Shown here: positions 1 through 64,000 of the stretch, in pieces | Numbering within the stretch: the first letter of the stretch is position 1 | Layout of the letters: each line of letters starts with the position of its first letter | Assembly: GCA_011050685.1 (NCBI GenBank) | Contig: DRFF01000049.1 | Span: 1 to 64,000, forward strand | Direction of reading: 5' to 3' | DNA length: 64,000 nt | From: Aurantimonas coralicida | GTDB taxonomy: Bacteria > Pseudomonadota > Alphaproteobacteria > Rhizobiales > Rhizobiaceae | Notes under the pieces: generated by a model | Seen by the model: the letters and a program-made list of their open reading frames with translations, nothing else | The model's database searches: none | What the model was told of the DNA's origin: nothing | Program-made: the position numbers and the translations under genes

Positions 1-2540
<2,540 letters not shown>

Positions 2541-2542
2541 CT

Positions 2543-4216
2543 TCAAGCTCCGGCGCCGATCAGCCGTTCGGCTGCGGCACGGGCCTCGTCAGTCACCGTC
2601 TCACCAGCGAGCATGCGAGCGATCTCCTCACGCCTTCCCGTCTCGCCGATCGGCGCGACGCGCGTTGCGACCCGATCCTCGCCGGCATCGGCGGCGGCCT
2701 TGGAAATCAGAAGATGCGTGGCGGCGCGGGCCGCGACCTGCGGCGCATGGGTGACGGCGAGCACCTGGACGGTGCCCGCGAGCCGCGCCAGGCGCCGGCC
2801 GATCGCATCGGCAACGGCGCCGCCGACGCCGGTATCGATCTCGTCGAAGACCAGCGTCGGCGCCGATCCCCGATCGGCGAGCGCGACTTTCAGCGCCAAC
2901 AGAAAACGCGACAGCTCGCCGCCGGACGCAACCTTCATCATTGCCCCGGCGCGGGTGCCGGGATTGGTGCGAACGTAGAACTCAACCGTGTCGATACCGG
3001 CGGCCGAGAGCCGGTCCGGGTCGCTTGCCATTTCGACCAGAAACGCCGCACGATCGAGCTTGAGGTCGGGGAGCTCGGCCATCACGGCGGCTTCGAGCAG
3101 CCGCGCGGCCTCCTGGCGCTGTTCGGACAGCGCGGCGGCGTTGCGATCGAACAGCGTCCGTTTTTCGGCCAGTTCGGCCTCGAGCCGGGCCAGACGCTCC
3201 TCGCCGGCATCGAGATCAGCCAGATCCCCGATCATCTTCGCCGTGAGTTCGGGCAACGCGTCGACGGGGACCGAGAATTTGCGACCCGCCGCCCGCAGCG
3301 CGAACAGCCGCTCCTCGGTGTCTTCCAGCGCGCGCGGGTCGAATTCCAGCGAGCGCAACGCCTCTTGCAAAGCCATCTGGGCATCCGACAGCGCATCGAG
3401 GGCCACATCGAGCCGTTCGATGGTGGGATCGAGCAGGCCCGGCAGCTGATCGCGCTTGCGGTCGAGACGCTTCAGGAGACCCGCCAGCGGCGGGATCGGC
3501 GACGCCGACCCGGACAGTTCCTCATGGGCATCGTTGACGTCCGTCACGATCTTTTCCGAGCGCATCATGATCTGGCGACGTTCGGCGAGTTCGTCCTCCT
3601 CGCCGGCGATCGGAGCGAGATCGGACAGTTCCTCGACGGCGGCACGGATATAGTCGGCCTCACGCGCCGCGGCATCTACCCTGGCGCGGTGCGCGCGCAG
3701 CTCCTGCTCGGTGCTCCGCCAGGCCGCGTGCGCGCCGGCCACCGCCGCCGCCTCGCGTTCGAGGCCGCCATACTGATCGAGCAGCGTGCGATGCGCCTCA
3801 GGGTCGACCAGCGCCCGGTCGTCGTGCTGGCCGTGAATCTCGACGAGAGCCTGCCCGACCTGCCGCATCAGCGCAACGCTGGCGGGACGGTCGTTGATAA
3901 AGCCACGGGTGCGGCCGTCGGCACTCTGGACGCGGCGCAGGATCACATCGCCATCGTCGTCGAAGCCGTTATCGTCGAGCAGCGCGCGAACGCCGAGCCC
4001 GGCCGGCAGATCGAAGACGGCCGTCACTTCGCCCTGCTTGGTGCCGTGACGGACCAGACCACCATCGCCCCGCCCCCCAAGCGCGAGCGAAAGCGCGTCG
4101 AGAAGGATCGACTTGCCGGCGCCGGTCTCACCCGTGAGCACGGAGAGGCCTTCGCCGAGGGCAAGGTCGAGCCGTTCGATGAGAACGATGTCGCGGATCG
4201 AAAGGTGAACCAGCAT
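2543..4216 (-). CDS. recN: DNA repair protein RecN
   Basis: SMC-like ATPase that organises broken chromosome ends for recombinational repair. Start chosen at ATG 4216 (MLVHLSIRDIV), where homology to the family begins; the reading frame stays open upstream to 4255 but that part looks like leader. Walker A GETGAGKS lies at about residues 29-36. The central third is coiled coil rich in Ala, Glu and Arg. Near the C-terminus are the ABC signature SGGELSR (about 431) and Walker B LVFDEIDTGV (about 455). The length of 557 residues is normal. It follows bamD by about 170 bp, which may contain its own promoter. Confidence 0.96.
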   Translation of the reverse strand: MLVHLSIRDIVLIERLDLALGEGLSVLTGETGAGKSILLDALSLALGGRGDGGLVRHGTKQGEVTAVFDLPAGLGVRALLDDNGFDDDGDVILRRVQSADGRTRGFINDRPASVALMRQVGQALVEIHGQHDDRALVDPEAHRTLLDQYGGLEREAAAVAGAHAAWRSTEQELRAHRARVDAAAREADYIRAAVEELSDLAPIAGEEDELAERRQIMMRSEKIVTDVNDAHEELSGSASPIPPLAGLLKRLDRKRDQLPGLLDPTIERLDVALDALSDAQMALQEALRSLEFDPRALEDTEERLFALRAAGRKFSVPVDALPELTAKMIGDLADLDAGEERLARLEAELAEKRTLFDRNAAALSEQRQEAARLLEAAVMAELPDLKLDRAAFLVEMASDPDRLSAAGIDTVEFYVRTNPGTRAGAMMKVASGGELSRFLLALKVALADRGSAPTLVFDEIDTGVGGAVADAIGRRLARLAGTVQVLAVTHAPQVAARAATHLLISKAAADAGEDRVATRVAPIGETGRREEIARMLAGETVTDEARAAAERLIGAGA

Positions 4217-4385
4217 GACCGGATCGTCGGTAATGAAGCGGCGCCCCAATGGCAACCGCGTTACCGAGATAGCGCATTCGGCGAGCGAGAGGATGGCGGC
4301 GGAAACGAAAAGGGCGACCGGTCGTTCAACCGGCCGCCCGACAAACTAGAAACGGTCGACCCACAGTGCAACCGGACTGCCGGGG

Positions 4386-5267
4386 TCAGCCGCCGGCGAT
4401 CTTCCGGCCGATGGTGCCAAACCAAGAAGTCGCTCCACCTTCGCGCGGCGCAAGGCCCTTGCTCTGCAGGAGCTGGTAGGAGTCGCGATACCAGGGCGAG
4501 TCCGGATAGTTCTGACCGAGCACCGAAGCCGCGGCCTGCGCCTCGCGGGTCAGACCCATGGCGTAATAGGCTTCGGTCAGACGCGCGAGCGCCTCTTCGA
4601 CCTGCCGCGATTCGGGATAAACATCGACGACGTTCTTGAAGCGGTTGATCGCGGCGACGTATTCGCGGCGTTCCAAGTAATAGCGCCCGACCTGCATCTC
4701 CTTGCCGGCCAGCTGATCGCGGGCGATTCGGACCTTGTTGCCCGCATCCTCGGCATAGACGGAGTCGGGATATTTCTCCATCACCTCGCGCATCGCCGCG
4801 GCCGCGCGGGCGGCTTCCTTCTGGTCGCGAGTAACGTCCGGGATCTGCTTATAATAGGCCAAGCCGATGATATACTGCGCGTAGGCGGCTTCCTCGCTGC
4901 CAGGGTAGAGCGACAGATAGCGCTTGGCCGAGTTGATGGCGGCCTCGTACTCGCCGCTGCGGTAGCTGGCGAATGCGTTCATCACCAGCGCCTTGCGGGC
5001 CCATTCCGAATAGGGATGCTGGCGATCGATGGCCTCGAATTTCTTCGCAGCCTCGCCCAGACGACCACCCTCGAGATTGGCCAAGCCCTGATTGTAGAGG
5101 ACGTCCGGCGGCTCTGTCTGCGCGGCAAGCGCCAAAGCCTCGACATCGCTGTTGCCGGAGGACGCACAACCGCCGAGGCCGAGGGCGGCGATTCCAAGCG
5201 CCAGACCGAGGCCGAGCCGCCCCGTCCGCCAGCGGCGCGTGATCTCAATGCTGTGCGGATTGCTCAT
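4386..5267 (-). CDS. bamD: Outer membrane assembly lipoprotein BamD (ComL)
   Basis: Essential lipoprotein of the BAM complex, which folds beta-barrel proteins into the outer membrane. From ATG 5267 (MSNPHSIEI) the protein has a basic n-region, a hydrophobic stretch and a lipobox LGGC with the lipidated cysteine at residue 34. TPR-like repeats follow (for example [12 protein letters not shown] and [10 protein letters not shown]), as in the five-TPR family. An upstream extension of the frame to 5384 lacks signal character and was rejected as the start. 293 residues is typical. It sits between lpxC and recN, as is common in Hyphomicrobiales. Confidence 0.95.
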
Positions 5268-5395
5268 TCGTGCCGATCCCCTGCCGTTCGAAGGCCTGTT
5301 TACGCCGTGCCCTCGACGCCAGCAACGTTGAAAGCCGAACCAACCCGTCTTTTTTATGACACGGGGACCCGGACGAACCGTCACTTGACGTTATA

Positions 5396-6334
5396 TTAAA
5401 GGGTCTGCGGGCCGTAGGCAGGCGCGGCCACCGCAACGAGCGGCGCATGGCGAACCGGGTCGACGAGGCGTGAGGGCATCTCGACGATCTCATAGGCGCG
5501 ATGGTCGGCGAGCAGTGCCTGCAGCGCCAGCGCGTTGAGCTTGTGACCGCCGCGATAGGAGCGGTAGCAGCCGAGCACGCGCGCGCCGGCGAGGGCCTGG
5601 TCACCGACCGCGTCCAGCGCCTTATGGCGAACGAACTCGTCCGTATAGCGGAGCCCGTCGGGATTGATGATCCGCCCGTCGTCGCCGATGACCACGGAAT
5701 TATCGAGCGAAGAGCCGAGAGCATAGCCGGCGGCCCAGAGACGCTCGACATCCTTCATGAATCCGAAGGTGCGTGCCCGCGACAGATCCGCGGCGAAGCG
5801 ATCGGCCGTGAGATCGGCGCAATAGGTCTGGCGTCCGATGACGGGGCTATCGAAATCGATCTCGATCTCGAATCGCGTGCCGTTATGCGGACGGTATTCG
5901 GCGCGGGCGCCGTTCATCTCGACGGTCACGGGCTTCAAAACGCGCAGGAAACGCCGTCTGGCGGCCTGGCTGATGATGCCCGATTCGCGAATCGCGACGA
6001 TGAAGGCGGCAGCGCATCCGTCCATGATCGGCGTCTCATGCGCGTCGATCTGTACGACGACATTGTCGATGCCCATGGCATAGAGCGCCGCCATCAGATG
6101 CTCGATGGTCGCGACATGAGCGCCGCGCGGATCACCGACGACGGTGGAAAGATCCATCAGCGCGGCATTCGCCGAAATCGCCTTGATCTCGTGCAGAAGG
6201 TCGCATTTGTCGAACAGATGGAAGACGATGCCGGTATGGGCCTCGGCCGGGAGCAGGCTCAGCTGGACAGGAAGACCGCTGTGGACGCCTACGCCATCAA
6301 AGTCGACCCGCGAACCAAGCGTCTGCTGAAACAT
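5396..6334 (-). CDS. lpxC: UDP-3-O-acyl-N-acetylglucosamine deacetylase LpxC
   Basis: Zinc deacetylase for the committed step of lipid A synthesis. The zinc ligands are visible: His in TIEHLMA (about residue 79) and His/Asp in HKALDAVGD (about 237 and 241), with the catalytic His in RGGHKLNA (about 264). ATG 6334 gives MFQQTLGSR, the usual N-terminus; GTG 6340 and TTG 6349 in frame are alternatives, with GGAAAGG just upstream of them. 312 residues is normal. It lies downstream of the ftsZ terminator, so it needs its own promoter in the A+T-rich gap. Confidence 0.96.
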   Translation of the reverse strand: MFQQTLGSRVDFDGVGVHSGLPVQLSLLPAEAHTGIVFHLFDKCDLLHEIKAISANAALMDLSTVVGDPRGAHVATIEHLMAALYAMGIDNVVVQIDAHETPIMDGCAAAFIVAIRESGIISQAARRRFLRVLKPVTVEMNGARAEYRPHNGTRFEIEIDFDSPVIGRQTYCADLTADRFAADLSRARTFGFMKDVERLWAAGYALGSSLDNSVVIGDDGRIINPDGLRYTDEFVRHKALDAVGDQALAGARVLGCYRSYRGGHKLNALALQALLADHRAYEIVEMPSRLVDPVRHAPLVAVAAPAYGPQTL

Positions 6335-6591
6335 CAACACAATTGGCAACCTTTCCCGCCAACCATCAAACGAATATCAATTCGCTCTTCCTGGAGATTG
6401 GCACCCTCATCGGGAGACATCCCGTCGACGCCCATTGACACCCCTCCCCAGGAGAATCACGCCGTCGAGATGTCTAAAACACGCTGCAACACCTAGAACG
6501 GAGCCGCTCGCCAGCCAAATCACGGATTCTTACCCGTTGTTACCGTCGACGCAGTTAACAACCACTTAAACCGTATATTTTTCAAAAGGTT
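6335..6591. promoter_or_regulatory. A+T-rich intergenic region ahead of lpxC
   Basis: Gap between the ftsZ terminator and lpxC. It is clearly richer in A and T than its surroundings (runs such as ccgtatatttttc and several gttaa motifs near 6540-6590) and should hold the lpxC promoter on the minus strand. I could not choose one -35/-10 pair with confidence. No open frame with coding character was seen. Confidence 0.4.
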
Positions 6592-6628
6592 AAAAAAACA
6601 AAGGCCCGCCGGTTCCGCGGCGGGCCTT
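6592..6628 (-). terminator. Intrinsic terminator of the dcw operon (after ftsZ)
   Basis: Perfect 11-bp stem (arms 6601-6611 and 6618-6628, AAGGCCCGCCG type) with a 6-base loop. On the minus strand it is followed by TG and seven T residues (6598-6592). It lies 26 bases beyond the ftsZ stop, so it ends transcription of the division cluster. Confidence 0.9.
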
Positions 6629-6653
6629 GTGTCAAACTGGTAACAGTGAGGGA

Positions 6654-8195
6654 TCAGTTGGCTTGTCGGCGCAAAAACGCAGGAATCTCAAGCTGATCGT
6701 CATCACCAATGGGACGTGGCTGGGATGCTGGTCTGGCTGCTGATTCGGCCGCCACACGCCGGGGCGCATAGGGATTTGGCTCGACGACGGCGCGACGCGG
6801 GCTCTCGGCCGGGTTCTGTCGCATTTCCGCCGGATGGGCGTCCTCTTCGTCGCGGCGCGACAAGCCCGTCGTCAGCCGGCGCAGCAGCCCCATCGGGCCG
6901 CGGTCCTCGCCGTGATGCTCGGCGGCGCGGCTTTCGATCTCGGCGCGGACCACCGGCGGAAAATCCTCCACCCGGGGCATGCGTGGCGCCGATTGGGCGG
7001 CGGCCGGAGCCAACGAGCTGACCTGGGCGATCTCGGCTTCGAGCGCGTCGGTGAAATCGTCTTCGATCTCTTCCTCGAAATCATCCGCCGCGACTGGGGC
7101 CGTGAGAACGGGCGCCGGCTCCGCGACTTCGACATGGGTCATCGCCGATTGAGCCTGCGGCACGGCACGCGGCGCGGCGGCGGCTGGCACGGCGTGGCGG
7201 TCGGGGACGCGCCCGGCGAGGACCGTCTCGACCTTGTCGATACCGGTCGCGACCACCGAGACCCGGATGATCCCCTCCAGCGCTTCGTCGAAAGTGGCCC
7301 CAAGAATGATGTTGGCGTCCTGGTCGACCTCTTCGCGGATGCGGGTCGCCGCCTCGTCCACCTCGAAGAGGGTGAGATCGCGGCCGCCGGTGATCGAGAT
7401 CAACAGTCCCCGCGCGCCCTTCATCGACGTCTCGTCGAGCAGCGGGTTGGCGATCGCGGCTTCGGCGGCGGCCATCGCGCGGCCTTCGCCGGAGGCCTCG
7501 CCGGTACCCATCATCGCCTTGCCCATCTCGCGCATCACCGAACGCACGTCGGCGAAATCGAGATTGATCAGCCCTTCCTTGACCATCAGGTCGGTAATGC
7601 AGGCGACGCCCGAATACAGCACCTGATCAGCCATGCCGAAGGCGTCGGCGAAGGTGGTCTTGTCGTTGGCGATCCGGAACAGGTTCTGGTTCGGAATGAC
7701 GATCAGCGTATCGACGTTCTTCTGCAGTTCCTCGATGCCCTCGTCGGCGATCCGCAGCCGGCGCTGGCCTTCGAAATGGAACGGCTTGGTCACGACGCCG
7801 ACCGTGAGGATACCCTTTTCCCGCGCGGCGCGCGCAACGACCGGCGCGGCGCCGGTGCCGGTGCCGCCGCCCATGCCAGCGGTGACGAAGCACATATGCG
7901 AACCGAGGAGATGGTCGCAGACCTCGTCGATCGATTCCTCGGCGGCGGCACGGCCGACTTCCGGCTGCGAACCGGCGCCGAGACCCTCGGTGACGGCGAC
8001 GCCCATCTGGATGATCCGCTCAGCCTTGGACGAGCGCAGCGCCTGGGCGTCGGTGTTGGCGATCACGAACTCGACACCTTCGAGGCCGGCATTGATCATG
8101 TTGTTGACCGCGTTGCAGCCGCCGCCGCCGACGCCGAAAACGGTGATGCGGGGCTTCAGCTCGGTGATGTCGGTCTTGTTCGGGTTCGTGCTCAT
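6654..8195 (-). CDS. ftsZ: Cell division protein FtsZ
   Basis: Tubulin-like GTPase that forms the Z-ring. The tubulin signature GGGTGTG lies at residues 109-115 and the T7 catalytic loop reads NLDFADVRS. After the GTPase core (to about 320) comes a long variable linker of roughly 175 residues rich in Ala, Pro, Glu and Arg. It ends in the conserved C-terminal peptide [15 protein letters not shown], the docking site for FtsA and other partners. 513 residues fits the long-linker FtsZ of Hyphomicrobiales. ATG 8195 is preceded by GAGGAACAGG. It is the last gene before a strong terminator. Confidence 0.98.
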
Positions 8196-8318
8196 AACCT
8201 GTTCCTCTATCGCAGTTTCGGGCCGTTTCGCCGCGCGGCCGTTCGCATTGTCAGTTGCTCCGGCGCGCGGCGCGCACCGTATGTTTTCGCGGCCGGCCGG
8301 CAGTCCGGCCGCGCTGTC

Positions 8319-9647
8319 TCAAAGGCTCCGCCGGAGCCAGGATCCGAAACGTCCCGTCCTGGTGTTCTGATCGAGCGCGAAAGCCGCGATCGACGATTGG
8401 CCGGTGTTCTCGCGATGGGCGACCTGCGGGTAGATCAGCAGGCCGACCGAGGTCGCGAAGGCTGGCCCCTTGTTGGATGGATTGAGCCCGGCAACCCCGA
8501 CCGGTCGTCCGAGCCGGACATTGCGCTGGAGGATGCTGCGCGCCGTATCGCTCATGCCGGCAAGCTGGCTGGCGCCGCCGGTCAAGACCACGCGCTTGCC
8601 GATGACGTGGCCGAGCCCTGAGGCGGCCAGACGGTCGCGGACAAGCTCCAGGGTTTCCTCGACGCGCGGCCGGATGATCTTGGCGATCAGCGAACGCGCG
8701 ACGGTGGATTTGGAGTCGTGTCCGCCCTCTTCGCCGAGCGGCACGACAGGCACCCTGTCGTCGTCCTGCATCAACTCGCTCAGAGTGCAGCCGTGCATGA
8801 CCTTGAGCCGCTCCGCATCGGCTGGCCGGATCGACAGGCCGCGGGCGAGATCCATGGTGATGTGATTGCCGCCGAGCGCGACCTGATCGGCATAGACGAA
8901 GCGACCATTCTGGAAGATCGCGATGGTCGTCGCACCGCCCCCCATGTCGATACAGGCCGACCCCATCGCCGCCTCGTCCTCGACCAATGTCGACAGCGCG
9001 CTGGCATAGGGCGTCGCCACAAAGGCCTCGACCATCAGTCGGGCGCGATTGATGACCGCCTCGAGATTGCGCAACGGCGTTTCCTCGGCGGTCAGCACAT
9101 GCATGTCCGCGCCCAGCCGGTTGCCGCTCATGCCGACGACCTTGTCGAGACCACTCTCCCCGTCGATCGACAGATCGAAGGCGAGCGAATGCAACGCCAC
9201 CCGACGCTCCTCGAGCGGCAGCTTCGCGGCGAGACCGAGGACCTGCGAAACGTCAGTCTGGGAAACCTCCCCGACGATGTCGATCTCGGCGGCGCCGCGC
9301 AGGCTCTTGAGCCGGCCAGCCGTGACCGAGACGATGAGCGATTCGATGGTCAGTCCAGCCATCCGCTCCGCCGCGTCGACCGCGTGCCGGACCGATTGTT
9401 CCGCCGCGTCGAGATCGATGACCACGCCCGACTTGATGCCGTGCGAGCGCTGGTGACCGACGCCGATCACTTCGATCGTATGGGTCCGGCCGGGCAGCAT
9501 TTCGCTGGCGACGCGCGGCGTCAGCCGAGCGATCAGGCAGGTCACCTTTTCCGAACCGACATCGAGCACCGAGATGACCCGCGAACGGCGCTTCGGCAGC
9601 GCCTTGATACGCGGAAGCTCGTCCCGGCCACGTTGAAATACACTCAT
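8319..9647 (-). CDS. ftsA: Cell division protein FtsA
   Basis: Actin-like ATPase that tethers FtsZ to the membrane. N-terminal phosphate-1 motif VLDVGSEKV, phosphate-2 CIDMGGGATTIAI and adenosine motif VLTGGASQLAGM are all present. The C-terminus ends in a basic, amphipathic stretch (RFGSWLRRSL) suited to membrane targeting. 442 residues is typical. Its ATG overlaps the ftsQ stop by 4 bases (ATGA), which implies translational coupling; ftsZ follows after 123 bp. Confidence 0.97.
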   Translation of the reverse strand: MSVFQRGRDELPRIKALPKRRSRVISVLDVGSEKVTCLIARLTPRVASEMLPGRTHTIEVIGVGHQRSHGIKSGVVIDLDAAEQSVRHAVDAAERMAGLTIESLIVSVTAGRLKSLRGAAEIDIVGEVSQTDVSQVLGLAAKLPLEERRVALHSLAFDLSIDGESGLDKVVGMSGNRLGADMHVLTAEETPLRNLEAVINRARLMVEAFVATPYASALSTLVEDEAAMGSACIDMGGGATTIAIFQNGRFVYADQVALGGNHITMDLARGLSIRPADAERLKVMHGCTLSELMQDDDRVPVVPLGEEGGHDSKSTVARSLIAKIIRPRVEETLELVRDRLAASGLGHVIGKRVVLTGGASQLAGMSDTARSILQRNVRLGRPVGVAGLNPSNKGPAFATSVGLLIYPQVAHRENTGQSSIAAFALDQNTRTGRFGSWLRRSL

Positions 9648-10558
9648 ACCGGGTCATCCTTCCGGCTACGCTTGAAAATTTTCTCCCGCTCCTTCAGAGC
9701 GGCATTGCGACGAACCAGCGCATCGGGCGTGAGCTTGATCACGATCCGATCGGCGAGCCGCATGTCGACGGCGGCGATGTCACGCGACAAAAGCCCGTTC
9801 TCCCGGTCCATCCGCGCCACCTCGGCCAATGCCTCGACTGGATCATCCTCGGGCAGCTCGATCGCGATGCTGTTTTCGAGCCGCAGATCCCACCGACGAT
9901 TTCCCACCCGAATATACGCCTTCACCCTTGCGCGAAGCTCGGGCAACACTTCCAGTTCGTCGAGGAGGGCAGCAGCGTGGGTGGCCGCGCCGGTCCCGAC
10001 GACAATCGGCAGATTGGCGAAGCGGCCGGGTTCAAAGGGCACGATCTCCTTGCCCTCGCGGTTGACCACGACGAACTCACGCCCCTTTTGCCAGACGGCG
10101 TAGGGACGATGTTCGGACAGGGTGATCCTGACCCGATCGGGAAATATCTTGGCGACCGAGGCGCGGTCGACCCAAGGCATCGCTTCCAGTGTCTGGCGAG
10201 CCGCGGCCGGGTCGAGCGAGAACAGGCTCTGTGACCCGGTCTGCCAGAGCGCCTGCAGAACGTCGATCTCGGAAGTTTCCGAATTGCCCGTCACGTCGAT
10301 CGCCTCGATCGGAAAGCCGAGCGGCTGAGCAATATTGTCGATGACGGTGACCGTATGGCCGCCCACCGACATGCCGTAGACCAGGGTCGAGCCGATCACC
10401 ACGGCGGCGAGCGCCCCGAAACGCGGTATCGGCAGTCTCGCGACGCTGGTAGCGAGGCTGGAAGCCCGGCGCCCGGCGCGCAGCACACGCAAGGTCAGCT
10501 GGCTGGGCGTACCGGTCCGTACGTCGCCCCGGCGGCGGTTGGCGTTCAGCGATTGCAT
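9644..10558 (-). CDS. ftsQ: Cell division protein FtsQ
   Basis: Bitopic divisome protein linking early and late division proteins. A basic cytoplasmic N-terminus of about 40 residues leads into one membrane segment (about residues 45-65). A POTRA domain follows ([16 protein letters not shown]...) and then the FtsQ beta domain. 304 residues is normal for the order. The start ATG 10558 lies inside the 3' end of ddl (13-base overlap) and the stop overlaps ftsA. Confidence 0.94.
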
Positions 10559-11469
10559 GAGGCGTCCTCCACCATCCAGGTCAGAAGCTCGGGGAAGGCA
10601 TGGCCGGAGGCCGCGGCGATATCGGGCACCAACGAGGTCTCGGTCATGCCGGGCTGGGTGTTCACCTCCAGCCAGATCACCTCACCGCCCTCGCCGAACC
10701 GGTCGTCGTAGCGAAAATCAGACCGCGAAACGCCGCGGCAGCCGATCGCCTTGTGAGCGGCGAGCGACCATTCCTGAATGCGCCGCGCGACCTTGGCCGG
10801 AATCTTGGCCGGCACGACATGGCTGGAGCCGCCGGGAACATATTTGGAATCGTAATCGTAGAAGACGTGACCCTCGGTGAGGATCTCGCAGACCTCGAGC
10901 GCCACGTCGCCCATCACGGCGCAGGTCAGTTCCCGACCGGCGACGAAGCGCTCGACCATGACGATGTCGCCATAAGGCCATTCGTCGCTGGTGAGCTCCT
11001 GCGGCGGATGCGCCTGGTCCTCGCGCACGATGAGCACGCCAAAGCTGGAGCCCTCGGCCACCGGCTTGACCACGTAGGGCGGCGACAGGACGTGTTTGCT
11101 GGCGGCGTCGAGGCGACGGCACACCTTCGCTTCGGCCACCGGCACGCCCGCCGCCTTGGCGACGGTCTTTGCCAGTTCCTTGTGCATGGCGAGCGCCGAG
11201 GCGAGCACGCCGGAATGGGTATAAGGAACCGCCAGATATTCGAGAATGCCCTGGATCGTGCCGTCCTCGCCATAGGGGCCGTGCAGGGCATTGAAGGCGA
11301 CATCGGGCTTCAGCTTGACCAGCGCGTCGGCGACATCGCGGTCGACGTCAACGCGCGTCACCGCATAGCCGGCAGCCTGAAGCGCGTCGGCGCAGGCGTT
11401 GCCGGAAGCGAGGCTGACCGGCCGCTCCGACGAAAATCCACCCATCAATACCGCCACATGCTTGGCCAT
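10546..11469 (-). CDS. ddl: D-alanine--D-alanine ligase
   Basis: ATP-grasp ligase that makes the D-Ala-D-Ala dipeptide for MurF. The N-terminal [16 protein letters not shown] motif, the ATP-grasp segment [13 protein letters not shown] and the C-terminal [15 protein letters not shown] loop (metal ligands and D-Ala site) are present. 307 residues is standard. It is read from ATG 11469, about 144 bp after murB, and runs into ftsQ. Confidence 0.96.
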
Positions 11470-11613
11470 GAACCGCCCAATCCAATCCTCAAACGAGGCT
11501 AGAGGCCATTCATCGCAGGCGGATGGTTAAGCGGCGGTTAACCGACTGTGGCAAAAGCAAGATTTTCGTAAGGAGATGGTTTCTGAAAGCAACTGCAGAC
11601 AGGCCCGTACGCC

Positions 11614-12573
11614 TCATCCCCGTCCGAGAAACGGCTCCACGACATGCCCTTCGGCAAAGCTGCCGAGCCGCTTGATCTCCCAGTCGAGCCGGATGCCGGA
11701 GGTCTCGAGCACCCGCGCACGCACGGTCTCGCCGAGGCATTCCAGATCGTACCCGGTGGCCGTGCCGGTATTGATCATGAAGTTGCAGTGCAGCTCCGAC
11801 ATCTGCGCCCCGCCGACAACGAGACCACGGCAACCGGCCTTGTCGACTTCCTTCCAGGCGGAGGTGCCCGGCGGGTTCTTGAAGGTCGAGCCGCCGGTCT
11901 TCTCGCGGATCGGCTGGACCGTTTCGCGGTGCTCCTGGACCTCGTCCATCTCCGCGCGGATATCGTCCTTGTCCGCCGCATAACCGTCAAAGATCGCCGA
12001 GGTGAAGATCAGCTCGGGCGCCGCGTCGCAATGCCGATAGGCATAGCCCATCTCGGCATTCGTCAGGACATGGACATTGCCCTTGCGATCGAGCGCGCGG
12101 ACCTCGCGGACGCGCTCGCAGGTCTCGACGCCGTTGGCACCGGCGTTCATGCGAAGCGCCCCGCCGACCGCGCCGGGAATGCCATGATAGAAATGAAACC
12201 CGCCGATGCCGGCTTCCAGCGCCGTCGCGGCAAGCCGTTTGTCGGGCGTCGCGGCGCCAGCGCGGATCGCCGTCTCGCCGATCGCCTCGGCGGTGCCGAA
12301 GCCTTTAGCGGACAGGCGGATGACGACGCCGGGCACGCCGCCGTCGCGCACCAACAAGTTAGAGCCGATACCGACGACAAGGACGGGCACCTCGTTTGGC
12401 AAGGCCGCCAGAAACGCGGCGAGATCCTCCTCGTCGGCCGGCTGAAACAACAGCTCCGCCGGACCGCCAGCCCGAAACCAGGTGATCTTGTCCATGCCAG
12501 CGCCGGGCATCAGCCTGCCGCGAACGCCGTCGAGCCGATCGCCGAGACCTGTCAGCATTGCCTCGCCATCCAT
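11614..12573 (-). CDS. murB: UDP-N-acetylenolpyruvoylglucosamine reductase MurB
   Basis: FAD enzyme that reduces the enolpyruvyl group of UDP-GlcNAc-enolpyruvate to give UDP-MurNAc. FAD-binding motifs [12 protein letters not shown] and [16 protein letters not shown] are present, as is the catalytic-loop region STFKNPPG. The start is ATG 12573, which shares one base with the murC stop (TGATG), giving 319 residues; the in-frame extension to 12627 lies inside murC and is not used. The 144-bp gap to ddl shows no other gene. Confidence 0.96.
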
Positions 12574-13988
12574 CAGCTGCCGCCTCCGTTGAGTGCGGCC
12601 AGTTCCTTCGGCAGCGCATAGGCCCACTGGGTGATCGAGCCGGCGCCGAGGCAGACGACCATGTCGTCCGACTGGGCGATCCCATGGATCAACGGCGCGA
12701 GTTCCTCCGGCCCGCCGATCAGTCGGGCGTCGCGGTGACCGCCCAGCTTGAGACGCTCGACCAGGATTTCCGAGCTGACAAAACCGATCGGCTCCTCGCC
12801 GGCGGCGTAGACCGGCGCGATGATCACCGTGTCTGCATCGTTGAAGCAGGCGGCGAAATCCGGGAACAGCGCCTGCAGCCGGGAATAACGATGCGGCTGC
12901 ACCACGGCGATGACCCGCCCCTTGGCCGAGGATCGCGCCGCCGCCAGAACAGCGCGAATCTCGACCGGGTGGTGGCCGTAGTCGTCGTAGATGTCGACGC
13001 CGCCGACATTGCCGGTGTGGGTGAAGCGGCGTTTGACGCCGCTGAAGCCATCAAGCCCCTTACGGATCGCGTCCGCCGGGATGCTCAGCCGATGCGCCAC
13101 CGCAATCGCAGCGGTCGCGTTGGAGACGTTATGGCGGCCCGGCATCGGCAGGACGAGATCGTTGATCTGCTCGGTGGCCCCGGTCACGCGATCGCGAATG
13201 GTGATGTCAAAGCGGGATTTCGGGCCTTCGACCTGCAGGTTCTCGAACCGCACGTCGGCCTGCGGGCTCTCGCCATAGGTGATGACCCGGCGATCCTCGA
13301 TCTCGGAGATCAGCGTCTGCACCACTGGGTGATCGATGCACATTACCGCAAAACCGTAGAACGGCACGTTCTCGACGAATGTGCGAAACGCCGCCCGGAC
13401 GGCGTCGAAGGTGCCATAATGGTCGAGATGCTCGGGATCGATGTTGGTGACGACGGCGACATCGGCCGGCAGCTTCAGGAAGGTGCCGTCGGATTCGTCC
13501 GCCTCGACGACCATCCAGTCGCCCTCGCCCATTCGCGCATTGGTGCCGTAAGCGTTGATGATGCCGCCGTTGACGACGGTCGGGTCGAGACCGCCGGCGT
13601 CGAGCAGTGTCGCCACCATCGAGGTCGTGGTGGTCTTGCCATGGGTGCCGCCGATGGCGATCGCCTGGCGAAAGCGCATCAGCTCGGCCAGCATCTCGGC
13701 GCGCCGAACGATCGGCAACAGCCGTTCCCGGGCCGCTTCCAGCTCCGGATTCGAGCGCTTGATCGCGGTCGAGACGACTACCACCTCGGCGAGGCCCAGA
13801 TTTTCGGCGGCGTGGCCGACGGCGACATGGACGCCCAGCTCGCGCAGGCGCTGGACGTTGGCGTTCTCGCTCTGATCGGACCCTTGGACGGTGTAGCCGA
13901 GGTTGAGCAGCACCTCGGCGATGCCGCTCATCCCGATACCGCCAATCCCGATGAAGTGGACCGGTCCGATGTTCGGCGGCATTTTCAT
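12573..13988 (-). CDS. murC: UDP-N-acetylmuramate--L-alanine ligase MurC
   Basis: Adds L-Ala to UDP-MurNAc, the first amino acid of the stem peptide. From ATG 13988 ([12 protein letters not shown]) the N-terminal [12 protein letters not shown] motif binds the UDP sugar. The ATP loop reads [12 protein letters not shown] and the central domain carries [11 protein letters not shown]. 471 residues is normal. The frame is open upstream to 14258, across the 3' end of murG, but that part has no homology character. murG ends 34 bp upstream. Confidence 0.97.
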
Positions 13989-14022
13989 GGCCGCATCCCC
14001 CTGTATTACAAAGAACTTCGCT

Positions 14023-15117
14023 TTAATCGCCGGCCCGGGGCATAGCCGCAACGAGGTCGGCAAGCAACCGCGCCGCATCGGGGATGCCCGTCGCCTTCGC
14101 CGCCGCGGCCATGGTTGAAGCCCTTTGCGGATCGCTGGCAATCTCCGCGATGAGGCCGGCCAGCCGGTCGGCGGAAAGCTCCGCCTGCCGCACGACCAGC
14201 GCGCCACCCTCGGCCTCGAGCTTGGCGGCATTGGCGGCCTGATCATGGTCGAGGGCATAGGGATAAGGCACCAGGATCGCGGGTCGTCCGATCACCGCCA
14301 ATTCGGACACCGTGGAGGCGCCCGAGCGGCTGATCACCAGATGCGCGGCGCCCAGCCGTTCGGCCATGTCGGTGAAGAACGGCGCCACCGTCGCCGGAAT
14401 GCCGCGCCCCTCATAGAATTGCCTGACGCTCGCCTCATCGTCGCTGCGCGCTTGCTGGGTGACGACGAGGCGCTTTCGCAGTTCCTCTGGCAGGCGTTCA
14501 ATCGCCGCGGGAATGCGCTCGGAAAAGAACTGCGCGCCTTGGCTTCCCCCGAAGACCACCAGATTGAACCGCTCATCCGGCTCGGCCGGCCGGTATGGGA
14601 TCTTCGCGGCCTCCAGGATCGGCGGACGCACCGGATTGCCGGTCACGGTGGTCTTGGCGGCGATCTCCGGATCGGCCTTGTCCTGCGGGATACCGGCGGC
14701 GATGCCATCGACACGGGAGCCGAGGAAGCGGTTCGCGCGCCCCATCACCGCGTTCTGCTCATGGATCAGCGTCGGGCGACCGGCGCGGAGCGCCGCCATC
14801 AGCGGCGGCACCGTCGGATAACCGCCGAATCCGACGACGACCGCCGGCCGCAGACGCCGCACCAGATCGCCGGCTTCGCGGAAGCCCCGCCACAGCGTCC
14901 ACAAGGCGGATGCGACCTTCAGCGGGCTTTTCGAGGCGAAGGTTGCCGAGCGCACCCGATGCACCGCCTTGACCGGAAAACCCTCGGTGAAACGGCCGGC
15001 ACGATCGTCGGTGACGAGATGAACCTCGAAGCCGCGCGCAACGAGCTCATGCGCCAGGGCTTCGGCCGGAAAGAGATGGCCGCCGGTGCCGCCAGCGGAG
15101 AGAAGGATCGTTGTCAT
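14023..15117 (-). CDS. murG: UDP-GlcNAc:undecaprenyl-PP-MurNAc-pentapeptide transferase MurG
   Basis: Membrane-associated GT-B glycosyltransferase that converts lipid I to lipid II. The N-terminal G loop [12 protein letters not shown] and the C-terminal [11 protein letters not shown] and [10 protein letters not shown] motifs are visible. ATG 15117 gives 364 residues, starting MTTILLS; the frame upstream of it is leader. A gap of about 180 bp separates it from ftsW, long for this cluster, but no other gene is seen there. Confidence 0.96.
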
Positions 15118-15296
15118 TGCGGAAAAAGGTCGCCTTTCGGATCTGATCTGCCGGCGTGTCCCTCCTAAGGCCCTCTTAGGCCAACGGCCGCGTCGGCAAT
15201 TCGCTGGCACAATGCAAGATCGCACCGCCCGTTCCAGACATGATGAAAGAAACCCGAACGCCTTCGTCTCAGCCGCGTTGCCGGTCTACTGCCGTC

Positions 15297-16451
15297 TCAC
15301 GCGGCGTGCAACTGGAAGGTCCGCTCCATCAGCCGGTCGGTATGCGAGCGGTTCTCCGGCCGACGACGCGTCAGCGCAAGGATGAACCCCGCCGAGATGG
15401 CGATCGCCAGCATCGACGAGCCACCATAGGAAATGAACGGCAGCGTCATGCCCTTCGCCGGCATCAATTGCAGATTCACCGCCATGTTGATGATCGATTG
15501 CAAGCCAATGAGCAGCACCAGGCCGGAAATCGCCAGCCGATCGAAGATGTCGCGCTGGGCAAGCGCCGAGGATAGGCCTCGGATCACGATAAAGGCGAAA
15601 ATCGAGGCCACCAGCATGCAGGCGATAATGCCGAATTCCTCGGCAAGAACCGCAAAGGCGAAATCGGTGTGGCTATCGGGAAGCATGCGTTTGACCGTGC
15701 CCTCGCCCGGACCCTGGCCAAACCAGCCGCCGCGCATGATCGCCTCGCGCGCGGTGTCGGTCTGGAAGGTGTCGCCCTCGCCGGTCATAAACCGGTCGAT
15801 GCGGCTGGCAACGTGGGGAAACGCGACATAGGCGAGAAAAGAGCCACCGAGGGCGACGCCCCCAAGCAGCGCGATCCACAACCATGGCATGCCGGCCATG
15901 AAGAACAAGCCGCCCCAGGCGGCCGTCGCGAGTATGGTCTGGCCGAGGTCGGGCTGCGCCACGAGCAGCGCGACGACCACGAGAAGCAGGATCAGCGCGA
16001 ACAGATTTCCCGGAATCTCGGGGCGGCGTTGCTTCTCAGCGAACAGCCAGGCGCAGATCACCACAAAGGCCGGCTTCATGAATTCCGACGGCTGGATGTT
16101 GAGCGGACCGAAATCGATCCAGCGGCGCGAGCCCTTGATCTCCATGCCGACGAACAGCGCCAGCACCATCAGCATGAGCGACGCCGCCAAAATCAGCAAC
16201 GAGGCGCGGCGCACACCACGCGAGCTTAGCAGCGAACAACCGAACATGACCAAAGCCGTTGGGATGAGGAAGGCGGCATGGCGCTTGACGAAGTGGAAGG
16301 GTTCGACGCCGATGCGCTCGGCGACCGGGGGGCTGGCGGCGAAGGAAAACACCAGGCCGCCGACCAGAAGTATCAGGAAGGCCGCCAAAAACCATCGATC
16401 GACGCCCCACCACCACTCGCTGATCACGCCTCGTTTGACCCGGCTCGTCAT
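15297..16451 (-). CDS. ftsW: Septal peptidoglycan glycosyltransferase FtsW (SEDS)
   Basis: Polytopic SEDS protein that polymerises lipid II at the septum together with FtsI. About ten hydrophobic segments are seen between residues 18 and 365. The conserved loop [14 protein letters not shown], the [12 protein letters not shown] motif and the C-terminal [21 protein letters not shown] motif are diagnostic. 384 residues is normal. Its ATG overlaps the murD stop (ATGA). Confidence 0.96.
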
Positions 16452-17860
16452 GATTCCCCCTTGTGCGCCATCTCGATGCCCACGAGCGCGCCCACTGCCT
16501 CGCGGAACGCATCGCCCCGCACTTCGAAATTGCGAAACTGGTCGAAACTGGCGCAGGCCGGGGACAGGAGTATGACGCTCTCCTGCCCGGACGCACCTTC
16601 GCTCGCCTCGGCGTCGGCCGCCGCGTGTTCGACCGCGATGGCAAGCGTACCGGAGATTTCGTAAGGAATTCGTTTACCAAGAGTCGCGGCGAAGGCGGGC
16701 GCCGCCTCGCCGATCAAATAGGCCTTGGCGATCCGTGGAAAAAACGGCGCCAGCGCCGCGATACCGCCGTCCTTCGCCAGTCCCCCGGCGATCCAGTGGA
16801 TGCGCGGGAAGGCCGCGAGCGCCGGCGCGACGGCTTCGGCATTGGTGGCCTTGGAATCATTGACGAAGAGAACCCGGCCGCGACGCCCGACCTCCTCCAT
16901 GCGGTGCGCCAGCCCTGGGAAACTTTCCAGACCCGCGCGAATTTCCGCGTCCGACAATCCAACAGCGGTCAGGGCGGCAACCGCTGCGGCGGCGTTCTGG
17001 GCATTGTGACGGCCGCGCAGGGAGCCGATCGCGGAAAGGTCGAAGAAGGCCTCCTCGGTTCCCGCTATGCGGCGCCGGAGAACCCGACCGTCGAAGTCGA
17101 CCCCGGGGCTTTGGAATTCCCCTTGCGAAATCCGCACGACGGTCCTGCCATCGGATTCCAGTTCGTCGGCGATCTGCCTGCACGGCGCGTCATCGACGCC
17201 AACGACGGCCAGACCGGAACCGGCGACGAGACGGGCCTTGATCGCGGCGTAATTGCCCATCGATCCATGCCGGTCGAGATGGTCGGGCGTCAGGTTGAGC
17301 AGGATGCCCACCGAGGGCTCCAGCGTCGGCGCCAGATCGATCTGATAAGACGAGCACTCGACGACGTAGTGTCGCTCGGGCGCCGGCGGTTCGAGCGTCA
17401 TCACGGCGACGCCGATATTGCCGCCGAACTGCGTGTCCCGCCCGCTCCAGCGCAGGCAATGGGCAATCAATGCGGTGGTCGTCGACTTGCCGTTGGTGCC
17501 GGTGATCGCGATGAAGGGCGATGTCGGCGCGATCGCGCGGCGCTCGCGGCTGAACAGCTCGATGTCGCCGATCATCTCGACGCCGGCGGCGCGGGCAAGC
17601 TCCACGGTCCAGTGAGGCTTGGGATGAGTGAGCGGCACACCGGGCGACAGGACGAAGGCGGCAAAGCGCGACCAGTCGGCGTCACGCAGATCTCCCGTCG
17701 GGATTCCCTCGGCGCGCGCGGCTTCGACGCTCGCCGGATTGTCGTCGAAGGCGACAACGTTGGCGCCGCCCTCGATCAACGCGCGTGCCGTCGCGCGGCC
17801 GGAGCTGCCGAGCCCAAACAGGGCGACCGATTGTCCGGAAAAGGAACGCGCCGGGATCAT
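16448..17860 (-). CDS. murD: UDP-N-acetylmuramoylalanine--D-glutamate ligase MurD
   Basis: Adds D-Glu to UDP-MurNAc-L-Ala in the cytoplasm. The N-terminal Rossmann motif [11 protein letters not shown], the ATP loop [13 protein letters not shown] and the motif [13 protein letters not shown] are clear, and [11 protein letters not shown] marks the C-terminal domain. 470 residues is typical. mraY ends 4 bp before its start and ftsW overlaps its stop, so the genes form one transcription unit. Confidence 0.97.
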
Positions 17861-17864
17861 CGCC

Positions 17865-18947
17865 TCACCGCAGTTTCAGTGTCGACAGGCCAACGAAGGC
17901 CAACATGAAGGCGATGATCCAGAAGCGCACGACGACCTGGCTTTCGGTCCAGCCGAGCTTTTCGAAATGATGGTGGATCGGCGCCATCAGGAAAACCCGC
18001 TTGCCGGTCAGTTTGAACGAGGCGACCTGGATGATCACCGACAGCGCCTCGATGACGAACAGGCCGCCGATGATCGCCAGCACCAGTTCATGCTTGGTCG
18101 CGACGGCGATCGTGCCGGTCATCCCGCCGAGGGCGAGCGAGCCGGTGTCCCCCATGAAGATCGCCGCCGGCGGCGCGTTGAACCACAGGAAGCCAAGTCC
18201 GGCCCCGATGACCGCGCCGCAGAGCGGCGCCAGTTCGCCGGTGCCTACGACATAGTGGATCTGCAGATAATTGGAGAAGTTCACATTGCCGGCGATATAG
18301 GCGATGAGGCCGAAGGCGGCGGCCGCGATCATGATCGGCACGATCGCCAGTCCGTCCAGCCCGTCGGTCAAGTTCACCGCGTTGGCGGATCCGACCACGA
18401 CGAAGGCCGCGAAGCCGACATAGAACCAGCCGAGATCCAGTAGAAAGGATTTCACGAAGGGGAAAGCCAGCGACGTGGCGAAACTGCCGGTTCCCGCATA
18501 GACGATCAGGACCGACGCCGAGATCGCGATCAGGAATTCCAGAGCCAGGCGAGACTTGCCGGAAAAACCCTTGTCGTTCTGCCTCGTCACTTTCAGATAG
18601 TCGTCGTAAAACCCGATCGCCCCGAAGCCGACCGTGACCAGCAGCACCGTCCAGACGTAGAGGTTGCTCAGATCAGCCCACAGCATCGCTGAGACAAGAA
18701 AACCCGAAAGAATCATCAGCCCGCCCATAGTTGGCGTGCCGGCCTTCTTGAAATGGGTCTGCGGGCCGTCGGCGCGGATCGGCTGGCCTTTGCCCTGCCG
18801 AATGCGCAAATTGGCGATGATCGCCGGGCCGAACAGAAACACAACGATGAAGCCGGTGATCATCGACGCACCGGTTCGGAATGTGATGTAGCGAAAGACA
18901 TTGAAGAGTGGAAAGTCGGCGCCGAACTGGCCGAGATAAGCGATCAT
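17865..18947 (-). CDS. mraY: Phospho-N-acetylmuramoyl-pentapeptide transferase MraY
   Basis: Integral membrane enzyme that transfers phospho-MurNAc-pentapeptide to undecaprenyl phosphate, giving lipid I. Ten hydrophobic segments are seen. The catalytic aspartates appear in [22 protein letters not shown] and [11 protein letters not shown], and the cytoplasmic [11 protein letters not shown] loop is intact. 360 residues is normal. It overlaps murF by 4 bases (ATGA). Confidence 0.97.
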
Positions 18948-20419
18948 CGGGCAGCTCCAGCCGGGTCGATCTTGTCAGGGACCGGCGCCGCGCCGGTGGA
19001 TGTCTGCGGCGGATAGGTCGTCAGCATCCTATCCACCAAGGCGGTGAAGCCGATGCTTTTCGAGGCCTTTACCATAACGACGTCGCCAGCGCGGATCATC
19101 GTCAACAGGCTCTTAAGGAGTTCGTCGACGCTGTCATGCCATTCGCGGTCGACCCGACCTTCCAGCACGTCGTCGAGCGCCTTCATCTCATCCCCGGCGA
19201 GAAAGGCCCGATCAACGCCCGCCTCGGCGATCGGCGCGGCGAGATCGGCGTGCTGCGCCGGCGCGTGCTCGCCCAGTTCCAGCATGTCGCCAAGAACAGC
19301 GATGCGGCGACCACCCTCCCCGACCGCCGCAGCCTTCAAGACGTCGAGCGCGGCTCGCATCGAGGCCGGGTTGGCGTTGTAGCTGTCGTCGATGAGTTCG
19401 ATCGAACCGCCGCCCGGCATCGGCAGCTGCGAGCGCGCGCCGCGTCCCTTGACCGTGTGCCAGCTCGACAGCGCCGCCGCCACCGTCTGGACATCCGCAC
19501 CGGCAAGCTTGGCCGCGCCGAGCACGGCGAGGATATTCTGTGCCATGTGCCGGCCGCTGGAGGTCAGATGCAGCCGGACCGGTTCGCCACCGATGACCGC
19601 CTCGATCGCCGCGCCCTCAGCCGTCGTTTCGAAGCGGGCCAACGCGAAATCGGCGCCGCTCGCCTCGCCGAAGGTCGCGATCGCGGTTACGCCCGCCTTG
19701 CGGGCCATGGTCGCCAGCGGTCCACAATGGGGATCATCGGCATTGAGGATCGCGGTGCCGCCCGTGACGAGCCCTTCGAAGATCTCGGCCTTCGCCTCGG
19801 CGATCTCCTCGAGGTCGCGGAAGTGGCCGAGATGAGCGGGGGCGATCAGCGTGATGATCGCCAGATGCGGCCGCACCAGCTTGACCAGCGGACGGATTTC
19901 GCCCGCATGGTTCATGCCGATCTCGAAGATCGCGAAGCGACTGTCGGCCGGCATCCGGGCCAGGCTCAGCGGCACGCCCCAGTGATTGTTGAACGAAGCC
20001 GCGCTCGCATGGACGCGGCCGACCGCCGAAAGGCCGTGGCGCAGCGCATCCTTGGTGGTCGTCTTGCCGACGCTGCCGGTCACCGCGATGATCTTCGCGC
20101 TCGAGCGGGCACGGGCGGCTTCGCCCAGGCGCGACAGGGCATGCAATACGTCGTCGACGACCAGCAACGGTGACTGAACGCTGCCCAGCGCCGGCAATTT
20201 GTGCTCTGCGACCACATGCAGAGCAGCGCCGGCTTTCGTCGCCGCTGTCAGAAAGTCATGACCGTCGAACCGCTCACCCTGGATGGCGAAGAAGGCCTCG
20301 CCCTCACCGAGCGTCCGGGTATCGATGGAAATGCCGGAGATCGAGGCTGGCAGGTCGCCGACCGGTCGCGCGTTCATTGCCGCGATCAAGGCGGATGTCT
20401 CCCAAAGCGCTTCGCTCAT
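18944..20419 (-). CDS. murF: UDP-MurNAc-tripeptide--D-Ala-D-Ala ligase MurF
   Basis: Completes the UDP-MurNAc-pentapeptide using the dipeptide from Ddl. The ATP loop [14 protein letters not shown], the motif [11 protein letters not shown] and the C-terminal [15 protein letters not shown] loop identify the family. 491 residues is slightly long because of a Pro/Ala-rich tail. Its ATG overlaps the murE stop by 4 bases. Confidence 0.97.
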
Positions 20420-21864
20420 CGGCCCGCCTCCGAGATCGCCGCGCGAACCTCTTCATGGTCGCTGAAATGGTGGGTGACGTCGCCGACGGTCTGGCCGACC
20501 TCGTGCCCTTTGCCGGCGACCACGACCGTGTCGCCGGAATGCGCCTGCCGGACCGCCTCGCGAATGGCCGCGCGGCGATCGGCGATTTCGGTCGCGCCAG
20601 GGGCCGCCGCCATGATCGCGGCCCGGATCGCCGCCGCGTCTTCCGAGCGCGGATTGTCGTCGGTGACGATGACCACATCGGCCAGTCGAGCGGCGATTTC
20701 GCCCATCATCGGGCGCTTGGCCCGATCGCGGTCGCCGCCACAGCCGATGACCGCGACGACACGGCCGGTGGTGAAAGGGCGCACCGACGCCAGCACGTTC
20801 TCGAGCGCATCCGGCTTGTGCGCGTAATCGACGAAGACCGGAGCCCCCTCAGCCGTCGTGCCGGCCAGATCCAGCCGGCCGGACGCGCCTTTCAAGGTCT
20901 CCAACGCGGCCAGCGCGGCACCGGTCGCAACGCCGGTGGCGATTGCAAGCCCGGCGGCCACCAAGGCGTTGGACATCTGGAACTCGCCCGCCAGCGGCAG
21001 GACGATGCGATGGATACGACCCTCGGCCTCGATTTCCGCGACCTGGCAATGCCGCTGGTGCTCGAGCCTTTTCAATGTGAGAAAGCCGCCGTTTCGCCCG
21101 ACGGTCAACACGTTCGCGCCGACACCTGTTGCGACCTCGATCGCCCGGCCTGACCAGCGGTCGTCGGCGAAGATCACTGCCGGAGCCCCCTTCGGCAGGA
21201 GGGTCGTAAACAGCCGCATCTTGGCGCCGAAGTAGGACTCGGCGTCGGGGTGATAGTCCAGATGGTCATGGCCGAGATTGCTGAACCCCGCCGCCGCGAG
21301 CCGAACACCGTCGAGTCGGCGCTGATCGAGGCCGTGGCTCGACGCTTCCATCGCTGCGTGGGTAACGCCTTCGGCCGCCAGGTCGGCCATCAGCTTCGCA
21401 AGCGCGACCGGATCGGGCGTCGTCAGCGTGCCGTATTCGTCGCGGCTCGGCGAAACGACGCCGGTCGTGCCGATCGAAGCGGCGGCGATCCCCTGGCTGG
21501 CCCAGATCTGGCGGACGAAGGTGGTGATCGAGGTCTTGCCGGCCGTGCCGGTGACGGCGACGACCTGCTCGGGCTGCGCGCCATAGTACCTGGCGGCCAT
21601 GACGGCGATGGCGTGACGCGGATCGTCAGCACGCAGGATAGGCAGGCGTGATTCGATCGCCGCGTCGTTCGCCGCGAGAATGGCGACCGCGCCGCTCGCC
21701 TCGGCCGCGGCGACGAATCGCGCGCCATCGGCCCGGGTTCCCGACAAAGCCGCGAACAGAAATCCGTCGCCGACGCTGCGGGAATCAGCCGACAGTCCGG
21801 CGATCTCCGGATCGTCTGCACCGCCGGTCATGGCCAGGCCGTCTGCGAGTTGGGATAGCTTCAT
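20416..21864 (-). CDS. murE: UDP-MurNAc-L-alanyl-D-glutamate--2,6-diaminopimelate ligase MurE
   Basis: Adds meso-diaminopimelate to the stem peptide. The ATP loop [13 protein letters not shown], the motif [12 protein letters not shown] and the C-terminal DDNPRSED are present; the DNPR sequence is the signature of the meso-Dap-specific enzyme rather than the lysine type. 482 residues is normal. A 109-bp gap separates it from ftsI upstream. Confidence 0.97.
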
Positions 21865-21973
21865 TCACCAATATCCGCGCTGTACCGAATGGCCGGCGCA
21901 TCCCTCGCCGACTCGTCGGACTTCTATAACTTGCGGGCCGCTTGGTGAAGGTCGGTTTGGACGTTCACAGTTG

Positions 21974-23710
21974 CTAATAGGAGACGAGCAGCGACTTTCC
22001 GTCCTCGCCGAAATCCGGACGGACCTTCAACAGCGTCGCCGAACGGCGAATGATGTTGGCGACCGTCGGCGCCGCGTTCATGCCGGCCGTGGCGTAAACT
22101 TGACCTTCCTCCGCCTTCGGCTCGTCGACGACGACGAGAACGACGTAGCGTGGCTTGTCGATCGGAAAGGCCGACAGGAAGGCGTTGAATTTCTTGGTGT
22201 CGGAGTAGCGGCCGTTGACCACCTTGTTGGCCGTGCCGGTCTTGCCGCCGACCTTGTAGCCGGGCACGTCGGCTCGGTTGCCGGAACCGCGTTGGTCGGC
22301 GACGTTGAGGCGGAAGAGATAGCGCATCTGGTCGCTGGTTTTTTCGGAAACCACCCGTGTTGCAACGGCCTCCGCCTCTTCGCGGGTGCGGGGCAGGAAG
22401 GTCGGCGGGATCAGTTTGCCGCCGTTCATCAGCGCGGCCGCGGCCACCGCTGTCTGGAGCGGCGTCGTCGAGACGCCGTGACCGAACGAAATCGTGATCG
22501 AGTTGATCTGCTTCCATTCCTTGGGTTGGGTCGGAGACGCCACTTCCGGGAGTTCGGTCCGCATCTTGCTGAGCAGGCCCAGCCGGGTCAGGAACTCCTG
22601 GTGAGCCGCGACGCCGACGACCTCAGCCTCCTTGGCCGTGCCGATATTGGATGAATAGATGAAGACTTCCGGAACGCTCAGCACGCGGCGCTTGCCGTGG
22701 AAGTCAGTGATGGTAAAGCCGCCGATACGGATCGGTTTCGTCGCGTCGAAGGAATCGGTGATCTTCACCTTGCCGGAGTCGAGCGCCATCGCGGTGGTGA
22801 AGGTTTTGAAGGTCGACCCCATTTCGTAAAGGCCGGCCGACATGCGGTTCATGCGATCCTTTTCGAGCGCCTGCTTCGGCTCGTTGGGGTCGTAGTCGGG
22901 CAGCGAGGTCATGGCGATGACCTCGCCCGTCTCGACATCCAGAACGACGCCGCCGGCCGCGATCGCCCGGTAGCGCTTCATGGCCGCCGCGACCTCGTCG
23001 CGCACGATGTGCTGGACGCGCAGATCGATCGACAGCCGCATCGGCTGCAAATCGGTGTCGACGGCCAGGCCGGTGTTCTGCAACGCGCGGTAGCCCGCGT
23101 CGTCGACGTATTTCTCCATCCCGGCAATGCCCTGATTGTCGACATTGACGGTCCCGACGATAAAGCCCGCCGTGCTGCCGCCGGGATAGAAGCGGCGTTT
23201 TTCGGTGCGAAATCCGATGCCGGGAATGCCGAGGTCGAGGATCGCCTGCTGTTGGCCCGGCGTCAGCTCGCGTCGTAGCCAGATGAAGCCAGCCTCGCTG
23301 GCCAACCGGCGATAAAGCCATTTGGGATCGAGATCGGGCAGGACCGAAAGCAACAGTTCGCTCGCCTCGTCCGGATCGATGATGCGCCGAGGCTCGGCGA
23401 ACAGCGATGCGGTCTTGATGTCGGTGGCGAGCACTTCGCCGTTGCGGTCGACGAGATCCGGCCGGGCGGCCATGATCAGGTCGCTTGCGCCTCTAGACGA
23501 AGCCGTTTCGGCCGGCGCGACACCCCACATGACGAGACGTCCGCCGATGACGCCATAAACGGCCACGAAGAGGCCAATGGCGATGGTGAAGCGGCTGCGA
23601 TTTGTCGGGGCGACGCGGCGGCGGCCCTGACGAGCGAAGACATCGAGCTCGGAAGCCGCTGGCACCGGTGCCGTCGGCATGGCCCGTTTGAAGGGATTTG
23701 CGATGCGCAT
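21974..23710 (-). CDS. ftsI: Septal peptidoglycan transpeptidase FtsI (PBP3)
   Basis: Class B penicillin-binding protein that cross-links septal peptidoglycan with FtsW. After a cytoplasmic stretch and one N-terminal membrane segment (about residues 45-65) come the pedestal domain and the transpeptidase. The active-site triad is complete: GSTFK (SXXK serine), YSSN (SXN) and GKTGTA (KTG). Start chosen as ATG 23710, one base into the ftsL stop (TGATG); a GTG at 23713 is possible. 578 residues is typical. Confidence 0.96.
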   Translation of the reverse strand: MRIANPFKRAMPTAPVPAASELDVFARQGRRRVAPTNRSRFTIAIGLFVAVYGVIGGRLVMWGVAPAETASSRGASDLIMAARPDLVDRNGEVLATDIKTASLFAEPRRIIDPDEASELLLSVLPDLDPKWLYRRLASEAGFIWLRRELTPGQQQAILDLGIPGIGFRTEKRRFYPGGSTAGFIVGTVNVDNQGIAGMEKYVDDAGYRALQNTGLAVDTDLQPMRLSIDLRVQHIVRDEVAAAMKRYRAIAAGGVVLDVETGEVIAMTSLPDYDPNEPKQALEKDRMNRMSAGLYEMGSTFKTFTTAMALDSGKVKITDSFDATKPIRIGGFTITDFHGKRRVLSVPEVFIYSSNIGTAKEAEVVGVAAHQEFLTRLGLLSKMRTELPEVASPTQPKEWKQINSITISFGHGVSTTPLQTAVAAAALMNGGKLIPPTFLPRTREEAEAVATRVVSEKTSDQMRYLFRLNVADQRGSGNRADVPGYKVGGKTGTANKVVNGRYSDTKKFNAFLSAFPIDKPRYVVLVVVDEPKAEEGQVYATAGMNAAPTVANIIRRSATLLKVRPDFGEDGKSLLVSY

Positions 23711-24066
23711 CACCGGACCACCGTTTCCGAGTTGTCGGCATAGCCGCCGAGCGTGTTGGTCTGATCGGGAAGGAAGTTCACCGGCCGGGCAGGCAATTGA
23801 TCGGGCTCGACGATCTGATCCGGCCGCATCGGCTGCAGCTTGAGATCCGACGCGAAGGCGTCGACCAGGCGCTGGAGCCGGCTCGGCTGATCGAGCAGGC
23901 TCCAGTCGGCCTCGAGCAGGGCGGTGGTCTCACGCTCCAGCGCGATCCGGCGCTCGACCTTGGCGACCTCCGCCTCGAGCAGTTCAGCCTCGTGCTTGAT
24001 CTTGTAGGTCCAGGCCGCGGCGGAAATCATGACCGCGATGAGAACGATGTCGAGGGTCTTCAACAT
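23710..24066 (-). CDS. ftsL: Cell division protein FtsL
   Basis: Small bitopic divisome protein that scaffolds FtsQ and FtsB and activates FtsW/FtsI. At 118 residues it has a short N-terminus, one membrane segment at about residues 6-22 and a heptad-like coiled coil (about 25-58: KHEAELLEAEVAKVERR). The sequence family diverges, so the call rests on topology and position between rsmH and ftsI. Confidence 0.88.
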   Translation of the reverse strand: MLKTLDIVLIAVMISAAAWTYKIKHEAELLEAEVAKVERRIALERETTALLEADWSLLDQPSRLQRLVDAFASDLKLQPMRPDQIVEPDQLPARPVNFLPDQTNTLGGYADNSETVVR

Positions 24067-24071
24067 GGCTG

Positions 24072-25106
24072 TCAGTCTCCGGTCTGAGGAAGGTCGGCGA
24101 GCAATGGCAGGGCGGCGAAAGCGAGCGCGTCGTTCTCGCCGCGCGGCGCCTCGGCAGTCCGCACGCCGTGGCGCAGCTTGGCCGAACGGGCGCGCGGGTT
24201 GCGCGCCGCTTCCGCATCGGAGGCGGCCAGCGCCTTGTTGCGGGCCTCGAAAGTCTGCGTGGCGGGAGCGATGTCCGGCAGGTGTCGCGATCCCGACGGC
24301 GGCGACGAGCGATCGCGCAGGAAGCGCTTGACGATGCGATCCTCGAGCGAATGGAAGGTCACGACAACGAGACGACCGCCCGGCTTCAGCACCCGCTCGG
24401 CCGCGACCAATGCGCGAGCGAGCTCGCCCAGTTCGTCATTGACGAAGATACGTAGCCCTTGAAAACTGCGGGTTGCGGGATCGATCCGGTCCTTGGGCGA
24501 GCGCCCCACTACCCGACCGATGACCGCGGCAAGATCGAGGGTCCGGGTGAACGGCTTTTCCGCCCTGCGCGCCTCGATCGCCCGCGCAACGCGCCCCGCC
24601 TGCTTCTCTTCGCCCAGGAATCCGAGAACACGCGCCAGATCGCCCAGCTTCAGCCGGTTGACGACGTCGGCGGCGGTCGGCCCGGACGCGCCCATGCGCA
24701 TATCGAGGGGACCGTCCTTCTGGAAGGAAAAGCCGCGCTCGGCTGCGTCGATCTGCATCGACGAAACGCCGACGTCGAGCACGATGCCATCGACCGCGCC
24801 GCTATGATTTTCAACGATCGTCTCGAGGTCGCCGAAGCGGCTCTCGACCATCGTCATCCGTCCGCTGTAACCTTCGGCGAGCCTGCGTCCGGTCGCCACC
24901 GCCGAAGGGTCCCGGTCGATGGCCACGACACTGGCGCCGCGATCCAGAATGGCGCGCGTATAGCCGCCCGCGCCGAAGGTGCCGTCGACGATCGTCTCGC
25001 CCGGCTGCGGGGCAAGTGCCGCCAGAACCTCGTCGAGAAGCACCGGAACATGACGAGCCGGTCCGCCAACGACAGGATCCTCGCCCCCGCCGTTGCCCGC
25101 CATCAT
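24072..25106 (-). CDS. rsmH: 16S rRNA (cytosine(1402)-N4)-methyltransferase RsmH
   Basis: Methylates N4 of C1402 in the ribosomal P site. The SAM-binding motif [15 protein letters not shown] and the family motifs [26 protein letters not shown] and [14 protein letters not shown] are clear. Two adjacent ATG codons (25106 and 25103) precede AGNGGGED; the second shares a base with the mraZ stop. About 344 residues. The frame remains open far upstream through mraZ, but that is a shadow of mraZ. Confidence 0.96.
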
Positions 25107-25564
25107 TCCGGTGATCCCGCTGACGTGCCGACCGAACCACGCGCCGCCAAAAGACGCGCCCTCGCTTCGGCCCGGTACGCCTCGAACCGCGACGGCTCCC
25201 AAAGCTGGAAGAAATCGCGGGCACCCACGAAGGCCACCTGATCGGTGATCCCCGTATGCGAACGAACGAAGTCGGTCATGGTGATCCGCCCCTCGCTGTC
25301 GAATTTCAGATACATCCCGTCGCCGAAAGCGAAGACCGACAAATCTTGGAACGTTTCGCTGAACGGGCTGGTCGCATCCATCTGCCGCTCGAAACGCTCC
25401 AAGAGATCGGGACCGCCGACATCCATCACCGGCTGACCGAGACTGCGCATGGCAAACAGCTCGCGAATGCCGCGCGTCGCGATCACCTGCCGAAACGCGG
25501 CCGGCACCGACACGCGCCCTTTGGCGTCGACATTGTTCACCCAGTTGGAGAGAAACCGGTCCAT
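25103..25564 (-). CDS. mraZ: Transcriptional regulator MraZ
   Basis: AbrB-like double-repeat protein that heads the dcw operon and, in studied bacteria, binds G-rich repeats upstream of itself to control the cluster. Two SpoVT-AbrB-like halves are seen, the first with [14 protein letters not shown] (about residues 12-25) and the second with [10 protein letters not shown] (about 88). 153 residues is normal for alphaproteobacteria. ATG 25564 opens with MDRFLSNW. Confidence 0.95.
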
Positions 25565-26071
25565 CAGTTCGCGAATGCTTTGAAGCGACCGGTTCGCATT
25601 CCATCAAAACCCCCGCTCGTCCGCCGCCCCACCAACACAGTTCCGCCCCGGCGAAGCGCGCCATACGGCACCCTTCCCCGGCCCCGGCTCGCCCGAGGCC
25701 CGACCTGCGATGTTCGAAATGGGGCGCTGACCGAGCCCCTAATGATGGATTACCGGATAGCATGGGCACTCTTGGGCGTCAATGGGATAGACCGACACAG
25801 CGCCTGTTGAAAGACATGCCAAATTTTTAGACAATCACTCTTAACGTCCTATTAATATTGATATTTTCAAGATTCCAAGCAGTGCCACCACGGCAACACC
25901 GCAGTCGTGCGATGGGCCTCCGGGGTGGAGGCTAGGCCCTTACGAAGGCAGCGAAAACAAAGGATTGCAGACAAATGCACGCGCGGTGTGGGCACGTCCC
26001 ACAATTCAACCGGGGCAGTTCGGTCGCGACTGCCGGAAGCGGCGCTGCAATTCGCCAGGAACGTAGAAGAG
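25565..26071. other. Intergenic region between mraZ and rnpB
   Basis: About 500 bp without a convincing gene. It contains the mraZ promoter (25754-25782). A strongly G-rich minus-strand leader lies just upstream of mraZ (25610-25700), where MraZ-type boxes would be expected, but I could not establish a clean 10-bp repeat. There is an A+T-rich stretch at 25815-25875. A small stem with GGGCCT/AGGCCC arms lies at 25914-25939, with no T-run beside it. Short open frames here have no coding character. Confidence 0.5.
25754..25782 (-). promoter_or_regulatory. Candidate sigma-70 promoter for mraZ and the dcw operon
   Basis: On the minus strand TTGACG (25782-25777) and TATCCG (25759-25754) are separated by exactly 17 bases. 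Transcription would begin near 25747 and give a leader of about 180 bases before mraZ. The spacing is ideal and the -35 is near consensus; the -10 is weaker. Confidence 0.45.
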
Positions 26072-26523
26072 AAAGAGCCAGTCGGCCTGTAAGCCGGGTT
26101 CTGTAGGCGGCAAAAGCCGCCTGGCGACCATTCCTCTGGGACGGTCCTTGCGAACCGCCTCGAGCAACCCACCCGGACGACCGGCCCGGAGAAGGGCTGG
26201 CGATATCACCCGAAGGCGAACCGCCGCGTCGTCCCTATTCGGTCTTGCTCCCGGTGGGGTTTACCGTGCCGCTGCCGTTGCCGGAAGCGCGGTGGGCTCT
26301 TACCCCACCGTTTCACCCTTACCCCGCCAATACTGCGGCTCCGCTGCCGAGGCTCTTGCGCCGGTCGAGCCGCACTATAGGCGGGGCGGTCTGTTTTCTG
26401 TGGCACTTTCCCTGGGGTCGCCCCCGCCGGACGTTATCCGGCACCGTTTCTCCGTGGAGCCCGGACTTTCCTCCCCCGCCGTCTTTCGACGTATGACGGG
26501 AGCGGTCGCCCAGCCGACTGGCA
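26072..26523 (-). ncRNA. rnpB: RNase P RNA (class A)
   Basis: Catalytic RNA that matures the 5' ends of tRNAs. On the minus strand the universally conserved GAGGAAAGTCCGGGCTCC element lies near 26474-26457 and the 3' conserved CAGAACCCGGCTTACAGG lies near 26104-26087. The P1 helix can be drawn: GCCAGTCGGC (26522-26513) pairs perfectly with GCCGACTGGC (26086-26077). These ends give a length of about 450 bases, plausible for alphaproteobacteria. The exact 3' end is uncertain by a few bases; a T/C-rich stretch follows. Confidence 0.95.
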
Positions 26524-26526
26524 CGC

Positions 26527-26557
26527 CGTAGGTGTCCGCGCGAGGAACGGAAGTCAA
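26527..26557 (-). promoter_or_regulatory. Candidate rnpB promoter
   Basis: TTGACT at 26557-26552 on the minus strand with a possible -10 CCTACG at 26532-26527 and a 19-base spacer, longer than ideal. Initiation would fall near 26521, which agrees with the 5' end set by helix P1. Confidence 0.3.
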
Positions 26558-26633
26558 TGGGAAAGACAGAAGGCGTTGCCGGAATGCTGGCGACGACGCC
26601 ACCCTGTTCAATTTTCAAGCGCCCCTCAAACGC

Positions 26634-26665
26634 AAAACACCCGGCGCCCCCACGCCGGGTGTTTT
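26634..26665 (-). terminator. Intrinsic terminator after the SLT transglycosylase gene
   Basis: Perfect 13-bp stem with arms 26634-26646 (AAAACACCCGGCG) and 26653-26665 around a 6-base loop. On the minus strand the A-rich arm reads as a T-tract (GTTTT). It lies 26 bases beyond the transglycosylase stop and its symmetric form could work in both directions. Confidence 0.75.
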
Positions 26666-26690
26666 CCATTCGAAGCGATGACGAAGCGGC

Positions 26691-27200
26691 TTACGCCCGC
26701 GCCATCTCCACCTTGACCTTCGAGCAATAGCGCTTGGACACCGGGTTCATCCGCTTGGCGTAATGGCCGGCATTGTATTTGAGGATCGTGCCGCAGGTGG
26801 TGCCGCCGCCGCGCTTCACCGCGCCGGCCAGGTAGCGCATGCCCCATTTGATGTTGGTATCGGGATTGTAGAGCGCCTTCGTGCTGCCCTTGTAGCCCAT
26901 GCCGCGTGCCGTCGCCGGCTTGATCTGCATCAGCCCGACCTCGCCGGCGGCGCCGGTCACCTTGGCGCGGTAGCGGCTTTCGACACTCACCACGGCATGC
27001 GCCAGAGCGATCGGCACGCCATTGGCCTTGGCATGTTTGGCGATGATCGCGGCATAGGGCCGCTCGGAAAGGCGCTCCAGCGAGGCCACCTGAACCCCGG
27101 CGGTCTCGGCGTGTTCGGACTCGGTCTGATGAGCGAAGATGGCAGTGGTCTGGCCGAGGAAAATCGTCGCGGCGAGCGCCGCGGCAGTCAGTCTGTGCAT
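26691..27200 (-). CDS. Small secreted lytic transglycosylase (SLT domain)
   Basis: Predicted to cleave MurNAc-GlcNAc bonds in the periplasm. From ATG 27200 the protein begins MHRLTAAALAATIFLG, a signal peptide cut near IFAHQ (about residue 25). The SLT core carries the catalytic Glu in VVSVESRY, then GEVGLMQIKPATARGMG and NPDTNIKWGMRYLAG, the signature order of family-1 SLT enzymes. At 169 residues it is a minimal single-domain form. It resembles the small rhizobial lysozyme-like transglycosylases; the cellular role is not known. The upstream frame to 27341 is rejected for lack of signal structure. Confidence 0.88.
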   Translation of the reverse strand: MHRLTAAALAATIFLGQTTAIFAHQTESEHAETAGVQVASLERLSERPYAAIIAKHAKANGVPIALAHAVVSVESRYRAKVTGAAGEVGLMQIKPATARGMGYKGSTKALYNPDTNIKWGMRYLAGAVKRGGGTTCGTILKYNAGHYAKRMNPVSKRYCSKVKVEMARA

Positions 27201-27334
27201 GAATACCCCAAATTGATCGAAGGCCGCCCAACCCCTTGTGCAGGCGGCTTTTACCCCTCGCCACAAATGCATCGCGGCTTCGGCGAGCCGTGGTGTGCAG
27301 CGCAATATGATCGGGAATGTGGCATCGCTGTCAC

Positions 27335-27359
27335 GCAACATTTCATATTGAAATATTGC
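27335..27359. repeat. 25-bp near-perfect inverted repeat
   Basis: Arms GCAACATTTCA (27335-27345) and TGAAATATTGC (27349-27359) match at 10 of 11 positions around a 3-base centre TAT. It lies 9 bases past the amidase stop and about 135 bp upstream of the SLT gene. It could be an amidase terminator without a T-run or a protein-binding site. Confidence 0.5.
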
Positions 27360-27367
27360 GGCCTGGA

Positions 27368-28156
27368 TCAGGCGACGCTCGGTGCCCCAGCATCCCGGTC
27401 GAAGGGCGAGCGGGGCAAAGCCGTCAGCAACCGATGCAGGGTCTCGATCGTCGACGCGTCGGCGACGCCGTCGACACGTTCGGGACGAAAATGACGCTGG
27501 AAGGCGACCGTCGCGAAATGGGTCGTATCCTCGAACACGCCGTCGATCGGCACCGCGTAACCATAGGCGGCCAGCAGCGACTGATAAGCGCTGACCGGCT
27601 CGCCCTGATCACCCCGGCCGAAGAATCGGCCACCGCGCAACGGAGCCGGCATGACGAAGTGTCCAATGCCCGCAAAAAAAAGTTGATCCCAAGGGAACTT
27701 TTCGCCAGGATCTGATTTTCGTGCGGGCGCAATGTCGGAGTGTGCCAGCACGAATTCAGGCGGAATCGGCCAGCGGCCGACACATTCCCTGCCTAATTCG
27801 ATGACAGCTTCGATCTGCGCGGCGGGAAAATCCGGGTAGCCGTTGCCATGACCGACATTGACGATCTCGATGCCGATCGAACGGGAATTGACGTCGCCGC
27901 GTCCCCGCCAACTGCCTTCGCCGGCGTGCCATGCGCGTTGCTCCTCGGGCACCATCTGGACGACGCGGCCGTCCTCATGCACGAGATAGTGGCAGGACAC
28001 CCCGCTTTGCGGATCGCACAGCCAACGCACCGCCCCCTCGCCCGTGCCCATCCCGGTATAGTGGAGGATCAGCATGTCCGGGCCACCCGACAACCGGCGT
28101 TCGGTGTGGTTGGGCGACGGCCGGACCTCGTCGATGCGCGCGGCGTCGGGTTTCAA
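27368..28156 (-). CDS. N-acetylmuramoyl-L-alanine amidase (Amidase_2) with peptidoglycan-binding domain
   Basis: Zinc amidase of the AmpD/AmiD superfamily that cuts the bond between MurNAc and L-Ala. Zinc ligands are suggested by His in LILHYTGM (about residue 32) and by VLAHSDIAPARKSDPG (His and Asp, about 139-150). A C-terminal peptidoglycan-binding-1 domain of about 60 residues follows (YGYAVPIDGVFEDTTHFATVAFQRHF). No signal peptide is visible, so it may act in the cytoplasm on recycled anhydro-muropeptides or be exported another way. The start is TTG 28156, whose TTGA overlaps the stop of the DjlA-like gene, with GGAAAG upstream; no ATG occurs before the first zinc ligand. Confidence 0.88.
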   Translation of the reverse strand: MKPDAARIDEVRPSPNHTERRLSGGPDMLILHYTGMGTGEGAVRWLCDPQSGVSCHYLVHEDGRVVQMVPEEQRAWHAGEGSWRGRGDVNSRSIGIEIVNVGHGNGYPDFPAAQIEAVIELGRECVGRWPIPPEFVLAHSDIAPARKSDPGEKFPWDQLFFAGIGHFVMPAPLRGGRFFGRGDQGEPVSAYQSLLAAYGYAVPIDGVFEDTTHFATVAFQRHFRPERVDGVADASTIETLHRLLTALPRSPFDRDAGAPSVA

Positions 28157-28866
28157 GCCGCGGTCTTTCCGGAGATGGAGTGATAGGCGGCGTTGATCGC
28201 CTTCATCCGTTCCGTTGCGATGAACATGAACTCGTCCGGTACGCCGCGGGCGGACAGCCGGTCGGGATGGTTCTCGCGCACCAGCGACAGATAACGCGCG
28301 CGGGTCTCCGCCGGGGGCGCGTCCGGATCGAGCCCGAGCACCGCATAGGGGTTCTCGGCACCCAGGATATGGCGGTTCTTGATCCGGGCGAATTCCTGCT
28401 CAGTCAGGCCGAAGATCCGGCCGATCTCGGCGAGAAACGCCAGTTCGCGCTCATGCACCAGGCCATCCGCCTTGGCGATGTGGAACAGGCCGTCGAGGAC
28501 ATCCGCCAGCAACTGGCAATCCCCGTCCTCGTCACGGCACAAAGCCCGCAGACGCGCGGCATAGATCTCGAAGCCGGCAATGTCCTCCTTGGCAATGTCA
28601 TAGAGGCGAAAGACATTGCGCATTTCCTCGGGCGGAATCTCCAGAATCTGCCGGAACGCGGTGATTTCCTGCTGGGAGACGATGCCGTCGGCTTTCGCCA
28701 TCTTGGCGGACAGGGCGATCACCGCGACGCCGAAGGCGACCCGACGGCGGGTCTCCCGGTCGCCGCCGAACAACGCCCGGATGCTTTCCAGAATCGCCTC
28801 GAGACTGGCTCGGCCACCGGCCGGGATTGCCTGGAGCAGGGTATTGAGGTTGGATAATATCTGCAT
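28153..28866 (-). CDS. DjlA-like TerB/J-domain co-chaperone
   Basis: Protein with an N-terminal TerB-like helical domain (about residues 45-150, with VIALSAKMAKADG and LFHIAKADGLVHERE) and a C-terminal J domain (about 170-235) that keeps the HPD motif in VRENHPDRLS. The HPD motif stimulates DnaK-type ATPase activity. Unlike Escherichia coli DjlA there is no clear N-terminal membrane segment. ATG 28866 (MQILSNL) is preferred to an upstream TTG at 28899. It overlaps the amidase start, a gene pair often found together in Hyphomicrobiales. Confidence 0.87.
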   Translation of the reverse strand: MQILSNLNTLLQAIPAGGRASLEAILESIRALFGGDRETRRRVAFGVAVIALSAKMAKADGIVSQQEITAFRQILEIPPEEMRNVFRLYDIAKEDIAGFEIYAARLRALCRDEDGDCQLLADVLDGLFHIAKADGLVHERELAFLAEIGRIFGLTEQEFARIKNRHILGAENPYAVLGLDPDAPPAETRARYLSLVRENHPDRLSARGVPDEFMFIATERMKAINAAYHSISGKTAA

Positions 28867-29189
28867 TGCGGAGGCTCGCCGCCCTTTGTCGATGCGCAAT
28901 TATCGGCGATCGCTCCCGGCGAGGCAAATGCCGCACCGCACCCTGCCGCCATCAAGGTCGGGATCGCTCGCGACCCTGTAAATGATGCCGGCAAGCTTCG
29001 GTCAAGCTCACTTTGATCTGATCGGAGTGAGATTGCGCGAATTTCGTCCTGGATTGCGCCGGAGCGCCCCGATCGGCTTGGCAGCCGTCCGCGTCCGCTG
29101 CCAGACTCGCGAAAGCCTACCCCGGCCCCACTTGCGATTTGCCCCAACCCGCCATCATGATGGCCCCCTCGAACCGAGCCGAGCCGACG
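28867..29189. other. Divergent intergenic region between djlA-like and lysozyme genes
   Basis: About 320 bp separating oppositely transcribed genes, so it should carry two promoters. I did not find a clear -35/-10 pair. Nothing with coding character was seen, although part of 29139-29189 is in frame with the lysozyme and could be its extended N-terminus. Confidence 0.35.
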
Positions 29190-30002
29190 ATGAAGCCCTT
29201 TTTTCCAACCCACCCAGCCCCATCGACCCGAGCGCGCCGCGGTCTGGGCAGGCGGGCGCTTGTCCTGGCCGGCATAGCGGCGGCGCTGCTGGTCGGCGGC
29301 TGCCGTTCCACTGCCCTCGACGTCAAGGAGCTCGGCCTCACTGGCATGGCCGCTGAGTCGGCCTATCAATACCCGGTCCACGGCATCGACATCTCGAAAT
29401 ATCAAGGCGCGATCGACTGGGACGCGGCCCGCGACAGCGGTGTCGCCTTTGCCTGGCTGAAGGCGACCGAGGGCGGCGACCGGGTCGACGAACGGTTTGC
29501 GGAAAACTGGCGGAAAACCCGGGCGGTCGGCATACCGCGCGGCGCTTATCATTTCTGGTATCATTGCCGGCCAGGCATCGAGCAGGCACGGGCCTTCATC
29601 AACGCCGTCCCAAAAGATCGCCTGGCGCTGCCGCCGGTGATCGACATCGAATGGACGCCCTTCTCGCCGACCTGCACCAAGCGCCCGCCCCGCGAGGAGC
29701 TGGTCCGCGAGGTAACGGCAATGGCCGATGCCCTCGAACGCCATTATGGGCAGCGCCCGCTGCTCTACATCCCGATCGACGTGCATCGCGACCGGCTGGT
29801 CGGCGCCTTCCCGCGCCATGAGGTCTGGGTGCGAGCAGTGCGGGACCACCCCGACAACGTCTATGAGGACCGCCGATTCCGGTTCTGGCAATACACCGAG
29901 AAGGGCACCGTGCCGGGCATAAAGGGCGAGGTCGACCGCAACGCCTTTGCCGGTACCCGCGAGGATTGGAAAAAGTGGCTTGAAGCCAATCTCTCGCGCT
30001 GA
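29190..30002 (+). CDS. GH25-family lysozyme lipoprotein
   Basis: Glycoside hydrolase family 25 muramidase anchored as a lipoprotein. From ATG 29190 a basic n-region is followed by a hydrophobic core and lipobox LVGGC (lipidated Cys38). The catalytic domain opens with VHGIDISKYQGAIDW and carries FAWLKATEGG and the DIE-type VIDIEW, the acidic residues of GH25. It closes with FRFWQYTEKG. 270 residues is normal for secreted bacterial GH25 proteins. In-frame ATGs at 29157 and 29160 are alternatives. The absence of phage genes and the lipobox argue for a cellular rather than a phage lysozyme. Confidence 0.88.
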   Translation: MKPFFPTHPAPSTRARRGLGRRALVLAGIAAALLVGGCRSTALDVKELGLTGMAAESAYQYPVHGIDISKYQGAIDWDAARDSGVAFAWLKATEGGDRVDERFAENWRKTRAVGIPRGAYHFWYHCRPGIEQARAFINAVPKDRLALPPVIDIEWTPFSPTCTKRPPREELVREVTAMADALERHYGQRPLLYIPIDVHRDRLVGAFPRHEVWVRAVRDHPDNVYEDRRFRFWQYTEKGTVPGIKGEVDRNAFAGTREDWKKWLEANLSR

Positions 30003-30076
30003 ATTTCTTCAATCCGCCATCTTGCGTGGCTAAGCGGCGTGCGCCCTCACCGTCTTCAGAGAAAAGGATCCCCGCG

Positions 30077-31264
30077 ATGCTTCGAGCCCGCCGTCTTGCC
30101 CTGACCCTGACATTGCTCCTCTCCGGCACCAGTCTCGCGGCGGCGCAACAATGCGGCGGCGACTTTTCGCAGTTCCTCGACGGGGTCCGGGCCGAAGCAC
30201 TCGCAAAGGGCCTGTCTCCGGCTGCCGTCGATACGGCGCTCGCCGGCATGCGAATCGACCAGAAGGTGCTCGCCGCCGACCGGGCGCAGGGCGTCTTCGC
30301 CCAGGATTGGCAGCAATTCGCCACTCGCATGGTCAATGGTCACCGGCTGACCCAGGGCAAGGCGAACCTTCAAAAATACGCCGGCCTCCTTGCCCAGGTG
30401 GAGGCAGAGACGGGCGTTCCCGGTTCGGTGATCGCCGCCTTCTGGGGGTTGGAGACCGACTACGGCGCTGTGCTCGGCAATTTCGACACGTTGGCGGCGC
30501 TGGCGACGCTCGCCCATGATTGCCGGCGGCCAGAGTTGTTCCGCCCGCATCTCATCGGCGCGATCGAGATCGTCGATCGCGGCTACCTCACCCCGTCGGA
30601 GATGAAGGGCGCCTGGGCCGGCGAGATCGGCCAGACCCAGCTTCTGCCGGAGGAATATATCGCCTTCGGCACCGACGGCGACGGCAATGGCCGCGTCGAT
30701 CTGCGCAAGGATGCCGCGGACGTCCTCGTCACCACCGGCAAATACATCCAGTCGCTCGGCTGGCGCGGCGGCGAGCCGTGGCTGGAAGCCGTGCGAGTGC
30801 CGGCGGATTTCCCCTGGGATCGCGCCGCCCTCGTCAACAAGGAGCCGCGCTCCAGCTTCGCCGCGCTCGGCGTCGCCAGGGCCGACGGTTCGCCGCTCCC
30901 CACCGACGAGCTGCCAGCGGCCCTGATCCTGCCGATGGGGCGCGGCGGCCCGGCCTTTCTCGCCTATCCGAACTTCGACATCTATCTGAAATGGAACAAG
31001 TCGCTGGTCTACTCCCTGACCGCGGCGTATTTCTCGACGCGCCTCGCCGGTGTCCCGCCGATCGACATGGGCAATCCGCAGCCGGGCCTCGACCTCGATC
31101 AGACCAAGCGACTGCAGCAGCGACTCGTCGAGCTCGGCCATGATGTCGGCGGCGTCGATGGCATCCTCGGCGAAAACACCCGCTCTGCCGTGCGCCGCGA
31201 GCAGCAGCGGTTAGGCCTGCCGGCCGACGGCTGGCCGACGCGGGATCTGCTCTCGGCGCTGTAG
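30077..31264 (+). CDS. Lytic murein transglycosylase, MltB/SLT_2 family
   Basis: Periplasmic enzyme that cleaves glycan strands with formation of anhydro-MurNAc. From ATG 30077 a signal peptide ends near SLAAAQQ (about residue 22); there is no lipobox, unlike classical MltB. The SLT_2 domain carries the catalytic Glu in WGLETDYGAVLG and the motif EIGQTQLLPEEYIAFG. A C-terminal peptidoglycan-binding-1 domain (about 335-395, LVELGHDVGGVDGILGENTRSA) follows. 395 residues. AAGGA lies 9 bases ahead of the start. Confidence 0.93.
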   Translation: MLRARRLALTLTLLLSGTSLAAAQQCGGDFSQFLDGVRAEALAKGLSPAAVDTALAGMRIDQKVLAADRAQGVFAQDWQQFATRMVNGHRLTQGKANLQKYAGLLAQVEAETGVPGSVIAAFWGLETDYGAVLGNFDTLAALATLAHDCRRPELFRPHLIGAIEIVDRGYLTPSEMKGAWAGEIGQTQLLPEEYIAFGTDGDGNGRVDLRKDAADVLVTTGKYIQSLGWRGGEPWLEAVRVPADFPWDRAALVNKEPRSSFAALGVARADGSPLPTDELPAALILPMGRGGPAFLAYPNFDIYLKWNKSLVYSLTAAYFSTRLAGVPPIDMGNPQPGLDLDQTKRLQQRLVELGHDVGGVDGILGENTRSAVRREQQRLGLPADGWPTRDLLSAL

Positions 31265-31359
31265 ACCCGTCCGGGTCGCGGGTTTCCTTATTCCCAGCGG
31301 CCCGGCTCCTTCTTTCTTTTTCGCCGATGCTCTCGTCGAGCTTTTTCGGCCCTCCCCAC

Positions 31360-31374
31360 TAGACGACCGGTCTA
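31360..31374. promoter_or_regulatory. Palindromic operator of the TetR regulator
   Basis: TAGAC-GACCG-GTCTA, perfect 5-bp arms with a 5-base centre, 12 bases before the regulator ATG. Its form resembles the TAGACC-type boxes reported for NemR-like TetR proteins, and its position fits autoregulation. Confidence 0.6.
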
Positions 31375-31385
31375 ATCGACCCAAT

Positions 31386-31973
31386 ATGTCGGCCATGACC
31401 GATACCCGAACGCATCTTCTGACCGTTGGAAGAGGGCTCGCCGCCCAGCGGGGATTCACGGCCGTGGGGCTTCAGGAACTTCTGAAGGCGGCCGCGGTGC
31501 CGAAGGGGTCATTCTACCATTACTTCCCCTCCAAGGAGGCGTATGGCTGCGCGTTGCTCGAAAGCTTCGTGAAAGGCTACAAGGCCGATCTCACCCAGAC
31601 ACTCGACAACACTGCTCTGTCGGCGAAGGATCGCCTGCTGGGCTATTTTTCCGACTGGCGGCTGAAACAATGCAGCTCCCGGTCGGAGGATCGGTGCCTT
31701 GTGGTCAAGCTGTCCGCCGAGGTCGCCGACCTGTCGCCCGGCATGAGCGCGATCCTGCAGGACGGGGTCGGTGCGATCGTCGCCAAATTGGCCTCGGTTC
31801 TACGCCAAGGCGTCAGCGACGGGTCGATCGGTCCGACCGATGATCCGGAAGCCCTCGCCACGACCCTTTACCAGATCTGGCTCGGTGCGAGCCTCATGGC
31901 CAGTCTGGCACGGGACGGCTCTCCTTTCGATGTCGCCATGGCGGCGACCGAGAGGCTGATCCGTCGGCCCTGA
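31386..31973 (+). CDS. TetR/AcrR family transcriptional regulator
   Basis: One-component repressor. The N-terminal TetR helix-turn-helix covers about residues 8-55 (GRGLAAQRGFTAVGLQELLK... PKGSFYHYFPSKEAYG), the typical DNA-binding signature. The C-terminal ligand domain begins near residue 75 and resembles the TetR_C group that includes NemR/AcuR-type regulators. Cysteines at about 95 and 103 (KQCSSRSEDRC) could serve electrophile sensing, which is inference. Encoded just ahead of and in the same direction as a CurA-type reductase. Confidence 0.9.
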   Translation: MSAMTDTRTHLLTVGRGLAAQRGFTAVGLQELLKAAAVPKGSFYHYFPSKEAYGCALLESFVKGYKADLTQTLDNTALSAKDRLLGYFSDWRLKQCSSRSEDRCLVVKLSAEVADLSPGMSAILQDGVGAIVAKLASVLRQGVSDGSIGPTDDPEALATTLYQIWLGASLMASLARDGSPFDVAMAATERLIRRP

Positions 31974-32035
31974 AATTGTCTCGCGCCGGACGAACAACCG
32001 CGCGCCCTCCCTTACATTCCAATCGAAAGTTGATC

Positions 32036-33073
32036 ATGCCCCAAACCGACAACGCCAACCGCCGTATCGTTCTCGCCGAACGCCCCAAGGGCGAGCCGAC
32101 CGACAGCACGCTCAAGCTCGAAAGCATGGCCATCCCCGCTCCCGCGGATGGCCAGATGCTGTTGCGCACCGAGTTCCTGTCGCTCGATCCCTATATGCGC
32201 GGCCGCATGAGTGACGCGCCCTCCTATGCCCCGCCGGTCGCGGTCGGCGAGGTCATGGTCGGCGGCACGGTGTCAAAGGTTGTCGAATCCAAGCTGAAGG
32301 GTTTCGACACGGGCGACTGGGTGCTCAGCTTCAACGGCTGGCAGGACTACGCGCTGTCAGACGGCGAAGGCGTAACGGCGCTGGGTCGCGATCCCGAGCA
32401 TCCGTCTTGGGCGCTCGGCATCATGGGCATGCCCGGCTTCACCGCCTGGGCGGGGCTCACCCAGATCGGCGCGCCGAAAGAAGGCGAGACCCTCGTCGTC
32501 GCCGCGGCAACCGGCCCTGTGGGCGCTACGGTCGGCCAGATCGGCAAGCTCATGGGCTGCCGCGTCGTCGGGATTGCGGGCGGTGCTGAAAAGTGTGCCT
32601 ACGCCGTCGACACGCTCGGCTTCGATGCCTGCATCGATCACAAATCCGGGGATTTCGCCGAACAGCTGAAAGCCGCGACGCCTGACGGCATCGACATCTA
32701 TTTCGAGAATGTCGGCGGCAAGGTCCTCGACGCGGTCGTGCCCCTGCTCAATATCGGCGCCCGCATCCCGGTCTGCGGCCTGGTCTCGCAGTACAACGCG
32801 ACCAGCCTGCCCGACGGGCCGGACCGGATGAACTGGCTGATGGGTCAGATCCTGCGCAAGCAGCTGACCGTGCGCGGCTTCATCATCTTCAACGACTTCG
32901 TCCACCTCTATCCCGAATTCGCCAAAGCGATGAGTGCGTGGATCGAGGCGGGGAAGATCCACTACCGCGAAGAGATCATCGACGGTCTTGAAAACGCCCC
33001 GCAGGCCCTCTTCGGCCTGCTCAAGGGCGAGAATTTCGGCAAGCGGGTGATCCGCGTCGGCAACACGAAATAA
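32036..33073 (+). CDS. NADPH-dependent CurA/LTB4DH-type reductase (MDR superfamily)
   Basis: Zinc-independent medium-chain dehydrogenase/reductase expected to reduce activated C=C bonds of enones with NADPH. The N-terminal ADH_N_2-type domain includes TEFLSLDPYMRGRM; the Rossmann motif AATGPVGATVGQIGK lies at about residues 158-172, and DIYFENVGGKVLDAV is a family hallmark. 345 residues is typical. ATG 32036 follows the TetR gene by 62 bp. No zinc-binding cysteine cluster is present. Confidence 0.92.
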   Translation: MPQTDNANRRIVLAERPKGEPTDSTLKLESMAIPAPADGQMLLRTEFLSLDPYMRGRMSDAPSYAPPVAVGEVMVGGTVSKVVESKLKGFDTGDWVLSFNGWQDYALSDGEGVTALGRDPEHPSWALGIMGMPGFTAWAGLTQIGAPKEGETLVVAAATGPVGATVGQIGKLMGCRVVGIAGGAEKCAYAVDTLGFDACIDHKSGDFAEQLKAATPDGIDIYFENVGGKVLDAVVPLLNIGARIPVCGLVSQYNATSLPDGPDRMNWLMGQILRKQLTVRGFIIFNDFVHLYPEFAKAMSAWIEAGKIHYREEIIDGLENAPQALFGLLKGENFGKRVIRVGNTK

Positions 33074-33093
33074 TCAGTCTCAAGGATAAGCAC

Positions 33094-33771
33094 ATGAACA
33101 TTCTGATGGTCCTCACCTCCCACGACACCCTCGGCGACACCGGCGAGAAGACCGGATTCTGGCTGGAGGAGTTCGCCGCGCCCTATTACGTGCTGCGCGA
33201 CGCCGGCGCGAAGATCACACTTGCTTCACCGAAGGGCGGCCAGCCGCCGCTCGACCCGAAGAGCGATGCCCCCGATGCCCAGACCGAAGCGACGGAACGC
33301 TTCAAGAAGGACGACGCCGCACAGAAGGCGCTGGCGTCGACCGTGAAGCTCGCCGACATCGACGCGGCGGAGTTTGACGCGGTCTTCTATCCAGGTGGCC
33401 ACGGCCCGCTCTGGGATCTCGCCGAGAGCGCCGACAGCAAGCGCCTGATCGAGGCGTTCGCCGCTAGCGACCGCCCGGTCGGCGCCGTCTGTCATGCCCC
33501 GGCGATCTTTCGCCACACCACCGGGATAGACGGCAAGCCGCTGGTCTCCGGCCGCCGCGTGGCGGGCTTCACCAATACCGAGGAAGAAGCTGTCGGGCTC
33601 ACGGACGTTGTGCCCTTCCTGGTCGAGGATATGCTCAAGGCGAATGGCGGCCTTTACGAAAAGGGCGCCGACTGGGGTTCCTACGTCGTCGTCGACGGCA
33701 AGCTGGTGACCGGCCAGAACCCGGCCTCGTCCGAAGACGCAGCGAAAGAGCTGTTGAAGCTCCTGAAATAA
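33094..33771 (+). CDS. DJ-1/PfpI family protein (Hsp31-like, type 1 glutamine amidotransferase fold)
   Basis: Class I GATase-like protein related to Hsp31/YhbO and glutathione-independent glyoxalases. The nucleophile elbow reads GAVCHAPA with Cys133, and YPGGHGPLWDL contains the conserved His/Gly loop; the N-terminal FWLEEFAAPYYVL is also typical. 225 residues. It lies 20 bp after the reductase gene, so TetR, reductase and this gene look like one detoxification unit against reactive carbonyls or electrophiles. Confidence 0.88.
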   Translation: MNILMVLTSHDTLGDTGEKTGFWLEEFAAPYYVLRDAGAKITLASPKGGQPPLDPKSDAPDAQTEATERFKKDDAAQKALASTVKLADIDAAEFDAVFYPGGHGPLWDLAESADSKRLIEAFAASDRPVGAVCHAPAIFRHTTGIDGKPLVSGRRVAGFTNTEEEAVGLTDVVPFLVEDMLKANGGLYEKGADWGSYVVVDGKLVTGQNPASSEDAAKELLKLLK

Positions 33772-33779
33772 TCCGAACC

Positions 33780-33819
33780 GCCGCCCTCCATTGGCCCCTG
33801 CTGGGCGCTGGAGGGCGGC
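33780..33819 (+). terminator. Hairpin after the DJ-1 family gene
   Basis: Perfect 11-bp stem with arms GCCGCCCTCCA (33780-33790) and TGGAGGGCGGC (33809-33819), 8 bases beyond the stop codon. No T-run follows, so it may stabilise the 3' end or act as a weak terminator. Confidence 0.5.
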
Positions 33820-33999
33820 ATCCGACTGGAAATGACGGGTGGCGTTTCGGGCGAGACGCTAAGGGGATCGGTGTTCGTCGCCGTCATCGGGAACCAAATG
33901 CTGCAATGCAGCATTCCTCCTTTGCATTCACCGCGCTCGCGTTCTTCTCCCAAACCGGGGGCACCGGGCTGCGCGCTCCTCCCCACAGGATTTCATTCC

Positions 34000-35229
34000 A
34001 TGAAACCACTTTCCAAGGCCACCATGATGGAGGCGACCCGTCTGACCCGAAACGGGCAACTCCAAGAAGCGATGGTCCTTCTGCAAGGGTTGAGTTCGGA
34101 CGAGGCCTCGTCGGCCGCGGGTTTCGACGCCCAGCACGACAAGGATCGCCGGCCTGCAGGTGACCCAGCTTCCGTCATCGACATCACCCCGCCCGCCGTG
34201 GCTTCAAAGACCCGGACCGCATCACCTTTCCCGGACAGAGACCCGCGGATCGAGCCGAAAAAATCCGCGATCCCGCAGGTACTGCGTGGATTTCTCGACC
34301 GGATCGGGACGCAAGGGTTCGAGGGTCTCGGCGGTTCGCCGGTCGCTCCCGACACAGGTCCCTTGCCCGAGGGTGCGCGATTTTCCGCCCGCACCTACGC
34401 CAACGCCGCGGGAAGCCGCGACTACAAGATCTATGTTCCGAGCGGATATAATGGGCAGGCCGTGCCACTCGTCGTCATGCTGCACGGCTGTACCCAGTCG
34501 CCCGACGATTTTGCCTCCGGGACGCGGATGAACGAGCTGGCCGAGGAGCAGACCTTCCTGGTGGCCTATCCCGCCCAATCCCGCTCGGCCAACACCTCCA
34601 AATGCTGGAACTGGTTCAATGCGGGCGATCAGGAGCGCGATCGCGGCGAGCCGTCGCTGATCGCCGGCATCACCCGACAGATCATCGACGAATTTTCCGT
34701 CGAGTCGGAATGCGTCTACGTCGCCGGCCTGTCCGCTGGTGGCGCCGCGGCGGCGATCATGGGGGCGACCTATCCCGAGCTGTTCACCGCCGTCGGCGTG
34801 CATTCGGGCCTCGCCCGCGGGGCCGCGCGCGACATGGGGTCCGCCTTCGCCGCCATGCGCAACGGCGCTGCCCCCAACTCCCAGACGTCGCCGTCCGGTG
34901 GCTTCGTCCCGACCATCGTCTTTCATGGCGACAGCGACACGACCGTCCATCCGGTCAATGGCGAGCATGTGATTGAACAGGCGAAGGCCGCCGCCGGCGT
35001 CCAGACCGAGATTCGTCAGGGCGAAGCCCCCGGCGGGATACGCTATACCCATACGATCCACGCCGACGAAGAGCGAGGGGCGACGCTGGAACATTGGGTC
35101 CTGCATGGCGCTGGGCACGCATGGTCCGGCGGCAGTCCCGCCGGTACCTATACAGAGCCGAAAGGCCCCGACGCCAGCCGCGAAATGCTGCGGTTCTTCC
35201 GCGAGCAAGCCGGGGCAACGCGCGGCTGA
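34000..35229 (+). CDS. LpqC-type esterase, PHB depolymerase/feruloyl esterase family
   Basis: Alpha/beta-hydrolase of the extracellular-PHB-depolymerase/LpqC family. The catalytic serine lies in AGLSAGGAA (about residue 245); the segment VPLVVMLHGCTQSPDDFASG forms the oxyanion region, FHGDSDTTVHPVNG gives the Asp and GAGHAWSGG the His. Start ATG 34000 has AGGA upstream. The first 120 residues are a low-complexity leader without a signal peptide, typical of the rhizobial members, so cytoplasmic location is likely. 409 residues. True substrate unknown. Confidence 0.85.
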   Translation: MKPLSKATMMEATRLTRNGQLQEAMVLLQGLSSDEASSAAGFDAQHDKDRRPAGDPASVIDITPPAVASKTRTASPFPDRDPRIEPKKSAIPQVLRGFLDRIGTQGFEGLGGSPVAPDTGPLPEGARFSARTYANAAGSRDYKIYVPSGYNGQAVPLVVMLHGCTQSPDDFASGTRMNELAEEQTFLVAYPAQSRSANTSKCWNWFNAGDQERDRGEPSLIAGITRQIIDEFSVESECVYVAGLSAGGAAAAIMGATYPELFTAVGVHSGLARGAARDMGSAFAAMRNGAAPNSQTSPSGGFVPTIVFHGDSDTTVHPVNGEHVIEQAKAAAGVQTEIRQGEAPGGIRYTHTIHADEERGATLEHWVLHGAGHAWSGGSPAGTYTEPKGPDASREMLRFFREQAGATRG

Positions 35230-35264
35230 ACGCCACGACGGAGCGGTACACTCAAAACCATGCA

Positions 35265-35298
35265 GGATGCCGGGCGCAACCAGTGGCGCCCGGCATCC
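35265..35298. terminator. Bidirectional hairpin between convergent genes
   Basis: Perfect 13-bp stem (35265-35277 with 35286-35298, GGATGCCGGGCGC type) and 8-base loop, between the esterase stop and the EF-hand gene stop, where convergent transcripts meet. No clear T-run. Confidence 0.6.
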
Positions 35299-35314
35299 CG
35301 TAATACTGACAAGC

Positions 35315-35782
35315 CTACTGACGTCCCGTCCTGCCGCCCATGGGCGACATGAAGGCCTGCATTTCCTCGATTGTGACCTTGCCATTCGCGTCGGCGTCGA
35401 CCGCCTTGAAGAACCGCGCATGCACGGCCTGGACCTCATCGAGTGACAAAGCGCCATCACCGTCGGTATCGAGCAGGATCATCATCATCCGCATCATATG
35501 AGCGCCGCCCATGCGGGGACCCATCATACCGCCCGGCATGCCCCACCGCTCGTCGTCGCGCTCGGAGCGCTGCCGCCCCGGCCGCATCTTGCTGTCGTCG
35601 TCGTCCGCGCGTTCCGCCCGCTGCCCGCCCGGACGCATCATGTCGTCGTCCTGCTGCTGCATCATCTTGCCTGCCCGATCCTGCTGTCCGGCGGCTCCCT
35701 GGTTCTGCTGGCTGCTGGCGGCCGTGGCGCTGCCGGCCAGGATCAACGCGGATGTCGTCAACGCCAATATCGACTTGAACAT
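35315..35782 (-). CDS. Secreted EF-hand calcium-binding protein with Met/Asp/Arg-rich linker
   Basis: 155-residue exported protein. MFKSILALTTSALILAG is a signal peptide cut near residue 22. A linker of about 75 residues is dominated by Gln, Asp, Arg and Met, with the block MRPGxQRxER occurring twice (about residues 49-58 and 66-75), then a Met/Gly stretch (82-103). Two canonical EF-hand loops follow: DTDGDGALSLDE (105-116) and DADANGKVTIEE (129-140). AAAAGGAG precedes ATG 35782. Function unknown; periplasmic Ca2+ (or metal) binding is likely. Confidence 0.85.
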   Translation of the reverse strand: MFKSILALTTSALILAGSATAASSQQNQGAAGQQDRAGKMMQQQDDDMMRPGGQRAERADDDDSKMRPGRQRSERDDERWGMPGGMMGPRMGGAHMMRMMMILLDTDGDGALSLDEVQAVHARFFKAVDADANGKVTIEEMQAFMSPMGGRTGRQ

Positions 35783-36065
35783 CGTGGGTCTCCTTTTGAT
35801 CGCCGGCACGGCCGGCATTGAGCTTCGTCGCCGGGCGCTGTCGCGCGCGAAACCGAGTCTGAGGTTCGTCCGAGACCGCGATTGGCGACATAGGCGATGG
35901 TGACGTTATCGGCTTTGTGGCCTGCCGCGGCATTGACGCAAATCAAAGCTTCACGCGATGCTGTAATCATCCAGCGGCGCCCTTGACCCTCCAGTAGGGA
36001 CAAGGTCTATGTCCCGCCGCATTCCAAGCGGCGTTATGCGCCGGCAATCTTGTAACGGCGGTTCG

Positions 36066-36947
36066 ATGCTCACCCTTCCCACTCTCGGCGTCCTGACCTA
36101 TCCGCAGATCGACCCGGTCTTTCTCGATCTCGGACTGGTCCAGTTGCGCTGGTACGGCCTGTCCTATGTCGCCGGCATTCTCTGCGGCTGGCTTTACGGG
36201 CGCTATCTCGTCGGCAACACCAAGCTCTGGCCGAACGGCGTCTCGCCGATTACCAAGACCCATATCGACGATTTGATCCTGTACCTCACCCTCGGCATCG
36301 TCATCGGCGGGCGATTGGGCTCCGTGTTCTTCTACGATTTCGAACGATACGCCGCCGAACCGCTGGCCATCTTCAAGGTCTGGGAGGGTGGCATGGCCTT
36401 CCACGGCGGCCTCATCGGGGTCTTCGTCGCCATGCTGATCTTCTGCCGGGTCTATAAGGTGCCGGTATGGAGCCTCATCGACGTGGTCGCCGCATCGGTG
36501 CCGTTTGGGCTATTCTTCGGACGCATTGCCAACTTCATCAATGGCGAGCTGTGGGGCGCGCCGACGAGCGTCTCCTGGGCGATGGTGTTCCCCGACGCGC
36601 CCGATGCGCTGCCCCGGCACCCGAGCCAACTCTACGAGGCGGCACTCGAGGGCATCGTGTTGTGGCTGATCCTCAGGATTGCCACCCATCACTTCAAGAT
36701 GCTCGGCCGTCCCCGCTTCGTAGGGGGGCTGTTCCTGTTCGGCTATGGCTGCGCCCGCATCTTCGTGGAGCTGTTCCGCATGCCCGACGTGCAGCTCGGC
36801 TATCTGTACGGCGGCTGGCTCACGATGGGCATGGTGCTGTCGATTCCGATGCTGCTCATCGGCATCTGGGGCATGGCAACCGCCAAGCCGCGCGCCTACG
36901 AGCCGCGCCCCGTGGAGGACGCGGGAACCGGCGCCGCACAATCTTGA
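36066..36947 (+). CDS. lgt: Prolipoprotein diacylglyceryl transferase Lgt
   Basis: Integral membrane enzyme that attaches diacylglycerol to the lipobox cysteine of prolipoproteins. The Lgt signature FGRIANFINGELWG, the motif EGGMAFHGGLIG with the essential His, and HPSQLYEAALEG are present, with about seven hydrophobic segments. ATG 36066 (MLTLPTLGV) is chosen. 293 residues. Its stop overlaps the TTG start of midA. Confidence 0.96.
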   Translation: MLTLPTLGVLTYPQIDPVFLDLGLVQLRWYGLSYVAGILCGWLYGRYLVGNTKLWPNGVSPITKTHIDDLILYLTLGIVIGGRLGSVFFYDFERYAAEPLAIFKVWEGGMAFHGGLIGVFVAMLIFCRVYKVPVWSLIDVVAASVPFGLFFGRIANFINGELWGAPTSVSWAMVFPDAPDALPRHPSQLYEAALEGIVLWLILRIATHHFKMLGRPRFVGGLFLFGYGCARIFVELFRMPDVQLGYLYGGWLTMGMVLSIPMLLIGIWGMATAKPRAYEPRPVEDAGTGAAQS

Positions 36948-38053
36948 ACCCGCTCGCCCGCAAGATCGCGGAGTTGATCCGCATCGAGGGGGCGATCGGC
37001 CTCGATCGCTATTGGAACCTGGCGCTGTTCGACCGCGAGCATGGCTATTACGCGGCGCGCGAGCCGTTCGGCCGGACCGGCGATTTCATCACCGCGCCGG
37101 AGATCAGCCAGATGTTCGGCGAACTGATCGGCGCCTGGATCGCCGCGGCCTGGCGCGAACATGGCTCCCCCTCGCCGTTCCTGCTCGCTGAGATCGGGCC
37201 GGGACGCGGTACGCTGATGGCCGACATCCTGCGGACGTTGCGGTCGGTCGCCCCGGACTGCCTCAAGGCCGCCAAGGTCCGATTGGTGGAAACCAGCGAC
37301 CGGCTCGCCGCCGAGCAGATGACGACGCTCGACCGGTTCGATCTGCCGATCCGCAGGGTCAGACGGATCGCGGATCTGGAACGGGAGCCACTGCTTCTCG
37401 TCGCCAACGAACTCTTCGACGCACTCGCCATCCGCCAATTCGTCTTCGACGGCGAGAGCTGGCGCGAGCGCTGCGTCTCGGTCGCCGATAGCGGGCGGTT
37501 CGAGTTCGTGCTGTGCCAGGCAAGGCCGGAAACGCCTGGCAAGATCGCCGCGACTTTGCCGCACCCGCCGATGGCCGGCGCGGTCCTCGAAGTGTCGCCG
37601 GCGCGCGAGACCCTGGCGGCGGCCATCGCCCAGCGCCTGGCCGAGGACGGCGGTGCCGGGCTGTTCATCGACTACGGCCATGCCGCGACCGGCTTCGGAG
37701 ACACGCTACAGGCGATCCACGGCCATGCCTTCGCAGATCCGCTCGACCGGCCGGGCGAAGCGGACCTCACCAGCCATGTCGATTTCGCGCGGATCGCGGC
37801 GCCGTTTCGACATGCAGGGCTCGCAGTCTCTGCCGCCGCGCCCCAGGGTGAATGTCTGCTCGCCCTTGGTCTCCTCGAACGCGCCGGCACTCTCGGCAGT
37901 GGAATGGACGAGGCGGGGCAGGAGGAAATCCGGGCCGCGGTGGCGCGGCTGGCAGGCACCAGCGAGAAAGAGATGGGGATTCTTTTCAAGGTATTGTCAG
38001 CGTCTTCTCGCCCATTGTCTTTACCGCCTTTCAGGCTGGCCGGGGTCGATTGA
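36944..38053 (+). CDS. SAM-dependent methyltransferase, MidA/NDUFAF7 family (DUF185)
   Basis: Homologue of mitochondrial NDUFAF7, which methylates an arginine of a complex I subunit during assembly; the bacterial substrate is not established. Family motifs are GYYAAREPFGRTGDFITAPEISQMFGEL and LLAEIGPGRGTLMADILR (SAM-binding), plus VANELFDALAIRQF. The best start is TTG 36944, forming a TTGA overlap with the lgt stop; the frame runs far upstream inside lgt but is a shadow there. 369 residues. Confidence 0.88.
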   Translation: MNPLARKIAELIRIEGAIGLDRYWNLALFDREHGYYAAREPFGRTGDFITAPEISQMFGELIGAWIAAAWREHGSPSPFLLAEIGPGRGTLMADILRTLRSVAPDCLKAAKVRLVETSDRLAAEQMTTLDRFDLPIRRVRRIADLEREPLLLVANELFDALAIRQFVFDGESWRERCVSVADSGRFEFVLCQARPETPGKIAATLPHPPMAGAVLEVSPARETLAAAIAQRLAEDGGAGLFIDYGHAATGFGDTLQAIHGHAFADPLDRPGEADLTSHVDFARIAAPFRHAGLAVSAAAPQGECLLALGLLERAGTLGSGMDEAGQEEIRAAVARLAGTSEKEMGILFKVLSASSRPLSLPPFRLAGVD

Positions 38054-38097
38054 CGCCGCATTGACTTCGCCCGAACCCTCCACCACCATCCCGCGCC

Positions 38098-38907
38098 ATG
38101 TCCGATACCCGAGCAAGCCCCGCCACTCCCCTCGCCGATACGGCGATCATCCGCTCGGACCGCCTGACCGGTGCCGGGTGCGTCAGCCATGCCTTTTTCA
38201 CGCGTCTCGGCGGGGTATCGGAAGGCATCTATGAGGGTCTGAACGTCGGTGCCGGCTCGAACGACCGGCGCGAAGATGTCGAGGAAAATCGCGCCCGAGC
38301 GGCCGCCACGCTGGGCGCGACACAGGACAATCTCGCGACCCCTTGGCAAGTCCATTCCGGAGAAGCCGTCGTGGTCGATGGACCATTCACGGGGGAACGA
38401 CCACGCGTCGACGGCATCGTGACCAACCGCCCCGGGCTCGCCATCGGCGTCGTGACCGCCGACTGCGGTCCGGTGCTCTTCGCCGACCCGAGGAACGGCG
38501 TGATCGGCGCCGCCCATGCCGGCTGGCGCGGGGCGCTTGGCGGCGTCCTCGAAGCGACGGTCGCGGCGATGGAGAGAGCCGGCGCGGACCGGGATTCGAT
38601 CGCGGCCGTGCTGGGACCGACGATCACGCAGCCCAACTACGAGGTGGGCGTCGACATGATGACCGAGTTCCTCGACGGCGACGCGGCGAGGGAGCGCTTC
38701 TTCCTCGGCGGAGCGTCGCCCGACAAACGCCAGTTCGACCTGCCGGGCTTCATCCTGGCGCAATTGCGGGCCAGCGGCGTCGCCGCGAGTTTCGTCGGCA
38801 CCTGCACTTACGCCGACCCCGACCGTTTCTTTTCCTACCGGCGCACCACCCATCGCGGCGAGCCCGACTACGGCCGCCAGCTATCCGCCATCGCTCTGAG
38901 AGGCTGA
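38098..38907 (+). CDS. pgeF: Multicopper polyphenol oxidase/purine nucleoside phosphorylase family (PgeF/YfiH)
   Basis: YfiH-type protein; family members act on the peptidoglycan-editing pathway or as purine nucleoside phosphorylase/deaminase using one zinc. The metal-binding residues are visible in TPWQVHSG, VVTADCGPVLFAD and GAAHAGWRGALGG. 269 residues is normal. It lies 44 bp after midA and 3 bp before the M24 gene, continuing the lgt operon. Confidence 0.92.
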   Translation: MSDTRASPATPLADTAIIRSDRLTGAGCVSHAFFTRLGGVSEGIYEGLNVGAGSNDRREDVEENRARAAATLGATQDNLATPWQVHSGEAVVVDGPFTGERPRVDGIVTNRPGLAIGVVTADCGPVLFADPRNGVIGAAHAGWRGALGGVLEATVAAMERAGADRDSIAAVLGPTITQPNYEVGVDMMTEFLDGDAARERFFLGGASPDKRQFDLPGFILAQLRASGVAASFVGTCTYADPDRFFSYRRTTHRGEPDYGRQLSAIALRG

Positions 38908-38910
38908 CCG

Positions 38911-40059
38911 ATGCTGCATTTCGGACGGGACGAATTCGAGGCCCGGCGGGACCGGCTGATCCTCGAAATGGGCGAGCAAAAGCTGGATGCGATGATGCTG
39001 TTCGCCCAGGATTCGATGTATTGGCTGACTGGCTACGATTCGTTTGGATTCTGCTTCTTCCAGAGCCTCGTGGTGAAGGCGGACGGCGAGATGCGCCTTT
39101 TGACCCGCTCGGCCGATCTTCGCCAGGCTCGCCATACCTCGATTCTCGATGCGATCACGGTCTGGCGTGACCGAGGCAGCGCCGATCCCGTCATCGAACT
39201 GCGCGACATGCTGGACGAGATGGGTTTGCTCGGGGCGCGCATCGGCGTCGAATGGGCAACTCACGGGCTGACCGCAGCCAACGGCCAGCAGGTTGGGGAA
39301 CGGCTCGGCTCGTTCGCGACACTGAAGGACGCCTCGACGCTTATCCCGATGTTGCGGGCGGTCAAGAGCCCGGCCGAGATCGACATGGTCCGCGAAGCCG
39401 CGCGCCTCGCCGACGACGCCTTCGACGCGGCCCGGCCGCTGATCCGGCCGGGGGCGGACGAGGCCGAAATCCTCGCGGCGATGCAAGGCGAGATCCTTCG
39501 ACAGGGAGGCGACTATCCCGCCAACCCTTTCATCATCGGGTCCGGCCGCGACGCCCTGCTCTGCCGCTACAAATCCGGTCGGCGAAAGCTCGACGAAGCG
39601 GACCAGTTGACCCTCGAATGGGCTGGCGTCAAGGCCCAGTACCACGCGGCGCTGATGCGCACCGTGATCGTCGGCCGGCCCACCGACCGGCACCTCGAAC
39701 TGCATGCCGCCGCCCGGGAGGCGCTGGAAGCGGTGGAAGCGACCATGCAGCCCGGTCATACGTTCGGCGATGTCTTCGACGCCCATGCCGCCGTCATGGA
39801 GGCGCACGAGTTGGCCCGCCACCGGCTGAGCGCCTGCGGTTATTCGCTCGGCGCGCGCTACGCCCCATCCTGGATGGACATGCCGATGTTCCATTCCGGT
39901 AGTCCGGCTGTCATCGAGCCGGGCATGACTCTGTTCGCCCACATGATCATCATGGATTCCGATAGCGAGACCGCCATGACGCTCGGGCGCACCTATCTGA
40001 CGACGACGGCCGAGCCGGAGCCGCTATCGCGCTTGCCGCTCGATCTTATCGTTCTGTAA
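38911..40059 (+). CDS. M24-fold (creatinase/aminopeptidase P-like) protein lacking metal ligands
   Basis: Pita-bread-fold protein of 382 residues with an N-terminal creatinase_N domain (1-140) and a C-terminal M24 domain (150-375). The five metal ligands of aminopeptidases appear to be replaced: Glu236 (LTLEWAG), Ala247 (YHAALMRT), Tyr311 (GYSLG for GHGLG), His344 (LFAHMI) and Gly359. This is the pattern of metal-free members such as creatinase and ectoine-hydrolase-like enzymes, so peptidase activity is doubtful. The true substrate is unknown. It follows pgeF by 3 bp, hence is co-transcribed. Confidence 0.85.
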   Translation: MLHFGRDEFEARRDRLILEMGEQKLDAMMLFAQDSMYWLTGYDSFGFCFFQSLVVKADGEMRLLTRSADLRQARHTSILDAITVWRDRGSADPVIELRDMLDEMGLLGARIGVEWATHGLTAANGQQVGERLGSFATLKDASTLIPMLRAVKSPAEIDMVREAARLADDAFDAARPLIRPGADEAEILAAMQGEILRQGGDYPANPFIIGSGRDALLCRYKSGRRKLDEADQLTLEWAGVKAQYHAALMRTVIVGRPTDRHLELHAAAREALEAVEATMQPGHTFGDVFDAHAAVMEAHELARHRLSACGYSLGARYAPSWMDMPMFHSGSPAVIEPGMTLFAHMIIMDSDSETAMTLGRTYLTTTAEPEPLSRLPLDLIVL

Positions 40060-40196
40060 AGCACAACAATCGAATCGCGCGCATCGACCGGGCCAAAGTG
40101 CCATTTTCGAGGTTTTTTTAAGATTTCCCTGCAAGAGGTTGCTGACGTTCGACTGGTGGAAACGCCAGACCTGACAACGGCAAGGGAACAGCTCCC

Positions 40197-41003
40197 GTGA
40201 AAACCCGCAACGCCCGTCGCGCGCCGGTCATTGCCGTCAGCCTTTCCGCGGTCCTCACCGCCTGTACCGGCGTCGACGGCACCATCGGCATGGGACAGAA
40301 TGGCCCGGTGCCGAGTATCGACATCGGTTCGACAAGCATGCTCGGAGCGCCAGTGGGCTCGATGTCCGCGGCAGCCGGCGATAGCATATGGGCACCGCCG
40401 CCCGCGCCGCAGGCTCAGTATCCGGTCGCGGCTTATCCCGCCGCCGCCTCTCCGGCCGCAGCCTATCCACCTGCCGCCTCCGAGCCGCTCACGCCTCGGC
40501 GTGCCGCGGTTGCATCCGCGCCGCTCGCGCCTCCTCCCGCAACGTTCGCATCCGAGCCACTCGCCCCGCCGCCGACTCAAGTGGCCGCCACCCCACCGCC
40601 CGCGGCTATGCCCGCTTCCGCCACCGCGGCAGTCCGGACCACGGGCGAAATCCAGTTCCTGCCACTTGTCGGGGCGCCTCAGGACAAGGCCGAATTGCTC
40701 GCCCGCGCGCTGTCCGACACGGCGGCGGCGCAGGGCCTGCGGATCCGGCCCGCCTCGGAATCGGTCGCGGATGTTCGGCTCAAGGGCTATTTCTCGGCGT
40801 TCAACGACGGCTCCACGACCACGCTCGTCTATGTCTGGGACGTGCTCGACGCCAACGACCAGCGCATCAAGCGAATCCAGGGTCAGGAGACCATCCCCGG
40901 CAAGACGGACGATCCCTGGGCGGCGGTTGATCTGACCACCTTCCAGACCGTTGCCAGGCGGACCCTCAGCGAGGCCTCAGAATTGGCGCCCCGCGCCGGC
41001 TGA
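40197..41003 (+). CDS. Lipoprotein with Pro/Ala-rich linker, unknown function
   Basis: 268-residue predicted lipoprotein starting at GTG 40197, with AAGGGAA 8-10 bases upstream. The lipobox LTAC places the lipidated Cys at residue 23. Residues about 65-145 are a Pro/Ala/Ser-rich spacer (AYPAAASPAAAYPPAA, then PLAPPP twice) that could span the peptidoglycan. The C-terminal 110 residues form a compact domain (DVRLKGYFSAFNDGSTTTLVYVWDVLD) seen in uncharacterised rhizobial proteins. It precedes prs. No catalytic motif was recognised. Confidence 0.8.
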   Translation: MKTRNARRAPVIAVSLSAVLTACTGVDGTIGMGQNGPVPSIDIGSTSMLGAPVGSMSAAAGDSIWAPPPAPQAQYPVAAYPAAASPAAAYPPAASEPLTPRRAAVASAPLAPPPATFASEPLAPPPTQVAATPPPAAMPASATAAVRTTGEIQFLPLVGAPQDKAELLARALSDTAAAQGLRIRPASESVADVRLKGYFSAFNDGSTTTLVYVWDVLDANDQRIKRIQGQETIPGKTDDPWAAVDLTTFQTVARRTLSEASELAPRAG

Positions 41004-41185
41004 GCAACATCTCACCTTGCGTGCCGCTTGGGTGATTCTTGCCGCACTGCGAAACCGCGCGGGTTGACGATTCGCGCGATGTTGTTATGAGCCCCTCCAT
41101 CGATCGGCCTCGCCAAGGATACCGCCCAGATACGGCATGCCATAGCGCTTGCCCAATCGGTGGTCCGATTACTGGAAAGAACGCG

Positions 41186-42118
41186 ATGAAACTGTTCAGC
41201 GGCAATTCCAATCGCGTTCTCGCAGAAGCCATCGGACGCTACCTGGAATTGCCTCTCGGCGACGCCATGGTCCGACGTTTCGCCGATCAGGAAATCTTCG
41301 TCGAAATCCAGGAGAACGTGCGCGGCGAGGATGTCTTCATCGTCCAGTCGACGGCCTATCCGGCCAACGATCATCTCATGGAACTGCTGATCATGATCGA
41401 TGCGCTGCGCCGGGCCTCGGCCCGCCGCATCACCGCCGTGGTCCCCTATTTCGGCTATGCCCGGCAGGACCGGAAGGCCGGCGGCCGCACGCCGATCTCC
41501 GCCAAGCTGGTCGCCAATCTGATCACCGAGGCGGGCGCCGATCGCGTCATGACGCTGGATCTCCATGCCGGGCAGATCCAGGGCTTCTTCGACATTCCGA
41601 CCGACAATCTCTTCGCGGTGCCGTTGATCGCGCGCGATGTGAAGGCGCATCAGGATCTGTCGAACCTGATGGTCGTCTCGCCGGACGTCGGCGGCGTCGT
41701 GCGTGCGCGCGCGCTGGCCAAGCGCCTCGACGCACCGCTTGCCATCGTCGACAAGCGCCGCGACCGGCCCGGCGATTCGGAGGTGATGAACATCATCGGC
41801 GACGTCACCGGCCGCAACTGCATCCTGATCGACGACATCATCGATTCCGGCGGCACGCTGTGTAACGCCGCCGACGCGCTGGTGAAGGCCGGCGCCAACA
41901 GCGCCTCGGCCTACATCACCCACGGCGTCCTGTCGGGCGGGGCCGCCGCCCGCATCACCGCCTCGAGCCTTAAGGAACTGGTGATCACCGATTCGATCCA
42001 GCCGACTAAGGCGATCCTTGCCGCCCACAACATCCGGGTCGTGACCACCGCGAACCTTCTCGGCGAGGCGATCGCCCGAACCGCATCCGAGGAATCGGTC
42101 TCCAGCCTGTTCGACTGA
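41186..42118 (+). CDS. prs: Ribose-phosphate pyrophosphokinase
   Basis: Makes PRPP from ribose 5-phosphate and ATP for purine, pyrimidine, His, Trp and NAD synthesis. From ATG 41186 ([15 protein letters not shown]) the family motifs are the catalytic loop region [25 protein letters not shown] and the PRPP loop [14 protein letters not shown]. 310 residues is standard class I length. GGAAAGAA precedes the start. Confidence 0.97.
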
Positions 42119-42224
42119 GAGGCTGGCAGCGCCGGCGCGATGGTTCAGCGCCCGATCACATCTGGCCGCGCGGCGATTTTCGGCGTAATATTATCAGCCT
42201 GCCCCCGAGACCGGGAGCCGGGCC

Positions 42225-42758
42225 ATGTTCAACCGCCTCGACCAGATCAGCGTCCGGCAGGTGCTCTTCGTCAGCATCGGCCTTGTCGCGATCCTGTTCG
42301 CCATTGGCCTGGCAACCCGCGAGAACGTCGCCGACAAGCCGTATCTGGCGATCGCCGGCTCCGGCTTCATCTTCAATTACCGTGTCGCGGACGCTTATTA
42401 CGGCTTCACCGCCATCGTCGAGAAGCCGGTGCGGAACTATTCGCGCATCGAAGCGTCGTTCGAAGACCCCGCCGGTGGACCGCCGTTTCTCGTCAGCACC
42501 AAGCTGACACCGCGCAGCAAGCGCTACGGCCTGCGCTCTCCGCCCCTCAGCGGCATCGAAAAGGACAAGCCGTACCACGTGACGGTGCGCCTCGTTCAAA
42601 ATGGCGACGGCGCGGTGCTGTTCGAGGACGCGTTCACCGTCGCCTCGCAAATGTCCGATGCCGTCATGCCGCCCGCCCCGCTGACCATCGGGCCGGGTTA
42701 TACTCGCAACCCTGACCTGCCGGACGGCTGGAAAGCGCCGACGGCCGGGCGGGACTGA
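42225..42758 (+). CDS. Conserved TIGR02186-like membrane-anchored protein, function unknown
   Basis: 177-residue protein with one N-terminal hydrophobic segment (about residues 12-30, VLFVSIGLVAILFAIGLA) and a soluble, probably periplasmic domain of about 140 residues rich in Tyr, Phe and Pro, with no motif I recognise. GGGAGCCGG lies upstream of ATG 42225. The domain looks beta-rich (VTVRLVQNGDGAVLFEDAF). I give the TIGR name only as a weak suggestion; treat it as hypothetical. Confidence 0.7.
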   Translation: MFNRLDQISVRQVLFVSIGLVAILFAIGLATRENVADKPYLAIAGSGFIFNYRVADAYYGFTAIVEKPVRNYSRIEASFEDPAGGPPFLVSTKLTPRSKRYGLRSPPLSGIEKDKPYHVTVRLVQNGDGAVLFEDAFTVASQMSDAVMPPAPLTIGPGYTRNPDLPDGWKAPTAGRD

Positions 42759-42804
42759 ACCGCCGTCCCGAATCCGCGACCGGATCGACATTGCCGAGGA
42801 CGGG

Positions 42805-42830
42805 CGATGTGTGTACATTCATGCACATCG
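42805..42830. promoter_or_regulatory. Inverted repeat upstream of brnT (candidate BrnTA operator)
   Basis: Perfect 7-bp arms CGATGTG (42805-42811) and CACATCG (42824-42830) separated by 12 bases, ending 12 bases before the chosen brnT start. BrnA antitoxins are known to autorepress their operon, so this is the obvious candidate site. Confidence 0.5.
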
Positions 42831-42842
42831 ACGGAGACGGTC

Positions 42843-43157
42843 GTGCTGGAACGGATCGCGGGTTTCGACTGGGATGACGGCAACTGGCCGAAATGCGGCA
42901 GGCATGGCGTTTCGCGTGACGAGATCGAAGCGGCGCTGACCCAGCCCCTCACGGTTTTTGACGACCTGGCGCATGGGACTGCGGAACTCAGATACAAAGC
43001 AATTACCCGTACGACCAGCGATCGCTTTGTCTTCGTGTCGTTCACGCTCCGCGTCTACGACGGAAAAACATATCTCCGGCCGATCAGCGCGCGCTATATG
43101 CACAGAAAGGAGATCAGGACCTATGTCGAAGAAGACACTTCCGGTCTTGCTCAGTGA
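42843..43157 (+). CDS. brnT: BrnT family toxin (type II toxin-antitoxin)
   Basis: RelE-fold ribonuclease toxin of the DUF497/BrnT family. The family features DWDDGNWPKCGRHGVSRDEIEAAL, the segment ERYKAI-like RYKAITRTTSDRFVFVSFTLR and ISARYMHRKEIRTYVEE are all seen. The frame opens at ATG 42807, but that codon lies within an inverted repeat; GTG 42843 has GGAGA six bases upstream and gives the usual N-terminus VLERIAGFDWD. About 104 residues. It overlaps the antitoxin gene by 35 bases. Confidence 0.88.
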   Translation: MLERIAGFDWDDGNWPKCGRHGVSRDEIEAALTQPLTVFDDLAHGTAELRYKAITRTTSDRFVFVSFTLRVYDGKTYLRPISARYMHRKEIRTYVEEDTSGLAQ

Positions 43158-43386
43158 CGAGGAAGCCGAGCATTTCGTGGATACGGCAGATCTATCCGAA
43201 TACGATCTGTCCGGCGGACATAAAATTCAATTCGAGTTCGAGAACAAGACAGCGCGGGTGAACATGCGCCTGCCCGAATCCCAGCTCGCGCTGGTCAAGG
43301 CCGAGGCGAAGAAGCGCGGCCTGCCCTATCAGCGCTTCATCCGCGAGCTCATCGACCGCGGCCTGCATGATCTGAAGGTGCTGTGA
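43123..43386 (+). CDS. brnA: BrnA family antitoxin
   Basis: 87-residue ribbon-helix-helix antitoxin. The N-terminal part (LPVLLSDEEAEHFVDTADLSEYDLSG) should bind the toxin; the C-terminal RHH (ARVNMRLPESQLALVKAEAKKRGLPYQ... ELIDRGL) binds DNA as a dimer. ATG 43123 has AGGAG 12 bases upstream. Toxin-first order and overlap are typical of BrnTA loci. Confidence 0.88.
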   Translation: MSKKTLPVLLSDEEAEHFVDTADLSEYDLSGGHKIQFEFENKTARVNMRLPESQLALVKAEAKKRGLPYQRFIRELIDRGLHDLKVL

Positions 43387-43589
43387 ACGGCAAGGTGCGA
43401 CATCCGGACCGGCGACCTCGCCCGCCTTGCTCCTCCCCGCGCCTTGCGCTATAGGCACCCCGTCCGCGCAGACACCCTTGGAGGCAGCGCGGAGTTGAGC
43501 GGTCTGGTCGGCTTTTGCCGACGGGTCCGCTTTTCGTCGTTTCGGACAAGACGTCCGCGCGACCACCTCGCAAACAAAAGGATATAGCC

Positions 43590-44267
43590 ATGAGCGAGAC
43601 CTTTACGGTCAAAGCCGAGGCGCGCGACAAGGTCGGCAAGGGGGCCGCCAGACATCTTCGCCGCTCCGGAATGATTCCCGCCGTCATCTACGGCGACAAG
43701 CAAGATCCGCAGCCGATCGCCATCCCCTACAAGGAAACTTTCCTGGCGTTGCACGCCGGCGGTTTCATGACCCATGTCGCAACGATCGAGCTGAACGGCA
43801 AGAAGATCCAAGTGCTGCCGAAAGACTATCAGCTGGAGCCGATCCGCGACTTTCTGATGCATGTCGACTTTCTGCGCGTTTCCGCAAAGACCCGCGTGAC
43901 CGTCGAAATCCCGGTTCACTTCGAGAACGAGGACGATGCGCCGGGCCTGAAGCGCGGCGGTGTTCTCAACGTCGTGCGCTATACGGTCGAGGTTGTCGCG
44001 CCGGCAAGCGCCATTCCCGAGGCGTTTACCCTGGATCTCACCGGCCTCGAGATCGGTGCGTCGATCCATGCGTCGGCGCTGACGTTGCCGAAGAACGTCG
44101 ATCTGACCATTACGGACCGCGATTTCACCATCGCGACGATCGCGGCCCCGGCCGCGCTCCGGTCGGAAGAAGATGAGGCAGCGGCGGAAGCCGAGGCGGC
44201 TGACGCAGTCGAGGCGACCGAGGTTGCTGATGGCAACGCCGAGAACGAGTCCGGCGAGGACAAGTAA
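43590..44267 (+). CDS. rplY: 50S ribosomal protein L25/general stress protein Ctc
   Basis: Binds 5S rRNA in the large subunit. The N-terminal L25 domain (1-92, with [20 protein letters not shown]) is followed by the TL5/Ctc beta domain (about 93-190) and an acidic Glu/Ala/Asp tail (about 192-225). ATG 43590 with AAAAGGA upstream. 225 residues fits the Ctc type. Confidence 0.95.
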
Positions 44268-44314
44268 GCGGCTGGCTCCAGCGAGCCACGTTCACGAGAA
44301 AAAGGAGCCGGGCG

Positions 44315-45049
44315 ATGTTGCTTATCGCAGGATTGGGCAATCCCGGCTCCCGCTACGCCGGCAATCGCCACAATATCGGGTTCATGGCGCTCGACGAGAT
44401 TGCCAGGGACCCCTCCTTCTCGCCTTGGTCGAAGAAATTTTCCGCCGAGATCGCCGAAGGCCAGATCGGGGCTGAGAAGGTGCTTCTCGTCAAGCCCCAG
44501 ACTTTCATGAACGAGTCCGGCCGCTCGGTCGGCGAGGCGGCGCGCTTCTTCAAGATCGAGCCCGCGAACATCGTCGTCATCCATGACGAACTCGATCTGG
44601 CGCCGAGCAAGCTGCGAGTGAAGACCGGTGGCGGCAATGGCGGCCATAACGGGCTTCGATCGATCGACGCCCATCTCGGCACCAAGGATTACCGGCGCGT
44701 GCGCATCGGTATCGGCCATCCCGGCAGTAAGGACGCCGTCACGCCGTACGTCCTCGGAGACTTCGCCAAGGTGGACCGGGAATGGCTCGATCTCCTGATC
44801 GAGGCGATCGCCCGTCACGTCGACAGTTTGGTCGCCGGCGATGATGCCCTGTTCATGAACAAGGTGAGCGTTGCCACCGGATCGAGTGAGCCGGCGGGCG
44901 CCAAGGGCGCGTCGGCGCAACCAACCAAGAGCAACAGCAAGGGCCGTAGCCATATTCGCCAGGCGCGCGGCAGCGGCCCGGCGGTGAAGCTGCCGGACAA
45001 GGGCCCGATGGCCGAGATGCTGAAACGAATTTTCGGGTCGAAGGACTGA
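44315..45049 (+). CDS. pth: Peptidyl-tRNA hydrolase
   Basis: Releases tRNA from prematurely terminated peptidyl-t[21 protein letters not shown] carries the conserved Asn and the catalytic His (about residue 20); [13 protein letters not shown] and [13 protein letters not shown] bind the substrate. 244 residues is about 50 longer than Escherichia coli Pth because of a basic Ser/Lys/Arg-rich C-terminal extension, common in Hyphomicrobiales. It follows rplY by 47 bp, a usual pairing. Confidence 0.96.
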
Positions 45050-45103
45050 GCGGGGCCGAAGCTCTGCCGGGATCGCCCCGCACGAAGACAAGGACCAGAA
45101 CCC

Positions 45104-46207
45104 ATGGGTTTCAGATGCGGTATCGTCGGCCTGCCGAATGTCGGCAAATCGACGCTGTTCAACGCCCTGACCAAGACCGCCGCCGCGGCGGCCGCCAATT
45201 ACCCGTTCTGCACCATCGAGCCGAATACCGGCGACGTGCCGGTGCCGGACGCACGGCTGAAGGATATCGCCCGGATCGCCAAGTCGGCGGCGATCATCGC
45301 CACGCGGATCACCTTTGTCGACATTGCCGGCCTGGTGCGCGGCGCGTCGAAGGGCGAAGGACTCGGCAACCAGTTCCTCGCCAATATCCGCGAGGTCGAC
45401 GCGATCGTGCATGTGCTGCGCTGCTTCGAAGATGACGACATCGTCCATGTCGAGGGGAAGATCGACCCCGTCGCCGATGCCGAAACGGTCGAGACCGAGT
45501 TGATGCTCTCCGACCTCGAGAGTCTTGAGCGACGCACGGTCGCCACCCGCAAGAAGGCGGCCGGCAAGGACAAGGAGGCGCAACAGGCGCTCCCAGTCAT
45601 GGAGGCGGCGCTGGAGAAGCTGCAGGCCGGCGAACCAGTGCGGGTCCTGCTGGCTGGAATGGACTCGGAGGAGCGGCGCGAATTGCGCAACCTCAACCTT
45701 TTGACCTCAAAGCCGGTTCTCTATGTCTGCAACGTCGCCGAGGACGACGCGGCCACCGGCAACGCGCATTCCGAGGCGGTGGCCGCGATGGCCGAGCGCC
45801 AGGGCGCGCGAACCGTGGTGATTTCGGCAGAGATCGAATCCGAGATCGCCCAGCTTCCACCCGAGGAAGTCGGCGACTATCTGGAGGCGATGGGGCTGAC
45901 CGAGCCCGGCCTCGACCGGCTGATCCAGGCCGGCTACGAGCTCCTCGACCTGATCACCTATTTTACCGCCGGCCCCAAGGAAGCGCGCGCCTGGACGGTC
46001 AAGCGCGGTGCCAAGGCGCCACAAGCGGCCGGCGTCATCCATACCGACTTCGAAAAAGGCTTTATCCGCGCCCAGACGATCGGCTTTTCCGATTTCGTCG
46101 AACTCGGCGGCGAGACCGCGGCCAAGGAAGCCGGCAAGGCCCGCGACGAGGGCAAGGAATATGTCGTCCAGGACGGCGATGTGCTGATGTTCAAATTCAA
46201 CAACTGA
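45104..46207 (+). CDS. ychF: Redox-regulated ATPase YchF (OBG-like)
   Basis: P-loop ATPase of the OBG family that binds the ribosome. G1 reads GLPNVGKSTLF (about residues 7-17), G3 DIAGLVRGASKGEGLGN, and the G4 motif is NVAE instead of NKxD, the change that gives ATP preference. A C-terminal TGS domain (about 280-366) ends in DGDVLMFKFNN. 367 residues. 54 bp after pth. Confidence 0.97.
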   Translation: MGFRCGIVGLPNVGKSTLFNALTKTAAAAAANYPFCTIEPNTGDVPVPDARLKDIARIAKSAAIIATRITFVDIAGLVRGASKGEGLGNQFLANIREVDAIVHVLRCFEDDDIVHVEGKIDPVADAETVETELMLSDLESLERRTVATRKKAAGKDKEAQQALPVMEAALEKLQAGEPVRVLLAGMDSEERRELRNLNLLTSKPVLYVCNVAEDDAATGNAHSEAVAAMAERQGARTVVISAEIESEIAQLPPEEVGDYLEAMGLTEPGLDRLIQAGYELLDLITYFTAGPKEARAWTVKRGAKAPQAAGVIHTDFEKGFIRAQTIGFSDFVELGGETAAKEAGKARDEGKEYVVQDGDVLMFKFNN

Positions 46208-46273
46208 CTCCAACGTATTGGTCTTGAGTCGCAATCGCGGCGGTCAGGTCGACCGGTTGATGAACGTGGAAAG

Positions 46274-46732
46274 ATGACATTGCGCGCATTCGAGGATTTC
46301 ACCGAAGGGCTGGAGATTGCCCTCGGCCCCTATGAGGTCACGAAGGAGGAGGTGATCGAATTCGCGGCCGAGTTCGATCCGCAGCCGTTCCACCTGGACG
46401 AAGAGGCGGCGAAGGCGAGCATGCTCGGCGGTCTGGCGGCGTCAGGCTGGCACACCTGCGCGATGATGATGCGGATGATGGCCGACGCCTATGTGCTCGA
46501 CTCCACCTCGCAGGGGGGACCGGGCGTCGATTTCGTCAAATGGCGGCGTCCCGTCCGCCCCGGCGACACCCTGTCCGGAACGGCCCGCGTGCTCTCCACG
46601 CGCCTTTCGGCCAAACGTCCGACGATCGGGCTCGCCCGTATCTCCACCGAACTGCGCAATGGACGTTACGAAACCGTTCTGGAAAGCGAACACACGCTGT
46701 TTCTCCTGACCCGCGAGGCCGCGGCGGCATGA
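46274..46732 (+). CDS. MaoC family dehydratase (first of pair)
   Basis: Hot-dog-fold protein of 152 residues related to (R)-specific enoyl-CoA hydratases. The catalytic Asp/His motif is FDPQPFHLDEEAA (about residues 34-46), a variant of DxNPxH, and the fold continues through SGWHTCAMMMRM. Its stop overlaps the start of the second MaoC gene (ATGA). The two probably form a heteromeric hydratase, as known for two-subunit MaoC enzymes; substrate unknown. Confidence 0.88.
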   Translation: MTLRAFEDFTEGLEIALGPYEVTKEEVIEFAAEFDPQPFHLDEEAAKASMLGGLAASGWHTCAMMMRMMADAYVLDSTSQGGPGVDFVKWRRPVRPGDTLSGTARVLSTRLSAKRPTIGLARISTELRNGRYETVLESEHTLFLLTREAAAA

Positions 46733-47199
46733 GTTACTGGAAGACGATCACCGTCGGCGAAACGATCGAGCTCGGCTCGCACTGCTTCGACGCGGACGCC
46801 ATCAAGCAGTTCGCGGCGAAGTACGACCCGCAAAGCTTTCATCTCGATGAGGAGGCCGCAAAGGCTTCGATGTTCGGCGGGCTCTGCGCCTCCGGCTGGC
46901 ACACTGCCGCGGTGTGCATGCGGCTCAATGTCGATACCCGCGCCGCCCAAGCCCGCGAATGGATCGCCGCGGGTCATCCGGCACCGAAAATGGGCCCCTC
47001 CCCCGGCGTCACGAACCTTCGCTGGCTGAAACCGGTTTATGCCGGCGATACGGTGACCTTCCGTCAAACCGTAACGGCGAAGCGGAAAGCCGCCAGCCGC
47101 CCAGGCTGGGGCGTCCTGGAATTCACCACGCTTGGCGTGAATCAGCACGGCGAGCCGGTGTTTTCCTTCGACGGAGCGGCATTCAGCGGCACCGATTGA
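46729..47199 (+). CDS. MaoC family dehydratase (second of pair)
   Basis: 156-residue hot-dog protein, ATG 46729 overlapping the preceding stop. The motif YDPQSFHLDEEAA (about residues 33-45) parallels that of its neighbour; the two share the same architecture and may have arisen by duplication. The C-terminal half (from about residue 63) is duplicated, with a frameshift, at 47851-48144. Confidence 0.88.
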   Translation: MSYWKTITVGETIELGSHCFDADAIKQFAAKYDPQSFHLDEEAAKASMFGGLCASGWHTAAVCMRLNVDTRAAQAREWIAAGHPAPKMGPSPGVTNLRWLKPVYAGDTVTFRQTVTAKRKAASRPGWGVLEFTTLGVNQHGEPVFSFDGAAFSGTD

Positions 47200-47257
47200 T
47201 GCCTGCAAGTCATTACTTGCGTTGCATCGGGAAGCTCGGATCACGTAGCATCCAGCA

Positions 47258-47773
47258 ATGGTGTTAATACGCGCAATAGACCGAGTACTCATTGGCTTCT
47301 GCTTACTCCTGGGCGTGGGCATTTTCGTATCACTGTATTTTTCGATCTTCGCCGCAGGACCGCCGGACGACACGGACAATCCCGCCCACCCTATAATCGC
47401 GGAGCAGTTTGCGCGGTTGCGGGAGCAGCTCGGAAGGCGGCCCGCGCTTCGCGAAGCCATCATCGATTTTTCCAACATCAATGGCGGGTCGTGGCGGACA
47501 GCCTGTCTGTTTGGTGGATACTCGACGCCCTCTGAAGAGATAGCCAAGCTCGGCGCAACCATTAGTGACGCAGACAGGACGCGCCTGAAGGATGCCGGAT
47601 CATCGGGACTACGGCTAACGGAAGTGGAAGAAAACGAAATGGTCGTCGCCTATATCGACGAGAACAATCGCGCACATTTCATCTGGTTCGAGGACGGCAT
47701 CGGCTCCGGGGGGCAACACTTGCGGCGGTGCGTGTCCATGCCCGGAACGGAAATCGACCTTCTGACGAACTGA
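47258..47773 (+). CDS. Hypothetical protein with N-terminal membrane segment
   Basis: 171-residue protein with one hydrophobic segment (about residues 9-32, VLIGFCLLLGVGIFVSLYFSIF) and a soluble domain with no motif I recognise. Its codons look less G+C-rich than those of neighbours, especially near the start. It lies between two copies of the 3' end of the second MaoC gene, so it may have been inserted with the duplicated fragment. Confidence 0.6.
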   Translation: MVLIRAIDRVLIGFCLLLGVGIFVSLYFSIFAAGPPDDTDNPAHPIIAEQFARLREQLGRRPALREAIIDFSNINGGSWRTACLFGGYSTPSEEIAKLGATISDADRTRLKDAGSSGLRLTEVEENEMVVAYIDENNRAHFIWFEDGIGSGGQHLRRCVSMPGTEIDLLTN

Positions 47774-47850
47774 GGTAGGCATTGAGGTGTCCGCAGCAGG
47801 CTCCTCAGGGGCCGACGCACCGCCAGGTAAGTGAGCCGTATCGCTGCGGT

Positions 47851-48144
47851 GCATGCGGCTCAATGTCGATACCCGCGCCGCCCAAGCCCGCGAATGGATC
47901 GCCGCGGGCAACCCGGCACCGAAAATGGGCCCCTCCCCCGGCGTCACGAACCTTCGCTGGCTGAAACCGGTTTATGCCGGCGATACGGTGACCTTCCGTC
48001 AAACCGTAACGGCGAAGCGGAAGCCGCCAGCCGCCCAGGCTGGGGCGTCCTGGAATTCACCACGCTTGGCGCGAATCAGCACGGCGAGCCGGTGTTTTCC
48101 TTCGACGGAGCGGCATTCAGCGGTACCGATTGATGCCTGCAAGT
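47851..48144 (+). pseudogene. Truncated, frameshifted copy of the second MaoC gene
   Basis: Matches 46916-47210 almost base for base: by eye five substitutions and one deleted base in 294. The deletion removes one A from an AAA run near 48020, so the frame is lost after KRK. The first about 62 codons are absent and the sequence upstream of 47851 is unrelated. It keeps the original stop and the 10 bases beyond. Not expected to make a functional protein. Confidence 0.9.
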
Positions 48145-48360
48145 GGAGCCCGGCAAGCCGCTCAAACGTTGCGGATGCATCTCATTCGCTCCCTCGGCGA
48201 CCGGGCGGAACTTGTTGCGACCCCAGCGTCCTGGCTGCCCGGCAACTGCCTTTGATTCGCTACGGCAGTTGCAAGATAAAACGAATATAATTCACGACTT
48301 CTTAGTGCGTCATCGGCTTTTATGCAACCCAGTACCTGGGGACCATGACGGTAATTCTCT

Positions 48361-50745
48361 ATGCTTACGATCTTCACCAGCCGGAATGGTTCGAAATCGA
48401 CGGATATAGATTCGGTCGTACTGCGTCGCTTTCGCGGCGTTCAGATCAATAACATTCTCAAATTCACACCGATCATGATGCTCGGCAACGTGGTCAGTGC
48501 GGCCATCACATTTCCCGTGGCGTTCAATGCCGGCCTGGCGTGGATATTTCTGGTTTGGTGCGTACCGCTTCTCTATTTTGTAGCGACGGCTATCCGGTCG
48601 TCAGATCGCATTCGTGAGCGGGGCGGTCTGGACACCGCTTCGCAGCGCGCGTTGAATCGCGCTAGGGTATCGGCGTTGCTGCTGGGGTCTTGGTGGTCAC
48701 TGACCGCCATCCTCATCTATCCCGCGGCGAACAGCGATGGGAAGGCGATCGTCGCCACGATCATGGTGGGTTTGATCTCCGGTGGCGCCTTCTCGCTGTG
48801 CGCGCTCCGACCGGCGATGATGAATTACATGGTTCCGATTATCGCGGGTGGAGCCTTCGCCCTGTTTCTGTCTGGAAGGCCGCACGATTATCTGTTCGCG
48901 GTCTTGCTCTGTGCTTTCTCTTTTATCGTCGTTCAAAGCGGAATCGGTCGCGGGCGGTTGATCAAGGAGAATTTCGATGATCGGCAGAAGCTCGCCGAAC
49001 AGTCGGCCATCATCGAACTCTTGCTGCGCGAGTTCGAGGAAGGGACCAGCGACTGGCTGTGGGAAATCGACTCGTTCGGCAATTTGGGCCGCGGAACCGA
49101 GCGCTTTTTGCAGTTCTGCGGTCGGGGCACCGACGACATTCAGCCCGACGGTGACATGCAATTGGAATCCGTTCTCGCATCCGCTGGCCGGGCCACTGAT
49201 GGTCTCGCCGCGATTTTGGGCCATCTGACCGCAAAGACGCCATTTCGCGATCAGATCGTCGAAGTCGCCGCGCAGCCAAACTCGCGATGGATTTCGATTT
49301 CGGGCAAACCGATCTTCGACTTCAGCGGCGACTTTACCGGCTTTCGCGGCGTCGCTTCGGATATCACCGCCGTCCGCGAAGCCGAAACCCGCATCGTCTA
49401 TCTTGCCCATCACGACAGCCTAACGGGATTGGCCAATCGCGCGCATTTCGCGGAAGAAATCGAAGCAATTTTTCAGGTGAGCGGCAGCGCCGACCCTGTC
49501 TGCAGCGTGTTCTACCTGGATCTCGACAATTTCAAATCCGTCAATGATACGCGGGGACACACGATGGGCGACCGGCTGTTGAAGGCAGTCGGCGTCAGGT
49601 TGAAGGCCGTGGTTGGCCCCAACGATACGGTTTCGCGTATCGGCGGCGACGAATACGCCATTATAGCCCGGAGCGCCCAGGATGAACACGCTGCGGCCCA
49701 GTTGGCGACGGCGATCCTGGAGAGCTTCGCCAAGCCGTTCGATCTCGGATGCGAAACGGCAAGCGTCGGATCGTCTGTCGGCATCGCCTTTCTGGGCAAG
49801 GATGGCACCACCACCGAACATCTCCTCAAGAGCGCCGATCTCGCCCTTTATCACGCCAAGGAGGAAGGCAAGCGGACCTACCGATTCTTTACCCTCGCGA
49901 TGGCGCGCCAACGCCTCGAACGTCACCGACTGGAACAGGACCTTCGCGACGCGATCGGTAATGGGGAACTGTACATTGAGTACCAACCGATCGTCGACAA
50001 CGGCACGCGCAGGACAGCCGGCTTCGAGGCGCTGCTGCGATGGCAGCACCCCGAACGCGGGCGCATAGCCCCCGACCAGTTCATTCCGCTGGCGGAGGAA
50101 ATCGGCGCGATCACGGAGATCGGCGCGTGGGTCATCCACCAGGCATGCAGGACCGCGGCGTCCTGGCCCGACGATTTGTCAGTGGCGATCAATGTCTCGG
50201 CCCACCAGTTCAAGCATGGCGGCATCATCTCGGTGGTGCAGGAGGCTCTGGACCTAACCGGCCTGCGGCCTTCCCGTGTGGTATTGGAAATCACCGAAAG
50301 CGTTCTGATCGACGATCCGCAGCAGGTCGTCGAGATCCTGCATGAACTGCGAAACGTCGGCGTCAAGATCGCCCTCGACGATTTCGGCACGGGCTATTCC
50401 AGCCTGTCCTATCTTCGCCGCTTCCCGTTCGACAAGCTGAAGATCGACCGATCCTTCGTCAGCGCCATCAAGGACGACCAGGTGGCCCACGGTATTCTCG
50501 AGACAATCATGATCCTCGGCGGCGTCCTCAACCTTTGTGTGATCGCCGAGGGTGTCGAGGACGACGCTCAGCTCGACATCCTCAGCCGACTGAACTGCCA
50601 CCAGTTGCAGGGCTATTATTTCAGCCGGCCGATGGCGGAGGCCGATGTGGGCGGATATCTCCTCAACGAATTCCGGCGCTCGACCGTCGACGACCGCGCC
50701 GCCTTCCCTCTTTCGCTGGCCTCTCAGTCAGCGGCAGGCGACTGA
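48361..50745 (+). CDS. Membrane GGDEF/EAL protein with PAS domain (c-di-GMP turnover)
   Basis: 794-residue bifunctional signalling protein. Residues about 30-190 hold five or six hydrophobic segments forming an integral sensor. A PAS-like segment follows (about 215-345, ending RGVASDITAVREAE), then GGDEF (about 355-515) with RIGGDEYAI. The c-di-GMP inhibitory RxxD site is not kept (GPND at the position). The EAL domain (about 525-775) has EALLRW, NVSAHQF, LEITES, DDFGTGYSSL, KIDRSF and EGVED, all expected for an active phosphodiesterase. Whether cyclase or phosphodiesterase activity dominates cannot be told. Confidence 0.93.
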   Translation: MLTIFTSRNGSKSTDIDSVVLRRFRGVQINNILKFTPIMMLGNVVSAAITFPVAFNAGLAWIFLVWCVPLLYFVATAIRSSDRIRERGGLDTASQRALNRARVSALLLGSWWSLTAILIYPAANSDGKAIVATIMVGLISGGAFSLCALRPAMMNYMVPIIAGGAFALFLSGRPHDYLFAVLLCAFSFIVVQSGIGRGRLIKENFDDRQKLAEQSAIIELLLREFEEGTSDWLWEIDSFGNLGRGTERFLQFCGRGTDDIQPDGDMQLESVLASAGRATDGLAAILGHLTAKTPFRDQIVEVAAQPNSRWISISGKPIFDFSGDFTGFRGVASDITAVREAETRIVYLAHHDSLTGLANRAHFAEEIEAIFQVSGSADPVCSVFYLDLDNFKSVNDTRGHTMGDRLLKAVGVRLKAVVGPNDTVSRIGGDEYAIIARSAQDEHAAAQLATAILESFAKPFDLGCETASVGSSVGIAFLGKDGTTTEHLLKSADLALYHAKEEGKRTYRFFTLAMARQRLERHRLEQDLRDAIGNGELYIEYQPIVDNGTRRTAGFEALLRWQHPERGRIAPDQFIPLAEEIGAITEIGAWVIHQACRTAASWPDDLSVAINVSAHQFKHGGIISVVQEALDLTGLRPSRVVLEITESVLIDDPQQVVEILHELRNVGVKIALDDFGTGYSSLSYLRRFPFDKLKIDRSFVSAIKDDQVAHGILETIMILGGVLNLCVIAEGVEDDAQLDILSRLNCHQLQGYYFSRPMAEADVGGYLLNEFRRSTVDDRAAFPLSLASQSAAGD

Positions 50746-50788
50746 TGCCTGCGCCGTCTCCGCACACCAACGAAACCCCGACCACGCC

Positions 50789-51319
50789 TCAGTGGCCGGA
50801 AAATTCCACCAGGGTCCGCACGTCCACGCCCAGCGCCTCGAGCTTCTTGCGCCCGCCAAGATCGGGCAAATCGATGACGAAACACGCAGCGACGATCTCG
50901 GCGCCGAGCTCGCGCAAGAGCTTGACGGCGCCTTCGGCCGTGCCACCTGTGGCGATCAGATCGTCCGTCAGCAGCACGCGCTGGCCAGGGCTGACGGCGT
51001 CGCGGTGCATCTCCATCTCATCGACTCCGTATTCCAGGCTGTAGGCGACGCGGATGGTCGTGTGCGGAAGCTTGCCCTTCTTGCGGATCGGCACGAAGCC
51101 GGCCGATAGCTGGTGGGCCAACGCCCCACCGAGGATGAAGCCGCGAGCCTCGATTCCGGCCACATGGTCGACGCCCTCGTTCTTGTAGGGGGCGACCAAC
51201 GTGTCCACGGCGGCGCGAAATGTCGCCGGATCGGCCAGCAGCGTGGTGATGTCGCGAAACTGGATGCCGGGTTTGGGATAGTCCGCGATGGTACGGATGG
51301 CGGCGGCGAAGTCGTTCAT
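50789..51319 (-). CDS. apt: Adenine phosphoribosyltransferase
   Basis: Salvages adenine to AMP with PRPP. From ATG 51319 ([19 protein letters not shown]) the PRPP loop [18 protein letters not shown] (about residues 120-136) and the motif [13 protein letters not shown] are visible. 176 residues is normal. The frame remains open upstream to 51595 but that is a shadow of the haem monooxygenase gene, which lies 31 bp upstream. Confidence 0.96.
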
Positions 51320-51350
51320 GCGGTGACAGGCCTTTCGGAAGGGGCGAAAA

Positions 51351-51668
51351 TCAAGCGGCTCCGATCGTCTGGATGACCTCGAAACCCTCGAATTCGGGAT
51401 GCCCGGCATAGAGTGGTCGGGTGCCACCGGCGCTGCCATGGGCGGCGCGGAACGCCTCTGATTTGGTCCAGGCCTGGAAGGCGGCGAGGTTCTGCCAGAT
51501 CGTATGGGAGGAATAGAGCGTGTAGCCATCACGCTCCGGTCCCCGCAGCATATGGAATTCGACGAAACCGGGGACGTCGCGCAGTTTCGAATCACGGTTC
51601 AGCCACAGCGTCTCGAACTCGGCTTCCGCACCTGGCAGCACCTTGAAGCGGTTCATCGCGATGTACAT
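51351..51668 (-). CDS. Antibiotic-biosynthesis-monooxygenase-fold protein, IsdG-like haem-degrading candidate
   Basis: 105-residue ferredoxin-like dimeric alpha/beta-barrel protein. Counting from [10 protein letters not shown], it has Asn6, Trp67 (FQAWTKS) and His77 (RAAHGSA), essentially the N7-W67-H77 triad of IsdG/IsdI haem oxygenases. That supports a non-canonical haem monooxygenase; the wider family also contains quinol monooxygenases. No haem uptake genes are adjacent. It is about 120 bp from the end of the cytochrome c1 gene. Confidence 0.82.
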
Positions 51669-51732
51669 CGAGGCTCACTCCCATTGGTCGCCGCCTACCC
51701 TACGTCCGGCGACATGGTACGTTTCGAGCAAG

Positions 51733-51762
51733 AAAAAAGGGAGCCGGTGAGCCCCCTCTTTC
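51733..51762 (-). terminator. Terminator after the cytochrome bc1 operon
   Basis: On the minus strand an AAAGAGGG...CCCTTTTTT stem with a weakly paired interior ends in six T residues (51738-51733), 26 bases past the cytochrome c1 stop. Confidence 0.5.
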
Positions 51763-51787
51763 CGTCATGCGTATAAGAAATACCGGC

Positions 51788-52810
51788 TCAGTGCGGCGTG
51801 CCCGCCCAGACCCGCCGCTTGATCAGGAACATCAGAGCCGCGAACACGATAAGGAACAGCATCACCACGAGGCCGGTCGCCTTGCGCTCGGCCAGATGCG
51901 GCTCGGCCGCCCACATCAGGAAAGCCGAGACGTCCCGAGAATACTGGTCGATGGTCTGCGGCGCGCCGTCGGGATAATCCACCTGATCGTCGAAGATCGG
52001 CTGCGCCATCGCCAGAGCCGGTCCGGCCAGGTAATATGGGTTGTAATAGGTTCCCGGCTGCAACTCGACCCCAGCCGCCGGCACCTCGCCATAACCAGTG
52101 AGCAGAGCATGGATGTAGTCCGGCCCGGACTCGGCATATTGGGTAAAGATGTCGAAGACGAAGGTCGGGAAGCCGCGCTCCGCGGCCCGCGCCTTGGCGA
52201 TCAGCGAGAAGTCCGGCGGCGCAGCGCCATTGTTGGCGGCGGCCGCCGCCTCGGGATTGGGGAACGGCGCCGGGAAGCGGTCGGCCGGAATGCCCGGCCG
52301 CTCGAACATCTCGCCGTCGCCGTTCGGGCCGTCCTGGACCTGATACTCGGCCGCGAAGGCCTTCACCTGCTCCTCGTTGTAGCCGAGTGCCTCGATATTG
52401 CGCATCGAGACGAGGTTCATCGAATGGCAGGCGGAGCAGACCTCCTTGTAGACCTTGAGACCGCGCTGCAATTGCCCGACGTCCCAGCTGCCGAACGGGC
52501 CGGCGAAGCTCCATGACAGCTCCTCCGGCTTCTTGATCGGATAATGCGGCGTTTCCGACGCGGCATGCTCCTCCTCCGGAGCGTCCTGAGAGGCGGCAAC
52601 CTCGGACCCGACCGACTGTTCGCCTTCGGCAACGGGGGCCGGCTCTGCCTCGGCGGGTTCGGCTGCAGGCTGATCGCCCTCTACGGCCGTGGCCGGCGCG
52701 GCCTCGACATTTTCAGCGGGTGTGGCCGCGTCCTGCGCCATCGCGACCGACAGCGGCGCAAAGACGACGCCTGCGGCGAAAACGGCTGACAATAGTCTGT
52801 TCATTGGCAT
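51788..52810 (-). CDS. petC: Cytochrome c1 of the bc1 complex
   Basis: Membrane-anchored c-type cytochrome that passes electrons from the Rieske protein to cytochrome c. A signal peptide (1-26) is followed by an Ala/Glu/Pro-rich acidic segment at about 27-87. The haem site CSACH lies at 125-129, the axial Met in ALAMAQPI, and one C-terminal anchor (about 310-330) ends in KRRVWAGTPH. 340 residues is longer than usual owing to the acidic segment, known also from Paracoccus. ATG 52810 has GGAG upstream; ATG 52804 is an alternative. Confidence 0.95.
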   Translation of the reverse strand: MPMNRLLSAVFAAGVVFAPLSVAMAQDAATPAENVEAAPATAVEGDQPAAEPAEAEPAPVAEGEQSVGSEVAASQDAPEEEHAASETPHYPIKKPEELSWSFAGPFGSWDVGQLQRGLKVYKEVCSACHSMNLVSMRNIEALGYNEEQVKAFAAEYQVQDGPNGDGEMFERPGIPADRFPAPFPNPEAAAAANNGAAPPDFSLIAKARAAERGFPTFVFDIFTQYAESGPDYIHALLTGYGEVPAAGVELQPGTYYNPYYLAGPALAMAQPIFDDQVDYPDGAPQTIDQYSRDVSAFLMWAAEPHLAERKATGLVVMLFLIVFAALMFLIKRRVWAGTPH

Positions 52811-52831
52811 GTCTTTCTCCGAAGCCTCCGC

Positions 52832-54148
52832 TCAGCCTCTGGTTTCCGGCGCCGAGGCCGTCGGTGCGGGGGCAGCGCCGCCGCCGGTGCCTGTGCCGAT
52901 ACCGCGATCGGGTCCGAGCACCGCCTCCGAAATCGAGTTGGGCAGCTTCTTGGGCGTCTCGATGAGGCCGAGGACCGGCAACACAACCAGAAAGTGACCG
53001 AAATAGTAGATCGTGCCGAACAGGGCGAGGATCGGGTAGATGCCTTCCGCCGGCTTGGCGCCGAGCCAGCCCAGGAAGACGCAGTCGGCGACGAGGATCC
53101 AGAAGAAGATCTTGTAGAGCGGCCGGAACGCCGTCGACTTTACCCGCGAGGTGTCGAGCCAGGGCACGAAGAACAGCACCAGGATCGAGCCGAACATCAC
53201 CAGGACGCCGCCGAGCTTAGAATCGATCGGGCCGATGTTGAAGGTGATGGCGCGCAGCATGGCGTAGAACGGCAGGAAGTACCATTCCGGCACGATGTGC
53301 GCCGGCGTCTTCAACGGGTTCGCCTCGATGTAGTTGTCGGGGTGACCGAGGAAGTTCGGCATGTAGAAGACGAAATACGCGAAGATCGCCAGGAAGACGA
53401 TCATGGCGAAGCCGTCCTTGATCGTCGCGTGCGGCGTGAACGGCACGGTATCCTTCGACGACTTGACCTCGACGCCGGTCGGGTTGGTCTGACCGGTTAC
53501 GTGCAGCGCCCAGACGTGCAGGATCACCACGCCGGCAATCATGAACGGCAAGAGATAGTGCAACGAGAAGAAGCGGTTCAGCGTGGCGTTGTCGACAGCG
53601 AAACCACCGAGCAAAAGCTGCTGGATCGGCTCGCCGATCAGCGGAAATGCGGTGAAGAAGCTGGTGATGACGGTGGCGCCCCAGAACGACATCTGTCCCC
53701 AGGGCAGCACGTAGCCCATGAACGCCGTCGCCATCATCAACAGGAAGATGATCACGCCAAGAATCCACAAGACCTCGCGCGGCTGCTTGTAGGAGCCGTA
53801 ATACAGGCCCCGGAAGATATGGATGTAGACGGCGATGAAGAAGAACGACGCGCCGGTGGCGTGCATGTAGCGCAACAGCCAACCCCAATTGACGTCGCGC
53901 ATGATCTTCTCGACCGACTCGAAGGCGATCGGCGAGGACGCCGCGTAATGCATGGCAAGCACGACGCCGGTCAGGATCTGCAGCACCAGGAAGATCGAGA
54001 GAATGCCGCCGAAGGTGTAGGCGTAATTCAGATTGCGCGGCACCGGATAGGTGACGAAGGAATCATACATGAGACGCGGCAGCGGCAGCCGCGCGTCCAG
54101 CCAACGCATGAAGCCGCTCGTCGGCACATAGGAAGAATGACCACTCAT
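52832..54148 (-). CDS. petB: Cytochrome b of the bc1 complex
   Basis: Core di-haem membrane subunit with the Qo and Qi quinone sites. Paired haem His ligands occur in [23 protein letters not shown] and in [21 protein letters not shown]. The Qo motif is [10 protein letters not shown]. Eight or nine membrane segments. ATG 54148 gives 438 residues; the tail is Gly/Ala/Pro-rich. Cytochrome b and c1 are separate genes here, not the fused precursor (fbcH) of Bradyrhizobium. Confidence 0.97.
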
Positions 54149-54167
54149 AGTTCGAACTTTCTCCCTG

Positions 54168-54749
54168 TCAGCCGATGCGCACGGTTGTGTCGGACGTGAA
54201 TGCGAAGGGCGGGATCGCCAGGTTTTCCGGCGCCGGTCCCTTCCGGATGCGCCCGGCGGTGTCGTAATGCGAGCCGTGGCACGGGCAGAACCAGCCGTCA
54301 TAGTCGCCGGACTGGCCGATCGGGATGCAGCCGAGATGGGTGCAGACGCCGACCATCACGAGCCAGGCTTCCTTGCCGTCGGCCGCGCGATTGACATCGG
54401 TCGCCTCGGCGTCGCCGGCGATGTTGGCGTTGCGCGCCAGCGGGTCCTTCAGGTCGGCAAGGGGAACCGCCTTGCCCTCCTCGATCTCCTTTGCCGTGCG
54501 CTGGCGGATGAAGATCGGCTTGCCGCGCCATTTGGCGGTGATCGACTGGCCTTCGGCGACCTGGGTGACGTCGACCTCGATCTCCGAGAGCGCCAGCGTC
54601 GCCGCGTCCGGGTTCATCTGGTCGATGAACGGCCACAGGAAAGCGGCGGCCCCGACCGCGCCGGCGGCGCCGGTGGCGATATAGAGAAAGTCCCGGCGAT
54701 TCGGGTCGGACTGTTCCCGGTTCGGGTCGGCGTGTTCGTTGACGCTCAC
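54168..54749 (-). CDS. petA: Rieske iron-sulfur protein of the bc1 complex
   Basis: 2Fe-2S subunit that takes electrons from quinol at the Qo site. A Tat signal anchor ([16 protein letters not shown], near residue 18) is followed by the cluster motifs CTHLGC and CPCHGSHYD (two Cys, two His, and the disulfide pair). The frame opens with GTG 54761, but AAGGAG abuts that codon; GTG 54749, 11 bases after AAGGAG, is the better start and gives 193 residues. First gene of the petABC operon. Confidence 0.95.
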
Positions 54750-55013
54750 GGCGGCTGCCACTCCTTGACTGGTCTCGCGCGGATCGCACCGCTTCTTGCG
54801 GATTTAACCCCGCGCGGCAAGGGGAGACGCGACGCATTTTCGCCGCACTCCCGAAAAGATCGCGATTTTCACGCGGGTTTTAGGCGGGAAGCCGGGCGAA
54901 TGTCCAGACGAAAGGGGGCGGCCTGGCGACGTTGTGGGCGAGTGAGTCGGAAGATGTCCTGTCGGCGGGCGATACAACACCGCGAGCTTATTTCCTCCAG
55001 ACACTGCTAGCCG

Positions 55014-55282
55014 CTAGCGATAGACGTCGCGGCGATGCGCGATCTTGAGGACAAGGACTTGCAGAACGTCGTCCCGGATCTCGCAGACCAAGCGGTAGTC
55101 GCCGACGCGATAGCGCCACAGTCCGCCCAACGGACCCGACAACCCTTTGCCGGCGGCCCGCGGACCATCGGGTCCGACCACACGCGGGTCCGCAGAAACT
55201 TTACGATCCGCCTGGCCACGGTGCTTCCGAGCTTGGACAGTTGTCTGGCCGCCGTCTCGGACAGGTCAATCCGCCAGACCAA
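55014..55282 (-). pseudogene. RelE/ParE-family toxin gene disrupted by a frameshift
   Basis: The start region [33 protein letters not shown] is a normal RelE N-terminus (TTG 55282 fits). At about 55178-55186 the frame breaks; the rest of the toxin continues in another frame as [15 protein letters not shown], then [20 protein letters not shown] and IAHRRDVYR, ending at TAG 55014. Removal of two bases from GTGTGG restores one continuous toxin of about 88 residues. The antitoxin gene precedes and overlaps it. Confidence 0.85.
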
Positions 55283-55493
55283 GATCGCGCTCCACATCCT
55301 CCAGCGCGATCAATTTTTCCTCGCCTTTGCGAACACGATCGAGCACCTCGGAGGCGAGATAATAGTCCTCCATCTCGTCCAGCCCCTGCTCGATCATCTC
55401 CCGCAGATAGAACGCCTTGCTGCGCCCGGTCCGGGCGGCGAGTGCGTTGAGCCGGCGTTCCGTTTCCGGTGCGAGGCGGATTGACGTGGGCAT
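55266..55493 (-). CDS. RelB/DinJ-like ribbon-helix-helix antitoxin
   Basis: 75-residue antitoxin. Residues 1-45 form an RHH (TSIRLAPETERRLNALAARTG), the rest a toxin-binding helix (ASEVLDRVRKGEEKLIALEDVERDL). ATG 55493 is preceded by GGAGCC. A perfect palindrome lies 12 bases upstream. Its toxin partner is frameshifted, so the protein may persist as a stand-alone repressor or neutraliser of related toxins. Confidence 0.85.
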   Translation of the reverse strand: MPTSIRLAPETERRLNALAARTGRSKAFYLREMIEQGLDEMEDYYLASEVLDRVRKGEEKLIALEDVERDLGLAD

Positions 55494-55504
55494 CGGACGG
55501 CTCC

Positions 55505-55522
55505 GTGAATACAGGTATTCAC
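55505..55522. promoter_or_regulatory. Perfect palindromic operator of the RelB-like antitoxin
   Basis: GTGAATAC-AG-GTATTCAC: 8-bp arms, identical inverted, with a 2-base centre, 12 bases upstream of the antitoxin start. Length, position and symmetry fit an RHH autorepressor site. Confidence 0.7.
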
Positions 55523-55587
55523 TTGATCACACGGATGGGTTGATGGCGAGTCGTTCAAGCCCCCGACGACCCCGTGGCAGGATGACG

Positions 55588-55977
55588 TTACCCCGCCGAT
55601 GCGATATCGGTCAGCGCAAAGTCGTTGCCCTTGAACAGCAGGGGTTCGTTGGTCGCCTTGGCCAGCGCATAGGAAAAGCAGTCGCCGAAATTGAGCCCGG
55701 CCTTGTGGCGGCCCTTGCCGAAATCCAGAAACGCCTGGCGGGCAAGCGCGCCCTGCTCGAGCGAAACCGGTTCGATGATCACGCCGGCCCGACGGATGAG
55801 AACGTCGATCTGACGGGAGGCATCCGGCCCGGCCTGGCTCTCGACCACCATCGAGAGCTCCAGAAGGTTGGCGACGCTCATCCGGCACCGGTCGGCATCC
55901 TGGATCAATTCCGCGAACCGTGCCTGTTCCGGTTCGCCGTAGAGAACGGCGATGATTGCCGACGTGTCGAGGATCAC
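55588..55977 (-). CDS. vapC: VapC-family PIN-domain toxin ribonuclease
   Basis: 129-residue PIN-domain nuclease. The acidic Mg2+ ligands are visible: Asp4 (ILDTSAII), Glu40 (NLLELS), Asp98 or 99 (NFGDCFSYALA) and the C-terminal NDFALTD. Its ATG overlaps the antitoxin stop (ATGA), a normal VapBC arrangement. No frame break is seen, so unlike the neighbouring RelE module this toxin looks intact. Confidence 0.92.
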   Translation of the reverse strand: MILDTSAIIAVLYGEPEQARFAELIQDADRCRMSVANLLELSMVVESQAGPDASRQIDVLIRRAGVIIEPVSLEQGALARQAFLDFGKGRHKAGLNFGDCFSYALAKATNEPLLFKGNDFALTDIASAG

Positions 55978-56228
55978 TTCGGCAGGCCCGACTCATCATA
56001 CAGCACCTCACCGTGAGGGGCATAAGGCTTCTGGACCTTCGCGGAGACGCGCTCGGCGATCGCCAGGATCTCCGCGACGTCGGCCCGTCCACGGCGTTCG
56101 TCCAAGCGGGCGTGACGCTCGCGCAGTGCCTCGGTCACCACCTTTGTCATGCTCTGCCCCGTCGCTCGCGCGATGGCCTGGGCGAGGCGATGGGCTTCCG
56201 GGTCTTTGATGTTGAGGCTCACCGACAT
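55974..56228 (-). CDS. vapB: VapB-family antitoxin
   Basis: 84-residue antitoxin of the Rv0623/VapB type. From ATG 56228 (MSVSLNIKDPEAHRLAQAIARATG) the N-terminal half is the DNA-binding part and the C-terminal part (ILAIAERVSAKVQKPYAPHGEVLYDESGLPK) binds VapC. The frame is open upstream to 56429 but only as a shadow of the ABC gene. A palindrome ATGGCG-GT-CGCCAT at 56289-56302 lies upstream and could be its operator. Confidence 0.9.
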   Translation of the reverse strand: MSVSLNIKDPEAHRLAQAIARATGQSMTKVVTEALRERHARLDERRGRADVAEILAIAERVSAKVQKPYAPHGEVLYDESGLPK

Positions 56229-56313
56229 CTGCTTTTCTATAAAGTTCTCTATCTTTCTACCGTTTAAGCCATACCGTCGCTCCGGGCAATGGCGGTCGCC
56301 ATAAGAATCCCCC

Positions 56314-58196
56314 CTACTCGGCCGCTTCCTCTTCCCGCTGCCCGTACAGGAACCCGCCCGACTGCCGCGCCCAGAGACTGGCGTAAAGCCCACCGCGCTT
56401 GACCAGATCGGCGTGGCTGCCCTCCTCAACGATCCGGCCTTCGTCGAGCACGACCAGCCGGTCCATCGCCGCGATGGTTGACAGGCGGTGGGCGATGGCG
56501 ATGACGGTCTTGCCCGCCATCATCTTGGTCAAATTCTCCTGGATGGCCGCCTCGACCTCCGAATCCAGCGCCGAGGTCGCCTCGTCGAGGACCAGGATCG
56601 GCGCGTCCTTCAACAGCACGCGGGCAATCGCGATGCGCTGGCGCTGGCCGCCGGACAGCTTGATGCCGCGCTCGCCGACATGGGCGTCGTAGCCGGTGCG
56701 GCCCTTGGGGTCGCGCAGGGCCGGGATGAAGTCCTCGGCGTTGGCGCGTTCGGCCGCCGACAATATGTCGCCCTCGTCGGCGCCCGGCCGTCCATAGGCG
56801 ATGTTGTCGCGGATCGAGCGGTGCAGCAGCGAGGTATCCTGGGTGACGACCCCGATGGCACCGCGCAGCGAGGCCTGGGTGACGCCGGAAATATCCTGGC
56901 CGTCGATCAGGATGCGTCCGCCCTCGAGGTCGTAGAGGCGCAAGAGCAGATTGATCAACGTCGTCTTGCCGGCGCCGGAGCGGCCGACCAGCCCGATCTT
57001 CTCGCCCGGCAGGATGGTCAGCGACAGATCCTCGACCACGCCACCACCCTTGCCATAGTGGAAGCGGACATTCTCGTAGCGGATGGCACCACGCTCGGCC
57101 TGCAACGGCTGGGCATCCGGCTCGTCGATCAGCGTCGGCAATTGGCCGACGGTCGCGACGGCGTCCTGGATGGTGCCGTAATTGCGCACCAGCCCGTTGA
57201 TATTGAACATCATCCAGCCGGACATCTGGTTGAGCCTGAGCACCAGTCCGAGGGCGGTGGCGACGCCGCCGGTGGTAATGCCGCCGGCCTGCCAGCCGAG
57301 AATCGCCACCGTGCCGACGCCGGTCATCATGACACCGTTGAGCACGGCGACGGCGGTCCGCACCTCGGTCAGCGCCCGCGTCATCCGCCGGGTCGCGTCA
57401 ACCAGATGGGAGAAACCCGCCTTGACGAAAGAATCCTCGCTGCGCGCCGAATCGAACAGCTTGACCGCCAGGATGTTGGTGAAGCTGTCGACGACCCGGC
57501 CGGAGACGATCGATCGCGCGTCGGCGGACGCCCGGCCGTATTTGCGGATTTTCGGCAAAAGGTTGCGGACGATCCAGACATAGCCGAGCGCCCAGATGGC
57601 CAGCACCACCGCCATGCGCCAGTCGAGCGCGCCGAGGATCGTCACGGTCAAGACGATGAAGGTGACGAAGGACCAGAAGGTCTGCAGGATCGTGGTGATG
57701 AAATCGCCGGTCGCCGCCCCCACCTGCTGTACCTTCTGCGCCAGCCGGCCGGCGAAGTCGTTCTGGAAGAAGGTGTAGGGCTGCTCCATCAGCCGGCGAT
57801 AGCTCTGCCAGCGGATGCGGTTGTAGAAACTCGGCGAGATCACCTGCTCCTCGAGGATCGACGACACCAGCAGGACCGCCGCCCGGCCGACCAGCGTCAG
57901 CAAGGCGAGCCCGGCGATCAGCCAAAAATGCTCGGCGAACAGCGTCGCGGGCGAGGAGCGCTCCAGCGCGTTGATCAGCCAGCCGACGCCGGTATACATG
58001 ACCGCCTCGATGCCGCCGGTCAGACCACCGGTTGCCAGCAACCCGACGAGCGGCCATTTCGCCTGTTTGGCGAAGTGCCAGATGAAGCGGTTGGTCTCGT
58101 CCGGCAGCGGCGCAAGATGGCCGGTGCCCTCGCCGCCGGCCCCCTCGTCGTCGAACGGGTCGAGCAGCGTCTCGAAGCGCTGGAGAAACCGCTCCA

Positions 58197-58200
<4 letters not shown>
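56314..58200 (-). CDS. ABC transporter, fused membrane and ATPase domains (second subunit)
   Basis: Type IV exporter half-transporter of about 628 residues. Six hydrophobic segments lie within about 50-320; the nucleotide-binding domain has Walker A VGRSGAGKTTLI, Q loop VVTQDTSLLH, signature LSGGQRQRIAIAR, Walker B ILVLDEATSALD and H loop AIAHRLSTI. Two adjacent ATGs (58200, 58197) start the gene, the second sharing a base with the partner gene stop. All catalytic motifs look intact. Substrate unknown; probably a heterodimer with its neighbour. Confidence 0.93.
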
Positions 58201-60077
<1,877 letters not shown>

Positions 60078-60255
60078 CAAAACTTCCCATCGAATCGGAC
60101 GCCGGTTCAACGAATCAGGCAGGACCGAGCTTTTTCGGACGGCAACCGGCTGTGGCGAGGCGGTCCCTTCGATATAGGACGAACCGAGGCCGATTCACGG
60201 CTTCGGCGACGCCGGACGCGGCATGCCGCCCCCACGATGACAGGCAAGGCTACCG

Positions 60256-60774
60256 ATGACGCAGGATCGCGACGACCACGAGCCGGGCAAGATGGCCGTT
60301 CCGACGGGGTCCGGGCCGGTGTCCCTCGCCCTTTACCAGCCCGACATCGCCGGCAACACCGGCACGATCTTGCGGCTCGGCGCCTGCCTTGGCCTTGCCG
60401 TCGATATCATCGAGCCGGCAGGCTTCGACCTCTCCGATCGCGCCCTGAAGCGCGCCGGCATGGACTATCTCGCCATGTCCCGCCTCGTCCGTCATGTGGA
60501 TTTTGCCGCCTTCGAGGCGGCACGCCGGGCGACCGGGCGGCGGCTCGTCCTGTTCACCACGAAGGCCACGACCCGCTACACCGACTTCGCCTTTCAGGCC
60601 GGCGACATCCTGTTGTTCGGCCGCGAGAGCGCCGGCGTGCCGGACGGCGTCCATATGCTTGCCGACGCGGCCGTGACGATCCCCATGGATGGGGGTGGCC
60701 GCTCGCTCAACCTCGCCGTCGCCGCCGGCATGGCGGCGGGCGAAGCACTCAGGCAGATCAGTTGGGGCGGGTGA
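60256..60774 (+). CDS. trmL: tRNA (cytidine(34)-2'-O)-methyltransferase TrmL
   Basis: SPOUT-class methyltransferase that modifies the wobble base of leucine tRNAs. The trefoil-knot SAM site comprises LYQPDIAGNTGTILRLGA near the start, LLFGRESAGVPDG and a closing IPMDGGGRSLNLAVAAG. 172 residues is close to TrmL length (about 155-160) with an N-terminal extension of 20 residues; ATG 60292 (MAVPTGSG) is also possible. Confidence 0.9.
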   Translation: MTQDRDDHEPGKMAVPTGSGPVSLALYQPDIAGNTGTILRLGACLGLAVDIIEPAGFDLSDRALKRAGMDYLAMSRLVRHVDFAAFEAARRATGRRLVLFTTKATTRYTDFAFQAGDILLFGRESAGVPDGVHMLADAAVTIPMDGGGRSLNLAVAAGMAAGEALRQISWGG

Positions 60775-60942
60775 ACGGACGCGCGAATAGTTTGGCCGTC
60801 CCGCCAGCCTGGTAAGCGCCGCTGTCGAGAACGACGGTTTCGTTAACGGCCTGATTTTACGTGCCACTTCCGCAGTGGCGGGCACGGCGCCGTCACGCGC
60901 GCCGGCCGAACCCAGGTCCGTCGCTGATTATGCTTAATATAA

Positions 60943-60957
60943 GTGACTTATTGTCAC
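60943..60957. repeat. Small palindrome upstream of the periplasmic-binding-protein gene
   Basis: GTGAC-TTATT-GTCAC, perfect 5-bp arms with a 5-base centre in an A+T-rich stretch, about 90 bp before the start of the PstS-like gene. It could be an operator or a small hairpin. Confidence 0.35.
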
Positions 60958-61044
60958 AGCAAAAGCAATCGACCAAATCGTAAACTTTCTCTGTGTAGAT
61001 TTTCCCACCATACCGTGAAGTCATGCGGACAAGGTAATTGATAA

Positions 61045-61875
61045 ATGAGACTGAATATATTGCCAATAGTTGCGATTTCAACTATTATTGCAGCCACGAC
61101 GCTAGCCGGCATGGCGCTGGCGCAAGCCGAGACTCTTCGGATTGGCGGGACGGGCGTGGCGCTTGGCGGGATGCGGATTCTCGGCGCGTCCTTCATGAAG
61201 GAACACCCCGACACTCAGATCGAGGTACTGCCCAGCTTGGGTAGCAGCGGTGGCATCAAGGCATTGCTTGCGGGCGCCGTGGATATTGCGGTCAGCTCCC
61301 GCGCTCTCAAGGGCGAGGAACGCGCGGCCGGCGCGACGAGCCGTCTTTATGCCCGCACACCCCTCGCCGTCGTGACATCACCCGATGTGCCCATCGCGGA
61401 TATCACCACCGGTGAACTCGCGGCCATTTATGCTGGCGAGACAACGCGCTGGCCGGACGGATCGATCATACGCCTTGTGCTGCGGCCGGCTTCGGAGACC
61501 GACACCCTATTGCTGCGCGAGCTTTCGCCCGGCATGGGCCGCGCCGTCGATGTCGCGTTCGGACGTCCTGGATTGGTCTCGGCCACGAACGATCAGGACA
61601 ATGCCGAAGCACTGGAGCGCTTGCCGGGCGCGATCGGCCTCGTGGCGATCGGCCAGATCGCGACGGAAGGCCGGCAGCTCAAGATCCTGTCGCTGGACGG
61701 CGTCATGCCGATGGCGGCCCTCTCCGCACGAGCCGACTATGGATTCGTCAAGGACTTGTACGTCGTCACCAAGCCTGGCGCGGGCAAGCCGGCGATGGCG
61801 TTCATCGCCTTCGTGAACTCAGCAGAAGGTCAAAACATCCTCGCCGATACGGGCCATAGCCCAATGGCCGAATAA
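61045..61875 (+). CDS. PstS-like periplasmic substrate-binding protein
   Basis: 276-residue secreted protein. A signal peptide (1-28, ending near MALAQAE) precedes a periplasmic-binding domain of PBP-like type 2 (PstS-like): LRIGGTGVALGGMRILGASFM, LPSLGSSGGIKALLAGAVDIAVSSRALK and YVVTKPGAGKPAMAFIAFVNSAEG. GSSGG resembles the phosphate-binding loop of PstS proteins but the ligand cannot be told. No ABC permease is adjacent; instead it is followed 14 bp later by a GGDEF/EAL gene, so it may be a sensor partner rather than a transporter part. Confidence 0.88.
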   Translation: MRLNILPIVAISTIIAATTLAGMALAQAETLRIGGTGVALGGMRILGASFMKEHPDTQIEVLPSLGSSGGIKALLAGAVDIAVSSRALKGEERAAGATSRLYARTPLAVVTSPDVPIADITTGELAAIYAGETTRWPDGSIIRLVLRPASETDTLLLRELSPGMGRAVDVAFGRPGLVSATNDQDNAEALERLPGAIGLVAIGQIATEGRQLKILSLDGVMPMAALSARADYGFVKDLYVVTKPGAGKPAMAFIAFVNSAEGQNILADTGHSPMAE

Positions 61876-61889
61876 CAGAAATCCGGGGG

Positions 61890-63851
61890 ATGAACGTGGT
61901 CAAACGATCGAAAGAGATTGATGATTCCGCATTGGCGTTCACGACGGCAGTGGCGGCGGCGGCAGCGATCATCGTCGCCCTGGTTTTGCCCGCTCTGCAT
62001 TTTTATTATGTTTATCAATACAATATCGGAAGTATTGAATCCAAGACTGAAATCAACGCGAAGCTGATTTCGCAATTGATCGGCAACAACCCGAGGATGT
62101 GGCAATTCGAAACGCTTCGCATCCAGGAGTTGCTCGTCGACACCGAGCACGATACCAATACAGAAGTTCAACGGGTCTTCGCCAAGAATGGCGACCTCGT
62201 CGCCGAACGCGCCACAGAGGCCCCCCTTCTCGGACCCATCATTCGCGATAGCCACCCGCTCTACGATGCCGGAGTCATCGTGGGGCGTGTGGAGTTCGAG
62301 CGCTCGCTGCGGCCGCAGTTGATCCAGAGCTTCATGGTGTTCTTGCTGTCCGGCCTTTTCGGCGCAGGCATCTTCATCGCCTTGCGCGCGGTACCATTGC
62401 GCGTGTTACGGAAAGTGATCGAACGGGCCTCCTTTCTGGCAAGCCACGACGCCCTCACCAACCTGCCCAATCGCGCCGTTTTTCAGGAGTGGATGGCCCA
62501 CACCATTGCCGATGTCGAGCGGGACGGAACGCCTGCCGCCGTGCTTTTTCTCGACCTCGATCACTTCAAGGAGGTCAACGATCTCTTGGGCCACGCAGCC
62601 GGGGACGAGTTGCTGAAGCAAGTCAGTGACCGAATGAGCGAGACCTTGCGCCAGAACGACGTGCTGTCGCGACTGGGCGGAGACGAATTCGCCATTATCC
62701 AGAAGCGGATCGCCCAACCCGGGGGAGCCGCCCAGCTGGCCCAGAGACTGATCGCCATCCTCTCCGAGCCATTCGACCTTTTCGGGCAGGAGGCGATGAT
62801 CGGGGCAAGCATCGGGATCACGATGTGCGAGCCCGGTGGACGAGGCGACCCAGCCCACCTGCTTCAGCAGGCCGATATGGCGCTTTATCGCGCCAAGAGC
62901 GGCGGGCGCGGAAACTACCAATTCTTCGAGGAGGACATGAATCGTCGCTTACTGGAGCGAAAGATGATGGAAATCGACCTGCGCCGGGCGTTGGCAAACG
63001 ACCAGTTGCAGTTGCACTTCCAGCCTCAGATCGATCTCGCGACAAGCGCGCTCATCGGCGTCGAGGCCCTGATCCGCTGGAATCATCCGGAGCAGGGATG
63101 GATTGCGCCAGATCGCTTCATTCCGCTTGCCGAAGAGACCGGGCTGATCTTGCCCATCGGCGACTGGGTCATTCATACGGCCTGCCGCCAGGCCCGGGCG
63201 TGGCCGTCCTTAAAAGTCGCGGTCAATGTCTCGCCGGTGCAGTTTCGCCGCGGCGATCTGGTGGCGGTGGTCCGGCATGCACTCGAAGAGAGCGGCATGG
63301 ATGCCGGGCGTTTGGAGTTGGAAATCACCGAGGGTGTCCTGATGCAAGACACCGAGGCCACCATCGCCATCCTGACCGCGCTGAAAGAATTGGGCGTAAA
63401 GATCGCCATGGACGATTTTGGAACAGGCTACTCCAGCTTGAGCTATCTCCGGCGTTTCCCCTTCGACAAGATCAAGATCGACCGGTCCTTCATCGCCGAT
63501 ATGGGCCATGACGATCACGCCGACAGTATCATCAGCGCTGTGATCAGTCTGGGCCGGGCCCTCGGCATGAAATCGAACGCCGAGGGCGTCGAAACGATCG
63601 AGCAAGCCAACCTGTTGAGAGCGCAGGGATGCGAGGAAGTTCAGGGATTTTACTTCGGGCGGCCGATGGCCGGCGAACACATCGACGCCCTCGTTCAGTC
63701 CTTTCAGAATGGCGATGCGGCAGCCGTGGCCACCGTCGCCATCGCGAGTACGGCGGACCGTGCAACCGTTTCAACACAAGACAATCCGCCGGAGATCGAC
63801 ACTGCGGAAGACGCTCCCATTTCCGCAAGGGCGGCGCGAGCGGGCGCTTAA
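61890..63851 (+). CDS. Membrane GGDEF/EAL protein (c-di-GMP turnover), partner of the PstS-like protein
   Basis: 653-residue protein with two membrane segments (about 17-42 and 145-170) enclosing a periplasmic domain of about 100 residues. GGDEF (about 180-345) has SRLGGDEFAII and an intact RxxD inhibitory site (RQND). EAL (about 355-600) has VEALIRW, NVSPVQF, LEITEG, DDFGTGYSSL, KIDRSF and EGVET. Both active sites look whole. A Thr/Ala/Asp-rich tail follows. The 14-bp gap behind the PstS-like gene suggests translation coupling or a common message, with periplasmic ligand binding controlling c-di-GMP levels. Confidence 0.94.
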   Translation: MNVVKRSKEIDDSALAFTTAVAAAAAIIVALVLPALHFYYVYQYNIGSIESKTEINAKLISQLIGNNPRMWQFETLRIQELLVDTEHDTNTEVQRVFAKNGDLVAERATEAPLLGPIIRDSHPLYDAGVIVGRVEFERSLRPQLIQSFMVFLLSGLFGAGIFIALRAVPLRVLRKVIERASFLASHDALTNLPNRAVFQEWMAHTIADVERDGTPAAVLFLDLDHFKEVNDLLGHAAGDELLKQVSDRMSETLRQNDVLSRLGGDEFAIIQKRIAQPGGAAQLAQRLIAILSEPFDLFGQEAMIGASIGITMCEPGGRGDPAHLLQQADMALYRAKSGGRGNYQFFEEDMNRRLLERKMMEIDLRRALANDQLQLHFQPQIDLATSALIGVEALIRWNHPEQGWIAPDRFIPLAEETGLILPIGDWVIHTACRQARAWPSLKVAVNVSPVQFRRGDLVAVVRHALEESGMDAGRLELEITEGVLMQDTEATIAILTALKELGVKIAMDDFGTGYSSLSYLRRFPFDKIKIDRSFIADMGHDDHADSIISAVISLGRALGMKSNAEGVETIEQANLLRAQGCEEVQGFYFGRPMAGEHIDALVQSFQNGDAAAVATVAIASTADRATVSTQDNPPEIDTAEDAPISARAARAGA

Positions 63852-63874
63852 TCCGCCTTTTGTCGGCTCAGGCT

Positions 63875-64000
63875 TCAGTCGGCGCTGGGCAGCCGGCGCA
63901 TGGTGAATTCGATCTCGCCCTCGGGCAGCTGCCGCCAGCTTTCCACCGAGGTCCAGTAGGCGGCCTTGGGATAGCGGTCGAACCACTCCCGCGCCTTGGT
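63875..64000 (-). CDS. C-terminal end of an unidentified gene (cut by window edge)
   Basis: The minus strand from 64000 reads through 41 codons to TGA at 63877-63875. The frame contains YPKAAYWTSVESW, QLPEGEIEF and TMRRLPSAD. Only 41 residues are visible and no family could be recognised. It is convergent with the GGDEF/EAL gene, 23 bp away. Confidence 0.5.
   Translation of the reverse strand, partial: TKAREWFDRYPKAAYWTSVESWRQLPEGEIEFTMRRLPSAD

Follow-up and report, generated by a model that had tools for sequence, protein, structure and literature searches.

A PstS-fold binding protein encoded with a transmembrane GGDEF-EAL enzyme in Aurantimonas coralicida, a probable two-protein extracytoplasmic receptor

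Introduction

What does a secreted protein with the fold of a phosphate-binding protein do when it is encoded beside a membrane enzyme of c-di-GMP turnover, with no transporter in its neighborhood? The question is raised by two adjacent genes in a 64,000-nucleotide stretch of Aurantimonas coralicida DNA (contig DRFF01000049.1, positions 1 to 64,000; hereafter the window). Receptors controlled by solute-binding proteins are known. In Vibrio cholerae, the periplasmic protein NspS, which binds polyamines, acts on the inner-membrane bifunctional GGDEF-EAL enzyme MbaA, as outlined in PMC8967002, and the same pair is reported for Sinorhizobium meliloti in the summary account of PMC9993111. What sets the pair in the window apart is a PstS-like protein that would act as the adaptor for receptors whose outputs are interchangeable.

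Results

Both open reading frames lie where the initial annotation had placed them, spaced by 14 bp (Table 1), although the enzyme may start at a GTG codon at 61896, because the reading frames of its relatives L031 and L032 begin there. The neighboring reading frames also bore out that no transporter permease or ATPase gene stands beside the pair, the upstream neighbor being a SpoU/TrmL-type methylase gene. Still further upstream and on the other strand, two large reading frames resemble ABC exporters when read by eye. A separate pstSCAB-like gene set is present elsewhere in the Aurantimonas genome (contig C174), and the pair itself is accessory, being found in four of eight genomes of the genus. 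A search of the leader for a sigma-70-type match returned none. The palindrome GTGAC-TTATT-GTCAC (60943-60957) noted upstream is present, and the surrounding leader shows good conservation in all three Aurantimonas genomes compared; its arms, in an alignment read by eye, have two mismatches in A. marina and a single one in Aurantimonas 3-561, so the palindrome is weak and was rejected as an operator.

Table 1. Features of the gene pair and its leader in the window.
Feature	Coordinates	Strand	Extent	Basis or remark
A+T-rich leader	60950..61044	+		conserved in three Aurantimonas genomes
PstS-fold solute-binding protein gene	61045..61875	+	276 aa
Sec signal peptide of binding protein			residues about 1-26	by eye; model helix 6-22
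Altered anion-site loop of binding protein	61483..61503	+	R147-P-A-S-E151-T-D153	alignments, residue census
Transmembrane GGDEF-EAL enzyme gene	61890..63851	+	653 aa
First transmembrane stretch	61923..62018	+	residues about 12-43	hydropathy; continuous model helix 3-66
Periplasmic sensor domain, PAS/Cache-like	62019..62315	+	residues about 44-142
Second transmembrane stretch	62316..62408	+	residues about 143-173	hydropathy
GGDEF domain	62439..62912	+		intact GGDEF and RxxD I-site
EAL domain	62976..63665	+		checked catalytic residues present

The enzyme matches the Pfam models GGDEF (1.3e-45) and EAL (5.9e-75), and its hydropathy profile has the two membrane segments, enclosing a periplasmic domain, that had been proposed. 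The cyclase motif occupies residues 263-267 and the I-site is R254xxD257; the EAL domain retains E392-A-L, N446, E478, D508/D509, K529, E565, E568, and Q585, which, together with the cyclase motifs, we take to be the functionally important residues. The motifs are therefore intact, as had been claimed, and both domains are predicted from sequence to be catalytically active. Over enzyme residues 1-183, no Pfam model, including those for Cache and CHASE domains, matched at E ≤ 0.1. The structural model (mean pLDDT 83.1) places a long helix and a PAS-like sheet between the two transmembrane helices, and W71 and R77 of this sensor are invariant in 19 aligned relatives. Its fold is moderately similar to that of the extracytoplasmic domains of WalK (9a5d; Z 11.3, rmsd 4.4, 180 residues) and of the LapD orthologue CdgS9 (4u64; Z 10.0, rmsd 3.3, 118 residues), in a list that also holds ribosomal protein chains and other unrelated rows up to Z 8.6.

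Pairing of the two proteins was examined in an order-level sample of 397 genomes, in which 30 places match the binding protein. The initial annotation had staked its reading on homologous pairs being neighbors, and the 15 strongest of these places (the window included) all adjoin a receptor gene whose sensor is related to that of the window, a single periplasmic domain of ~100 residues common to all 15. At the other 15 places, the neighbors are receptors belonging to a second type (12 places) or transporter gene sets (three). When the same genomes were searched with a profile of the sensor (A3), 17 were found, namely the 15, by construction because their rows had built the profile, and only two more, in which a different solute-binding protein (Peripla_BP_4) adjoins the sensor. 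In all searches together, a receptor bearing the sensor adjoins the binding protein at 47 of the 49 strong places, one of these inferred across a contig break; at two (L166 and L170), no receptor was found adjoining. Seen from the sensor side in the class set, one of 13 strong sensors (G542) has no PstS-like neighbor, and among five weak sensor matches, only one (G516) has such a neighbor, itself a fragment. Thus, the pairing is conserved, and its recurrence in many bacteria suggests a conserved sensing module.

Receptor output, on the other hand, varies and includes GGDEF-EAL, PAS-GGDEF-EAL, histidine kinase, and hybrid kinase. In the tree of binding proteins, two receptor-linked clades (A and B) are distinguished. 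Kinases account for 29 and GGDEF-EAL enzymes for 16 of the 47 rows of clade A, which requires several output switches, and wherever a strong match other than the window's own was found in the class and phylum samples, the adjoining receptor is a kinase. The association of binding protein and sensor has thus outlasted changes of output between c-di-GMP enzyme and histidine kinase, and the pairing as such is not specific to c-di-GMP. Transporter-linked PstS proteins branch apart, and the transporter-linked rows included in the tree fall outside both clades; the 12 comparison PstS rows consist of nine transporter-linked ones and three without a nearby permease match. Transporter-linked members of the wider family are L033, L120, L121, L123 (in G036, where PstC-, PstA-, and PstB-like genes follow), L124, L236, L237, L239, and L240. 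Within clade A, divergence of the sensor is correlated with that of the binding protein (r 0.85, falling to a partial r of 0.63 once GGDEF and EAL are controlled for; computed on 15 of the 16 GGDEF-EAL rows, the near-duplicate L031 being left out), as is divergence of binding protein and EAL domain (0.83), but co-divergence can stem from shared inheritance alone, and such a distance correlation is confounded by common descent.

The binding protein itself matches PF12849 (PBP_like_2; 1.6e-31), and the AF2 model (mean pLDDT 90.7) has the PstS/PBP fold, with 4q8r as its nearest neighbor (Z 27.8, 236 residues, rmsd 3.0) and phosphate-binding (PstS) proteins as the best structural matches. However, PstC, PstA, and PstB are not encoded with it, and its score against TIGR02136 ("PstS family"), 84 bits, lies below the cut-off of 206.6. 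At the anion-site loop, the solved PstS relatives 1twy and 4n13 read R-x-x-S-S-G-[TS]; the window has R-P-A-S-E-T-D and hence not the Ser and Thr/Ser hydroxyls of an R-x-x-S-S-G-T-type phosphate loop. The first loop reads GGTG, versus GS(S/T)T in PstS. Position 151 is acidic in 38 of 47 rows of clade A and 15 of 16 of clade B (together 53/63, or 52/62 distinct), versus none of the 12 PstS rows outside both clades; for position 153, the corresponding counts are 44/47, 0/16, and 1/12. An acidic residue at either position is found in all 45 receptor-linked rows of clade A and in neither of its two receptorless rows. R86 is kept in all 63 rows of the two clades, R147 in 61 of them, and Gly-Ser at 66-67 in most; T36, R86, and the acidic pair 151/153 are clearly constrained in the full-length family. 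Thus, the label "PstS-type" stands for the fold, but is not to be taken as phosphate sensing because the phosphate-site loop is altered in the clade, and phosphate, named earlier as a candidate ligand, is unsupported. Arsenite sensing of the AioX type was considered too, because AioX and AioS are a known pair of binding protein and kinase; no arsenic-sensing protein of the AioX/ArrX kind is named among the sequence and fold matches listed for the binding protein. A clue to the ligand was also sought in 10 flanking reading frames of class-level loci, some of which may be wrong-frame calls; they pointed to no common function, and five are without a match.

Discussion

We consider it likely that the products of the two genes form an extracytoplasmic receptor of two proteins, in which ligand-dependent docking sets the c-di-GMP balance. 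The secreted PstS-fold protein would bind a small ligand, which need not be phosphate, and would dock in one state, probably the closed and loaded one, on the PAS/Cache-like periplasmic domain; docking would move the two transmembrane helices of the enzyme and so alter the ratio of GGDEF-driven synthesis of c-di-GMP to its EAL-driven breakdown. A docking mechanism of this kind, similar to that of NspS-MbaA, is well supported by genomics: the window, too, has a binding protein gene beside that of a two-transmembrane GGDEF/EAL enzyme, in a conserved arrangement and with intact motifs. The systems differ in that the binding protein of the window is of the PstS fold (PF12849) and not of the polyamine-binding type, and in that its type of sensor is also coupled to kinases. 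In the titles and abstract openings retrieved from openly licensed literature (CC0, CC BY, or CC BY-SA), no case of this PstS-like clade with this sensor is named. LapD shares the similar periplasmic fold (seen in CdgS9) and the GGDEF-EAL layout, and binds c-di-GMP inside and LapG outside, as outlined in PMC3032545; LapD-type inside-out signaling was rejected because the catalytic motifs are intact and the NF045673 score is low (136.5 versus a cut-off of 1020).

That the pair is a true phosphate sensor, in which docking of the phosphate-loaded protein would tie the c-di-GMP output of the enzyme to phosphate supply, appears unlikely, despite the PstS fold, its phosphate-binding structural matches, and the retention of R86, R147, and mostly Gly-Ser 66-67. 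A precedent exists in Pseudomonas aeruginosa, where PstS, which also serves the transporter, acts on the periplasmic domain of the receptor CtpL in phosphate chemotaxis and is thus able to drive a receptor (as summarized in PMC4926252). In contrast to that system, whose output is chemotaxis, the protein of the window is encoded with its receptor and has an altered phosphate loop, on account of which we keep phosphate sensing as a rival only. The acidic residues at 151 and 153, rare or absent in outside PstS rows, the deviating first loop, the TIGR02136 score far under the cut-off, and the genome's own pstSCAB-like set all speak against it, but an acidic residue can also bind protonated phosphate, so the loop change is no proof. 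Even less probable, in our estimate, is an adaptor that binds no ligand and reports redox, envelope, or surface state rather than a solute, in the manner of HmsC or YfiR. The alteration of the usual phosphate contacts would fit it, as would a 132-aa version of the binding protein whose central part is missing and which yet adjoins a sensor kinase (L230); this is, however, a single instance, from a genome of 90% completeness, and the clear constraint on T36, R86, and the acidic pair in the full-length family speaks against such a reading. The HmsC-HmsD system is described in outline in PMC8846402. Finally, the two genes could be neighbors without a functional link, or the binding protein could serve a transporter encoded elsewhere, as the transporter-linked PstS proteins of the wider family and the two strong places without an adjoining receptor might suggest. 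We regard this as very improbable, given a sensor-bearing receptor at 47 of 49 places, across outputs and families, and the position of the transporter-linked rows outside the two receptor-linked clades.

Returning to the ligand-dependent two-protein receptor, a wider reading can be put forward tentatively, and we would not yet lean toward it. An entire PstS-fold clade of Pseudomonadota may have abandoned transport and acquired acidic residues in its phosphate site to suit a different ligand; together with one undescribed Cache-like domain on which solute-binding proteins dock, it would form a portable sensing cassette that has been joined more than once to kinases and to c-di-GMP enzymes. A sister clade would have been joined to c-di-GMP enzymes with HAMP domains and to proteins resembling chemoreceptors. 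The sensor would then read the docked protein and not the ligand, which would be why related sensors also occur beside sugar-type binding proteins.

Many c-di-GMP receptors still lack an assigned signal, and the pair in the window offers a soluble ligand-binding subunit that can be purified alone. As subunits of this type adjoin receptors of several outputs, a ligand identified for one of them would hint at what numerous kinases and c-di-GMP enzymes of the phylum respond to. An acidic residue at position 151 or 153 offers a residue test for separating receptor-linked from transporter PstS-like proteins, and genes likely annotated in these bacteria as binding proteins of phosphate transporters may encode neither phosphate-binding nor transport proteins.

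Gene pair and its predicted structures

Both genes of the pair described in the initial annotation, one for a PstS-like binding protein and one for a membrane-bound enzyme, were confirmed at their positions, and coordinates of these and further features are collected in the table. The binding protein (276 aa; PF12849 match) starts with a signal-peptide-like stretch, as judged by eye, and its AlphaFold2 model, built from the 19-row alignment A1, reached a mean pLDDT of 90.7. Its fold is that of PstS, with Z 27.8 to 4q8r (236 residues, rmsd 3.0) and Z 27.6 to 4gd5 (238 residues, rmsd 3.2). The enzyme (653 aa) has two transmembrane stretches and, after an N-terminal region without Pfam match at E ≤ 0.1, a GGDEF and then an EAL domain. 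Its GGDEF motif, RxxD I-site and the checked EAL residues are all there, as had been claimed; the residues checked are those we take to be the relevant ones. Most were invariant in 13 relatives, though not all of these keep the I-site and the leading G of GGDEF. The protein of A. marina (locus L031, genome G002), a member of the host's genus, is 87% identical to that of the window.

The model of enzyme residues 1-185, including the periplasmic sensor (mean pLDDT 83.1, pTM 0.67), runs from a long transmembrane helix through a short one and a PAS-like sheet to the second transmembrane helix. Its best structural matches were moderate: WalK (9a5d, an integrative model; Z 11.3) and the LapD orthologue CdgS9 (4u64; Z 10.0). 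P34, W71 and R77 were invariant in 19 rows, N67 and P68 also in the 13 GGDEF-EAL rows of the enzyme alignment A2, and the stretch 67-77 is proposed as a putative docking or transmission site.

Features and their coordinates (L, fetched locus; C, contig of the window genome; L235, L238 and L241 are from three genomes of one genus)
Sequence	Position	Strand	Feature
Window	61045-61875	+	PstS-like binding protein
Window	61890-63851	+	GGDEF-EAL enzyme
Window	49327-50682		second GGDEF-EAL coding stretch, in a 796-aa open frame
Window	56314-60110	-	two large adjoining ORFs, ABC-type exporter halves (by eye)
C189 (L180)	2645-4018		third PF12849 protein of the window genome (Pfam)
L235	2636-3457		PstS-like, ordinary phosphate-site loop; no permease match nearby
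L238	2398-3228		as L235
L241	2638-3483		as L235
L166	4100-4990		clade A binding protein, no receptor found adjoining
L170	4358-5251		as L166; acetyl-CoA-synthetase-like gene downstream; genome gave no sensor match
L174	6985-7836		Peripla_BP_4 (sugar-type) gene beside sensor-bearing GGDEF-EAL enzyme
L175	6886-7809		as L174
L228	4110-5123		divergent from sensor-bearing hybrid kinase (G542); borderline NMT1-like match, 20.5 bits, at cut-off
L230	3917-4315		132-aa binding protein lacking the middle of the chain, adjoining a sensor kinase; retains the GGTG loop, the C-terminal part and a start resembling a signal peptide; one genome only

Conservation of the pair

The initial annotation had proposed a search for co-occurrence of the two families. 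Among 397 genomes of the order, the binding protein matched at E ≤ 1e-10 in 29 genomes (30 places), and the surroundings of all 30 were read. The best 15 (E ≤ 9.2e-40, window included) all adjoin a receptor with an N-terminus related to the sensor of the window. The receptor gene is the next downstream in 14 and divergent in one (L108); 12 of these receptors have GGDEF-EAL outputs, joined in L103 and L108 by a PAS domain, and three are kinases (L105, L106 and L107, the last cut by a contig end). The other 15 places comprised three with transporter genes (L120, L121 and L123) and 12 with a receptor of different N-terminal part, which contained HAMP in all six scanned (L109, L113, L114, L115, L117 and L118). 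Eight of the 12 have GGDEF-EAL and four chemoreceptor-like outputs, the latter a weak label, with the MCP signalling model below cut-off in L114 and L118 and absent in L115 and L117. L115 and L118 come from two genomes of the same genus; in both, a gene for an RND-type pump (ACR_tran) lies upstream of the binding protein, which belongs to clade B, and of its partner with HAMP.

Of 385 genomes of the class, 16 had matches to the binding-protein alignment A1 at E ≤ 1e-25, in 17 places; 14 of these places, from 13 genomes, were strong (E ≤ 1.2e-58). A sensor-bearing receptor adjoins 11 of them; a twelfth (G659) is interrupted by a contig break, and another contig ends in a sensor kinase and a fragment of the binding protein. 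Beside the other two (L166 in G742; L170 in G639) no receptor was found. Apart from the window's own, the receptors at these strong places are histidine kinases (nine by Pfam, those of G733 and G659 by pairwise HMMER). The 359 phylum genomes yielded 32 with matches to A1 (33 places); of 19 strong places (E ≤ 3.5e-44), 17 were new, each followed by sensor and kinase. The 14 weaker ones included three chemoreceptor-like cases (G818, plus G117 and G322, already counted), a kinase lacking the window-type sensor (L227), four transporter-linked places (G1001, G934, G950 and G1071), three with neither receptor nor transporter within about 2.4-3.3 kb (G860, G989 and G1091) and three without a locus. 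Including four further Aurantimonas relatives that were not part of the order sample (G002, L032, G006 and G007), 47 of 49 strong places adjoin a sensor-bearing receptor. The pair was found in four of eight genomes of the host genus.

When the sensor profile A3 was searched against the same 397 order genomes, 17 matched: the 15 already described, whose sensors A3 contains, plus G265 and G190. In these two, the GGDEF-EAL enzyme adjoins a Peripla_BP_4 binding protein (at L175 and at L174, the latter 66% identical to the former over 286 residues). Thus, all 17 sensors found in the order have a solute-binding-protein neighbor, and binding proteins of more than one fold seem to serve as partners of this sensor domain. 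In the class, 18 genomes matched at E ≤ 1e-5, 13 strongly (E < 1e-20), and 12 of the 13 contain the binding protein; in the exception, G542, the gene at L228 perhaps encodes another binding-protein fold. Among the five weak hits, the G516 kinase adjoins a 132-aa binding-protein fragment, and no PstS-like neighbor was found for G719, G551, G593 and G690; in G551, a Phosphonate-bd protein lies two genes off, next to another kinase.

Exchange of outputs and the altered anion site

Seventy-five binding proteins were placed in a midpoint-rooted tree (quick IQ-TREE run with SH-aLRT support only; long branches in L179, L170, L108 and L166, and many related rows), in which a branch of support 99 separates 63 rows from 12 others. 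The 63 form clade A (47 rows, support 99; 29 kinase, 16 GGDEF-EAL and two receptorless) and clade B (16 rows, two of them one gene fetched twice, support 91; eight GGDEF-EAL, six chemoreceptor-like and two kinase). Counting starred branches alone, the whole tree requires at least four changes for kinase and at least five for GGDEF-EAL outputs; thus, binding protein and receptor remain neighbors while the output switches.

Phosphate, which had been suggested as a candidate ligand, is not supported: the phosphate-site loop is altered, reading R147-P-A-S-E151-T-D153 versus R-x-x-S-S-G-[TS] in the solved PstS relatives 1twy and 4n13. Across the 75 aligned rows, an acidic residue occupies position 151 in 38/47 of clade A, 15/16 of clade B and 0/12 of the others, and position 153 in 44/47, 0/16 and 1/12, respectively. 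Of these 12 others, nine are transporter-linked and three lack a permease match nearby; the sole acidic 153 among them belongs to the window genome's own PstS, transporter-linked and poorly aligned here. All 45 receptor-linked clade A rows are acidic at 151 or 153, the receptorless L166 and L170 at neither. Because R86 and R147 are nearly always retained, the sequence is compatible with a possibly anionic or zwitterionic ligand, and hydrogen phosphate could still give a proton to the acidic residue of the altered loop. The window genome also encodes a separate PF12849 protein on contig C174, with genes for two permeases and an ATPase downstream.

Putative signaling mechanism

The best precedent for the window pair is NspS-MbaA: according to PMC8967002, norspermidine-bound NspS associates with MbaA and favors cyclase activity, MbaA otherwise being a phosphodiesterase. 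PstS in its Pi-loaded state is described as binding CtpL (PMC4926252). By analogy, the window enzyme at rest would act as phosphodiesterase, and docking of the binding protein would shift it towards c-di-GMP synthesis, the direction being a guess. Distances of the binding protein correlated with those of the sensor (0.85), GGDEF (0.77) and EAL (0.83), and the partial correlation with the sensor, given GGDEF and EAL, was 0.63 (15 rows). The plain binding protein-sensor correlation was reached by none of 2,000 permutations, a procedure that ignores shared ancestry.

The pairing of a PstS-like protein with such a receptor was not named in the literature searched, which covered few subscription journals. 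Binding protein plus receptor is a kind of system already known; not described, as far as could be seen, are this receptor-linked clade of PstS-like proteins, the alteration of their site, and a sensor common to receptors whose outputs are exchangeable.
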